Shown here: in pieces, positions 1 to 45,877 of the stretch
Numbering within the stretch: the stretch's first letter is position 1
How the letters are laid out: every line of letters begins with the position of its first letter
DNA from: Cyclobacteriaceae bacterium
Lineage (GTDB): Bacteria; Bacteroidota; Bacteroidia; Cytophagales; Cyclobacteriaceae
Direction: 5' to 3'
Length of the DNA: 45,877 nt
Assembly: GCA_029858965.1 (NCBI GenBank)
Contig: JAOUDZ010000029.1
Location: forward strand, 1-45,877
Notes under the pieces: generated by a model
What the model saw: only the letters and a program-made list of their open reading frames with translations
What the model was told of the DNA's origin: nothing
The model's database searches: none
Made by a program: the position numbers and the translations under genes

Positions 1-1049
1 GTTGCATTCGCTCTTCCGCGGTAATTGTGCCATGAAACATATTTTCCCAGTAAGCCACTGTCATTCCCCAGCCCGTTGGGGAATCGGTTTGACGTGGAGT
101 TTAACAATATCGCATTGCTGTTCAATGCCGAGGCGTTTACAAAAATTATCCTGGCATAAAATTCAATTACCTCTTTCGTGTTTCCATCGATGATTCTTAC
201 GCCAGTAGCGCGTCCTTTCTTTTCATTGTAAATAATAGAATGTACTACAGCATATGGCCTGATCGTAAGCTTCATGGTCTTCATTGCCCATGGAATGGTA
301 GAAGCATTGCTACTGAAATAGCCGCCGAACTGACACCCTCTGTTGCATTGCGCCTGATTTTGGCACTTGTGTCTTCCCTGTTCCTGGTGCACTGGCTGCG
401 GGTCAGTGAGGTGGGCACAGCGCGCCTGAATGAGATGGCGGTCCCCATAATTCTTTTGCATACTTTCTTTGAAATAGTTTTCAATGCAACTCATTTCAAA
501 GCCAGGCATACATTCACTGTCCGGTAATTCCGGTAAGCCATCTTTGTTCCCTGCAATGCCTGCAAACTTTTCAACGTGACTGTACCAGGGCTCAAGATCC
601 TTGTACCGTATAGGCCAATCAACTGCAAACCCATCTCTTGCCGGACCCTCAAAATCAAAATCACTCCACCGCTGTGTCTGACGTGCCCAAAGTAAAGATT
701 TGCCGCCAACATGGTATCCCCGAACCCACCTGAACGGCTTTTCCTGAACGTAGGGCTGTTCGTCATCTTTCAGCGCCCAATGCATTGTTTCTTCACGCAT
801 GAATCTTGCAAACTGATAATCTTTGCGCTTCTCGAGTGGAACAGTACCTCTATACACAAACTGCCAGGGCGCCTTACCGGCCGTGGGATAATCCTTTATA
901 TGTTTAACATCACGGCCTCGCTCAAGCACCAATGTTTTCAGCCCCTTATCGCATAGTTCTTTTGCCGCCCATCCCCCGCTAGCACCTGAACCGATAACGA
1001 TCGCATCGTATGTTCTTTTCCGAATGGAATCAATCGCTAAATTTGACAT
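1..1049 (-). CDS. GMC-family flavin dehydrogenase, large subunit (3' end outside window)
   Basis: This partial gene reads leftward from ATG at 1049 and runs off the window, giving about 349 residues without a stop. The N-terminus has the FAD dinucleotide motif GSGASGG at residues 20-26 and an acidic residue (E43) at the end of the second strand, as in GMC oxidoreductases. Residues C229, C235 and C239 form C-x5-C-x3-C. From memory, this is the spacing of the 3Fe-4S ligands in the bacterial FAD glucose dehydrogenase catalytic subunit. There is no signal peptide. The gene starts 4 bases after the stop of the Tat-bearing small subunit, so it is probably co-exported with that subunit. The likely role is periplasmic oxidation of a sugar or glycoside (glucose or glucoside 3-dehydrogenase type), passing electrons to a cytochrome. 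The exact substrate is unknown. Confidence 0.88.
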   Translation of the reverse strand, partial: MSNLAIDSIRKRTYDAIVIGSGASGGWAAKELCDKGLKTLVLERGRDVKHIKDYPTAGKAPWQFVYRGTVPLEKRKDYQFARFMREETMHWALKDDEQPYVQEKPFRWVRGYHVGGKSLLWARQTQRWSDFDFEGPARDGFAVDWPIRYKDLEPWYSHVEKFAGIAGNKDGLPELPDSECMPGFEMSCIENYFKESMQKNYGDRHLIQARCAHLTDPQPVHQEQGRHKCQNQAQCNRGCQFGGYFSSNASTIPWAMKTMKLTIRPYAVVHSIIYNEKKGRATGVRIIDGNTKEVIEFYARIIFVNASALNSNAILLNSTSNRFPNGLGNDSGLLGKYVSWHNYRGRANA

Positions 1050-1053
1050 AGCA

Positions 1054-1575
1054 CTATGCTTTTACATCCACACACCCGTAGTAGTGTCCGGGGACCATTT
1101 GATAATTCAGGTAACTTAACATGACCTCTTTTGAGGTCCTAAACCCCCTTATCGTTTCAGACTTAATGAGATCAAAAAAATCTCTTTCATTTTTGTCATC
1201 AGAGACAGAAAGTTTTAACAGTAATTCCTGTCGCTGTTGCTGATCGCAAAGCATGAACGATTTTCCATAATTGCTTTTTGCCGCCGTCGCCAGCCCTGCC
1301 AGCTGAACCTTAACGTTTTCTTGTACATCTTTTTCGTAGCAATCGTCGATCAGTTTCTGCAGAAATTTATCTACACCCACTGTAAGCGCACCCAGGGAAT
1401 CACCAGCCGGAATAATAGTGTCTGCAACACTGGAGAGGACATCCTGTTCTGCAGGAGAAAAGGAAGATCTTTCAGCACCAAACTCGCCAGGCAACCATCC
1501 CTTTGCCCAGGCGGGCAATGCAACCAGACCGGCAGAAGCAGCCATTAATGTTTTCAACGAAGTGCGCCTATTCAT
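1054..1575 (-). CDS. gluconate 2-dehydrogenase subunit 3-family protein (small subunit of GMC dehydrogenase)
   Basis: This 173-residue protein starts with NRRTSLK followed by a hydrophobic stretch and ALPAWA, a Tat-type signal peptide. The ATG at 1575 is preferred over the upstream one because it puts the twin arginines at the N-terminus and has AGGAA upstream. In this family the small subunit acts as a chaperone and export partner for a leaderless GMC catalytic subunit, forming a membrane-associated dehydrogenase that feeds a c-type cytochrome. The GMC gene follows after 4 bases on the same strand, which supports a two-subunit enzyme. No classic multiheme cytochrome subunit is visible, though it could lie beyond the left edge. 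Confidence 0.85.
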   Translation of the reverse strand: MNRRTSLKTLMAASAGLVALPAWAKGWLPGEFGAERSSFSPAEQDVLSSVADTIIPAGDSLGALTVGVDKFLQKLIDDCYEKDVQENVKVQLAGLATAAKSNYGKSFMLCDQQQRQELLLKLSVSDDKNERDFFDLIKSETIRGFRTSKEVMLSYLNYQMVPGHYYGCVDVKA

Positions 1576-1850
1576 AATTTGATTCCTATTGCCTGCAAGA
1601 AACTCATTTAAGCAAGCGTGAAAACAAGGTATCAAACTACGAGGAACAATGAAAGAAAACTTTTTATGACTGCTCAGATCATCTTATGGAAGGAAGAAAA
1701 CGCTTGTCTGCCCGCATTTAAACCTACAGATGATATTCAGGATGAACTTGACAAGGTGAATCCGCATCTTCGCCTGTAACGCACCGTATCTACAGGTGCA
1801 AAAAGGTTGTCACTTAAGCAGACAGCTTCCAGGTGAAACAGGTCTAGGTG
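1576..1850. other. intergenic region upstream of the dehydrogenase small subunit
   Basis: This gap of about 275 bases lies between the cytochrome gene and the dehydrogenase pair, all on the minus strand. A plus-strand reading of 37 codons (1666-1779) is open but has no recognisable product or ribosome site. I see no convincing terminator. The gap is long enough to hold a separate promoter for the dehydrogenase pair. Confidence 0.4.
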
Positions 1851-2360
1851 CTAGTGCAAATCAAAAGTACGTATCAAGTCTCTGTTGGGTGTGCCGCTAT
1901 GGCAGTCAATACATTTGGTTCCCTTTTCCGTAATGCTGACAATTGTAGACCCGTCCAGTGCATACTCCGCCCAAAGGTGCCCATCGGCGGCACTGGCATC
2001 ACCTGGAGATTTTTTTATCACCGCGTACAAGGCCAAAACATTGTTCTCGTATATCTCTTTGACTATTACCGCGCCTGCTGCAAAAGCTCCATTTGCAGGT
2101 AGCTCACCCGTATTATCCAGTGAAGACTGGGCTATTGTATTGAATCGTAACTTAAATGAACCATGCGGACTTGGACCGGCCGGACTAAGCAGGTCTCCAT
2201 TCTGATAATATACATATCCCGCCTCGTTTACTTCCGCAAACAAACTTTGGTCGGTATTTCCAACTGTCGTGATCTCACTATAATCATGGTAAACACACGA
2301 ATTCACCGCGGTAAGAACTGAGAATCCGATCACCAACCCAATTATTCTCTTTTTAATCAT
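1851..2360 (-). CDS. cytochrome P460-like c-type lipoprotein
   Basis: This 169-residue protein has a hydrophobic N-terminus ending in TAVNSC, a plausible lipoprotein cleavage site, so it is probably anchored on the periplasmic side. Near the C-terminus is CIDCH, a CxxCH heme c attachment site. The region before it (VIVKEIYENN, then LYAVIKKS and HLWAEY) resembles the cytochrome P460 fold, whose proteins typically end in such a heme site. P460 enzymes oxidise hydroxylamine or reduce nitrogen oxides, but many family members are uncharacterised. Its place upstream of a GMC dehydrogenase allows a role as electron acceptor, which is inference. ATG at 2360 was chosen over 2369 because it gives a tidier MIKKR signal start. 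Confidence 0.75.
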   Translation of the reverse strand: MIKKRIIGLVIGFSVLTAVNSCVYHDYSEITTVGNTDQSLFAEVNEAGYVYYQNGDLLSPAGPSPHGSFKLRFNTIAQSSLDNTGELPANGAFAAGAVIVKEIYENNVLALYAVIKKSPGDASAADGHLWAEYALDGSTIVSITEKGTKCIDCHSGTPNRDLIRTFDLH

Positions 2361-2484
2361 GCAAAACAAAATAGTCTTTCAAATTGAAAATGTCAAACCA
2401 ATGACAACTTATCACGCTCCTGCAGTCGGTCGCTGCGTACCACTTATCCAGTGAACTAAGGAACAAGCGCGGGGCTGAACGCTT

Positions 2485-3339
2485 TTAATCCAGTAGTTCT
2501 TGCGGAATAGCCGTAATCTTTTCGAGCCAAATATTGCGATAAAATAACTCAGCCCCTTCTGATTGAAGTTGAATTTTTCCTTTCTGCAATGGCAATTCAC
2601 GATCACCATCAAGTTGACGCGAGTTATAAAGCACCATGGTAACCATACCATTTACTACGTGCACACTCTGGTCACCAACACAATAAAGGTCAATCGTATT
2701 CCATTCCCCATAAGGCTTTTCACCATCCGGGTTCTTGATACAATTCCTTCCCTGGGGTCCATTTTCGCTAAATGTCAGTAACGGAGCGCCCGGTGTATAG
2801 ACAAAACGTTTTTCCGGTTGCGCTACGGCAGGCACATCTGCAATTCCACCTGCTACACCCCAGTAATCACCGCAGTCACCTTCCTGAATTTGAAATTCCT
2901 GCGACCGCATCCAGAACCCACCGTCAGCCCCGTGCTTGCCAACGGCATGATAGAGCAGTCCGCTATCGCGTTTGGCACTTCGTTTTGGATGCCACTTTAA
3001 TGCTCCCCATTTGAATTCAAGTTGTAAGTGATAATTTTCAAAAGATTGCAACGTTGAAATACCACCAAAATTTTGACCTGAAACCCGGATCGCAGCCTTT
3101 CCATCCTCCATAACGATAGTGAAAACGCCATTGGGATCGTGGTTTAGTCCCTGGGGAATTCCGCTAAATTTTTTTTGAACCGTATCATAATCCGCTCCAA
3201 TGTAGGTATCCCATCCCGTAAGGTCTTTGCCATTGAATAATGGCTTTCCACTCTGTTTCTGGTCACTTGAAGGGTTAAAATTGCTGAAGAGGAAAAGGCC
3301 TAAAAGGAAGAGCAAAGAGCCGAATTTAAAAACGCGCAT
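2485..3339 (-). CDS. DUF1080 (3-keto-disaccharide hydrolase family) protein
   Basis: This 284-residue secreted protein has a hydrophobic leader (residues 4-20) followed by the family's opening signature PLFNGKDLTGWD. Further typical segments are the HLQLEFKWG strand, DSGLLYHAVG, and the region around WMRSQEFQIQEGDCGDYWG. The fold is a concanavalin-like jelly roll. Characterised members in gut Bacteroides hydrolyse 3-keto-glucosides or use 3-keto-sugars. The gene lies upstream of the GMC dehydrogenase pair on the same strand. This fits a route in which a glycoside is oxidised at C3 and the bond is then cleaved. The gap to the next gene is 124 bases, so operon membership is likely but not certain. 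Confidence 0.88.
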   Translation of the reverse strand: MRVFKFGSLLFLLGLFLFSNFNPSSDQKQSGKPLFNGKDLTGWDTYIGADYDTVQKKFSGIPQGLNHDPNGVFTIVMEDGKAAIRVSGQNFGGISTLQSFENYHLQLEFKWGALKWHPKRSAKRDSGLLYHAVGKHGADGGFWMRSQEFQIQEGDCGDYWGVAGGIADVPAVAQPEKRFVYTPGAPLLTFSENGPQGRNCIKNPDGEKPYGEWNTIDLYCVGDQSVHVVNGMVTMVLYNSRQLDGDRELPLQKGKIQLQSEGAELFYRNIWLEKITAIPQELLD

Positions 3340-3396
3340 GACTGGAAAGTTATTGGTGTAACCTATGAAAGTGCAATTTAATCATTTTATCCATGG

Positions 3397-4361
3397 GTGT
3401 TTTTTTCAGTAGAAGGTTGGTATGCAAAGACATTCTACCAGGCTTATATTGAAGGCCCTTTCAATGGCGATTTCAGACGTCGGGATATTCTTATCGACAA
3501 TTCCAATTTCAAGGTGCCTTTGGGATTCCGATACAATTTTTTACGAGAAAGCCATGAGCAAGAGGGCTTCTCTGTCATGAAATTTATTATGCCCTGGATA
3601 TCTATCAGCAATTATCCTGATCCGTATAACACACCTTCTGCATCTTTGATCTATAACAACAAAGCTTATTCAGGATTCGGTGATGGCGAATACAATCGGT
3701 TCTGGAAATTCGATCCAGTAACCAGCACGTGGAATCAACTGAATGATTTTCCAGGCACAAGACGCCAGCACTTCGGTTTTACAGCTGGATCGAAGGGTTA
3801 TATCGCTGGAACTACTGAATATCTGGTAATTGCACCCGAACTTTGGGAATATGATTTTGCGAACGACTCCTGGACAAAGAAATTAGACCCACCAATTGCT
3901 GGCGTAATCAGAGTAGCATTTGGTTTGCAAAATACAGGGTACATGCTCGAAAATAATCAATCAAATACGCAACTTTGGAAGTACAATCAGAATACCGATA
4001 CCTGGACTATGGAATCTACTGCGCCGTTTTCACTTGGCATTGATCCAGGATACTTCGTAATTGGTAAACGCTTTACCTTGTTGTTGATAACGATCTATGG
4101 AAATATGATGCATCAACCAATCAATGGACAAATCTTGGACAAACGCCAGCATACATGAGTCACGCTTTTTCAATTGGAAACTTTGGATATGGCTTGAACG
4201 CTTATGAAATGTTCAGGTATGATCCAAATCAAAACATATGGACTTCGGAACTCAGTCCGCACCAATATTTTAACACACCATCTAATATCTTCTCCGTAAA
4301 TGGAAGAGGTTTCGTCATATTCGGCAATGGCGAAATGTTGGAATATGGCCCCAGTTTCTGA
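3397..4361 (+). pseudogene. kelch/galactose-oxidase-like repeat protein, 5'-truncated and frameshifted
   Basis: The first open frame (3397-4158) starts only at a GTG and has no signal peptide. It contains kelch-like blades such as YNRFWKFDPVTSTWNQL and ELWEYDFANDSWTKKL. At about 4078-4088 (a ttg-ttg-ttg run) the homology jumps frame: the alternative frame reads DLWKYDASTNQWTNLG and continues through AYEMFRYDPNQNIWTS to a stop at 4361. The shift equals loss of one base (or gain of two). Residues 1-60 look like an internal part of a longer cell-surface protein, so the 5' end also appears lost. A sequencing error could explain the frameshift but not the missing start. Propeller proteins of this kind are usually extracellular. 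Confidence 0.72.
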
Positions 4362-4430
4362 AATTTGAGAACCCTTTGAGAGTAGGTTTTGTTCTCCCCA
4401 ATATACAATAAACATAAACCAGCCTTAATT

Positions 4431-5420
4431 ATGAAAACACTGCCACTCGGTTCACAAGGACTTCACACATCTCAACTCGGCCTTGGCTGCATGGGTATGT
4501 CTGAGTTTTATGGATCTTTTGATGACGTAGAATCAATCAAGGTAATTCACCGTGCAATCGACCTGGGCATAACCTTTCTCGATACTGCCGACGCATATGG
4601 CCCTCATAAGAATGAAGTGCTGGTCGGCAAAGCTATTAAAGGTAAACGCGACCGCATTACACTCGCAACAAAGTTTGGCATTGTACGCGACGTGAATGAT
4701 CCTTCGAAACGGGGAGTGAATGGCAAACCCGAGTATGTCCGCTCTTCTTGTGATGCAAGCCTGCAACGGTTAGGGGTAGACGTCATTGACTTGTATTATC
4801 TTCACCGCAAGGATCCCAACACGCCGATTGAAGAAACCGTGGGTGCCATGTCAGAACTTGTAAAAGCAGGAAAAATAAAAGCAATCGGTCTTTCTGAAGT
4901 GTCTGCGGAAACGTTACGAAAAGCACATGCCGTTCACCCCATCAGCGCCTTGCAGACAGAATACTCCCTATGGAGCCGTGATCCGGAGGATGAACTGTTT
5001 GATGTTTGTAAAGAACTGAAAATAGCCTTTGTGGCTTACTCACCGCTCGGACGTGGATTTCTTACCGGAAGCATAAAAAAGTTTGAGGATTTTGCACCCA
5101 ACGACTGGCGGAGGGGGTCGCCACGCTTTCAAGGCGAAAATTTTCAAAAAAATCTTGGTCTTGTAAAAAAGCTGGAAGACATGGCTACAAAAAGAGGCTG
5201 CACGGCATCACAGCTTGCCCTGGCCTGGGTCCTGGCACAAGGCGATTTTATATTTCCTATCCCCGGCACTAAGCGCCTCAGGTACCTGGAGGAAAATGTG
5301 GGATCAACAAGTCTTTCGCTATCCTCAAAGGAGCTTGATGAACTCAATGCTATTGCTCCGAAAGGCGCGGCATCCGGCGGACGCTATCCTGAAGGAATGA
5401 TGAAGCTCGTCAATGCATAG
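4431..5420 (+). CDS. aldo/keto reductase
   Basis: This 329-residue NADPH-dependent oxidoreductase has a (beta/alpha)8 barrel. The catalytic tetrad is visible: D51 and Y56 in [10 protein letters not shown]81 in ATKFG, and H125 in YYLHRKD. The cofactor-end motif [13 protein letters not shown] is present near residue 280. Length and motifs match the YajO/AKR13-like group that reduces assorted aldehydes and ketones. ATG at 4431 was chosen because the longer reading to 4389 adds residues with no family counterpart and lies in the untranslated leader. The gene stands alone between the decayed kelch gene and the convergent multicopper oxidase. The physiological substrate cannot be told from sequence. 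Confidence 0.92.
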
Positions 5421-5568
5421 TACAGCATTCTCTGGTAAATACTCAACCTAAGTCGCAAGTTGTTGGTCAACATAAAATTTACTATGGAGAATTATTGCTT
5501 CAACCCTGAAATCTTAGTTGGGTAGTGTCGTGATGAAATTGCAAATATGTACTCCCGTATCTATCAGC

Positions 5569-7533
5569 TCAATCTTTTGCAACAACCCAATCCTGTACCC
5601 AGTAATTCTCTGGCTCATTATTCCAAAAATACAGCTTATAGTTCCCGGGGGATGTTGGTGTAAACTCAAAATCTGCCGTTTCTCCCACACCGTATCTGAA
5701 ACTACTTAATATCTCTTCTCGCTGTGATGCTGGAAGATCCGCACCATCCTTCGCTACAATTGTCAACGGGACAGTGACACTGTCTTTTTCCATCCTGATT
5801 CTCATTCTCCCTGCAGGGGCTATATTCATAAGACGTAACCGGTGGGTCACACCGACGTGGGTTTTAATCAAAGGTTGATCCTTCAGGCCGTTGAGTTCAA
5901 GGTCGTCCCATGACTTTGGAAAAGGTATTTTCCAACCCACAATATACGGGTGGTCCGTTTCGGGATCATATGTTTCATTCTCAGCCATTACAATCATAGG
6001 GCCATATAAGCCGCTTGTCAGCTGATTGATATCATCCAAATGACTATGGTAGATGAAAGTGCCTGGACGCATGAGTGAAAGCTTATACCTGAATTTCTCT
6101 CCCGGTAGAATAGAGGGCGACATCTTTCCTTCCGATGAACTCCATTCAGGTACGCCGTCAGACCAGCTATCGATTTCCAATCCATGCCAATGGATACTGG
6201 TTGGTTCTGACATTCTGTTCACCATGGTGATATACGTAGGCTGATACTGTTTCAGAACCAGCAACGGACCAGGGCTGTTGGCTTCACCTGCCTCGGCCTT
6301 AAATTCTCCATCCATGCTGAACCCGTTTCGCTTCTGCTCACCACTTTCATAGGAATTGGCAAAAAGTTTTATTTCCCGGGGTACTCCTTTCGATAAAAGA
6401 TCGCTGGGTCCGGGCTGGACATTTATACCTGTCACCAGTCCGGCCATGTGCTCAGCATGCTCCCCGTCCGTGCCATCCGGCAACCTGATTCCATTGTTCA
6501 CATGAAATGAAAGGTGACAATGGAGCAACCATCGACCAGGTCTTCGTGGAATCCATTGCATGTTCATTGTAGTGCGACCGGTCATAAATTCCGTAACCAC
6601 TTTTCTCCTGAGCTCCGGCTTATATATTTTATCCTTGAGCACGTCTCCTCTGGATAGCACATCATAGTAAAATCCATGCAAATGCATTGGATGATTCTCA
6701 ACGGAAGCGTTTATAACCCTCCAATTAACAGTATCACCTACTTCAGGTTGAAAAAGTTCTGTGTATGGCCACGATCTGCCATTTATAGTATAGGATGCAA
6801 GCCATCTTATTGAATCAATCTTTTCCGGAAAAGGGGTAGTAAATACATTAATGACCAGTATCCTGTCATCCTTTGATGCCCCTTTTGGATCAATAATAAA
6901 GGCTCCGCCCAACTGTTCTTTAAATCCACTGCGGAAACTTGACACATGATTTCCAAGCCTTACCCAATACAAATAGGTACCCGGATCCCCTGCATCAAAT
7001 TCAACTGTTTTCGATTCACCCGGAAGGATAAATACACTGTCTGCTACCTCAGCGGGCCTGGTTTGCATACCAAATACGCTTATTGTAGAATCTGACAGAG
7101 AATTATGAATAGTGGCCCGTATACGCGTGCCGGTTTCTACCCGGATAAGGGGTCCAGGTATCGAGGGCACATCCCCTTGTTCGCCAATGGCTGTCATATG
7201 CAAGCCTGGTCTGGCTTCCGTTTCCATGTAAAAATCTCCCCAGGTTACTTCCAGGTTTACCGTTAGCAGTCCATCTGCTAGGACTCCGGCGGTCCTCAAA
7301 TTATTATTGGCCTTTATCTTTGGATAATCCGAGGGATCATCCGCGTACACCATTCTCGGGTAATACAACTTGACAATCTCTGTCGCTGCAAAAGAGTTGG
7401 CCTGAGTAGTTGTTTTACACAACGTTATAGCCTGTACGATGAGGTCTGAATTTTCTTTTGTTTCGTTACCAGGATTTCCGCATGCCCAACAGAAAAATAA
7501 TAGGGCAAGACACGAAAGATTAGGATTTTTCAT
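5569..7533 (-). CDS. multicopper oxidase with swapped order of copper motifs
   Basis: This 654-residue protein starts at ATG 7533 with a lipoprotein-like signal (LLFFCWAC). It appears to contain four cupredoxin domains. The first (residues about 90-215) lacks copper histidines: FGMQ and YWVRLGNH stand where HWH and HSH would be. The second has HPMHLHG (281-287) and HCHLSFH (338-344), the motifs normally found in the last laccase domain. The third has HWHG (448-451) and HSH (496-498), the motifs normally found in the first domain. The residue at the usual axial type-1 copper position is I349, not Met. All motifs for a type 1 site and a trinuclear cluster are present, so an active periplasmic oxidase is likely. 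The substrate (phenol, metal ion or other) is unknown. Confidence 0.9.
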   Translation of the reverse strand: MKNPNLSCLALLFFCWACGNPGNETKENSDLIVQAITLCKTTTQANSFAATEIVKLYYPRMVYADDPSDYPKIKANNNLRTAGVLADGLLTVNLEVTWGDFYMETEARPGLHMTAIGEQGDVPSIPGPLIRVETGTRIRATIHNSLSDSTISVFGMQTRPAEVADSVFILPGESKTVEFDAGDPGTYLYWVRLGNHVSSFRSGFKEQLGGAFIIDPKGASKDDRILVINVFTTPFPEKIDSIRWLASYTINGRSWPYTELFQPEVGDTVNWRVINASVENHPMHLHGFYYDVLSRGDVLKDKIYKPELRRKVVTEFMTGRTTMNMQWIPRRPGRWLLHCHLSFHVNNGIRLPDGTDGEHAEHMAGLVTGINVQPGPSDLLSKGVPREIKLFANSYESGEQKRNGFSMDGEFKAEAGEANSPGPLLVLKQYQPTYITMVNRMSEPTSIHWHGLEIDSWSDGVPEWSSSEGKMSPSILPGEKFRYKLSLMRPGTFIYHSHLDDINQLTSGLYGPMIVMAENETYDPETDHPYIVGWKIPFPKSWDDLELNGLKDQPLIKTHVGVTHRLRLMNIAPAGRMRIRMEKDSVTVPLTIVAKDGADLPASQREEILSSFRYGVGETADFEFTPTSPGNYKLYFWNNEPENYWVQDWVVAKD

Positions 7534-7801
7534 GGCTTCAGGCTTAGGTATCTTCATAGATACAAAAAAAAATACAAAACCCGAAGAATATTGACTATCA
7601 ATTTTTGCTGCTTCCAAAATCTGTATTGTGCTCTGTCTGAACTGAATGAAATTTCTGCAGTAAAACATCGCGCCATGCAAATCATGTATTACCGGTAAGA
7701 AACCCTGGTGAACTCGGTATCACTGGATGTGTAGCATCCACGTAATGCCGCGGAGGAATGATGAGCCTTATAATACTTAGCTTACCAGCATTCAGATGTT
7801 T
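7534..7801. other. gap between Ig-like lipoprotein gene and multicopper oxidase
   Basis: This 268-base gap lies between two minus-strand genes. The oxidase frame stays open upstream to 7680, but that extension (many Phe and Gln, no homology) precedes the signal peptide and is probably leader. The region just upstream of 7533 is T-rich on the coding strand and could hold a promoter, but no clear -7 box was found. Confidence 0.35.
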
Positions 7802-8881
7802 TTACTCAATCTGAAATTTGCGGTTGAAAATTTCCTTCAATAAGGGGTCCGCAGTAATGGTTAGGTCACGGTCGAACGGCCGATTAAGATTGTTGCCCGC
7901 CAGGTCTTCAAGGCGCGCTTCACACTGCAGATTAAATGTACCCCTTGCCCACGGCATTTCCGGTGTGAAATTATAGATTGACTCTTCCGCACTGAGTTCA
8001 ATCACACCTGAAAGTGAATTTCCATCTGCATCAGTAATGCGAATAGCTTCACGGCAAAGCACCGCATCGAGTCGTTCATGAAAATCTACAATTAACGCAT
8101 TCCTGGTTCCCGCTGCTGGCGCACCAATCGTCCAGGTTTCCGGATCCGGAGACAGGCTGTCACGCACGGATACAAAAAAGTCTTTGTAATTATGTTGCTT
8201 CAGGCGAATGCCCCTGGTATCCTTCCAGTCCGAAACAACCACCAGCCTATAGGCTGTTTCGCGTTCAAGGGGTTCTCCGAAACGTTGGTTGGGCTGGAGA
8301 TCACGCTTAATCCTTCCCGGATCGAGCCACAGCGTTAGTATGGTACGTTCGGTATTCCATAATTCCGGCTTCAAGTCAAGAAAAACCGCTGGTACAGTAT
8401 CCATTCCATTTTTCAAGAGTACCAGATTCTTAAGGGACTGGCCTTCCTGCATAGGCCTGGAGAACTCAAGGTAGATCTTCAGCAAGTTCCGCGGAAGCGT
8501 GTCCGATGTTGGATAAATTGCGCTGAGCACAGGAGGGTCTGACATATCGGCTAACGGAATCTCAATTTTGGCAAAAGATGCACCCGCCAACCGAACATCA
8601 TATGTCAACCCTGGCGTAAACGGTATCAAGGGCTCGAATTCGACCGCGTCGTCCAGGATGTGAACATCCCCTAAAATTGCAGGTTGGTCAACTCCTTCGA
8701 GATGTACCCGGAATACATCTGTGATAGAATCAGGCCGAACGTGTGCAAAATAGCTACGGGGTATGGAGATACTGATGGCATGCTCCTCATTCCAAAGAAT
8801 GGAAATACCACTGGTTTTATCACCACGGCCAGAACATGAACCAAGAAAAAACAACAGGACCAGATACCGCCAAAGATGCAT
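7802..8881 (-). CDS. Ig-like domain lipoprotein of unknown function
   Basis: This 359-residue protein has a clear lipoprotein signal, ending LLFFLGSC. The body reads as a series of beta-sandwich units of the bacterial Ig-like (Big_5/SbsA) kind: an IYPTSDTLPRNLLKIYLEFS segment, then a later unit ending in RLEDLAGNNLNRPFD. No catalytic motif is visible. The ATG at 8881 is preferred because it starts directly at the signal peptide; a longer start at 8905 would overlap the upstream gene. Its tight coupling to the propeller gene upstream and the oxidase downstream suggests a surface or periplasmic scaffold in the same process. That is inference. Confidence 0.72.
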   Translation of the reverse strand: MHLWRYLVLLFFLGSCSGRGDKTSGISILWNEEHAISISIPRSYFAHVRPDSITDVFRVHLEGVDQPAILGDVHILDDAVEFEPLIPFTPGLTYDVRLAGASFAKIEIPLADMSDPPVLSAIYPTSDTLPRNLLKIYLEFSRPMQEGQSLKNLVLLKNGMDTVPAVFLDLKPELWNTERTILTLWLDPGRIKRDLQPNQRFGEPLERETAYRLVVVSDWKDTRGIRLKQHNYKDFFVSVRDSLSPDPETWTIGAPAAGTRNALIVDFHERLDAVLCREAIRITDADGNSLSGVIELSAEESIYNFTPEMPWARGTFNLQCEARLEDLAGNNLNRPFDRDLTITADPLLKEIFNRKFQIE

Positions 8882-8895
8882 GGTCCCAAAATAAA

Positions 8896-10005
8896 TTAAA
8901 ACCATCTATCCCCTGAACTCCAGAGATCAAGATCACCGTTGACCTTTCGTTGCAGCACAACCACATGACTATCATCGAGCTTATCAAGTTGCATTACGTT
9001 CACGACAGGAAGTGTAACGAAGTCCACACCTGCAGTAGCATAGCTCTCGGGTACAGGTTCAGTAAGCGACCCGGCATAGGCTTCAAGATTTTTGTATTTC
9101 ACGCGCATAACGGGACGGCTAGAGTTTGCCATTAATAATACCGACTCATCCCCTTTCGTTAGCGTAATGATATCCAACGGTGAATTTCCACTGCCAAACT
9201 CTCCGACAGTCCTGCCTTTAACATGGGACCCGGCTTTTAATTCGTCCAGCGGAAAAAGCACAAGTGGGGTGCAGGTGTAACTCGCCACCAAATAATCTAT
9301 TCCATTCAATTTCGCAGTCGTGAATGTCTTGATGGGCGCATAGGTTTCATAACGGCCATGCGCAGCATGATAGATTTCCAGAGACGCCTGATCTTGCTTG
9401 TTCACGAAAGGAAAAGGGATCGTCCGGAAAGTAGAACTAAATTCCTGGTTGGAGAGACCGCTTACCATCAACTTGCCATTGGCATAATTCATATCGGATA
9501 TTGCCCACACCCGCAATGGCCTGCCGCGCTGGTCCTTCGCATCTTCAGCGGGCGCATTGTTAAGGGAAACAACACCATACGAAATGTCCTTTAGACTCAC
9601 CGGTAATACCTTATCACCTTCAATAGTCAGCAAAACAGGTATGCCCTCGGCGCTTTGTACCGCACAGTATATCTTTTTTGATATGGGATTAACGGCCAAG
9701 TCCTGAATAGAGATATTCTTCGCCTCCGTACCCAACAGTGAGGCAATCTTTTGATCGAAATTCTTCATTTCAACTCCCATTCCCTTTCCAACAGCTACGT
9801 TATCCTTAGTATCTACGGCAAAAACGGCAGCACTTTTGGAGTCTCCAATGAATAGAACGCCATCCGGGCCAAAGGCCAGCGCGCTTATGGACTGAATGGC
9901 TGGAGTGCCATTCTCAAAACCAAAAATCGGAGCATCACGATTTGTGCTGGCCACCAGCAGCACGGCCATGATGTTTACGGTAAGGAAGTAATACAATTTA
10001 TTCAT
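8896..10005 (-). CDS. secreted NHL/SMP-30-like beta-propeller protein
   Basis: This 369-residue protein has a hydrophobic leader (residues 5-20). It then carries propeller-type repeats, the clearest being SALAFGPDGVLFIGDSKSAA, followed by units around IQDLAVNPISKKIYCAV and VWAISDMNYANGKLMVSG. This matches NHL or SMP-30-like folds. No enzymatic metal site can be pinned down. It is the first gene of a minus-strand group: its stop is 14 bases before the ATG of the Ig-like lipoprotein, and the multicopper oxidase comes next. Such propellers often accompany redox proteins in the envelope, but its role here is unknown. Confidence 0.7.
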   Translation of the reverse strand: MNKLYYFLTVNIMAVLLVASTNRDAPIFGFENGTPAIQSISALAFGPDGVLFIGDSKSAAVFAVDTKDNVAVGKGMGVEMKNFDQKIASLLGTEAKNISIQDLAVNPISKKIYCAVQSAEGIPVLLTIEGDKVLPVSLKDISYGVVSLNNAPAEDAKDQRGRPLRVWAISDMNYANGKLMVSGLSNQEFSSTFRTIPFPFVNKQDQASLEIYHAAHGRYETYAPIKTFTTAKLNGIDYLVASYTCTPLVLFPLDELKAGSHVKGRTVGEFGSGNSPLDIITLTKGDESVLLMANSSRPVMRVKYKNLEAYAGSLTEPVPESYATAGVDFVTLPVVNVMQLDKLDDSHVVVLQRKVNGDLDLWSSGDRWF

Positions 10006-10227
10006 TATTGACAGGGGTTAATGACGCTTGACAAAATAAACAGGACGCGTATTCCAAGATAGGTATACCAGCCCATGTTTCATAGTCGTTTTACGTGAAC
10101 GGAATTAATGATAACCTGTGGCTGGTTTATTATTTCAAATCATATCTAACTGAAATGCCTGCCGCACATAAGAAATTTACGTCATTCTAAACTGAATTGT
10201 CTTTAGTGAAATCTACATTATAGCGCG

Positions 10228-10235
10228 TATATTTG
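10228..10235 (+). promoter_or_regulatory. possible -7 box of the DUF2911 gene
   Basis: TATATTTG matches the Bacteroidota -7 consensus TAnnTTTG and lies 26 bases before the ATG at 10262. The nearest upstream TTG (10197-10199) is farther away than the usual -33 spacing, so only half of the promoter is convincing. Confidence 0.38.
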
Positions 10236-10261
10236 CGATAGATCAAAATCACAGCATTAAT

Positions 10262-10810
10262 ATGAAAAAGAAAATATTTATCGGGCTCGGCATAATCGTT
10301 ATTCTTATTTCCGCAATCACAGCATACGTTCTTATGACGACCCGCTCCCATAGCCCTTCCAAAACAACAGCATTCAGCCATGAAGGATTAGACATTAAAG
10401 TGGTTTACTGCCAGCCTTATAAAAAAGGAAGACTCATTTTTGGAGAGAAAGAAGAAGGGGCGCTCCAACCATACGGTCAGTACTGGCGGTTAGGAGCCAA
10501 TGAAGCAACGGAAATAACCTTTAGCAGGGATATCAATTTCGCCGGTAAACCCTTAAAGGCCGGGACATACAGGATGTATGCGGTGCCTGGGAAATCATCC
10601 TGGCAAGTTGGTCTGAACAGTGAGCTGGGTAAGTGGGGCGCCATGGAACCGAATTATGATTTGGATGTGCTCAAAGTAGAAGTTCCGGCCGGGACATCCC
10701 TCTCAGAAACGGAGCAATTTACGATCAACTTTAGCGGTGAAGCAGGCGGCGTAAATATGGACTTTGTGTGGGATAAAACGAAAGTGACCGTTCCAATAAC
10801 ACTCCAATAA
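10262..10810 (+). CDS. DUF2911 domain protein
   Basis: This 182-residue protein has an N-terminal membrane anchor or signal (residues 4-25). It then shows the family hallmarks: KGRLIFGEKEE, YGQYWRLGANEATEI and LKAGTYRMYAVPG. DUF2911 proteins are small secreted or membrane-tethered beta-rich proteins common in Bacteroidota, with no agreed biochemical function. The gene is transcribed away from the propeller gene on the left and converges with the glycosidase on the right, so it is probably monocistronic. ATG at 10262 is supported by the preceding promoter-like box and the immediate signal anchor. Confidence 0.88.
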   Translation: MKKKIFIGLGIIVILISAITAYVLMTTRSHSPSKTTAFSHEGLDIKVVYCQPYKKGRLIFGEKEEGALQPYGQYWRLGANEATEITFSRDINFAGKPLKAGTYRMYAVPGKSSWQVGLNSELGKWGAMEPNYDLDVLKVEVPAGTSLSETEQFTINFSGEAGGVNMDFVWDKTKVTVPITLQ

Positions 10811-10878
10811 CACCGACACAGTATTCTTAGAGGGACCTACAGTGTGGTAGAACAAGAAAATCTACAACTATGCTATGT

Positions 10879-13071
10879 CTATTCTATTACAAACCAATTG
10901 TAGCTTTCCCCTTCAATCGTGAAGTTCAACTCAATCTCATAATTCCGGTTGAGTGTATACTGCTTTTGGCTTAAATCTTTTTCTCTCACCGTTGCAACGG
11001 TTGAAAGTCCTGTATAATACAAGGGAACCTTAATCGTCCTGACCATTTTTTCTTTGGTGGGATTGTATACCAGCAGGAAGCCTTTTTGTTTTAATTGCGT
11101 GCTCACGTGCAGGATACCATCCCAATCACGTCCATCGGCCCTGCGCAAATGAATAATATCAGCGTTTAATATGTCCCTGTATTTCTTGTACCAACCAATC
11201 GTTTTCGTAACAAGTTGTTTCGTCGCTTCTGTATCATAGAGTCTGGGACCACGATAACAGGCCTGAACACCGGCGCCGTAATACTGTACCATTAATTGTT
11301 CATAATCCGGCAAGTGTTTACTCAGCGGTTCAAGCACTGCTTCCGGACCTCCTCCCTGGTACTTAGTCAGGGGAACAAAGCCCCAGCTCATCGACGGTGT
11401 TTTCTCCCAGGTACCATCATAAATATTCTGCCGGTTCAGGATTTTCTGTTGGTCTCTTGGCAATGAGAAATTCACTTCACGGTAACCAATTCCAATCTTA
11501 TTCGTGCCATCAAAAAAATACCAGTCAGGTGCATTTATATAGACGCCCCTTTCATTCAACCAATGATATAATTCCTTCTGTATTTCCATTTGGCGCCATT
11601 GCGAATCACTTAACTCCTTATGCCCGGGATGTGTTGTGGAAGCACATACATCGCCGGGATAGGGTCCATCGTTCTCCCAGATGTCAAAACCGGTATTTGT
11701 ATAGAAATATTTTATCTTATCACGGTACCGCAGTCCCCATGTGCTGCCAAAGCAGGGTGCGTTTCCGAAAAAGGCACCACCGGGTTTACCTGTGGCCGGA
11801 TCGATAACATCATCTTCATCGCTTATTTTTCTGCTGCTAAACAATGAATAGCTTCCGATCAGGACATCCTTACTGTGCGCATAATCCGCTATGGTTTTCC
11901 AACGTCGTATATTAGCGATGGAAGTGTCCTCCACGTTACAGTGACTACCAAAACTCAGGATCACACCCTCATAGCCTGTTTCCGCACACTGATCAATGGC
12001 ATTTTTCACCTCATCATCATCTTTGCTGATAACATGCATGAAGATGGGATTTTGCGTAGTCCAGGGTGCTACAGTGCTGTACATTTTACGAATGGCCAGA
12101 CCTCTGCGCTCCCTGTCATAGCTGTCCATTACCAACTCATGGGTGCGCACCGATGAAAACAGTTCACCTGGCTGCAGCGCAATGCCGGGGGCTTTCTCAG
12201 GGTACACTTCCAGCAGACAGGGAGTACCAAAGTAATAATTAACCTGCGATGTATACAGGGAGTCAACTTTCCAATGTGTAGTCTGATCGCTGATATCATA
12301 GCGCATTGCGTTATTGAATGCATAGTTTGTTTCCACATAAATTCCGTGCTGCTTTTTCATTTGCTCGGGTGTGCCAACCACAGCGCTTTCTTCTTCGACC
12401 AACGCCAGCACTTCATTCACTACCCTGTTCAGCGCAAAACTTTGCCTGCTACCGTTTTCAATAGACACCCATTTAATAATTAGCGGAATTCCATCATACA
12501 GCTCATAATGTACTTTTACGACAAGACCACGGAGTTCCGCAAGCGATGACTCAAAAGTGAAGGAAAGCAGCTTGCCTGTCGGCTGTTTTTTATTTGAGGC
12601 CCACGTTTTACATTTCCAATTCAAAAAAGGGGGAAGCTGTGAAACCGTATAGGCTGTAAACTTAAAATCATCGTCACCGGCAGTGAAGTCATCCAACCAT
12701 GAAGGAAGCAGATAGGCATTTTCCTTTTGGCCATAGAGCCCGCCAACATTATACACCTTATTGTTCAATACTATTCTCGCTTCAGGTTTTACAGCTCTCA
12801 ACAACTGCTGACCGGTTGTACAGTTTCTAAAATCAACACAAACTACATTTGGCTGAATTCGAAATACACGCTTAACCAGTCCATTGTACAAAATAACATC
12901 CTTGCCATCGGCTGATTTATAGACAGCAGCATTTACCGGAGGTTTGTGCAACAGCCAATCGCCTTCAACCCGTATATCCAGTTTATTATTCCAGACAGGA
13001 ACAGGAGCCTCATCTTGCCCTAAACAGGATAATCCTGACACCCAAAGCATTAGCACGAAAACATGTTTCAT
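10879..13071 (-). CDS. large secreted alpha-galactosidase-like glycoside hydrolase
   Basis: This 730-residue protein has a signal peptide (cleavage near SCLGQ). Residues about 30-310 form a beta-rich N-terminal domain. The middle resembles the TIM barrel of GH36/GH27-type (clan GH-D) enzymes: GYEGVILSFGSH, then VLIGSYSLFSS, then GFDIWENDGPYPGD, where the Asp residues are candidate catalytic groups. A C-terminal beta domain begins near GFLLVYNPTKE. The length fits secreted alpha-galactosidase-like proteins of Bacteroidota. I cannot place it in a defined GH family from motifs alone. No SusC/SusD pair is adjacent, so it does not sit in a classic polysaccharide utilisation locus. Confidence 0.65.
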   Translation of the reverse strand: MKHVFVLMLWVSGLSCLGQDEAPVPVWNNKLDIRVEGDWLLHKPPVNAAVYKSADGKDVILYNGLVKRVFRIQPNVVCVDFRNCTTGQQLLRAVKPEARIVLNNKVYNVGGLYGQKENAYLLPSWLDDFTAGDDDFKFTAYTVSQLPPFLNWKCKTWASNKKQPTGKLLSFTFESSLAELRGLVVKVHYELYDGIPLIIKWVSIENGSRQSFALNRVVNEVLALVEEESAVVGTPEQMKKQHGIYVETNYAFNNAMRYDISDQTTHWKVDSLYTSQVNYYFGTPCLLEVYPEKAPGIALQPGELFSSVRTHELVMDSYDRERRGLAIRKMYSTVAPWTTQNPIFMHVISKDDDEVKNAIDQCAETGYEGVILSFGSHCNVEDTSIANIRRWKTIADYAHSKDVLIGSYSLFSSRKISDEDDVIDPATGKPGGAFFGNAPCFGSTWGLRYRDKIKYFYTNTGFDIWENDGPYPGDVCASTTHPGHKELSDSQWRQMEIQKELYHWLNERGVYINAPDWYFFDGTNKIGIGYREVNFSLPRDQQKILNRQNIYDGTWEKTPSMSWGFVPLTKYQGGGPEAVLEPLSKHLPDYEQLMVQYYGAGVQACYRGPRLYDTEATKQLVTKTIGWYKKYRDILNADIIHLRRADGRDWDGILHVSTQLKQKGFLLVYNPTKEKMVRTIKVPLYYTGLSTVATVREKDLSQKQYTLNRNYEIELNFTIEGESYNWFVIE

Positions 13072-13581
13072 ATTATTAGTGATTATTGCGGTTCAAAATT
13101 ATGATGCAATGCAACCATCCGCGATTGAACATGCTTGCCTTAACTGGCCGGGGAATATAAAAACCATGAAAATAACTACACCTTTAATTTGCGGTCATCT
13201 GAATAGAAAGTTAATACTTTCCGTCCATTTCCGCAGTATGCTGCCACCGACCATCCTGCGGGCATGTAGTTCAGCCCGTACTCCTAATGCCGCTTCCGCT
13301 TCCTGGACACCAACGCCCCTATGTGCCTGAGAAATCCAACTTCATGTGCTTGCTTCCGACGATATACCAACTGTAAGAAACATTTCTTCAGCAATTTTAA
13401 CCTTGGGCGGCAATAGATTTATTATATCTCGATCCTAATTCATTGCGGCTTTAAATTAGCCTCGTTTGCATGTCTTTTTATTTTTGAAGGTTAACACATG
13501 TAAAAAAATTAATCTTGTCGCACTGTATTTTTTTATTTTTCGTTAACCTATGGAAACTAAGGGAAAAATGTAATTTTGAGT
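13072..13581. other. long divergent intergenic region
   Basis: About 510 bases separate the minus-strand glycosidase from the plus-strand gene at 13582. The left half (13160-13380) has moderate GC and short open readings on both strands, possibly a decayed coding remnant. The right half (13430-13581) is strongly AT-rich, looks like a promoter region, and contains a pair of palindromic elements described separately. Confidence 0.45.
13488..13549. promoter_or_regulatory. paired GTTAAC palindromes (possible operators)
   Basis: AGGTTAAC (13488-13495) and its exact inverse GTTAACCT (13542-13549) lie 46 bases apart in an AT-rich tract. Each contains the self-complementary core GTTAAC. Between them are a TTG (13515-13517) and TATTTTTC (13534-13541), a near match to a -7 box. 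The arrangement could be two regulator-binding sites flanking the promoter of the gene at 13582. Confidence 0.35.
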
Positions 13582-14031
13582 ATGATCATTAAGATTCTGG
13601 AGAACGAATTTTTGACCTGCGAATTGGATGATTCATTGCCGGTATTACGGCATCGCTGGAAACATGCAACAGATGGTGAAGATTTCAGATCTAACGTGTT
13701 AAAGGTGCTGGAGGAATATAAGAAATTAAAAAATTCCTATTCCAACCTTGCCTGGCTGGCCGATACAACCCTGCTTGGTGAATTGGATGAAGAAACAGAA
13801 CATTGGCTGGTCGAGGTCTGGGAGGATTTATTATTTGGTCAGCGGGAGGTAAAGATTCATGCGGTTATACTGGGAAACAGCATTTTTGCAGATTATCCTA
13901 TGGAGAATTTTAAGCAGGATGCAGAGGAGAAATTCAAGAACTTTGATGTTCACCTAGGTGTTTTTTCAACCCAGCAAGAGGCCTATGATTGGATAAGGGA
14001 ACAGCAACTTGCAATCACTAAGAACGAGTAG
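13582..14031 (+). CDS. small STAS/SpoIIAA-like protein of unknown function
   Basis: This 149-residue soluble, acidic protein has no signal or membrane segment. The alternating strands and helices (IIKILENEFLTCELD, then SNLAWLADTTLLGELDEE, then KIHAVILGNSIFADY) resemble the STAS-like single-domain proteins often found in Bacteroidota, but no diagnostic residue can be named. The ATG at 13582 is the natural start; a TTG two codons upstream is also open. The next operon begins 299 bases downstream, so it is probably transcribed alone. I give no function. Confidence 0.7.
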   Translation: MIIKILENEFLTCELDDSLPVLRHRWKHATDGEDFRSNVLKVLEEYKKLKNSYSNLAWLADTTLLGELDEETEHWLVEVWEDLLFGQREVKIHAVILGNSIFADYPMENFKQDAEEKFKNFDVHLGVFSTQQEAYDWIREQQLAITKNE

Positions 14032-14330
14032 TGATACCCGCTGTCAGTCCGCCATCATGCCTATTCCTATACTCTAAAAAATATCCACAATCCACTGGGC
14101 TCGGCATAAGCGTAATCGGATTGGACAGTTTTCAACCAAGGATTCACCACTTTCGCATACGATCTGTGAAGACTTGGTTGCGGAATTAAATGTGACGCTA
14201 TCGCAAGCGCTTTGCTGCAGCCGAAAAGTATGTGCAAAATAATAATGGGAAGGCCTCTAATCATTGAAGGCCACGGTGCTCACTGTCCCTTCAAGAAATT
14301 TCAAAAGTATGCTTACATTGTGCTAAACTA
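14032..14330. other. intergenic region upstream of the five-gene operon
   Basis: These 299 bases precede the operon that starts with the SDR gene. The sequence is mixed in composition. A minus-strand reading of 65 codons is open but has no recognisable product. GGCCT and AGGCC near 14250 make only a short inverted repeat. I could not identify a clear -7/-33 pair, although the operon promoter should lie here. Confidence 0.4.
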
Positions 14331-15128
14331 ATGCTTATGCTAAATACCTGGCTTCATGAAAAATCCATCGTGATAATCGGAGGAACTACCGGTATAGGGC
14401 TTACCGCAGCGCAGGCATTTGTCGAACATGGTGCCAGGGTTGTGGCGGTAGGTCGGAACCCTGAAAGTGTCGATAAGGCTTCTTCGACGCTCAAAGAAAA
14501 TGGAGTGGCCATGGTAGGTAATGCTGAGCAGCCGGAAACTGCGATAAATGCCATAACCCTGTGCCTCAAGAAATTTGGAGCATTCCATGGACTGTATCAT
14601 GTAGCGGGCGGAAGTGGTCGCAAATTTGGAGATGGTCCACTGCACGAAATGACGTTAGCAGGATGGAACCAGACGCTGTCACTGAATCTAACCTCACTCA
14701 TGCTATCGAATCAGGCTGCCATTAAGGCCTTCCTTGATCAAAAAACTTCGGGTACAATTTTGAACATGGGCTCTGTATTGGGATTCTCACCTTCGCCAAA
14801 CTATTTTGTTACGCATGCCTATGCCGCCACTAAATCAGCAGTAATTGGATTCTCCAAAGCTATCGCATCTTATTATGCGGCCAGCAACATCAGAATTAAC
14901 GTGTTGGCACCCGCACTTGTAGAAACCCCGATGGCAAAACGTGCTGCTGCCGATGAAAGCATTATGCATTTCATTAAAACAAAACAACCGCTGGATGGCG
15001 GGCGTATTGGCCTGCCTGCAGACTTAAACGGTGCGGCAGTATATTTCATGTCTGATTATTCCAGCTTTACAACAGGTCAGGTACTGTCCGTCGATGGAGG
15101 TTGGAGCATAAGTGAAGGTCAATATTAA
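14331..15128 (+). CDS. short-chain dehydrogenase/reductase (SDR)
   Basis: This NAD(P)-dependent oxidoreductase of about 265 residues has a classic SDR layout. It has the cofactor loop GGTTGIGL near the N-terminus, the catalytic Ser in NMGSVLG, and YAATK with the catalytic Tyr and Lys. The C-terminal stretch TTGQVLSVDGGWS is typical. ATG at 14331 or 14337 is possible; both give a normal N-terminus. It is the first gene of a tight operon, with the ROK gene beginning 9 bases after its stop. In context it may oxidise or reduce a sugar or sugar acid that the following enzymes process. The substrate is unknown. Confidence 0.92.
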   Translation: MLMLNTWLHEKSIVIIGGTTGIGLTAAQAFVEHGARVVAVGRNPESVDKASSTLKENGVAMVGNAEQPETAINAITLCLKKFGAFHGLYHVAGGSGRKFGDGPLHEMTLAGWNQTLSLNLTSLMLSNQAAIKAFLDQKTSGTILNMGSVLGFSPSPNYFVTHAYAATKSAVIGFSKAIASYYAASNIRINVLAPALVETPMAKRAAADESIMHFIKTKQPLDGGRIGLPADLNGAAVYFMSDYSSFTTGQVLSVDGGWSISEGQY

Positions 15129-15137
15129 TATTTAACC

Positions 15138-16031
15138 ATGCAGTCGCTTGCCATCGGAATTGATTTGGGATCTACTAACATCAAAGGTATTTTGATGGAC
15201 ACCGAAGGAAACATTCTGCAGGAGGCAAAGCACGAAACGAACGAGCAGGACGACGCCCAATGGAAACAAACAGTCTTCGAAATGATTGCGGATTTTAAGG
15301 CAAAGGCTGGTGGAAAAGTTGATGCGATAGGATTGTCGGCTCCTGGTCTTGCGGACACCGAAAACACATGCATTGAATACATGCCTGAAAGGCTGCCCGG
15401 TATTGAGAACTTTACATGGTCTGATTGGATAGGAGAAAAAGTATCCGTTTTAAATGATGCCCATGCAGCGATGATGGCGGAAGCAACATTCGGCGCCGCC
15501 AAGGGACTTCAGCATGCAATATTACTTTCCCTGGGTACAGGTGTTGGCGGGGGCCTTTTGCTCCATGGTAAACTGTACCAGGGTATTTCCCAAATGGCCG
15601 GGCACATTGGACACACTACGGTTAATGCAGAAACTGCATGGCGCGATATCACAAACATGCCAGGCAGTATTGAAGATGCAATAGGCAATGCAACCTTGTC
15701 GCAACGCTCATACGGAAAATTTAACTCGACGGAAGAGCTGGTAAAAAGTTTCAGCAAGGGCGACCACTTTGCAACTTGGCTGTGGCTTTCTTCGGTGCAG
15801 AAACTAGCGGTATGTATAGCCTCAGCAATAAATATTATTTCGCCGGAAGCCGTGATCTTAAGTGGCGGCATTATCCAGGCTGATCATTTATTGCTGGATC
15901 CGCTTGAGGATTTTCTTGACCTTTACGAATGGCGTCCGGGTGGAAAGAAGACGGCGATTAAATTCGCACATTTTTCTGATCGTGCCGGCGCCATTGGCGC
16001 AGCTGGTTTTGCAATTTCCAAAATGAAATGA
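15138..16031 (+). CDS. ROK-family sugar kinase-like protein lacking the zinc cysteines
   Basis: This 297-residue protein has the phosphate-binding N-terminus GIDLGSTNIKG, the catalytic Asp in LNDAHAA (D107), and the LGTGVGGGL loop (residues 132-140), so an ATP-dependent sugar kinase fold is clear. ROK kinases normally continue from GHxxH into a CxCGxxGC zinc motif. Here GHIGH (155-159) is present, but residues 163-180 contain no Cys, so the zinc site is missing. No helix-turn-helix is present, which argues against a repressor. The next gene starts after 7 bases. It probably phosphorylates an unusual sugar or amino sugar in the pathway encoded by this operon. Confidence 0.88.
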   Translation: MQSLAIGIDLGSTNIKGILMDTEGNILQEAKHETNEQDDAQWKQTVFEMIADFKAKAGGKVDAIGLSAPGLADTENTCIEYMPERLPGIENFTWSDWIGEKVSVLNDAHAAMMAEATFGAAKGLQHAILLSLGTGVGGGLLLHGKLYQGISQMAGHIGHTTVNAETAWRDITNMPGSIEDAIGNATLSQRSYGKFNSTEELVKSFSKGDHFATWLWLSSVQKLAVCIASAINIISPEAVILSGGIIQADHLLLDPLEDFLDLYEWRPGGKKTAIKFAHFSDRAGAIGAAGFAISKMK

Positions 16032-16038
16032 TTATCCC

Positions 16039-16821
16039 ATGACACCCACCCAAGATTATATACAGAAATGCCGGCACCTTATAGAAATTGTATCGAAACA
16101 GGAGGGCCTCATCAAAGAGGCGGCTCAATTTTTTTCGCAGACTATTCTCGCGGGAAGAATGGTACATGTTTTCGGTTCCGGGCACAGTCGCATTATGGTG
16201 GAGGAAATGTGGCCACGTTATGGTTCCTTTCCCGGATTCAACCCAATCGTAGAACTGTCTTTAACATTCCATAACCTGGTGGTGGGCGCAAATGGTCAAA
16301 GACAAGCTATGTTTTTAGAAAATACGGTTGGTTTGGCCGAGCGAATACTCCGCAACTTTGATGTTACCAAGCAAGACACAGCGCTAATCATTTCCTCCAG
16401 TGGCTGCAATGTTGTACCGATTGAGATGGCAGAAATCTTTGGCTCAAAAGGCATCCGCGTTGTGGCGATCATTACGCGGGAGCACGCTGAAAAAAGCAAA
16501 AGTAAACGCGCAGACGGAAAAAAACTCAGTGACTTCGCTGACCTGGTGCTGGACACAGGTGCTCCGGTAGGCGACGCGATGGTGTACATCAACGGATTGG
16601 ATACGCCTGTTTCCCCCGGCTCTACCGTTGGAGGTGCCATGATCATCAATTGCATCAAAGCTGAGGTTGCAAAAATACTTTCAGAGAATGGACAGCCTCC
16701 CAGGGTCCTGAGCGCTGCCGCAGTTGTGGGCGAGAAGAGAGCGATTGAATTATTTGAGGGAGCTTACGATGAGCATGCACATCGACTCGCCCGACTATAC
16801 GAAAAAGCAGGAAAGCCCTAA
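16039..16821 (+). CDS. SIS-domain sugar-phosphate isomerase-like protein (UPF0309-like)
   Basis: This 260-residue cytosolic protein has an N-terminal helical segment and one SIS domain: VHVFGSGHSRIM forms the first nucleotide-fold strand and loop, and ALIISSSGCNVVPIEMA the Ser-rich phosphosugar loop. The length and the conserved C-terminal helix with HAHRLARLYE resemble UPF0309-type SIS proteins. SIS domains bind phosphorylated sugars and often catalyse aldose/ketose isomerisation or deamination. Following a ROK kinase by 7 bases, it is a good candidate to act on the kinase product. The precise reaction is not known. Confidence 0.88.
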   Translation: MTPTQDYIQKCRHLIEIVSKQEGLIKEAAQFFSQTILAGRMVHVFGSGHSRIMVEEMWPRYGSFPGFNPIVELSLTFHNLVVGANGQRQAMFLENTVGLAERILRNFDVTKQDTALIISSSGCNVVPIEMAEIFGSKGIRVVAIITREHAEKSKSKRADGKKLSDFADLVLDTGAPVGDAMVYINGLDTPVSPGSTVGGAMIINCIKAEVAKILSENGQPPRVLSAAAVVGEKRAIELFEGAYDEHAHRLARLYEKAGKP

Positions 16822-16832
16822 ACAGAAACACT

Positions 16833-17861
16833 ATGCAACCTATACCCCTTCGAACGACGGTCATCGGTAGTTATCCTTTCCCGGGATGGCTTGAATTTGC
16901 CGTGAAGAACCTGCACGAATTCGGAAATGCAGACAAAGACGAAATGATTGAAGATGCTGTTATCGCAGCCATCCATGATCAGGTCACTGCCGGATTGGAC
17001 GTGATCACCGATGGGGAACAGACAAGGCTGGATTTTAATCTTTCTTTTTACGGATACCTCAGGGGAATAAAAGAAAATACCGACGATTTGCGCCGGTGGG
17101 GACCCGCTGCACACGATCAACGTGGAAAAAATTCAATTGTGGATAGCATCACGGCGCCAAACGGACTGGGTGTCGTAAAAGAATTTCAGCGATTGCAAAG
17201 ACTGGCCCCTGCCGGCCCGACATTAAAGGCCAGTGTTCCAGGCCCGTACACATTAAGTGGCCGGTTACTGCCCAACGCACAGTATAAGGACCGGTACGCT
17301 ATCACCGAAGCATTGTTGCCGTTTGTGAAAAGGGAACTGGAAGATTTAGTTGCGGCGGGTTGCACGGAAATTACTGTAGACGAACCATCGATGAGTTGCT
17401 ATGCCTACAAGGAAGACACCAAACGTTTTGTTGATATCTTTAACCGCACAGTAGGTTCGATCCAGGGCAAGTGCAGACTCTCAACCCATTTGTGTTTCGG
17501 AAACTTCAAAGGCAGGCCGGTGGGCTATCGCAGCATCGCCCCCATGCTACCGGATTTTCTTGATCTTAAAATAGATGAGGTACATGTTGAGATGGCAAAC
17601 CGGGAGTTTGCCGAAGTGGAGTTGATAGCGGAATTTGCACAAAAAATGGATGTAGCCGTGGGCATCATTGATGTGAAAAACTATTACATCGAGACGGTAG
17701 ACGATGTCGTGGCGCGAATTAAAAAATGCCTGGCTTTTATACCCGCTGAGAAACTGGCAATAGCACCCGACTGTGGATTAAGCCAGACTGCACGTTGGGC
17801 ATCACGCCAAAAGCTCATCAACATGGTGAGGGGCGTAAAAAAAGTAAGGGAGAATCTATAA
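16833..17861 (+). CDS. core MetE-like zinc enzyme (cobalamin-independent methionine synthase II family)
   Basis: This 342-residue protein corresponds to the C-terminal catalytic barrel of MetE only. The zinc ligands of the family are all visible: H219 and C221 in STHLCFGN, E253 in HVEMANRE and C314 in APDCGLSQ. The N-terminal motif IGSYPFP and VITDGEQTR also match. Core MetE-like proteins can transfer methyl groups to thiols, and a relative acts in coenzyme M conjugation of epoxides, so the zinc probably activates a thiol. Its location inside a sugar-kinase/isomerase operon argues for a catabolic or salvage role rather than bulk methionine synthesis. Substrate unknown. Confidence 0.9.
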   Translation: MQPIPLRTTVIGSYPFPGWLEFAVKNLHEFGNADKDEMIEDAVIAAIHDQVTAGLDVITDGEQTRLDFNLSFYGYLRGIKENTDDLRRWGPAAHDQRGKNSIVDSITAPNGLGVVKEFQRLQRLAPAGPTLKASVPGPYTLSGRLLPNAQYKDRYAITEALLPFVKRELEDLVAAGCTEITVDEPSMSCYAYKEDTKRFVDIFNRTVGSIQGKCRLSTHLCFGNFKGRPVGYRSIAPMLPDFLDLKIDEVHVEMANREFAEVELIAEFAQKMDVAVGIIDVKNYYIETVDDVVARIKKCLAFIPAEKLAIAPDCGLSQTARWASRQKLINMVRGVKKVRENL

Positions 17862-17862
17862 A

Positions 17863-18726
17863 ATGATGGCTACATCCGGATTAATCCCAGCGTATTGCAA
17901 AGGCCCTGCATTGCAAAAAGAAATTCACAGCGTAATGAAGAATGCCGGCACTGATCAGCTTGATATCTGGTGGATGGGGCAAAGCGGATTTCTGGTGCAT
18001 TGGAATGGCCGTTGTATTCTTTTTGATCCTTACCTGTCCGATTCATTGACGAAGAAATACGCAGACACACCTAAGCCACATGTTCGGATGAGCGAGTTAG
18101 TTATTGCACCGGAATTGCTGGATATGGTTGACATCATTACTTCCAGTCATAACCATACGGATCACCTGGATGCAGAAACCTTAATGCCACTGCTGCGTGT
18201 TAACCCCGAAATCGCGTTTATCATCCCGGAAGCCAATCGCTCGTTTATAAGTGATCGAATAAAATGTAATCAAGATTTTCCTATCGGCCTTACCGATGGC
18301 GGAAAGATTGAATTGAAAGGTTTCACATTTCACGGCGTACCTGCCGCGCACAACACTATCGAACGCGATGCGGAGGGGCAATGTAAATTTATGGGCTTTG
18401 TTGTTCAGTTTGGCAAATGGACAATTTATCACAGTGGCGATACCTTGTGGTATAATGGCATGGTTGACATGCTCAAACCATTTCATATTGACATCGCTTT
18501 TTTGCCCATCAATGGAAACGACCCTGCCCGGCGGGTCGCCGGAAACCTGAATGCACAGGAAGCCGCACAGCTTGGCCACCAGATCGGCGCAAAAGTGGTC
18601 ATTCCTCATCATTACCACATGTTTGCATTCAACACTGCGGATCCAAATGATTTTGCTGCAGCGGCAGCATCATTGCAGCAGCCTTTCCGGGTTTTGCAGT
18701 TAGGAGAGCATTCCATTTTTACGTGA
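17863..18726 (+). CDS. UlaG-like metallo-beta-lactamase-fold hydrolase
   Basis: This 287-residue protein has the metal motif SHNHTDH (H96, H98, D100, H101) and the later metal ligands in AAHNT and HSGDT. The overall pattern, with WWMGQSGFLV near the N-terminus, resembles UlaG-type L-ascorbate-6-phosphate lactonases and related sugar lactone hydrolases. The gene begins one base after the stop of the MetE-like gene, the tightest junction in the operon. A lactonase would fit an SDR that makes a sugar lactone, but the assignment of substrate is inference. Start: two adjacent ATGs at 17863 and 17866 are equally good. Confidence 0.9.
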   Translation: MMATSGLIPAYCKGPALQKEIHSVMKNAGTDQLDIWWMGQSGFLVHWNGRCILFDPYLSDSLTKKYADTPKPHVRMSELVIAPELLDMVDIITSSHNHTDHLDAETLMPLLRVNPEIAFIIPEANRSFISDRIKCNQDFPIGLTDGGKIELKGFTFHGVPAAHNTIERDAEGQCKFMGFVVQFGKWTIYHSGDTLWYNGMVDMLKPFHIDIAFLPINGNDPARRVAGNLNAQEAAQLGHQIGAKVVIPHHYHMFAFNTADPNDFAAAAASLQQPFRVLQLGEHSIFT

Positions 18727-18777
18727 GTCCTGGTTGGTAAGTTGCTGCGAACGCAATTGATATCTGGTCGCCCGTGC

Positions 18778-19809
18778 TTACCGCTCTCTGCACTTTTGGG
18801 TTATATTCAATTTATAATAACCATCGTCTTTCACCACGACAAAAAACGCATTCATGTATTTCTTTACGCCCTCAAATTCTTTGGGATCAAATAAACTTTC
18901 GTGATGATTGATCACTTCATTAATTGCTGACTCCAGATTGATATATTCCTGACGCACAAATTCCGTCACCATTTCATTCCGGCAAAAACCCTTGTAGATA
19001 CGTTCACGTACACTCCGTATTCCTAGCGATTCATCAAATGTTGCGTAGGGCGCATTTACAAATCCAGCCATGTCAAAATCATATGGAATGGGAATCTTTT
19101 GATCGGTCCTGGTCTGGATAACTTTTGCGTTGTGCAGGAACGTAGTGGAAAAATCTGTATTCCCGATCATGTATTGAAATAGATCGTGTCGGACCGCACT
19201 TGTATCCTGCAGATACATCGGACTAAGCTTTGCTTGTTCAATAACGCTCGCATCGAGGCGCCTGGCAAGTGCATCGTCATCTTCAATGAGGAAACCAGTA
19301 ACTTCATACGTCTTGCTGCTCTTACCGCCCTCGTCGGTTAATGTTATGTTCACCATCCGCGTGCTGAATGCATACGGCGTGATGGGTTCATAAAGTTTAT
19401 AACACACATATTCTTTCAAAAGAAGGTCCTTATAGTTTTTGGCTACTTGACATGGCATTACAAGTTTTAAATTCTTGGTTCCGGCAAACAAGGTGCCTGC
19501 AGCGTCTTCTTTTTTGATCTTAATTCGCAATGGGGGAAAGAAACAGTGCCTCCTCCGGAAATTGCCCCTGGCCCTGATACCTATCCGAATCGAATCAAAT
19601 GTTCCATCCGGGTTGCCATAGTGAAGTACGGTAGGGAAGTATGTGGAGTCACTCATACTTTTCTTTACCTCCTTCATTGAAATGCTAAGACGAATGGGTA
19701 ATGTCTCTTCATCCCGAAAAATATTCGCTACACCGGCACGCTGTGCAAGAATATCAGTGCCTGTAATGTGACATAAAATTAACGCGAGGGTAATCCGTAT
19801 AATCTTCAT
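18778..19809 (-). CDS. CotH kinase-like secreted protein
   Basis: This 343-residue protein has a signal peptide when started at ATG 19809 (hydrophobic stretch ending DILAQ). It shows CotH-family features: RARGNFRRRHCFFPPLRIK near the N-terminus, LKLVMPCQ, then KDLLLKEYVCYKLYE, and PYDFDMAGF, the Asp-containing motif of the CotH kinase-like active site. Family members outside spore formers are often exported and of unknown substrate. The upstream neighbour on the same strand is the DUF5916 outer-membrane protein, 93 bases away. The gene converges with the metallo-hydrolase operon. Confidence 0.78.
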   Translation of the reverse strand: MKIIRITLALILCHITGTDILAQRAGVANIFRDEETLPIRLSISMKEVKKSMSDSTYFPTVLHYGNPDGTFDSIRIGIRARGNFRRRHCFFPPLRIKIKKEDAAGTLFAGTKNLKLVMPCQVAKNYKDLLLKEYVCYKLYEPITPYAFSTRMVNITLTDEGGKSSKTYEVTGFLIEDDDALARRLDASVIEQAKLSPMYLQDTSAVRHDLFQYMIGNTDFSTTFLHNAKVIQTRTDQKIPIPYDFDMAGFVNAPYATFDESLGIRSVRERIYKGFCRNEMVTEFVRQEYINLESAINEVINHHESLFDPKEFEGVKKYMNAFFVVVKDDGYYKLNITQKCRER

Positions 19810-19902
19810 ACTGCTTGCTAACAAGTATATTACTAAATTAACCAAAAATGATAAGTAAGCTCGCTTTTTATTCAAGTATACGTTTCTGAAAATAGATAGG
19901 GT

Positions 19903-22137
19903 CTATTTTTTGTGAAGCAAATCAAATACATGTGTGTATTTCACAGTAAGGCCCCTGCTGCGCACATTCCCCCGCGTATAAATATCATTATAGACAATAA
20001 ACAGACCTGTATTCGCCTGTTCCAATAGATTAAATCGGATATTTAATGACCAGAGATCTGCCTCACTGTTATACTGAATAAAACTCTGAAGGTTGATCCG
20101 CGGTTTGAATGAGTAGGTAAGGCGCGCCGCAAAAATACTGGCAACAAAATCACCGGCAGGCAACCGCACGTCATTCCGCGCAAGACTGTATTCTGAATTA
20201 AATTTGTCGCCCAATCTTATTCCCAATGTTGCCGTGTTAATATAGCGTTCTCCCCCAAATGATCCGCCTAGTATTGAGCGGGTGTTAAGATATACTGGTT
20301 TACTAGGATTGGTGATAAAAACAATCTGCGCTTCTTTATGATTGTAAGTTCCCGGCGTGACGAATATGCCTTCGGAAATTTCAAATGGAGCAACTACACC
20401 TTCTGTAGTGAAGTTAATGCCAGTGTGAATCTCAAGGCCATTAATCCACACCCAATGGTTGTCTACATGGAGATAGCTGGTCTCCTGAAATCCGGCGAAA
20501 TTCCAATAACCCCGGTAGGTGGCGTGTGGCCTTAATTCCAGCAGGCCAAACCTTCCACCCATCCGAAATTGTTTGTACACTGAAGCTTCTGGTTTACGGT
20601 AAGCTGACCGGAGTAAATATCCGACTTCAGGATTAAAGCCCTGTCCTAATTGCGTATAGCCCACATAAGACCTTAATCCATTCCACTCATATGTGGCCAA
20701 GAGCTTGAACGCTTGTTCATTCGAAACTGTGTCTGGCGTTTCTGTTTTGGCGTAAAACCCTGATATGGTTGCTTTCTTGCCAATACCCCATTTACCATCC
20801 ACGGCATAGGTGCGGTTATAATCGTTCTCCTTTTCTCCCATGCCCTGGCGATTAACGAAAATGGCACCTATTGATGATCGTTGTGCAAGCTGTTGATTGA
20901 CACGCGCAACTGTAAAATTGTTTTTCTCAATCTGAAGCTCCGTCGCATCGTCCGTGAATAGATTTAAGAGTCCAATATTGGTGTTTTTGATTTTTCCAGA
21001 GAGCCTGGCACCTCCGATAATGGGTACGATTTCCCCTTCGGGACCGATACCTATCCGACGGCTAAAGAAAAGATCAACCTCTCCGGGACTGCCTACAGAA
21101 AACTGACCCGCATTTTCCAAAAAGAAAGGACGTTTCTCCGGAAAGAATAAATTAAACCGGTCTAAGTTTACCTGCTGCTGGTCAACTTCCACCTGGGCAA
21201 AGTCGGTATTGTAGGTAAGATCAAGCGTGACAGCAGGCGTAATGCTGTACTTAATATCAGCACCAACAGCTGGCTTGAATTTGGTTTCTGAAGGGTCCTC
21301 TTCGAAGTCCCTCGATACCCGACCCAAAGCGTAAGGAATTAACTTCAGATTACCCGGACTTTGAAGATTAAGTCCTGTCAGGTCTCCTGCTAATGATAGA
21401 CGCTTAAGGTCAAATTGAATTGGCAGCGCTGCCCAATAAGCAATCTCATTGGTCTTGCGAATATTGCGCTGAAAATTTATTCCCCAAACCTGGTCGTTGC
21501 CGGATGCAAAACGTAAGGTGCGCAAGGGTATTGCAAATTCTGCGCTCCACCCAAACTCACCCACCGACGCCCTTACTGTCCATGACGCATCCCAGTTTAA
21601 ATTAAATCCGCCTATTGTACCCGACTGCAATCGGTTTGTTGAGAAATTCCCCTGGCCTTCGTTATCCACTTGTCCGTCGTACTCAATGCCAATTGAATTG
21701 GTCCCAAAAACAAATCCATTCTGACCATCGTTGTAGGTGTCCAGAATAAAAAGGAAGCTATCGGTATTATCTAAAGTTGCATCCCGCCGAGCATCAGAGA
21801 CGACCAATTTGTCTGGTTCGGAATCGTAACACACAACGGATAAATAAAATGTGGTTGTCGTGTATGCTACGCGGATTTCTGTTTTTTCTGAAGCAGGGTG
21901 TCCTGCTTTCGGTTTTGTTTGCCAGAGCCGGTCAATTGCGGGAACATTTTCCCAAACCTCATCCCCCAGGACATTACCATCCACGACAGGCTCTTGATCC
22001 AAACGATAAGCCTGTGCCGTCGGTCTGCTCTTAATGTCCGGCGTCTGTAAGATTTCCTGCGCCGCTGCAAACTGTTCCAATCCCATGACCAAAAGGAATT
22101 GAAGACAAAAGCATGGTGCTATTCGGCTAATGGTCAT
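19903..22137 (-). CDS. DUF5916 outer-membrane protein with CBM9-like N-terminal domain
   Basis: This 744-residue protein starts at ATG 22137 with a signal peptide ending FAAAQ. Residues about 35-220 form a carbohydrate-binding-module-9-like domain (PVVDGNVLGDEVWENV, then EIRVAYTTTTFYLSVVCYD). The rest matches DUF5916, probably an outer-membrane barrel, with LFFPEKRPFFLENAGQF and SRRIGIGPEG as the most typical segments and an aromatic-rich C-terminal region. Function in the family is not established. A role in binding or importing carbohydrates or peptides is often supposed. It is divergent from the dioxygenase gene and may be co-transcribed with the CotH-like gene. Confidence 0.9.
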   Translation of the reverse strand: MTISRIAPCFCLQFLLVMGLEQFAAAQEILQTPDIKSRPTAQAYRLDQEPVVDGNVLGDEVWENVPAIDRLWQTKPKAGHPASEKTEIRVAYTTTTFYLSVVCYDSEPDKLVVSDARRDATLDNTDSFLFILDTYNDGQNGFVFGTNSIGIEYDGQVDNEGQGNFSTNRLQSGTIGGFNLNWDASWTVRASVGEFGWSAEFAIPLRTLRFASGNDQVWGINFQRNIRKTNEIAYWAALPIQFDLKRLSLAGDLTGLNLQSPGNLKLIPYALGRVSRDFEEDPSETKFKPAVGADIKYSITPAVTLDLTYNTDFAQVEVDQQQVNLDRFNLFFPEKRPFFLENAGQFSVGSPGEVDLFFSRRIGIGPEGEIVPIIGGARLSGKIKNTNIGLLNLFTDDATELQIEKNNFTVARVNQQLAQRSSIGAIFVNRQGMGEKENDYNRTYAVDGKWGIGKKATISGFYAKTETPDTVSNEQAFKLLATYEWNGLRSYVGYTQLGQGFNPEVGYLLRSAYRKPEASVYKQFRMGGRFGLLELRPHATYRGYWNFAGFQETSYLHVDNHWVWINGLEIHTGINFTTEGVVAPFEISEGIFVTPGTYNHKEAQIVFITNPSKPVYLNTRSILGGSFGGERYINTATLGIRLGDKFNSEYSLARNDVRLPAGDFVASIFAARLTYSFKPRINLQSFIQYNSEADLWSLNIRFNLLEQANTGLFIVYNDIYTRGNVRSRGLTVKYTHVFDLLHKK

Positions 22138-22465
22138 ACTACGGTTTAAATAATCCCCTTTAATATAGAGATTATTGCCAGAAAAATGAGCACAACTTAT
22201 ATGCGTGGAAGCATGACTTTCCACGCCCAAAACTAATCGCGCTTAAGATTTGCAACATGTGCCCAACGAATGACACCATCCTGCCCGTTTTCACTTCATT
22301 TTTGAAATTATTATTTTGAAACAAGATGGTTTGGCGGTTGATTGGAGGTATATTTATTCCTTCGGCCCTTTAAAGATGCGAGTCTTCAAGGAAAGCCCTG
22401 CCGAGTAGCAAGATTTAAAACTTGACATTTAACTTTAGAAATAAATTGAACCAAACCAGCCGATT
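22138..22465. other. divergent promoter region between DUF5916 and dioxygenase genes
   Basis: These 328 bases separate two divergent genes. The region holds a perfect inverted repeat (22203-22226, listed separately) and an AT-rich stretch before 22466 with TAACTTTA, one mismatch from a -7 box. No coding sequence was recognised. Confidence 0.45.
22203..22226. repeat. perfect 8-base inverted repeat
   Basis: GCGTGGAA and TTCCACGC are exact inverse complements separated by 8 bases. The element lies 66 bases upstream of the DUF5916 start and about 240 bases upstream of the dioxygenase. No T-run follows, so an operator is more likely than a terminator. Confidence 0.5.
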
Positions 22466-23368
22466 ATGAATAGAAGAACTTTTGTTAAGAACTCTACCTT
22501 AACAGCCTTCAGCGTTGCTGCTTTCGGTTCCCTCAATTGGAATGGAAAAAGCTTTGAAGGTGACACTGAAACAACCACAGATATACTTGGCCCATTTTAC
22601 AGGCCCGGTGCGCCAATGAGAAGTAACCTTATTCCTTCCGGAACTTCCGGTGATGTGCTGCATCTAAGTGGAACCATCTTTCAAAAAGATGGAAAGACTC
22701 CTTTAAGTAATACGCTTGTAGAGGCCTGGCAGTGTGATGCAAATGAGCATTATGACAATACCTCTGATGAATATTTATTTCGCGGCGCAGTAAAGACTGG
22801 CAGTGACGGGAAGTATACTTTCAAAACAATTGTTCCTGTACCTTACAAGGCTAGTCCGACGCTATGGAGGCCGGCACACATTCACTTGCGGATATCCAGT
22901 GCAGACCATCAGGACCTGATCACGCAAATCTATTTCAAAGGAGATCCCTACCTGGCAGGAGACACAAGTTCTGCATCCCCGCAATCTGTTAATCGGATTT
23001 TGGATATGACCAAGAATTCCGCCAATGAAAATGTGGTGAAGTTTGATGTGGTTATGCGCAAAGCGTTTCCGTTAGATGATACCGGCTACAGAAGAATTAC
23101 CGGTCTTTATGCAATGGAAAAAGGAAATGCGGAGTTTATCAAAGATGGTGATTTACTTTTTGTTAAATTAAATGGACATCTGCTGGAAGGATTGGCCTAC
23201 AAAGGAAACAATACATTTGAAGGCGGGCTTGGCCACATGAAAGCAAAATTTGAACTTTTGGCCAATGGCGAAACCAAAGCAACGATCACCTTAGGGGATT
23301 TTGATTCGGCAGACCCATCAAAAAGCAAGACCCTGGTGGGAACCAAATTTCTGAAGTACACCAACTGA
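22466..23368 (+). CDS. exported intradiol ring-cleavage dioxygenase-like protein
   Basis: This 300-residue protein opens with MNRRTFVKN and a short hydrophobic stretch, suggesting Tat export. The non-heme iron ligands of intradiol dioxygenases are all present: Y96 (EHYDN), Y127 (PVPYK), H138 and H140 (RPAHIHLR). LGPFYRPGAP at 41-50 is the usual N-terminal signature. Catechol 1,2-dioxygenases and relatives open aromatic rings to muconates. Exported single-domain forms are poorly characterised. Beyond the catalytic domain, about 95 C-terminal residues (from YRRITGLYAM) form an extra beta-rich segment that classic cytosolic enzymes lack. No muconate pathway genes are adjacent. Confidence 0.85.
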   Translation: MNRRTFVKNSTLTAFSVAAFGSLNWNGKSFEGDTETTTDILGPFYRPGAPMRSNLIPSGTSGDVLHLSGTIFQKDGKTPLSNTLVEAWQCDANEHYDNTSDEYLFRGAVKTGSDGKYTFKTIVPVPYKASPTLWRPAHIHLRISSADHQDLITQIYFKGDPYLAGDTSSASPQSVNRILDMTKNSANENVVKFDVVMRKAFPLDDTGYRRITGLYAMEKGNAEFIKDGDLLFVKLNGHLLEGLAYKGNNTFEGGLGHMKAKFELLANGETKATITLGDFDSADPSKSKTLVGTKFLKYTN

Positions 23369-23484
23369 GGTTTTGTGAACTTATTTCCATTTAATGAATG
23401 CTTTCATGATCTGACGAAACGCAGGAATGTAGTCTAGTTGTCGGGAGCGGATTATGAGTTTTCATGTTTTGTTGTTATTGAATA

Positions 23485-25374
23485 TTGGTTTCTAGATCCT
23501 CAAATCAATTCCACGTGGGAGCGTTTTTCAGAAAGCAGCAAAGCGTTAAGCTCTACGAAAGATTTTGCCTTGTCGCTTTGTGCTTCTTTCTATCCAATTG
23601 CCTGAATGACAACGCGCCTTTTCCTACAATACCAAATGCACCTGGCATCTATATCGCGGGCTATGAGCGAAAAAACCCTTTTGCTACCTATTGGAAGAAT
23701 AGTATACAGGTGCAACTCACCAATGGCTCAATGGAGGCAGAGGTAACCGCGATGGCTGTGTCGGGGGATGATGTTTATCTTATAGGCGTTGAAGGAGGTA
23801 CAACTAAGTATTGGAAGAACGGTGTCGCGGCAAACCTTTCCAAAGATGAATCCGATTACATTGGGGCAGTGGCCATTGCGCTGGGGGATAACGACGCGTA
23901 TGTAGCCGGATTCGGAACTACGGCTGCAGGTATTACGGCCAAATACTGGAAGAATGGTGTTGGCATAAGTCTTACGGATGGTTCAAGCGACGCTATTGCA
24001 TTGGGCATTACCATCTCCCAAGCCGATGTTTACGTTTCGGGAATTGAAAAATCTAGCGCTGTGTACTGGAAGAACGGAGTTCCGGTTTTCCTCACAGATG
24101 GTTCTTCCCCTGCTGGCGCCAACGCTATTGCCTTGTCAGGAACGGATGTATATGTTGCGGGTTACGAAGATGGTGTTGCCAAATACTGGAAGAATGGCAT
24201 CGCAGTAAATCTCACGAATGGCACAACATCTGACGCCAACGCAACATCAATTGTGTTGTCCGGGAATGACGTTTACGTAGCGGGCTATGAAGGCTTCACC
24301 GTTAAGTACTGGAAAAATGGAACCGCAGTAGCTCTGCCGGGTGGCGACACCAGATATCCGCCTACCATAGCCTTATCAGGAGATGACGTGTACGTCTCAG
24401 GAAAAGTTCAGAACCTTGCGGCCTATTGGAAGAACGGTCTCGCTGTGACTTTTGGAGACAATGGTAATACAACTTACGCTACATCGGTAGCGGTATCAGG
24501 AACCGATGTCTATTTGGCCGTTAATGAAGACCCAAGGTCGGTAGCGAAGTACTGGAAGGATGGTATGGCTGTTAACCTCACCGACGGATTGCAAGAGGCA
24601 ATTGCTTCCCAAATCGCAGTTTCGGGGAATGATATCTACGTAGGCGGCAGTGAAGGTGGTGTTATGAAGTACTGGAAAAACGGCGTAGCAACAAACATCA
24701 TAGATGGTCCGGATTACAAAATGTTTCTCACCGTGTCAGGCAATGATTTATTTATTGTCGGTAATAGAGGAAATGTGATAACATACTGGAAGAACAATAA
24801 CGCGCCGCTGCCAATTACGAATGGCTCAAAAGCTGATCGCGCCACGTCAATAGCTGTGTCAGGAAATAATGTATATGTCGCGGGTTATGAAGGTAACTTT
24901 GCCAAGTACTGGAAGGATGGTAAGGAAGTATACCTTTCCGATGGCTCGAAGCAAGAACGTACGGGCGCTATCGCAGTATCAGGAGACGATGTTTACGTTG
25001 CGGGGGTGGAAATAGTTAATCAAATTGGTATTGCCAAATTGTGGAAAAACGGTATCGCATCAAATCTGTCCGATGGTTCAACCTGGGCTTATGCAGTATC
25101 CATCGCCATTGCAGGAAATGACGTCTATGTGGCTGGCCGGGAAGGTAATGTTGTAAAGTACTGGAAAAACGGGATAGCCGTTAACCTTACGGATGGATCA
25201 ACCGGGGACAATGTTACTTCCATCGCAGTATTGGAAAATGATGTGTATTTGGCCGGTCATGAAGCAATAATAGGCGGCAGTTACATTGCCAAATTCTGGA
25301 AAAATGGAATCGAAACAAATCTCACTGATGGCTCAAGCTATGCTGTAGCAGGATCAATCGTTGCCGTGAAGTAG
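23485..25374 (+). CDS. lipoprotein with fourteen YWKNG repeats, probable double beta-propeller
   Basis: This is an open reading of up to 629 residues. After a hydrophobic leader ending FFLSNC (probable lipidation site), the protein consists of about fourteen repeats of roughly 40-45 residues. Each repeat has the pattern IAVSGNDVYVAGYE, then a short loop, then KYWKNGIAVNLTDGS. Fourteen units would fit two seven-bladed propellers. There is no ATG before the leader, so translation must start at TTG 23485, GTG 23515 or another rare codon, or the true 5' end is altered. The first in-frame Met lies well inside the repeats. It is likely surface-anchored; function unknown. Confidence 0.8.
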   Translation: MVSRSSNQFHVGAFFRKQQSVKLYERFCLVALCFFLSNCLNDNAPFPTIPNAPGIYIAGYERKNPFATYWKNSIQVQLTNGSMEAEVTAMAVSGDDVYLIGVEGGTTKYWKNGVAANLSKDESDYIGAVAIALGDNDAYVAGFGTTAAGITAKYWKNGVGISLTDGSSDAIALGITISQADVYVSGIEKSSAVYWKNGVPVFLTDGSSPAGANAIALSGTDVYVAGYEDGVAKYWKNGIAVNLTNGTTSDANATSIVLSGNDVYVAGYEGFTVKYWKNGTAVALPGGDTRYPPTIALSGDDVYVSGKVQNLAAYWKNGLAVTFGDNGNTTYATSVAVSGTDVYLAVNEDPRSVAKYWKDGMAVNLTDGLQEAIASQIAVSGNDIYVGGSEGGVMKYWKNGVATNIIDGPDYKMFLTVSGNDLFIVGNRGNVITYWKNNNAPLPITNGSKADRATSIAVSGNNVYVAGYEGNFAKYWKDGKEVYLSDGSKQERTGAIAVSGDDVYVAGVEIVNQIGIAKLWKNGIASNLSDGSTWAYAVSIAIAGNDVYVAGREGNVVKYWKNGIAVNLTDGSTGDNVTSIAVLENDVYLAGHEAIIGGSYIAKFWKNGIETNLTDGSSYAVAGSIVAVK

Positions 25375-25566
25375 ACAAAGGTCAAGGTCCGTTCATTACC
25401 TAACACAAAGGCTGCAACCGATGTGTGCGTGTGACGCTTCGGTGCATTCATATGCTGCAAAATGCCCTGTAAACACTTCTGCAGGATTATTTTTAATCCA
25501 TGACTTCATATATTACCTTTATTTTTATCAGCGCCAAGTTCGGCCAAACGTAATTACCTTAACAAG

Positions 25567-26787
25567 ATGCCCCAACTCGGTAAATATTGGAAGCACATCG
25601 AGAACATTGTTTTTGTGATCGTCGCCGCCACCATTCTTTATGGGCTGGTCGAGGGCTTTTCAAAATCCACGTGGACAAGCCTGATGGGCAAAGGTTATGT
25701 AGGAGAATTAATGACTCCTCTCCAGACAAAAGAATACTATAAAAGTGTGCTTGCATTACTTTCGATGCTCACCACGTTTTTCATATTGCTGGAATTAATC
25801 AAACTTATTGTTGGGGCCTGGAATAAAGAGCAGGTAAATTCTCCATTGAACTACGCACCACCAACTGCCTCCAGATTCAAAAGATTTTTTAGTATAAGCG
25901 CTGAGATACTAACGCGTTACAAGTCCAATTTTCTCGCGAAAGTTTTCAATGAGTATATATCGAAGGTCATTGTCATATTTGTGTATGCGCTTTGGATGCC
26001 CTATTTCCAAAAATTTGCTCTTTTTAAAGTAGGCACACAGTGGTACTGGTGGATTTATGCTTACCTGATTTGGGAGTTGTCATACTGGATCTGGCATTAC
26101 ACCGCCCATAGAATCAGACTTTTCTGGTGTCTCCACTCGCCGCATCATGCACCATCAGAAATGAATCTTACTGTAGCTTGGGTACATTTTTTTGCAGAAG
26201 GTTATTACACCGCCATTATTCAGGTCCCCATATTAATGATGCTTGGCGTGACACCTGCGATGGTGATGATCATACTCGTAATCGACGGCACATGGGGAAC
26301 ATTTATCCACGCCGGTGAACGGTCCTTCCAGGATGGTAGATTTGGCATCCTGCAACACCTGCTGATCACGCCATCGCATCACAGGGTGCACCATGCTAAG
26401 AATCCATTGTACATCGATACCAATTTCTGCGTGTTGATTCCTTTTTGGGATTGGCTATTTGGAACCCTTCAGCCAGAAAGAAAGGAAGTGAAGATGGAGT
26501 ATGGCATCACCCGCGAGTTGGATGTTACGAATTTCATTGATTTCTATTTCGGAGAATGCATATTATTGGTTAAGGATGTAATTCATGCAAAGGGATTAAA
26601 AAACAAATTATTGTATTTGTTCATGCCGCCCGGTTGGAGTCCGGAAAGCAAACAAAAAACTGCGGCAGTAGTGCGCGGTGAATTCTTAAAAACGCATCAG
26701 GAACTGGGCCACACCAGCAGAAGGTTATTTGCTTTTTGGAAAAGAGATCTGATTTCAGATCGGAAACAGCAGGCCTCAAAGTCTTAG
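25567..26787 (+). CDS. sterol desaturase / fatty acid hydroxylase-family membrane protein
   Basis: This 406-residue integral membrane protein has at least four hydrophobic segments. The eight-histidine di-iron signature of the family is visible: HYTAHR (HxxxHR), HSPHH (HxxHH) and HRVHH. These boxes bind the di-iron centre that activates oxygen. Members include sterol C-5 desaturase-like proteins and alkylglycerol monooxygenase, and the size is close to the latter group. An extra C-terminal part of about 100 residues follows the last box. The lipid substrate cannot be told. The DUF2264 gene starts 35 bases downstream and may be co-transcribed. Confidence 0.9.
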   Translation: MPQLGKYWKHIENIVFVIVAATILYGLVEGFSKSTWTSLMGKGYVGELMTPLQTKEYYKSVLALLSMLTTFFILLELIKLIVGAWNKEQVNSPLNYAPPTASRFKRFFSISAEILTRYKSNFLAKVFNEYISKVIVIFVYALWMPYFQKFALFKVGTQWYWWIYAYLIWELSYWIWHYTAHRIRLFWCLHSPHHAPSEMNLTVAWVHFFAEGYYTAIIQVPILMMLGVTPAMVMIILVIDGTWGTFIHAGERSFQDGRFGILQHLLITPSHHRVHHAKNPLYIDTNFCVLIPFWDWLFGTLQPERKEVKMEYGITRELDVTNFIDFYFGECILLVKDVIHAKGLKNKLLYLFMPPGWSPESKQKTAAVVRGEFLKTHQELGHTSRRLFAFWKRDLISDRKQQASKS

Positions 26788-26822
26788 GCCATAAACATTA
26801 AATCGTTAAACAAAATTCTTTT

Positions 26823-28064
26823 ATGGAGAGAAGGCATTTCTTAAGGGGACTCACTTTTTTTGGGGCGGGCGGCCTGCTTGAATATCCCAGGACTATTGCA
26901 AAGGCGAAGAATTTTGTCCTTGAGCACGACCGGGATTATTGGATCGCGATGCTCACACGCATTGCAAAACCGGTATTACAGTCGCTAAGCGAAAACAAAC
27001 TGAAAGAACGTATGCCCGTGGAAGCAGTGGCCGGAGCGTTGACCGGAAGGAAGAAGGTTACCTATCTGGAAGCATTGGGAAGAACCCTTGCCGGATTAGC
27101 GCCCTGGTTGGAACTTGGCGCAGACAGTACGGCAGAAGGTAAGGTAAGAAAAGAATTTATAGAATTATCTGTCGCGTCCATCAGGAATGCCGTCACGCCA
27201 TCATCTGCAAATTTCATGAATTTTACAGAAGACGCGCAACCGCTGGTGGATGCTGCGTTTTTAGCGCATGCTTTGCTCCGTGCGCCAAAACAATTATGGG
27301 GAAATCTTGATGCCACGACACAAAATCATTTGATCACTGCACTCCTTTCCACGCGCACGATCAAACCCTTCTACAGCAACTGGTTATTGTTTTCCGCTAT
27401 GGTCGAAGCAGCGCTCTTGAAGTTTTCAAAAAAATATGATGCGATGCGCGTTGATTATGCCATTAAACAACACGAGGCGTGGTACAAAGGAGACGGGGTT
27501 TACGGTGATGGTCCTGCCTTTCACTTTGACTATTACAATAGCTATGTAATACATCCCATGCTACTCGATGTGGTTGCAACCATAGTTCAGGAATTGGGCG
27601 AACTGACCGATATCGTGACTGCGCTCGAAACCCGGTCAAAACGCTATGCTGAAATTCAGGAAAGATTAATATCCCCGGAGGGAACATTTCCACCCATTGG
27701 AAGATCAATAGCCTATCGTTGTGGTGCATTTCAGTTGTTGGCCCAAATGGCGCTCAGTAAAAAATTACCCCCATCATTGCCACCTGCCCAGGTAAGAAGT
27801 GCATTAACAGCCGTTATCAAGAAAAGTATGGAAGCACCTGGTACATTTGACAGCAACGGCTGGCTTACTATTGGTTTCTGTGGACATCAGCCGGGTGTTG
27901 GCGAATCTTATATTTCGACCGGGAGTCTGTATTTGTGTACGGAAGCATTTTTACCACTAGGTTTACCGGCATCAGATGGTTATTGGTCTGATGCAGCAGA
28001 AGACTGGACAAGTAAGAAAGCTTACGCTGGGAAAGAATTTCCTATAGACAAAGCGTTGTATTGA
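26823..28064 (+). CDS. DUF2264 domain protein
   Basis: This 413-residue protein starts with MERRHFLRG and a short hydrophobic segment, a Tat-like leader. The start of the domain matches DUF2264 closely: DYWIAMLTRIAKPVLQSL, then ERMPVEAVAG and LEALGRTLAGLAPWLEL. Later segments such as GDGVYGDGPAFHFDYYNSYV and SPEGTFPPIGRSIAYR are also typical of the family. It forms an alpha/alpha barrel-like fold related to polysaccharide lyases and unsaturated glucuronyl hydrolases. It probably acts on an oligosaccharide in the periplasm, although no member's reaction is firmly known to me. It follows the hydroxylase gene by 35 bases. Confidence 0.88.
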   Translation: MERRHFLRGLTFFGAGGLLEYPRTIAKAKNFVLEHDRDYWIAMLTRIAKPVLQSLSENKLKERMPVEAVAGALTGRKKVTYLEALGRTLAGLAPWLELGADSTAEGKVRKEFIELSVASIRNAVTPSSANFMNFTEDAQPLVDAAFLAHALLRAPKQLWGNLDATTQNHLITALLSTRTIKPFYSNWLLFSAMVEAALLKFSKKYDAMRVDYAIKQHEAWYKGDGVYGDGPAFHFDYYNSYVIHPMLLDVVATIVQELGELTDIVTALETRSKRYAEIQERLISPEGTFPPIGRSIAYRCGAFQLLAQMALSKKLPPSLPPAQVRSALTAVIKKSMEAPGTFDSNGWLTIGFCGHQPGVGESYISTGSLYLCTEAFLPLGLPASDGYWSDAAEDWTSKKAYAGKEFPIDKALY

Positions 28065-28171
28065 ACATAGCAGGATGTCTTCGGCATGCAACATGACAAA
28101 AAAAAGATCAGGTTGATGTGAACACTCCGTGTCTTTTTTGATCACATCGCCATCACTACGTTCAAGAATTC

Positions 28172-30007
28172 TTACAACGGAGCGTGCTGCAGTTGATAAA
28201 GCCCAGCATAGATGCCATCCATCGCGATAAGTGCTTCGTGTGTTCCTTCCTCAACAACTGCCCCTTCCGACAAGACCACAATTTTATCGGCGTTGCGAAT
28301 GGTATTCAGGCGATGCGTAAGAGAAATCACTGTCCTTCCCTTCATTAATATTTCCAACGCATCCAATACTATCTTTTCAAATCCCAGGTCAATCGACGCA
28401 GTGGGTTCATCGAGAATGAGAATTGGAGCATTCCGGATCAGTGCCCTGGCAATGCCAATGCGCTGTCGCTGACCACCGGAAAGCGTCAGTCCTCTTTCAC
28501 CAACCAGTGAATCATAGCCATGCGGCATTTTCAAAATAAATTCTTCGGCGTTCGCCAATCTCGCTGCTTCTTTGATCTTCGCTTCGGAGGCGTCAGGCCT
28601 TCCATATGCGATGTTCTCCTTTACCGAACCATAAAATAATACGGTGTCCTGTAACACAAAACCGATTTTACTGCGCAGTCCATCGAGTTGATAATCTCTT
28701 ACATCCCTGCCATCGATTAAAACCCGTCCGTCGGTGGGATCGTAGAAGCGGGGAATAAGACTTGCAAGGGTAGATTTACCCGATCCTGTAGGGCCACATA
28801 TTCCGATGTGTTGACCGGATTTGATGGCGAGGTTGAGGTCATTTAGCACGGGGGTCTTGCCGTCGTATGAAAAGAATACATGATCGAATACTATATCTCC
28901 CTTGAGTTTTCCAGGTTTTTTTGCTTTTGGCTTCTGCTTGATAACCGTGTCGGTGTCGAGTATGGATTGGATTCTTTCCAGGGCTACCGTTGCACCCGCG
29001 ATCGTATTGGTCAACTTGGCAAGATCCTTTACCGGACTGAAAAACTTGTTCAGGTAGGCCAGAAAAACAGTCAATGCACCCAACGTCATCACATCAATTA
29101 GCACGAGCGTTGCACCCCGATAGAGCACAAATGCGATACAAAGGGCAACGGTAATCGTTACGACGGGAGACAGAAATGATTTAAGCCGCCGGGCTTTCAG
29201 GGAAGCTGACACCGTTGCAAGGCTTATTTTTTTCAATTTCTCCTCCTCCAGAGCCTGACGTCCAAAAGCATTCACGGTGCGCATGGATACGAGGCCTTGT
29301 TCCAGCACGGCAAGCAACTTGCTTTGCTCAAAACGCACCTTATGTGTTGCTTCCTTTACAGTTTTCTTGAATCGCGCCAGGAAAAGAAATAAAAACGGAG
29401 CAACACCAACAGCGACCATGGCGAAGTCCCAGTTGAGTGAAAACATCACGGCGAGGATACCTGCTATGGAGAGTGAATCCACAATAATATTCAGCAGTGT
29501 AGAGGATGTAAAATCCTGAACTGTGGACACATCAGACGTCATGGTGCTCAACAATTTACCAATCTGATGCGTGTCATAAAATGAAAGCGAAAGCCGATGC
29601 AAGTGGTGGTACAAACGCCTGCGGAGATCGTCCGCCACATATTGCGCCACGCTTTCCGTGAAGTATTTATCGATGTATTCCGATACCGCGCCAATCGCGG
29701 CGATAATGACGACGCTTGCGCCGGCTACCACCACAAGCGCCATTTCATTCGAGCCGATAGACAATTCCTTTATCCAGGCCAGCCACTCAGGTAATGGGCG
29801 GTCTCCAATCACGTTATCAATGATGATTTTCAACGGCCATGGAGATGCAAGGCTCATGATGGTCTCCACCAGCATCGCAAAAAAGATAGTGATCAACCAC
29901 TTGTGATAGGGCCTGACAAGATCCAATGCGAGACCCGTCAGACTTCTGGATGGCGTATATAATCCATCAACAGCATCGGCAGGATCAAATTCAGCAGTTG
30001 CAGCCAT
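28172..30007 (-). CDS. ABC exporter, fused permease and ATPase
   Basis: This 611-residue half-transporter has an N-terminal membrane domain with six predicted helices (the first near ITIFFAMLVETIMSL), then a nucleotide-binding domain from about residue 365. The ATPase motifs are complete: Walker A GPTGSGKST, signature LSGGQRQR, Walker B ILILDEPTAS, and the His switch in SLTHRL. It belongs to the MsbA/BmrA-like multidrug and lipid exporter group and should work as a homodimer. A methyltransferase and an OsmC gene lie upstream on the same strand, 164 bases away. No partner half-transporter is adjacent. Confidence 0.95.
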   Translation of the reverse strand: MAATAEFDPADAVDGLYTPSRSLTGLALDLVRPYHKWLITIFFAMLVETIMSLASPWPLKIIIDNVIGDRPLPEWLAWIKELSIGSNEMALVVVAGASVVIIAAIGAVSEYIDKYFTESVAQYVADDLRRRLYHHLHRLSLSFYDTHQIGKLLSTMTSDVSTVQDFTSSTLLNIIVDSLSIAGILAVMFSLNWDFAMVAVGVAPFLFLFLARFKKTVKEATHKVRFEQSKLLAVLEQGLVSMRTVNAFGRQALEEEKLKKISLATVSASLKARRLKSFLSPVVTITVALCIAFVLYRGATLVLIDVMTLGALTVFLAYLNKFFSPVKDLAKLTNTIAGATVALERIQSILDTDTVIKQKPKAKKPGKLKGDIVFDHVFFSYDGKTPVLNDLNLAIKSGQHIGICGPTGSGKSTLASLIPRFYDPTDGRVLIDGRDVRDYQLDGLRSKIGFVLQDTVLFYGSVKENIAYGRPDASEAKIKEAARLANAEEFILKMPHGYDSLVGERGLTLSGGQRQRIGIARALIRNAPILILDEPTASIDLGFEKIVLDALEILMKGRTVISLTHRLNTIRNADKIVVLSEGAVVEEGTHEALIAMDGIYAGLYQLQHAPL

Positions 30008-30044
30008 GTGCCCGGATTAATAATTCCAAAACCGGAGATTGAGC

Positions 30045-30072
30045 GACCAGCCAATCACTATGCAGGCTGGTC
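30045..30072. repeat. perfect 8-base inverted repeat before the ABC exporter
   Basis: GACCAGCC (30045-30052) and GGCTGGTC (30065-30072) are exact inverse complements with a 12-base spacer. The element lies 37 bases before the ABC exporter start, in its leader or promoter. No T-run follows on the transcribed strand, so an operator or leader hairpin is more likely than a terminator. Confidence 0.45.
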
Positions 30073-30171
30073 CGGGAAAAAATATGCGTATTCTAGTTCG
30101 CGTTTACTTCTTCCTGAAACTCTATACAAGATAGGCACCAGTAACCTCTTATAGAAATTGATGTGTCGTTA

Positions 30172-30993
30172 TCAGGAGTCTTTTAATCCTATGGTTATCA
30201 CGAATTCACCCGGAATTGAAAACCCCTCTCCATTTTTGAAATTCGCTATGGAGGTAAGATAATCCGCAAACGCCTCTTTTCTCATCTTTTCGTCAAACCG
30301 CGAATAGGCAAGGGCCACTGGCCCCCCCGCAAAAGCCGCACCGCAGGCTTCTTCCGCCGACGCGTAGTGTAATAGTGTGCTAATCCTTTCAGTATATACG
30401 CCCGAAAAGCCAGCATCCACGAAGGTTTTTTCCATTGTTAATCCTGAACCCAATTGAAAGAATAGCGGGCACACTTCAGATTTCACGCGGCTTTCCACGA
30501 TGGGAAAGATATCAGCCCATCCGCAACGGCTGCGTTGACCCCAAACGGAAGCGATGGCACGACCACCTGGCTTAACCACGCGATACATTTCCCTGATCGC
30601 CTTCTCCGCATCCGGTACATACATCAGTCCCAGTGAACAAATTGATGCATCATACAAAGCGTTGCCAATGTCCAATGCTTCCGCATCCATTCGTATGAAT
30701 TCAACGTTCTCCAATTTTTTTTCAGATGCCATCCTGGAAGCCATGGCAACCATATTATCCGAGATGTCAGTAGCCATGACACGTCCCTCCTTTCCTACTG
30801 AATTTGCGATACGAAAAGTGAAAGCCCCTGAGCCGCAAGCAATGTCTACAACTGAATCGCCTGTCTTCAAAGACACCATTTCCAGCAATTTTGTTTGTGC
30901 TGGTTCAAGCTGTTGCATCCAGTACAGTTCATAATATTCCGCTGCCTTATCCCAGCCATAACGTTGTATCCGTTTTTGTAAAAGGGGATCCAT
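30172..30993 (-). CDS. class I SAM-dependent methyltransferase
   Basis: This 273-residue cytosolic enzyme has a clear Rossmann-type SAM site: VVDIACGSGAFTFRIA (motif I), VMATDIS with the acidic ribose-binding residue, and the FIRMDAEAL segment. VVKPGGRAIASVWG is the usual post-motif strand. The sequence resembles UbiE/COQ5-like and small-molecule methyltransferases, but the substrate is not predictable. It begins 3 bases after the stop of the OsmC gene, so the two are co-transcribed and perhaps jointly deal with a reactive small molecule. That functional link is inference. Confidence 0.9.
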   Translation of the reverse strand: MDPLLQKRIQRYGWDKAAEYYELYWMQQLEPAQTKLLEMVSLKTGDSVVDIACGSGAFTFRIANSVGKEGRVMATDISDNMVAMASRMASEKKLENVEFIRMDAEALDIGNALYDASICSLGLMYVPDAEKAIREMYRVVKPGGRAIASVWGQRSRCGWADIFPIVESRVKSEVCPLFFQLGSGLTMEKTFVDAGFSGVYTERISTLLHYASAEEACGAAFAGGPVALAYSRFDEKMRKEAFADYLTSIANFKNGEGFSIPGEFVITIGLKDS

Positions 30994-30996
30994 ATA

Positions 30997-31515
30997 TTAC
31001 AATTTGTCACGAATGATTTTCACATCTCTCACACATTTCTGAGAACGTTTGAAGATATCCAGGTAAGGACTGTGCAGGTCCCCTTCGTCAACCACACGCA
31101 CGATATCTGCTTCCGGCGCACTGCTTTCAATCGTTACGGTATAGCGGACTTCCAGGTAACCTGGTGGCATATCGCCAACTCCAAAAAGCGGACCATCGTC
31201 ATAGTCCGCCTGCACTTCAACCTGCATCGATGAAATGGGCACACCTAATTTCGCAGCATACATCATATAGCCAATAGCCAGACAGCTACCCAGTGCAGCT
31301 CTTCCGTAAACACCGGGCGTTGGACCCGCCGCGTTGCCACCAACCTGCGTGGGCATATCGGAAACCAGTTTCCAGGGACCCTCCTCAATCTCGCAGGTTA
31401 GTCCATTGCGGATACGGCTAATGGATGTTCCTGTTCCATGCCCCAGGGAAGGACGTAGCGTCAATGCTTTTACAGTGCGCTGAAAGGCGGTTGCAATTGT
31501 TTCAGGTGCTGACAT
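30997..31515 (-). CDS. OsmC-family peroxide-handling protein
   Basis: This 172-residue protein shows the OsmC fold signatures. The first redox Cys is in ALGSCLAIGYMMYAA, preceded by GPTPGVYGRAA, and the second is in SQKCVRDVKI near the C-terminus. Two-Cys OsmC/Ohr proteins reduce organic hydroperoxides. Some relatives serve other thiol chemistry. The ATG at 31515 is preferred because the longer reading to 31575 adds residues without family similarity. It is the first gene of a minus-strand pair with a methyltransferase and is divergent from the GH43 gene. Confidence 0.85.
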   Translation of the reverse strand: MSAPETIATAFQRTVKALTLRPSLGHGTGTSISRIRNGLTCEIEEGPWKLVSDMPTQVGGNAAGPTPGVYGRAALGSCLAIGYMMYAAKLGVPISSMQVEVQADYDDGPLFGVGDMPPGYLEVRYTVTIESSAPEADIVRVVDEGDLHSPYLDIFKRSQKCVRDVKIIRDKL

Positions 31516-31717
31516 TATTGAAAAGTTTACTAATCTTGAGAATGAGTAAGTTAATGAAGCCCTGGCGCTTTTCAAATTAATTCACAGAAACCTTTCTCTT
31601 ACGGTCTTAATTGGAACTATGCGCTCTTAGCGTCCCGAAATATTCATTTGATCAGATGCTTATTTCTAATCCCGGAAAATCAAAAAGAACAATTCTGTCA
31701 TAATGAAGACTTATTTG

Positions 31718-31725
31718 TAATTTTG
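31718..31725 (+). promoter_or_regulatory. possible -7 box of the GH43 gene
   Basis: TAATTTTG matches TAnnTTTG and lies 36 bases before the ATG at 31762, giving a plausible leader of about 30 bases. No exact TTG is found at the expected -33 distance, so support is partial. Confidence 0.38.
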
Positions 31726-31761
31726 CGTCGCTGTAATACTTCACACACTTACCTAAAAAAA

Positions 31762-32889
31762 ATGAACAGAATCTTCACTTCCATCATGGTGCTGGGCATT
31801 CCTGTCTTACTTGGTTCCTGTCAAAAGAAAGACTCAGAAACGCAAGCCAATGATACTGAAACACAGGAACAGGAAACAAAACCAATCCCCATTTCCGAAC
31901 CACTGATAACACATATCTATACGGCTGATCCTTCCGCCCATGTCTTTGATGGAAGAATCTATATTTATCCATCCCATGATATTGAGTCTAATGTACCGCA
32001 GGACGATGAAGGTGGCCACTTCGATATGAAGGATTATCATGTGTTGTCAATGGACAGTATTGGCGGCCCGGTAACCGATCACGGCGTGGCGTTGGATATC
32101 AAAGACATCCCCTGGGCCGGCAGACAGCTGTGGGCTCCTGATGCCGCCTATGCTAACGGCACGTATTATTTGTATTTCCCAGCCAAAGACAAAGCAGATG
32201 TATTCCGAATTGGTGTTGCCACGAGTACCTCACCATCAGGTCCATTTAAGGCCGAGCCTGAACCCATCGCCGGCAGCTACAGCATGGATCCGGCCGTGTT
32301 TAAGGACGACGATGGAAAATACTATATGTACTTTGGTGGAATATGGGGCGGGCAACTCCAGCGCTGGAGTACGGGAACCTATGCAGCGAATGGCTCCAAG
32401 ACTGACCTGCAAAAAGATGATGCCCCAGCCATCAGAGCCCGTATGGCGCGGATGAGTAAGAACATGCTCGCCTTTGATGAATCTGTAAAAGAAATCAAAA
32501 TCGTGGATCAGGATGGCAATGAACTGCCGGGAAAGGATCACGATCGACGCTTCTTTGAAGCGTCATGGATGCACAAGTACAATAGCAAGTACTACTTCTC
32601 ATACTCGACGGGTGACACTCATTTCATTTGTTATGCTATCGGTGACAACCCATACGGACCGTTCACCTACCAGGGTGTAATCCTGAATCCGGTTGTTGGC
32701 TGGACCAATCACCATTCTATAGTTGAAGTTAAAGGCAAATGGTATCTCTTCTATCATGACAGCGTGTTGTCAGGTGGACAAACGCATTTGCGCACTGTTA
32801 AAGTTACGGAGCTGACCTATAACCCGGATGGGTCAATTCATACTATTGACGCCTATCAGAAGCATGCGCCGGATTTGCCGGATGAATAA
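31762..32889 (+). CDS. GH43-family glycosidase lipoprotein
   Basis: This 375-residue protein starts at ATG 31762, which yields a lipoprotein leader with VLLGSC (C20) and an acidic tether. The GH43 five-bladed propeller residues are visible: D56 in TADPSAHVFDG (general base), D176 in SMDPAVF and E266 in RFFEASW (candidate acid). GH43 enzymes remove arabinose or xylose units from plant polysaccharides; the exact linkage is not predictable here. The protein is probably attached to the outer membrane or periplasmic face. It is divergent from the OsmC gene and followed by the flavin monooxygenase after 93 bases. Confidence 0.92.
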   Translation: MNRIFTSIMVLGIPVLLGSCQKKDSETQANDTETQEQETKPIPISEPLITHIYTADPSAHVFDGRIYIYPSHDIESNVPQDDEGGHFDMKDYHVLSMDSIGGPVTDHGVALDIKDIPWAGRQLWAPDAAYANGTYYLYFPAKDKADVFRIGVATSTSPSGPFKAEPEPIAGSYSMDPAVFKDDDGKYYMYFGGIWGGQLQRWSTGTYAANGSKTDLQKDDAPAIRARMARMSKNMLAFDESVKEIKIVDQDGNELPGKDHDRRFFEASWMHKYNSKYYFSYSTGDTHFICYAIGDNPYGPFTYQGVILNPVVGWTNHHSIVEVKGKWYLFYHDSVLSGGQTHLRTVKVTELTYNPDGSIHTIDAYQKHAPDLPDE

Positions 32890-32982
32890 TCTGTGTGATG
32901 ATGGATTTCTTCCATGATTAACGTCCCGCACGTGCATTTTGCATGTGCTTTCAGTGTTTGCCGCATTTGAATAACCAGGTTC

Positions 32983-34122
32983 ATGACTTCAACGCATACC
33001 TTGATAATCGGTGCCAGTGCAGCAGGGCTCGCATCAGCCGCCTGCCTGCAAAAAGAAGGTATTGCATTTATCATGTTGGAAAAACAATCTCAAGTAGGCA
33101 CAGCCTGGAGAAACCATTACGACCGCCTGCATTTGCATACCAGCAAAAAATGGTCAGCTCTCCCGTTTATAAATTTTGATCGTTCAGTACCCAAATATCC
33201 CGCCAAACAGGATGTCGTAAACTACCTGGATCGTTATGCCGATGAGATGAAAATTCTTCCTCAATTGAATACCGAAGTGCTGTCCGTAAAGAAGGAGACC
33301 GATAAATGGGTTACTGTAACAAGCAATGGAAAATACGAATCGAAATTTGTGATTGTCGCCACAGGCCGGAATCAAAAGCCTAAGATGCCCCACTTTGAAG
33401 GATTGGATTCTTTTAAAGGGAGTATTTTGCACAGCGCACAATACAAAAACGGAACCGCCTTTGCCGGCAAGAATGTATTGGTGGTCGGCTTTGGCAATTC
33501 AGGTTGTGAACAGGCCATATGTTTGCACGAGCATGGCGCCTTTCCTTCATTTTCTGTTCGCTCAGGCGTCAATGTAATTCCAAGGGATATTTTTGGTTTC
33601 CCGGTTCTCGAAATAGGTAAAGTTACTTCCTGTCTTCCACCAAGAATAGCCGATAAAATAAACGCGCCACTATTAAAAATATTGGTGGGTGATATAACAA
33701 AACTTGGACTGAAAAAATCAAGGTACGGTCCCCTTGAGCAAATTCAGAAACAACATAAAATTCCGTTGCTGGATATTGGCACGTTGCAACTAATCAGACA
33801 CGGTCAAATAAAAGTATATGGTGACATAGTAAGCATAGAAGGGAACACAGTCCACTTTAAAGACAACAAACAGCAACATTTTGATGCGATCATCCTGGCC
33901 ACAGGCTACCAGCATAATCTTGAAAGTTTTATCAAACTCGATAACGACCGGCTGGATGACCTGGACAAAGCTGTCGGCAAACGATCCGCTTTTGGACAGG
34001 ACGGACTGTATTTCTGTGGATTTTACATATCACCCACGGGTATGCTACGGGAAATTGCACTGGAGGCCAGAAAAATTGCAGCCGATATAAAAAAGAAAGA
34101 CAGTAGCCCGAAGGGTCGGTAG
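32983..34122 (+). CDS. flavin-containing monooxygenase-like oxidoreductase
   Basis: This 379-residue cytosolic flavoprotein has an FAD-binding GASAAGLASA loop at the N-terminus, the NADPH-binding GFGNSGCEQA near residue 167, and FKGSILHSAQYK, which fits the FMO fingerprint. ATGYQHN near the C-terminus is also typical. The sequence resembles YUCCA-like and trimethylamine monooxygenase-like enzymes, which oxygenate N, S or carbonyl carbon. No partner is adjacent that would fix the substrate. The upstream GH43 gene and downstream haloperoxidase gene are probably independent transcripts. Confidence 0.9.
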   Translation: MTSTHTLIIGASAAGLASAACLQKEGIAFIMLEKQSQVGTAWRNHYDRLHLHTSKKWSALPFINFDRSVPKYPAKQDVVNYLDRYADEMKILPQLNTEVLSVKKETDKWVTVTSNGKYESKFVIVATGRNQKPKMPHFEGLDSFKGSILHSAQYKNGTAFAGKNVLVVGFGNSGCEQAICLHEHGAFPSFSVRSGVNVIPRDIFGFPVLEIGKVTSCLPPRIADKINAPLLKILVGDITKLGLKKSRYGPLEQIQKQHKIPLLDIGTLQLIRHGQIKVYGDIVSIEGNTVHFKDNKQQHFDAIILATGYQHNLESFIKLDNDRLDDLDKAVGKRSAFGQDGLYFCGFYISPTGMLREIALEARKIAADIKKKDSSPKGR

Positions 34123-34261
34123 CAGCCATTCATACCCCTGCTGCAGCTAGCCCTGAGAACAATTGATTTTCTGGTTACTTATCCTAATTAGCGACCGCGT
34201 TCAAGCGTTTATTCAGAAAATAAAGCAACCGATCATCGTCACTCAAATCTGAATTTAATGC

Positions 34262-34269
34262 TAGATTTG
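34262..34269 (+). promoter_or_regulatory. possible -7 box of the haloperoxidase gene
   Basis: TAGATTTG matches TAnnTTTG and lies 22 bases before the ATG at 34292. No TTG is present at the usual -33 distance. The short leader of about 15 bases is plausible. Confidence 0.35.
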
Positions 34270-34291
34270 GTTATTAGTTTATTCAGATTCA

Positions 34292-36469
34292 ATGCGTTGC
34301 GTCATACTGCTCCTTTTGTTGGGAATCTGCTCGATTACTTTTTCTCAGTCAGTCGCCAGAAAATGGAACGAAGCCACACTCACTGCGATTCGCATTGACA
34401 GGGTTCGGCCAACCGTTCAGGCACGCAACCTGTACCATGTTTCGATGGCTATGTACGATGCGTGGGCCGTTTACGACGATTCTGCATCCACTTATCTATT
34501 CCGAAAACCCGAGCTGGAAAAACCCGTTGATGTCGCTGCTGCGCGAAATGAAGCTATTAGTTATGCCGCTTTCCGATTGCTCATGCACCGGTATGTGAAT
34601 GCATTTCAGCCTGATACAATGAAACCTAAATTTGAAAGTATTTTCGTATCACTGATGCATGAATTGGGGTATGACGAATCCATTACCGATACAGATTACG
34701 CGACCGGGTCTCCGGCGATGATGGGAAACCACATTGCCTCCCTCATTATTAAATTTAGCCGTCAAGATGGTTCCAATGAAGACTATGACTATGCCAACAA
34801 GTTTTATGAACCCATTAACTCACCGCTTTTTCCTCTTGAACCCGGCAATCCCGGAATGGTTGACTGCAACCGATGGCAGCCGCTGGCGCTCAAACTGAAT
34901 TGCGATCAGAATGGAATTTGCTTTCCAGGTAGATCATCCGCCTTCCTTAGCGCAGAATGGGGCGAGGTTGTACCTTTCGCATTAAAGCAAGAAGACCTCG
35001 GTAAATTCACAAAGGGAAATTACGAATATTGGGTATATCATGATCCAGGTCCACCACCGTTACTGGACTCTGCACAAGGGCTGGCGTTATCTCAGGAATT
35101 CATGTGGAATTTTTCATTGGTATCAATTTGGTCTTCCCATCTCGATCAACGTGATGGTGTAATGATGGATATTTCCCCCGCCGCCAAAGGAAATATTCCG
35201 CCCGGTTCCTATCCCACTACCCTTGCAGGGCTGAAAGATTTTTACGACCTGACAGGCGGAGGTGATATTGGCCGCGGGTACACCAGCAATCCAAAAACAG
35301 GGTTACCTTATCAAAAGCAAATCGTACCACGGGGGGATTATGCGCGCGTATTGGCAGAGTTTTGGGCCGATGGCCCCAATTCGGAAACGCCTCCGGGGCA
35401 TTGGTTTACTATCTTGAATTATGTGAGCGATCACCCGTTACTCGAAAAAAAGTTTCAAGGGAAAGGACCTGTGCTGGACGCGCTGGAATGGGATGTGAAA
35501 TCCTATTTTATGTTGGGTGGTGCAATGCACGATGCCGCGGTTTCCGCGTGGGGGATAAAGGGATACTATGATTATGTACGCCCGATTTCTGCCATCCGCT
35601 TTATGGCTGACAAAGGTCAATCAACCAGCTCAGCTTTACCACACTATCACCCGGCAGGAATTCCATTACAGGAAGGCTTTATCGAACTGGTAAAGCAAAA
35701 CGATCCGCTGGCTGGTTCCGACCATGAAAATGTTGGCAAGATAAAACTGAAAAGCTGGAGGGGCACAAGCAACATACGCAATCCTGCAACAGATCAAGCC
35801 GGCGTGGGTTGGATCCTCGCTGAAAACTGGGTTCCGTACCAGCGATCCTCGTTTGTAACACCGCCTTTCGCAGGATACGTTTCCGGCCATTCAACCTTTT
35901 CAAGTGCGGGCGCAGAAATTCTTACATTACTTACCGGTGACGAATATTTTCCAGGAGGGCTGGGTGAGTTTGCGGCGAAGAAAAATAAATATTTGGTTTT
36001 TGAAGAAGGCCCCAGCAGGGATATTACCCTGCAGTGGGCACGTTACAAAGACGCCGCTGATCAGTGTAGCCTCTCCCGCATTTGGGGTGGCATACATCCC
36101 CCCGTAGATGACATGCCGGGGCGCCTGATAGGGAATAAGATCGGTACAGATGCTTTTTTTAAGGCGATGAATATCTTCAGCAATGTAATCAACGCGGTAA
36201 GCGAACCAGAGAAAGCAGCTGTCGCGGTGTCCGTCTACCCCAACCCTGTTGCGCGGGGTGAAACACTCACCATTGAGTCCCTGGATCAAGACACGTTTTT
36301 TCAATATGAGCTTGTGGACCTCCTTGGAAGGATTCACGGCATGGGCCAACGTTCTCCCTATGATTCATCCAAAATAGAAGTGGATCTTTCCACACTGTCC
36401 CCTGGCATCTACTTCGTCAGCGTAAAAACATCCGGCGGAAATTATGCCCAGAAAATTATGGTGCGATAA
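34292..36469 (+). CDS. vanadium-dependent haloperoxidase (PAP2 family) with T9SS sorting tail
   Basis: This 725-residue protein has a signal peptide (ending SITFSQS). The vanadate pocket motifs of the PAP2/haloperoxidase superfamily are present: K and R in KGYYDYVRP (about residue 423), VSGHS with the acid-base His (about 532) and SRIWGGIH (about 595). The last 85 residues, starting at VYPNPV and ending in GNYAQKIMVR, form a type A sorting domain for the type IX secretion system. The enzyme should therefore be exported across the outer membrane. It could oxidise halides with peroxide or act as a phosphatase; the motifs alone do not decide between these. Confidence 0.92.
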   Translation: MRCVILLLLLGICSITFSQSVARKWNEATLTAIRIDRVRPTVQARNLYHVSMAMYDAWAVYDDSASTYLFRKPELEKPVDVAAARNEAISYAAFRLLMHRYVNAFQPDTMKPKFESIFVSLMHELGYDESITDTDYATGSPAMMGNHIASLIIKFSRQDGSNEDYDYANKFYEPINSPLFPLEPGNPGMVDCNRWQPLALKLNCDQNGICFPGRSSAFLSAEWGEVVPFALKQEDLGKFTKGNYEYWVYHDPGPPPLLDSAQGLALSQEFMWNFSLVSIWSSHLDQRDGVMMDISPAAKGNIPPGSYPTTLAGLKDFYDLTGGGDIGRGYTSNPKTGLPYQKQIVPRGDYARVLAEFWADGPNSETPPGHWFTILNYVSDHPLLEKKFQGKGPVLDALEWDVKSYFMLGGAMHDAAVSAWGIKGYYDYVRPISAIRFMADKGQSTSSALPHYHPAGIPLQEGFIELVKQNDPLAGSDHENVGKIKLKSWRGTSNIRNPATDQAGVGWILAENWVPYQRSSFVTPPFAGYVSGHSTFSSAGAEILTLLTGDEYFPGGLGEFAAKKNKYLVFEEGPSRDITLQWARYKDAADQCSLSRIWGGIHPPVDDMPGRLIGNKIGTDAFFKAMNIFSNVINAVSEPEKAAVAVSVYPNPVARGETLTIESLDQDTFFQYELVDLLGRIHGMGQRSPYDSSKIEVDLSTLSPGIYFVSVKTSGGNYAQKIMVR

Positions 36470-36588
36470 CCCAATACATTTGTTCGGATACCTTATCTGC
36501 GTTGAAAAAGTGAGAAATAATCCAACTGCTCATTCAAGGATGTGACAATGACCTGATCAAAGGAATCGATGAATACAGGGGTGACACT

Positions 36589-37056
36589 ATGGATAAACAG
36601 AACGACATTACAATCTATACGGATGGAAGTTGCAATCCCCTTCACAAAATCGGAGGATGGGCTGCGATCCTGCTGATTGACGATAAGAAGGTTATCCTGA
36701 AAGGAAAGGAATTGAATACCACCAACCAGCGTATGGAACTCATCGCCGTGCTTGAATCGTTGGCCTATTTGAGGAAAAATAGCTTACTGGCAAATCCCAT
36801 TACGATATGTTCCGACAGTCAATATGTAGTCAACATACAGAAGAGATCCACGAACCTCACCGCGAATAACCTGTTAACTGGCAAAGGACAGTCTATCCGA
36901 AATGCTGACCTGGTTAAAAAACTTATCGATCATTTCGCTAGCGGATTAATTAAATTCACCAAAGTGGTCGCCCATCAAAAAGTACTACACAATGAAAACC
37001 ATAATCGCGAGGCTGATAAAATAGCGCGGCGAATTGTTCGCGATCATTTCCGGTAG
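36589..37056 (+). CDS. ribonuclease H (type 1)
   Basis: This 155-residue protein has the RNase HI active-site set: Asp in YTDGSCNP, Glu in NQRMELIAV, Asp in CSDSQYVV and the final Asp in NREADKIARR. A His-bearing loop (VVAHQK) is also seen. The enzyme cuts the RNA strand of RNA:DNA hybrids in the cytosol. GGWAAILL after the first Asp and the length match the family. The start is supported by AGGGG seven bases before the ATG, one of the few clear ribosome sites in the window. A small methyltransferase gene follows after 70 bases. Confidence 0.92.
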   Translation: MDKQNDITIYTDGSCNPLHKIGGWAAILLIDDKKVILKGKELNTTNQRMELIAVLESLAYLRKNSLLANPITICSDSQYVVNIQKRSTNLTANNLLTGKGQSIRNADLVKKLIDHFASGLIKFTKVVAHQKVLHNENHNREADKIARRIVRDHFR

Positions 37057-37126
37057 CGGAATTCATAGTAATGAGGAAACAATTCAAATATAAGCTATGC
37101 CTATTTAGTTCGTAAGCAAACACGAG

Positions 37127-37651
37127 ATGGAACTTCATACAGCAGTACGACTCATTGAAAGTGGTGTGCCCCAGGGGGTAGAAATACAACAATGGGCGGA
37201 TCTTGGAGCAGGAAATGGTTTGTTCACCAAAGCATTGGCTACTTTGCTTGGCAAAGGGAGTACGGTGACTGCAGTTGATACCGATGAAAGTGCGCTGCGA
37301 AGTATTATGTTGCCTTCGAAGGACGTAATCCTGAATAAAATTCATTTAGATTTCAGCAGTACAACTTTGGAAATGAGAAACCTCGATGGCATATTGATGG
37401 CCAATTCACTGCACTTCATCCCTGAAAAAGCCTTCATGCTTGATCGATTCGCAAGCTGCTTGCATGCTTCCGGCAGGTTAATCGTTGTTGAATACAATAC
37501 GAATATTGCCAATCCCTGGGTTCCCTATCCGATAAGTTTCCATGTTCTACAAAAGCTTGCAGCCAAACAATTCAACGCCATCACAAAAATTGGAGAAACG
37601 CATTCTGCTTATAGCCGCGCGAATATGTACGCAGCATTGCTCATACCCTGA
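37127..37651 (+). CDS. small class I SAM-dependent methyltransferase
   Basis: This 174-residue protein shows motif I as ADLGAGNGLFTKALA, the acidic residue after strand 2 in VTAVDTDESAL, and LDGILMANSLHFIPEK as the post-motif region. RLIVVEYN follows as strand 5. It is short for the family and lacks a distinct substrate-binding cap, so the substrate cannot be inferred. It is probably cytosolic. It follows RNase H on the same strand after a 70-base gap and converges with the SemiSWEET gene. Confidence 0.85.
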   Translation: MELHTAVRLIESGVPQGVEIQQWADLGAGNGLFTKALATLLGKGSTVTAVDTDESALRSIMLPSKDVILNKIHLDFSSTTLEMRNLDGILMANSLHFIPEKAFMLDRFASCLHASGRLIVVEYNTNIANPWVPYPISFHVLQKLAAKQFNAITKIGETHSAYSRANMYAALLIP

Positions 37652-37710
37652 GCGGGCTGCCTTCTCCTGCTATTGAAATTCATGAGATATGTCGACCTTT
37701 TTCAAAAGAT

Positions 37711-37725
37711 AAGGCAGCCTGCCTT
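37711..37725 (-). terminator. possible hairpin terminator after SemiSWEET
   Basis: AAGGCA (37711-37716) and TGCCTT (37720-37725) pair around a 3-base loop. On the minus strand, after the SemiSWEET stop, the hairpin is followed by ATCTTTTG, a weak T-run. It could also serve the convergent methyltransferase gene. Support is modest. Confidence 0.35.
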
Positions 37726-37736
37726 TCCAAAAACGA

Positions 37737-37994
37737 TCAGTTCTTAAAGCGAAGCTTAAAAAATAGCAATGTTGAAGCGAGCATCAGCGTGAGCAGGTTG
37801 GCGGCAATCACCGGGATATCCCGTACAAGAATACCATATGCAAGCCACAACACCACGCCAAGGCAAAAAAGTGAAAACATTCCCAGCGACAAATCTTTTG
37901 CCGAGCGACTCTTCCAGGTTTTGAGAACCTGGGGGAGGAACGCAATGGTTGTTAACATCCCCGCGGTAAGACCAATTAGTTGTATCGTGTTCAT
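37737..37994 (-). CDS. SemiSWEET sugar transporter
   Basis: This 85-residue membrane protein has three predicted helices (GLTAGMLTTIAFL, then FSLFCLGVVLWLAYGIL, then ANLLTLMLASTLLFF). The PQ-loop LPQVLKTW is followed by RSAKDLSLGMF, the family signature. SemiSWEETs work as dimers to move sugars along their gradient across the inner membrane. The ATG at 37994 is chosen: the open frame extends to 38192, but the added 66 residues are hydrophilic and unlike the family. It is the last of several minus-strand genes after DUF4421. Confidence 0.92.
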   Translation of the reverse strand: MNTIQLIGLTAGMLTTIAFLPQVLKTWKSRSAKDLSLGMFSLFCLGVVLWLAYGILVRDIPVIAANLLTLMLASTLLFFKLRFKN

Positions 37995-38191
37995 AAAATT
38001 TACTTTAGCCAATATCCTGTTCGTACTTATGAGATTAGCATATGCAAACTTAACGAAAGACATGCCCAGATAGTTGGCGGATGTAATTTTATCTGAGCCC
38101 ATGACAACTATAACGTTTGCGGAAAAAAAGCTATCGAAAAGGAGTGTTTCGAAAGTACCCTGCCTGCTAGGCAGTTGTCTACGATTGCACA

Positions 38192-39250
38192 CTAGAATAC
38201 GCTTGTGGGAATAAACTTTTCCAGGTGATAGAACCTAAGGCCTATTGTAAGCATTATTTTCAAATCACTTGTCGTGAAATAGGAGGGATTGAGTTTAAAA
38301 TAGCCGGCTTCGTAAACGCCTTTCAGTGTTGCATAAGTTTTAGCACCGTTATACCCAACATTCAGCGCGAAAAACCCTGCCCACTCAGCATTTAGTTTTG
38401 TTTGCGTACCTGTTTCGGCCTTGTATATATTGCAGGCGAGACCGGGACCAACAAAAACTATAGGTGAAACAAAAAACCTGCCCCCGTACATGGCAAAGTT
38501 ATGGCCGTAACCGCCCATGATGATTAAACCTGGAGACCTTACATACGATAAACCTACCTGATTGCCATAGATTTCACGCGTGTCAAGCCCTGCAGGAACT
38601 ATTGGCGATTTCATGCCAATTGAACGGTAGAATGGTTCAAGTCTCAATAGGAATGATCCGGCTGACCGACGTTGCAGCTCGTTTTGGAAGTTTGCCGCGC
38701 GCCATGAATATTTTTTGCAGTTGAAGTAATAGCTTAGTTGAATTCCTGTCCTCGAAAGATGAATATCCGGAGCAGAACTAAAATCTCCTCCCTGATCCAC
38801 AACAATTACGCCTTTGCTGTCGCTGTAGGATGCGCGTATCGCCAATTTTCTTCCGGTAGAACTAAAGACTAACTTAAACTGTGACAGGTTTTGCCGGTCT
38901 TCGTCAAGGATCCTGACTTTGGGCAATGAATAGCTCAGGTCAAAATCAATGAATTTATAGCTCAGACCGAATCCAACCAGATCATTCACATTGTTATAAA
39001 GGGCAGTATTGACTTCGCTATCATTCTTTCGTTCTGATCCGTACGCAAGACTCGAACCCTGCGCACCATAGAATAAACGAACATCGTTTTCCCTCCGATA
39101 TCTTTGAATGTAAAACGAATCAGCATCCGATGGTGCCCTTAGCAAAGCTGCCGATAGGGCCATAGGCCTTGCCGGAGATAACACATCTTGCGCGGCAACT
39201 TGCGCTGCTAAACCCTCGCATAGAAGCATTATCAGACAATACCATTTCAT
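38192..39250 (-). CDS. DUF4421 outer-membrane beta-barrel protein
   Basis: This 352-residue protein has a signal peptide (cleavage near AAQVAAQ). Numerous amphipathic strands follow, such as GFGLSYKFIDFDLSYSLP, FKLVFSSTGRKLAIRASY and LRLEPFYRS. It ends with a strand carrying an aromatic C-terminus (FIPTSVF), as in outer-membrane barrels. The YNNVNDLVGFGLSYKFIDFD segment is characteristic of DUF4421, a Bacteroidota family of unknown role. It is separated from the three-repeat small protein by about 264 bases on the same strand. Confidence 0.82.
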   Translation of the reverse strand: MKWYCLIMLLCEGLAAQVAAQDVLSPARPMALSAALLRAPSDADSFYIQRYRRENDVRLFYGAQGSSLAYGSERKNDSEVNTALYNNVNDLVGFGLSYKFIDFDLSYSLPKVRILDEDRQNLSQFKLVFSSTGRKLAIRASYSDSKGVIVVDQGGDFSSAPDIHLSRTGIQLSYYFNCKKYSWRAANFQNELQRRSAGSFLLRLEPFYRSIGMKSPIVPAGLDTREIYGNQVGLSYVRSPGLIIMGGYGHNFAMYGGRFFVSPIVFVGPGLACNIYKAETGTQTKLNAEWAGFFALNVGYNGAKTYATLKGVYEAGYFKLNPSYFTTSDLKIMLTIGLRFYHLEKFIPTSVF

Positions 39251-39514
39251 CTAAAAGATCATTGAATCGCCATGATAACGATTAACAATAAATTTCAAAA
39301 GCAAGCTAACGATTATTCAGATGAGTTTTTTGGCATCCAGGTTTCTCCGTGGGATGCCGCACGTAGGAAGCTACTGTTGGCAGGAAATAATACCTATTGA
39401 CCCGATTCGGCCATGAAAAAAATCAGATCAAATCGCTGGAAAAAAGAAAGGCAGAAAAATTTTCCTGCAGGCAGCAAAGTTGAAGTAACTATTGACACGC
39501 TAGACCTCAGCTAT

Positions 39515-39853
39515 TCACTCCCTGCCCAGGCGTTGTACGCCCTTTGAAATGATCCAACTCGGCGTGCCTGATGATTTGAGGTTGTTCTCGGCGAGCTTTT
39601 CTTTTCTCGCAGGTTGACCAACTCTTTTAGAAATCATCCAGGTCGGTGCGATAGATTTTGCTTTTATGTGAGACTGCCTGAGTCGCGCGTCAGTGAACAA
39701 GCGCTTATTGGCTATCCGTTGAACATCCTTTGAGGTTCTCCATGCCGGAGGCAAATCGCTTTTGGTTTGTGCGTTTACGACCACTGCGCTTGCCATAAAG
39801 AAAAAAATAAAAAAAACAGTTGTCGTTGATATGCCCACCGTGAAATTTCTCAT
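39515..39853 (-). CDS. small secreted protein with three P-x-W-x-x-SK-x-V repeats
   Basis: This 112-residue protein has an N-terminal signal peptide ending VVVNAQ. The mature part (about 80 residues, basic) carries three copies of one short motif: PPAWRTSKDVQRI, APTWMISKRVGQP and TPSWIISKGVQRL, spaced about 35 residues apart. I do not recognise a family. The protein could be envelope-bound or secreted. It lies downstream of a NarL-type response regulator on the same strand (gap 115 bases). Its leader carries a perfect inverted repeat around a possible ribosome site, which hints at regulated translation. Confidence 0.7.
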   Translation of the reverse strand: MRNFTVGISTTTVFFIFFFMASAVVVNAQTKSDLPPAWRTSKDVQRIANKRLFTDARLRQSHIKAKSIAPTWMISKRVGQPARKEKLAENNLKSSGTPSWIISKGVQRLGRE

Positions 39854-39855
39854 AG

Positions 39856-39889
39856 CGCCGTTAGTTTGTTCCTATTTGAATTAACGGCG
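39856..39889 (-). promoter_or_regulatory. leader hairpin upstream of the three-repeat small protein
   Basis: CGCCGTTA (39856-39863) and TAACGGCG (39882-39889) are exact inverse complements, an 8-base stem with an 18-base loop. On the transcribed minus strand the hairpin ends 2 bases before the ATG at 39853, and the loop contains ATAGGAAC, a possible ribosome-binding site. It could control translation or be a regulator site. Confidence 0.5.
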
Positions 39890-39968
39890 TATTGGGGCAT
39901 GGATCGCTCCGGAAAATCACTGGTTTTACATCCGTATTTACACGGATATTGTGGGACGAACGGGGCTC

Positions 39969-40604
39969 TTATTGGAGTATTTTCAACTCATAAGCTTTTT
40001 TTACCAACTCTGCACTATTATTGACCTTCATTTTTTTAAGCATATTGATCCGGTGTGACTCCACGGTACGAATACTAATTCCCAATTTATCCGCTATTTG
40101 TTTCGTACTGCAGCCCTTGGCAACGAGTTCCAACACTTCCTTTTCCCGGGGTGTCAGATCGCCCAGCGCAATACTTTCAGGTTTGGAATACGGCTCAACC
40201 AAGATATTAGTGACCAAAGGACTAAAGTATTTTCCGCCCTCAAAAACGGTGTTGATAGCCCGTTCCAGGTCATACCGGTCTATGTTTTTGAGCAGATAAC
40301 CCGATGCGCCTATGCGTAACGCATGCTGTATGTATTCCCGCTCTTCGTGCATGGAGAGGATAATGAATTTCATGGAGGGGTAATCCAATGACAGCTTCTC
40401 CAACGCTTGCAGACCCGACATAACCGGCATATTGATATCCGCAAGGATAATGTCAGGTTGCTCCTCCTGAGCAAGCTCCAACAATTGCTTACCATTTTCC
40501 GCCTCTCCTACAATTTCGAAATCTTCGATTTTACCCAGCATAGACTTGAACCCCGCGCGGATAAGTGGGTGATCGTCTGCTAACAGTATTCGTATTTTGC
40601 GCAT
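39969..40604 (-). CDS. NarL/FixJ-type response regulator
   Basis: This 211-residue protein has a receiver domain (residues 1-120) with acidic residues D10 and D11, phosphoacceptor D56 in ILADINMP, and the Lys in GYLLKNID. A LuxR-type helix-turn-helix is at about 148-208 (LTPREKEVLELVAKG, then QIADKLGISIRTVESH). When phosphorylated it should dimerise and bind promoters. It starts 9 bases after the stop of the histidine kinase, its obvious partner. The three-repeat secreted protein downstream may be a target or operon member. Confidence 0.96.
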   Translation of the reverse strand: MRKIRILLADDHPLIRAGFKSMLGKIEDFEIVGEAENGKQLLELAQEEQPDIILADINMPVMSGLQALEKLSLDYPSMKFIILSMHEEREYIQHALRIGASGYLLKNIDRYDLERAINTVFEGGKYFSPLVTNILVEPYSKPESIALGDLTPREKEVLELVAKGCSTKQIADKLGISIRTVESHRINMLKKMKVNNSAELVKKAYELKILQ

Positions 40605-40613
40605 ACCACTACT

Positions 40614-42464
40614 TTATTGTATCGGAATATGAACTTCTATTGTTGTCCCAATACCCGGTGCAGAATGTATCTCTGCGGTACCATTTAATAGCGTGGCACG
40701 CTCCTGTATATTTCGTAGACCCGATCCCAGATTGTTTACCATTTCATCTTTGCTGAACCCTTTTCCATTATCTTCCAATACAAAGTAAACTTCGTCTGCT
40801 TTGTCGATCACATATAAGTTTACTGTCGAGGCTTCGGCATATTTGACCATGTTATTCAATCCTTCCTGAGCAATCCTAAACACTGCGATACTAATTTCAA
40901 AATCCAGATAGTGTTCTGTCTCATGAATATATCTAAAATCGATTGTCGCGGATGAATATTTTCGAACCATATCACACAGTCCGTTCAGCGCAGCTTCAAG
41001 CCCAAAATCTACGATGGCCTGCGGCATGACGTGGTATGATATTCGTTTCACCTCAGCAATAGTTTCATCGATTTGAGATTTGATCTGCTCGCTCCACGCA
41101 TTTCCACTTTGAAGCATATCCACCTGCATGCGTAGCGCCATCAGCATCTGACCAACTCCATCGTGCAATTCCTTAGTAATCCGGCGGCGTTCATTCTCCT
41201 GTCCTTCTACTAGTGCCGCAGCGCGCGCACGCGCTGACCGTACCTCCATTTCCTGAAATCTTCGAAGTTCATCTCGCATACCAATTAACGACAGCCCCAA
41301 TTCATCTTCACCACTAAGTGTCGTAAAAGGAGCGTCAAAATTGCCCGAGCCAATTTCGCGTGCAAATAATGTTTTTCGTTCCAGCCCTTGCGTCAACTGA
41401 CGGATCGCCAGCGCCATCTCACCAATCTCATCTGTGGAGTTCCGCAGAGTCCTACCCTCAGGTATCATACCCTTAGAAAGAGTCACAATAATTTCCTTTA
41501 GCGCTAAAACTGGCCTGACAATTATGTTTGAAAGGAGATATGTAGTAAATATTGTCAATAAGAGAATTACCAACGTAATCACCGCAAAATAATTTCTGAG
41601 TTGAATGATCGGTTGCATCGCTTCACTTTCATCCATTTCTGATACAATGACCCATTGCAGGTCCCTGTTTTCAATATTGCGATAAACACTAAGGACAGAG
41701 ACATCGCGATAATCTTTAAGGATGCTCTGGCCGGGCAACTGCTGAAATGCGCTCTTCACAGCATCTGTCCTAACACTTATTCTGGAAGGAAGACTGTCTG
41801 GAAAGAAGCGAGACGAAGATCGCATCGTATAATCATGACCAACAATGTAGGATTCACCTGAACTACCCATCCCGGTTGTCTCTCGTAATATTTTTTCAAC
41901 CTTCTCAAAATTTTCCTGAACCAAGACAATTCCCACTACATCTGCATTTTCCAGGATAGGGACATAGTAAAAGAGTAACACCTGCTTGTTCGGCGAATAG
42001 CTTGTAGCATCAATGATTCGCAACCGATTCGGTGAAATTGAAACGGCGGAATCAATTTCTTTTAATAGCCCTTCAGGATACATTTCCCTATCTGTACTAA
42101 ACAATTGGCGATGTTGCGTATCAAATACATGCAGATTCTTAAAATTATACAGCTTGCACAAATTTTCGATATCAGCAAGATCTTGGCTCATCTGGTCCGT
42201 GGTGGACAACCTTACTCGATCACTGTAAATTCTCGAAAACTTATCTTCTAGCTGAAGGGCTTCCAGATTTTGCTGTGATCTGAAAAAGTAACTTTCCACA
42301 AGGTCCTTTTTTAGAATGTTTATGGAAGAAAGTTGATCCAACGAGCGCTGAATAAGTGTGTTGCGTAAAACGATATAAAAAGTAATGGAAAGCGTTATGA
42401 TTATGAACAAACCAAGCACGCTATGAGAAAGAGTTAGTTTAGCGAAAATCTTAAGATTTCTCAT
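40614..42464 (-). CDS. membrane sensor histidine kinase (HisKA_3 type) with extracytoplasmic sensor
   Basis: This 616-residue protein has transmembrane helices at about 10-33 and 292-313 flanking a periplasmic domain of about 255 residues that looks like a double-Cache sensor. A HAMP linker follows (about 313-366). The dimerisation and phosphorylation region is RRRITKELHDGVGQ with H434. The HATPase domain has N538 in the N-box and DNGKGF at 565-570. The architecture is that of NarX/DegS-like kinases paired with LuxR-type regulators, and the regulator gene follows after 9 bases. The ligand is unknown; Cache domains often sense small organic molecules. Confidence 0.94.
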   Translation of the reverse strand: MRNLKIFAKLTLSHSVLGLFIIITLSITFYIVLRNTLIQRSLDQLSSINILKKDLVESYFFRSQQNLEALQLEDKFSRIYSDRVRLSTTDQMSQDLADIENLCKLYNFKNLHVFDTQHRQLFSTDREMYPEGLLKEIDSAVSISPNRLRIIDATSYSPNKQVLLFYYVPILENADVVGIVLVQENFEKVEKILRETTGMGSSGESYIVGHDYTMRSSSRFFPDSLPSRISVRTDAVKSAFQQLPGQSILKDYRDVSVLSVYRNIENRDLQWVIVSEMDESEAMQPIIQLRNYFAVITLVILLLTIFTTYLLSNIIVRPVLALKEIIVTLSKGMIPEGRTLRNSTDEIGEMALAIRQLTQGLERKTLFAREIGSGNFDAPFTTLSGEDELGLSLIGMRDELRRFQEMEVRSARARAAALVEGQENERRRITKELHDGVGQMLMALRMQVDMLQSGNAWSEQIKSQIDETIAEVKRISYHVMPQAIVDFGLEAALNGLCDMVRKYSSATIDFRYIHETEHYLDFEISIAVFRIAQEGLNNMVKYAEASTVNLYVIDKADEVYFVLEDNGKGFSKDEMVNNLGSGLRNIQERATLLNGTAEIHSAPGIGTTIEVHIPIQ

Positions 42465-42569
42465 AAACCATAAGGAAAAAGGATAATGCAGCAGTAAAAT
42501 ATGGAATATTCTACAATAAGACGCCTTGATTCAGGGCTATGACACGAAGGGAGGATATTTTCCTGGAGC

Positions 42570-42603
42570 AAAAAAAAAGCTGCCATTTTACTGGCAGCTT
42601 TTT
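42570..42603 (-). terminator. strong intrinsic terminator, bidirectional in form
   Basis: GCTGCC and GGCAGC form a 6-base GC-rich stem around an 8-base loop, flanked by a run of A on one side and T on the other, which lengthens the stem by A:T pairs. On the minus strand it follows the stop of the Lys/Ala peptide gene at 42617 by 13 bases and is followed by a run of 9 T. It also isolates the histidine kinase gene from upstream transcription. Confidence 0.85.
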
Positions 42604-42616
42604 CATCCATAATGGA

Positions 42617-42721
42617 TTACTTCTTTTTCTTAGCTGCTTTCTTTGCAGTTTTCTTCTTCGCTGCTTTTTTCGCAGGTTTCTTAGCTGCTTTCTTTGCAGC
42701 CTTTTTCGCTTTTTTTGCCAT
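42617..42721 (-). CDS. 34-residue Lys/Ala-rich histone H1-like peptide
   Basis: This minus-strand gene encodes MAKKAKKAAKKAAKKPA and continues in the same style to four Lys and a TAA stop. Of 34 residues, 19 are Lys and 12 Ala, with single Pro and Thr, arranged in KKAA units. This resembles the C-terminal tails of histone H1-like nucleoid proteins in bacteria, so DNA or RNA binding is likely. A perfect intrinsic terminator follows the stop, and an AT-rich leader lies upstream, both supporting a real gene. An overlapping plus-strand reading of Phe/Cys/Leu is its antisense shadow. Confidence 0.8.
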   Translation of the reverse strand: MAKKAKKAAKKAAKKPAKKAAKKKTAKKAAKKKK

Positions 42722-43080
42722 AGCGTTTTTTGTTTAAGTTAAAAAAAATTTAAAATCAACTTCATATAAACAAAATTCACAATGAAATTGATCTACAAAT
42801 ATAACTTAGTTATGTTGGAATGCAAATTTTCAAGAAATTTTGCGTAAATGAATTTTACACATCGATGTCGTCATTTTGAATGGTAAACAATTTGGCTGAT
42901 CGAATTTATTAATCTTCACGCATAACATTCACTTGATGCAGTAACATGTTTTGATACACATGCACTCAATTGCGTAATCAAAATAAGTATGGTTATGCAA
43001 GATTCGACACGATATTCCACCCGTTCAACAACTAATATTGCGTGTGGTCTGTAATATCGTGCATCAGACTAAAGTGAAAA
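42722..43080. other. AT-rich intergenic region upstream of the Lys/Ala peptide gene
   Basis: About 359 bases without a recognisable gene lie between two minus-strand genes. The part next to the peptide gene is very AT-rich and should contain its promoter and leader. No convincing -7 box, small RNA, or terminator for the channel gene could be identified. Confidence 0.4.
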
Positions 43081-43737
43081 CTATTCTGTTCTTTGTTTGT
43101 CCGCACCATTGCGCAACTCATTTGAGTATTTACTCACCAGCAGGGCAAGGATAACAGCCAGATACAACTGGCCGCTCACCGAAATTAAGATTGAAAGGGA
43201 TTTTGAGTACGGTTTTAGCGGGAGAAGATCTCCATACCCTAGTGTCGTAAGCGTTACGAAACCATAATAAATAAAGTCAATATCTCCCGTCCCGGCAGCG
43301 CCTCCAAACGTAAAAGCACCAGGGTCTACTTGCGACGTCAAGGCCAGTGTGGCAGCATACAATATACCAAGAAGCAAGTAACTATTGATGGCTTCAAAGA
43401 TTACCCTGCTGTTCACCACTTTTGCCTCAGCAATTTGCTTGATCAAAAAGAATACAATGGTAGCAAAAAAAACAAAATTAAGACCCCTTGATGTCGCGGT
43501 AATGATGGGCAGTGATAATGCGGTCGCAATCCATTCTACGATTAAAACACTGGATGCAAGCCACAGCATTACCTTCCTATGCCGCTCCAAATTCAAAACA
43601 CAAGTAATATAGAGAAGGGTAAACAACATAGAATACGTGATGGCATGCCAGGACAACGGGAAAAATCCCACTATGAAGACAATAGCAAATACCTCGGCAA
43701 AAAGCAACTTCCCCCATATATTGCGCTTCTCTATCAT
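43081..43737 (-). CDS. potassium channel-family protein
   Basis: This 218-residue integral membrane protein has about six hydrophobic segments. The selectivity filter TLGYGD (165-170) in VTLTTLGYGDLLP lies between the last two helices, as in two-pore-helix potassium channels of the Ion_trans_2 type. The N-terminal four helices lack a clear charged voltage sensor. There is no cytosolic RCK domain, so gating is uncertain. It should assemble as a tetramer in the inner membrane. It is divergent from the sodium/alanine symporter gene. Confidence 0.88.
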   Translation of the reverse strand: MIEKRNIWGKLLFAEVFAIVFIVGFFPLSWHAITYSMLFTLLYITCVLNLERHRKVMLWLASSVLIVEWIATALSLPIITATSRGLNFVFFATIVFFLIKQIAEAKVVNSRVIFEAINSYLLLGILYAATLALTSQVDPGAFTFGGAAGTGDIDFIYYGFVTLTTLGYGDLLPLKPYSKSLSILISVSGQLYLAVILALLVSKYSNELRNGADKQRTE

Positions 43738-44046
43738 AAGCTACACCAATTTATCATTTACAATTGTGGCCTTTTGGTTCTTGGCGTCTGAGGAAGACGC
43801 CATCCCCATACATTTGAAACAAATAACCGATCCTGAACTTACACCCATAGCATTAAAGATAATTATTCTTTGTCAATATCGTGTGCATTGCATTGGTGCG
43901 CATATTATCGCTTGATCCCGCCCGTAGAACAAATTAGGTGCTATCGCTGCCGAATATTTTTAATTAATACAATATTCCTGTTAGCTTTAGATGTTTACTT
44001 TTATTTTACAAATCAACTAACACGCATCCTTAATACGCTAACACAT
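43738..44046. other. divergent region between potassium channel and symporter genes
   Basis: These 309 bases lie between divergent genes. The symporter frame is open upstream to 43870, but that part has no resemblance to the family. The section from 43960 to 44040 is AT-rich and contains TACTTTTA, one mismatch from a -7 box. No other element was recognised. Confidence 0.4.
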
Positions 44047-45576
44047 ATGAAATACTTGGAAGATTTTGTTGCTGGGGCGAATGCTATTATCTGGAGTGAT
44101 GTGCTTATTTATTTCTTGCTGGCAGTGGGTATTTACTTTTCTACGAGAATGCGTTTCTTCCAGGTGAGAATGTTCAAAAGCATGATTCGATTAATGTTCA
44201 CTGGAACGAAATCCAAAGCCGGAATATCATCTTTTCAGGCACTAGCTGTTTCACTTTCGGGCAGGGTAGGTACCGGAAATATCGCAGGCGTGGCTACAGC
44301 AATATTTATTGGTGGTCCCGGAGCTGTTTTCTGGATGTGGCTTGTCGCCTTCTTGGGCGCGGGCTCTGCGTTTGTGGAATCTACGCTGGGGCAAATCTAT
44401 AAGCGAAACGAAAAAGGTCAATATCGCGGCGGGCCCGCGTTCTATATTGAGCAAGGGATGAGAAATAAAAAAGTAGGCAGAATCTACGCAATTGTATTTG
44501 CTGTTGCTACCATCATGGCAACAGGATTATTTCTACCAGGTGTACAGGCAAACAGCATTGCATCCGCTGTCAATAATGCGTTTGATTTAAATCATGCATG
44601 GACGGGTGTCATCCTGGTGGTCTTGCTTGGGTTAATCATCTTTGGTGGTATCAAGACCATAGCGCGTGTGGCAGAATATGTAGTTCCATTCATGGCAGTT
44701 GTCTATGTGTTGGTTGCTATTGTCGTTGTTTTTATTAATTACGCCCAGATACCCGCAATCATCAGCTTAATATTTTCCAGTGCATTTGGTGCGCATGCCA
44801 CCTTCGGCGGAATAGCAGGCGCCATGATTTCCATTGGTGTAAAACGTGGAGTCTACTCCAATGAAGCCGGGCAGGGAACCGGCCCCCATCCTGCGGCTGC
44901 AGCGGAAGTTTCCCACCCCGTTGATCAGGGCCTGGTTCAGGCCTTTTCAGTATATATCGATACACTTTTCGTCTGCTCAGCAACAGCTTTCATGATTCTT
45001 AGTACCGGTATGTATAACGTAAAAGGACCAGGCGACGAACTTATCGTAGATCACGGCGTGTATTACATGCAGGATGGGGTTAAACACGTTGATGGCAGTG
45101 CGATGTATACACAGGCTGCTGTTGACAAAGCGTTTAGCGGCCAGGAAGTATTTGATATAAATTACCGTGGCGTTGGGAGTTACATGGTTGCCGTAACGCT
45201 TTTTTTCTTTGCCTTCACCACATTAATGGCCTACTACTACATTGCCGAAACGAACGTTGCGTATTTGACATACAAGCGCGGTGGACCGCTGCTCATGCTT
45301 CTGCTAAAAGCAGGTATGCTTGCTGCCGTGTATATGGGCTGTGTACGAACTGCCAAACTCGCCTGGGATCTGGGTGATCTGGGCGTAGGCCTCATGGCGT
45401 GGCTGAATGTCATCGCCATTTTGATTCTTCAAAAACCGGTGTTGGATGCCATGAAGAATTATGAAGTGCAAAAGAAACAAAACCTTGATCCCGTCTTTGA
45501 TCCAAAAGCGCTCGGTATTAAGAATGCAGACTTCTGGGAATTTGAATACCGCAAAGCACCTGAAAAGGAAGCGTAG
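44047..45576 (+). CDS. sodium/alanine symporter (AgcS family)
   Basis: This 509-residue protein has about ten or eleven membrane helices. Family signatures are clear: GRVGTGNIAGVATAIFIGGPGAVFWMW near residue 75, and SNEAGQGTGPHPAAAAEVSHP near 275, which matches the AgcS consensus. The protein imports alanine or glycine with sodium across the inner membrane. ATG 44047 gives the normal N-terminus. A hydrophilic insert around DGVKHVDGSAMYTQAAVDK between helices is longer than I expect for the family. The gene appears monocistronic. Confidence 0.95.
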   Translation: MKYLEDFVAGANAIIWSDVLIYFLLAVGIYFSTRMRFFQVRMFKSMIRLMFTGTKSKAGISSFQALAVSLSGRVGTGNIAGVATAIFIGGPGAVFWMWLVAFLGAGSAFVESTLGQIYKRNEKGQYRGGPAFYIEQGMRNKKVGRIYAIVFAVATIMATGLFLPGVQANSIASAVNNAFDLNHAWTGVILVVLLGLIIFGGIKTIARVAEYVVPFMAVVYVLVAIVVVFINYAQIPAIISLIFSSAFGAHATFGGIAGAMISIGVKRGVYSNEAGQGTGPHPAAAAEVSHPVDQGLVQAFSVYIDTLFVCSATAFMILSTGMYNVKGPGDELIVDHGVYYMQDGVKHVDGSAMYTQAAVDKAFSGQEVFDINYRGVGSYMVAVTLFFFAFTTLMAYYYIAETNVAYLTYKRGGPLLMLLLKAGMLAAVYMGCVRTAKLAWDLGDLGVGLMAWLNVIAILILQKPVLDAMKNYEVQKKQNLDPVFDPKALGIKNADFWEFEYRKAPEKEA

Positions 45577-45877
45577 GCGCAGTACCCCACATACTAAGTA
45601 TTGGAACCAGCCAATTCCCGAAAAGAATACCTGTCAATTGTCCGCCCTATAGTTGGTTGAGGAACCGAAGTTGTATCGTATTCAAGAATGGTTGTTTATC
45701 AGCACAGAAAATGATTTCTGCAATTTTGAATTTTTGCTATGAACTTGATTTTTAATCAGGCCCTAACTTGCATCTCATGCGGATTTCCTTTTCTTCCTGG
45801 CTCAGGAAAAAATCGGTAGATCTTGAAGAAAGAAATAACAAAAGTATAAACTAACCCGCTAAAAGAACTCCCCAATA
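45577..45877. other. right-end intergenic sequence
   Basis: About 301 bases after the symporter stop show no recognisable gene, terminator or RNA. A 25-codon reading (45777-45854) is open but unsupported. The region may be the promoter of a gene beyond the window. Confidence 0.4.

Follow-up and report, generated by a model that had tools for sequence, protein, structure and literature searches.

A patchily distributed five-gene operon of Bacteroidota that seems to serve the breakdown of an unusual, perhaps methylated amino-type sugar

Which compound is handled by an operon that places a core MetE-like zinc enzyme between sugar phosphate enzymes and a lactonase-like hydrolase? The window (the whole stretch of DNA analysed, 45,877 nt) contains such an operon (Table 1), and the initial annotation described it as five plus-strand genes with gaps of 9, 7, 11 and 1 bases and without an internal transporter or regulator gene, which agrees exactly with the coordinates in the ORF list and with the gene content. 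Scans of the operon for consensus promoters and terminators gave no more matches than in shuffled sequence. The gene set is seen in many environmental Bacteroidota, and its role seems to be the degradation of an uncommon sugar of amino type that may be methylated.

Table 1. Genes of the operon, with positions in the window and domain matches
Feature	Position	Strand	Domain or family match
SDR-family oxidoreductase, 265 aa	14331..15128	+	Pfam PF13561 (4.9e-47)/PF00106
ROK-family kinase, 297 aa, probable sugar kinase	15138..16031	+	Pfam PF00480 (1.1e-44)
SIS-domain phosphosugar enzyme, 260 aa, UPF0309/PRK02947 group, NagS relative	16039..16821	+	Pfam SIS_2 PF13580 (3.3e-31); NCBIfam NF002805
Core MetE-like zinc enzyme, 342 aa, without N-terminal folate domain	16833..17861	+	Pfam Meth_synt_2 PF01717 (1.5e-29)
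UlaG-like metallo-beta-lactamase-fold hydrolase (MBL), 287 aa, possible lactonase	17863..18726	+	Pfam PF13483 (8.1e-20)

Conservation and distribution of the gene set

Relatives were fetched with the MetE protein as query (75–92% identity), so that MetE is present by design, and the best 80 of 223 were compared; related species among these 80 loci are not independent. Loci were judged when MetE was preceded by ≥5 kb and followed by ≥2.5 kb of sequence, which applied to 53 of the 80, and all five genes were found in 49 of these 53, indicating that the operon is more than a chance arrangement. The order SDR-ROK-SIS-MetE-MBL on a single strand was present in 56 of the best 80 of 223 relatives, with a different order in two of the 49 complete loci (L044 and L056), and the SDR was found at ≥40% identity in 62/80. 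Among the four incomplete loci, SDR, ROK and SIS are absent from the L020 stretch (genome G126, with the same sequence, has SDR and SIS on a different contig), MBL is absent from L068 and L078, and ROK from L072. The five genes are a real conserved unit, and the earlier proposal, which stood or fell with their being conserved together, survived this comparison. Its remark that a MetE-type enzyme beside sugar-phosphate enzymes fits no familiar standard pathway is also supported, as we could pair the conserved unit with no described pathway, and no published description of the five-gene set was recognised in literature searches of openly licensed PMC papers.

Across the phylum the distribution is patchy, with SIS found in 20 of 395 sampled Bacteroidota genomes. 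MetE was also present in 15 of these 20, and all five MetE-bearing genomes in a 198-genome sample carry SIS too. MBL was detected in 14/15 MetE genomes versus 0/4 tested MetE-less genomes (Fisher p = 0.0013; the genomes are not independent), and MetE, SIS and MBL co-occur in genomes even where they are unlinked.

Kinase and hydrolase motifs, accessory genes and a nitrogen-free alternative

ROK sugar kinases are recognised by DxGxT, a catalytic ND, ExGH and the Cys zinc motif CxCGxxGCxE, although some ROK enzymes are without the last. The kinase of the window has the first two (as DLGST and LNDA), and the ND pattern is present in 67/69 aligned proteins. The sugar-binding motif is altered to GHxGH in 68/69, with His in place of the usual Glu (HxGH for ExGH), and the Cys motif was found in 0/69. 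The SDR scored above no cut-off among the 25 NCBIfam families listed of 223. In MBL, residues H96, H98, D100, H101, H190, D193 and H250 are invariant (48/48), and the predicted fold is nearest to 3bv6 and UlaG (2wyl); its nearest NCBIfam families, PRK00685 and UlaG, both score below cut-off (50.4 vs 306 bits for the UlaG equivalog).

Accessory genes were counted in the best 80 of 223 loci, and these counts are lower bounds, given short flanks and single-linkage clustering. A hexosamine-6-phosphate deaminase (NagB-like) gene is present in at least 21/80, and a quaternary-amine-type Rieske oxygenase with a LacY-like MFS permease in at least 8/80; Rieske, permease and NagB genes occur together in 8/8 Rieske loci (hypergeometric 7e-6; loci not independent). 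NagB-like proteins were found in 20/20 genomes, so only their linkage to the operon is informative. The Rieske oxygenase is GbcA/stachydrine-demethylase-like, GbcA being by far its best NCBIfam family, with a score below the equivalog cut-off (380.3 vs 670 bits). Other relatives have a flavin oxidoreductase and a phospho-lactonase-type (PTE-type) gene beside or instead of MetE-MBL, and genomes without MetE retain SDR-ROK-SIS plus this pair. The PTE-type gene matches a phospho-furanose lactonase, while the flavin oxidoreductase gave no match among solved structures. The two pairs are not strict substitutes, since members of both occur in Larkinella loci and in L114.

A Gfo/Idh ortholog (59–79% identity), which the host encodes away from the operon, was present in 19/20 SIS genomes versus 6/20 SIS-negative genomes (one a partial match; Fisher 4e-5), the latter being the first 20 listed, mostly near kin and non-random; its presence in these six rules out that it is exclusive to the gene set. 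In relatives, the surroundings of the operon include Gfo/Idh, GMC and glycosidase-type genes and, in at least 3 of the best 80 of 223 loci, a KDPG-type aldolase. The glycosidase-type neighbours (PF10091 and GH43 domains by scan, GH3 by eye) are of too broad a kind to identify the substrate. Further neighbours are provisionally labelled DoxX, GDSL, DUF1501, DUF1549, DUF2231 and a second Gfo/Idh family. Sulfur-related neighbours were seen once each, a sulfatase in L097 and a SUMF1/EgtB-type gene in L096, and no C-S enzymes were found among the recurrent neighbour families scanned.

Several of these genes would also suit catabolism of a nitrogen-free keto- or acid-type sugar, which we consider doubtful. 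The SDR and Gfo/Idh enzyme would change the oxidation state of a ring carbon, ROK would phosphorylate, SIS would shift a carbonyl in the way of 6-phospho-3-hexuloisomerase, MBL or the PTE-type enzyme would open a phospho-lactone, and MetE would demethylate an O- or S-methyl substituent or handle a by-product. The uneven distribution of the Gfo/Idh ortholog, the Gfo/Idh, GMC and glycosidase-type neighbours, the phospho-furanose lactonase match, the aldolase and the unusual ROK motif all fit this route, but an amino sugar is indicated by the hexosamine-6-phosphate deaminase, the quaternary-amine-type demethylase and the nag genes beside some SIS homologs, and alkyl O-methyl ethers are, as general chemistry, poor methyl donors to a zinc thiolate.

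The MetE-like and SIS proteins

PF01717 spans residues 7–333 of the MetE-like protein, and a folate domain is absent, as in MesD-type proteins. The zinc ligands H219, C221, E253 and C314 and the homocysteine residues S13, E62 and D183 are present in 82/82 sequences, in agreement with the HCEC ligands and S433, E484 and D599 named for the MesD-type site (PMC7857596). Identity to the methionine synthases compared is 25–30% (30% for the Acinetobacter MesD of L123), below the approximately 72% to ACIAD3523 that serves as MesD threshold (PMC7857596). Arg144 aligns with Trp561 of E. coli MetE, a change that is not telling by itself because the compared MesD has Thr there. The predicted fold is nearest to 3rpd, called a MesD in PMC7857596, with a weaker match to the Methanosarcina methyltransferase 4ay7. 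The C1 transfer proposed for this protein in the initial annotation is plausible, judging from the intact zinc/homocysteine site.

That annotation had also proposed breakdown of a modified sugar, such as a thio- or S-methyl sugar. Its sugar-type catabolism is retained here, while the sulfur part is not supported, because the companion genes encode a hexosamine-6-phosphate deaminase and a GbcA/stachydrine-demethylase-like Rieske oxygenase, which point to an amino sugar and N-demethylation. A sulfur sugar would suit the intact site of a zinc-thiol enzyme fold, the 4ay7 match and the sulfatase and SUMF1/EgtB-type genes near single relatives, whether MetE works on the sulfur itself or attaches a thiol to an electrophilic intermediate of the sugar; such a substrate is nevertheless unlikely, as those sulfur-related genes are isolated, C-S enzymes are lacking from the recurrent neighbour families scanned, and the invariant homocysteine residues suggest homocysteine as acceptor rather than a sulfur sugar in the site.

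We give equally little credence to MetE being a folate-independent methionine synthase of the usual kind, whose place in a sugar operon is incidental and gives it no step in the pathway. Its active-site residues match methionine synthase and its nearest structure is a MesD, but the neighbourhood is kept in 49/53 relatives (among the best 80 of 223), and MetE, SIS and MBL are found in the same genomes even without linkage. Moreover, no MesX partner was found in the host genome, where the same search recovered MesX in the record of L123 as positive control, and the host encodes a protein resembling the homocysteine-binding part of B12-type methionine synthase (MetH-type), which together make it unlikely that the MetE-like protein is the housekeeping methionine synthase.

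The SIS protein scored 261 bits against NCBIfam NF002805 (cut-off 135) and is 29% identical to NagS across 215 residues, below the ≥58.7% used for NagS assignment in Streptomycetaceae (PMC12680351). Among 71 close sequences, equivalents of H53, R64, E94 and D179, a change in any of which inactivates NagS, are kept in 68, 68, 68 and 71 (the others gapped). Those of S54 and S119 are likewise kept, and that of S121 mostly. Ser91 is replaced by Gln in 68/71 (the remaining three gapped), and Asn228 is kept in 13/71, with Gln and Ala, respectively, in the window; these differences rule out a pure NagS identity. Of five distant SIS homologs with opened context, those of Martelella and Planococcus adjoin nag genes, and none were found near the other three. 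Alternatively, amino sugars might be broken down oxidatively, with SIS dehydrating an N-acyl-hexosamine-6-phosphate like NagS, SDR making a lactone, MBL opening it, an aldolase cleaving the acid and MetE only tidying a side product. Such a route would accommodate the kept NagS residues and the lactonase- and aldolase-type genes, but is very unlikely given Gln in all 68 close sequences with a residue at Ser91, the poor retention of Asn228, the absent or negligible GlcNAc-6P activity of SIS proteins 26–36% identical to NagS (PMC12680351), and a MetE left unexplained.

A possible demethylating pathway and its known counterparts

With a probability of roughly one in three, we favour a catabolic system for a methylated amino-sugar-type compound, with substrate and step order inferred from the conservation, co-occurrence, active-site residues and accessory genes described above. 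The ROK kinase would phosphorylate the sugar, and zinc-activated homocysteine in the MetE-like enzyme would take a methyl off the compound to give methionine, the most likely donor being a charged N-methyl (or sulfonium) group. This would be a job like that of betaine-homocysteine methyltransferase (BHMT) on a MetE scaffold, without folate or cobalamin; BHMT itself belongs to a different protein family. In relatives with the GbcA-like Rieske oxygenase, methyl groups may be removed oxidatively. The SIS protein, given its kept catalytic residues, may abstract the C2 proton of an open-chain sugar phosphate, leading to isomerisation or elimination. The SDR and the Gfo/Idh enzyme would perform a redox step, MBL would hydrolyse a lactone or similar ester, and NagB-type deaminases, which some relatives encode next to the operon and the host encodes elsewhere, would channel the end product into fructose-6-phosphate.

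The methylated amino-sugar reading is supported by the conserved operon and the co-occurrence of MetE, SIS and MBL across genomes, the MetE-like site kept in 82/82, the NagB-like, Rieske and LacY-like MFS genes that travel with the operon, and the nag genes adjoining 2/5 distant SIS homologs. Against it are the three other contexts without nag genes, the absence of a Rieske gene at 72 of the best 80 of 223 loci (many short-flanked), and the His-for-Glu change in ROK (68/69), which does not speak for a simple hexosamine or a C2 cation. MetE-less genomes keep SDR-ROK-SIS, so methyl removal is dispensable in some versions, unless the flavin enzyme performs it. No methylated amino sugar known to us is widespread enough to account for the distribution, and the absent or negligible activity on GlcNAc-6P of SIS proteins 26–36% identical to NagS (PMC12680351) also speaks against this reading.

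We propose, more tentatively, that this core MetE branch is a catabolic demethylase rather than a methionine synthase, passing the methyl of a phosphorylated methylated (amino) sugar directly to homocysteine with no need of folate, cobalamin or MesX. Sugar breakdown would then be tied to methionine supply in many environmental Bacteroidota and, if the sugar is the donor, carbohydrate breakdown and one-carbon metabolism would be newly linked in common environmental bacteria. The methyl source of core MetE proteins is given as unknown in PMC7857596, and this family would provide a concrete candidate answer.

The known systems nearest to this operon resemble it in part. The core methionine synthases MesA–MesD (PMC7857596) share the single MetE catalytic domain, zinc ligands and homocysteine residues, whereas the operon protein is 30% identical to a MesD, the type compared directly, lacks a MesX in its host and is set in a sugar operon. 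The GlcNAc-6P dehydratase NagS (PMC12680351) shares the SIS/UPF0309 group and most catalytic residues with the 29% identical operon protein, which differs in substrate residues and neighbourhood. The ascorbate-6-phosphate lactonase UlaG resembles MBL in predicted fold and in the His and Asp pattern of the metal site, but MBL is approximately 20% identical in the structural match and below the UlaG cut-off. Finally, the passages of PMC12478193 on betaine demethylation in known bacteria describe GbcAB or a homocysteine methyltransferase, two solutions that parallel the pair we propose, which supports our reading; the likeness would lie in the chemistry, transfer of a methyl from charged nitrogen to homocysteine or its removal by a Rieske enzyme, whereas the substrate of the operon is probably a sugar derivative.

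Conservation and distribution of the five-gene set

The initial annotation described five open reading frames separated by gaps of 9, 7, 11 and 1 bases, and its frames, order, strand and gaps all matched the ORF map of the window, in which ARAGORN found no tRNA. The products belong to the SDR, ROK, SIS_2 and Meth_synt_2 (core MetE) families, followed by a metallo-beta-lactamase (MBL)-fold hydrolase of the UlaG/PRK00685 kind. A scan with the MetE protein, using one genome per species, confirmed 223 relatives, and the best 80 of the 223 were kept (75–92% identical), which by record title came from Bacteroidota groups, save one 'uncultured bacterium'. With an identity floor of 40%, SDR was present in 62/80 loci, ROK in 67/80, SIS in 71/80, MBL in 72/80, and MetE, by design, in 80/80. 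All five genes were found in 49 of the 53 loci having enough flank, with genes missing from L020, L068, L072 and L078; 56/80 loci shared a single strand and the gene order of the window, 39 of these fitting within 5.3 kb, and loci L044 and L056 had the rearranged order MetE-MBL-SDR-ROK-SIS. Our strongest statement is that the five genes form a real, conserved and patchily distributed catabolic-type set, in which the core MetE takes part.

Within the phylum, MetE was detected in 5/198 sampled genomes (E up to 1e-60) and the SIS protein in 20/395 (E up to 1e-50). MetE (≥44% identity) was present in 15 of the 20 SIS genomes (5 from the 198-genome scan and 10 of 15 further genomes tested), and was not found in SIS genomes G162, G119, G171, G336 and G313. 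The MBL gene was present in 14/19 SIS genomes, G313 not being among the 19 (10/15 of one batch, plus the host G000, in the window, and G091, G126 and G301). It was found in 0/4 MetE-less genomes examined, G249 was the single genome having MetE without MBL, and the MetE-MBL association gave a Fisher value of 0.0013 in genomes that are related. Operon parts may be scattered yet still co-occur: SIS, MetE and MBL lie on separate contigs in G371, MBL adjoins MetE in G301, and one group in G249 consists of Gfo/Idh, SDR and MetE.

MetE, SIS and ROK proteins

The window MetE was 30% identical to the core methionine synthase MesD, 30% to a haloarchaeal protein and 25% to E. coli MetE, and 41 polar or aromatic residues were family-specific relative to these three and to the second core MetE of the host. 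The column of E. coli Trp561, a folate-stacking residue, held Arg in 82/82 MetE sequences; since this position is Thr in the MesD used for comparison and Trp in the haloarchaeal protein, the change alone is compatible with a synthase. PMC7857596 names four zinc ligands and three residues for homocysteine, and all seven were invariant in the 82 sequences, including two at just 44% and 47% identity. An AlphaFold model (pLDDT 88.6) had 3rpd as its nearest structure. The host also encodes a protein that resembles the part of a MetH-type enzyme where homocysteine binds, as well as another protein of the homocysteine S-methyltransferase type; MesX, the partner of MesD, was not found in the host genome, with a positive control search detecting it. 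We infer that MetE passes a methyl group from a special donor to homocysteine.

The SIS protein belongs to the UPF0309 group and was 29% identical to the GlcNAc-6P dehydratase NagS over 215 residues. Among 71 close SIS sequences, the equivalents of NagS H53, S54, R64 and E94 were retained in 68 (3 gaps), S119 in 69 (2 gaps), D179 in 71, S121 in 61 (8 Gly, 2 gaps) and N228 in just 13, with S91 replaced by Gln in 68 (3 gaps). PMC12680351 reports no or negligible GlcNAc-6P activity for NagS relatives at 26–36% identity. Of five distant plasmid SIS homologs with inspected contexts, two adjoined nag genes (Martelella, Planococcus), and none were seen beside the other three (Agrobacterium, Vibrio, Lacticaseibacillus). 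At loci of a more distant taxonomic family within the phylum (f36; L088, L117, L118, L119 and L120), several large, secreted- or outer-membrane-looking genes recur beside SIS, and MetE shares the contig with them, as though one set.

The usual ROK motif is ExGH, in place of which 68/69 ROK proteins carried HxGH (the exception being a distant Martelella protein), and the Cys zinc motif was missing from 69/69. These features suggest that the head group of the sugar is unusual, and disfavour a plain hexosamine.

Candidate lactonases

The metal-site residues H96, H98, D100, H101, H190, D193 and H250 were invariant in 48/48 MBL sequences, four of them from alphaproteobacterial relatives, which belong to another sugar cluster. 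The MBL model (pLDDT 92.2) was nearest to 3bv6 and UlaG 2wyl, followed by small metal-dependent hydrolases and NAPE-PLD. On alphaproteobacterial plasmids L099, L100, L102 and L104, the recurrent cluster holding the MBL relative is annotated with glucose-6-phosphate isomerase, shikimate dehydrogenase and phosphoglycerate dehydrogenase, and in 3/4 with a KDPG-type aldolase.

In MetE-less genomes and on plasmids of Spirosoma, Haliscomenobacter and Persicobacter (a plasmid-only search), a flavin oxidoreductase gene and a PTE-type gene come after SIS, in Spirosoma with one extra gene in between; on the plasmids the PTE-type gene carries the annotation aryldialkylphosphatase. Among the MetE-less loci, both genes are present in L112 and L113 and the flavin gene alone is visible on the short contig of L109; L110 was too short to judge, and L122 (G313) lay outside this comparison. 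When the PTE-type protein from relatives was searched, its matches included the family of phospho-furanose lactonase (183 of 630 bits, E 1e-53) and solved PTE-family structures, and MBL and PTE are therefore plausible as two candidate lactonases. Strict substitution of one by the other is ruled out by Larkinella loci and L114, which mix both, and G371, with the flavin-PTE pair beside SIS and with MetE and MBL elsewhere, also speaks against it.

Neighbouring genes and proposed function

As lower bounds over the 80 loci, a NagB-type deaminase was present in at least 21, DoxX-type genes in at least 20, two Gfo/Idh families in at least 18 and 15, a GMC oxidoreductase in at least 16, a Rieske oxygenase and a LacY-like MFS gene in at least 8 each, the flavin oxidoreductase in at least 7 and the PTE-type gene in at least 5. 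MFS and NagB genes accompany the Rieske gene in 8/8 Rieske loci (7e-6 under independence, a value inflated by related loci). The Rieske protein matches 4qup (8.3e-91), a deposited monooxygenase/demethylase which we take to be stachydrine demethylase, and scored 380 of 670 bits against GbcA. Only the linkage of NagB is informative, because NagB-like proteins occur in 20/20 SIS genomes. The Gfo/Idh family often preceding SDR was found in 19/20 SIS genomes, including the host, versus 6/20 SIS-negative genomes.

Further features of the host genome
Feature	Location	Strand	Remarks
Neighbour protein, 730 residues	window 10879-13071	-	no Pfam match; no NCBIfam match among those listed
Protein, 629 residues	window 23485-25374	+	many near-repeats around YWKNG
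Second core MetE	contig C184 (L089:8909-9904)		25% identical to operon MetE; same zinc and homocysteine residues; no sugar-type genes among mapped neighbours
Gfo/Idh ortholog	contig C188 (L130:9134-10321)		unlinked to operon; 64% identity to search query

A four-gene block, its members named by eye as DUF1549-type cytochrome, DUF1501-type, TIM-barrel and DUF2231-type, adjoins the operon in nine relatives (L005, L008, L009, L010, L012, L014, L015, L041 and L057); it sits between SIS and MetE in L057, and its first gene was not clustered in L015.

The best mechanism, to which we give about one chance in three, is that a methyl group would be removed to homocysteine during breakdown of a candidate amino-sugar-type compound, the main rival being a keto- or acid-sugar route. 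No account of the five-gene set was recognised in searches of openly licensed literature; PMC7857596, with the word 'sugar' absent from its main text, distinguishes four core families, each described by its role in methionine.
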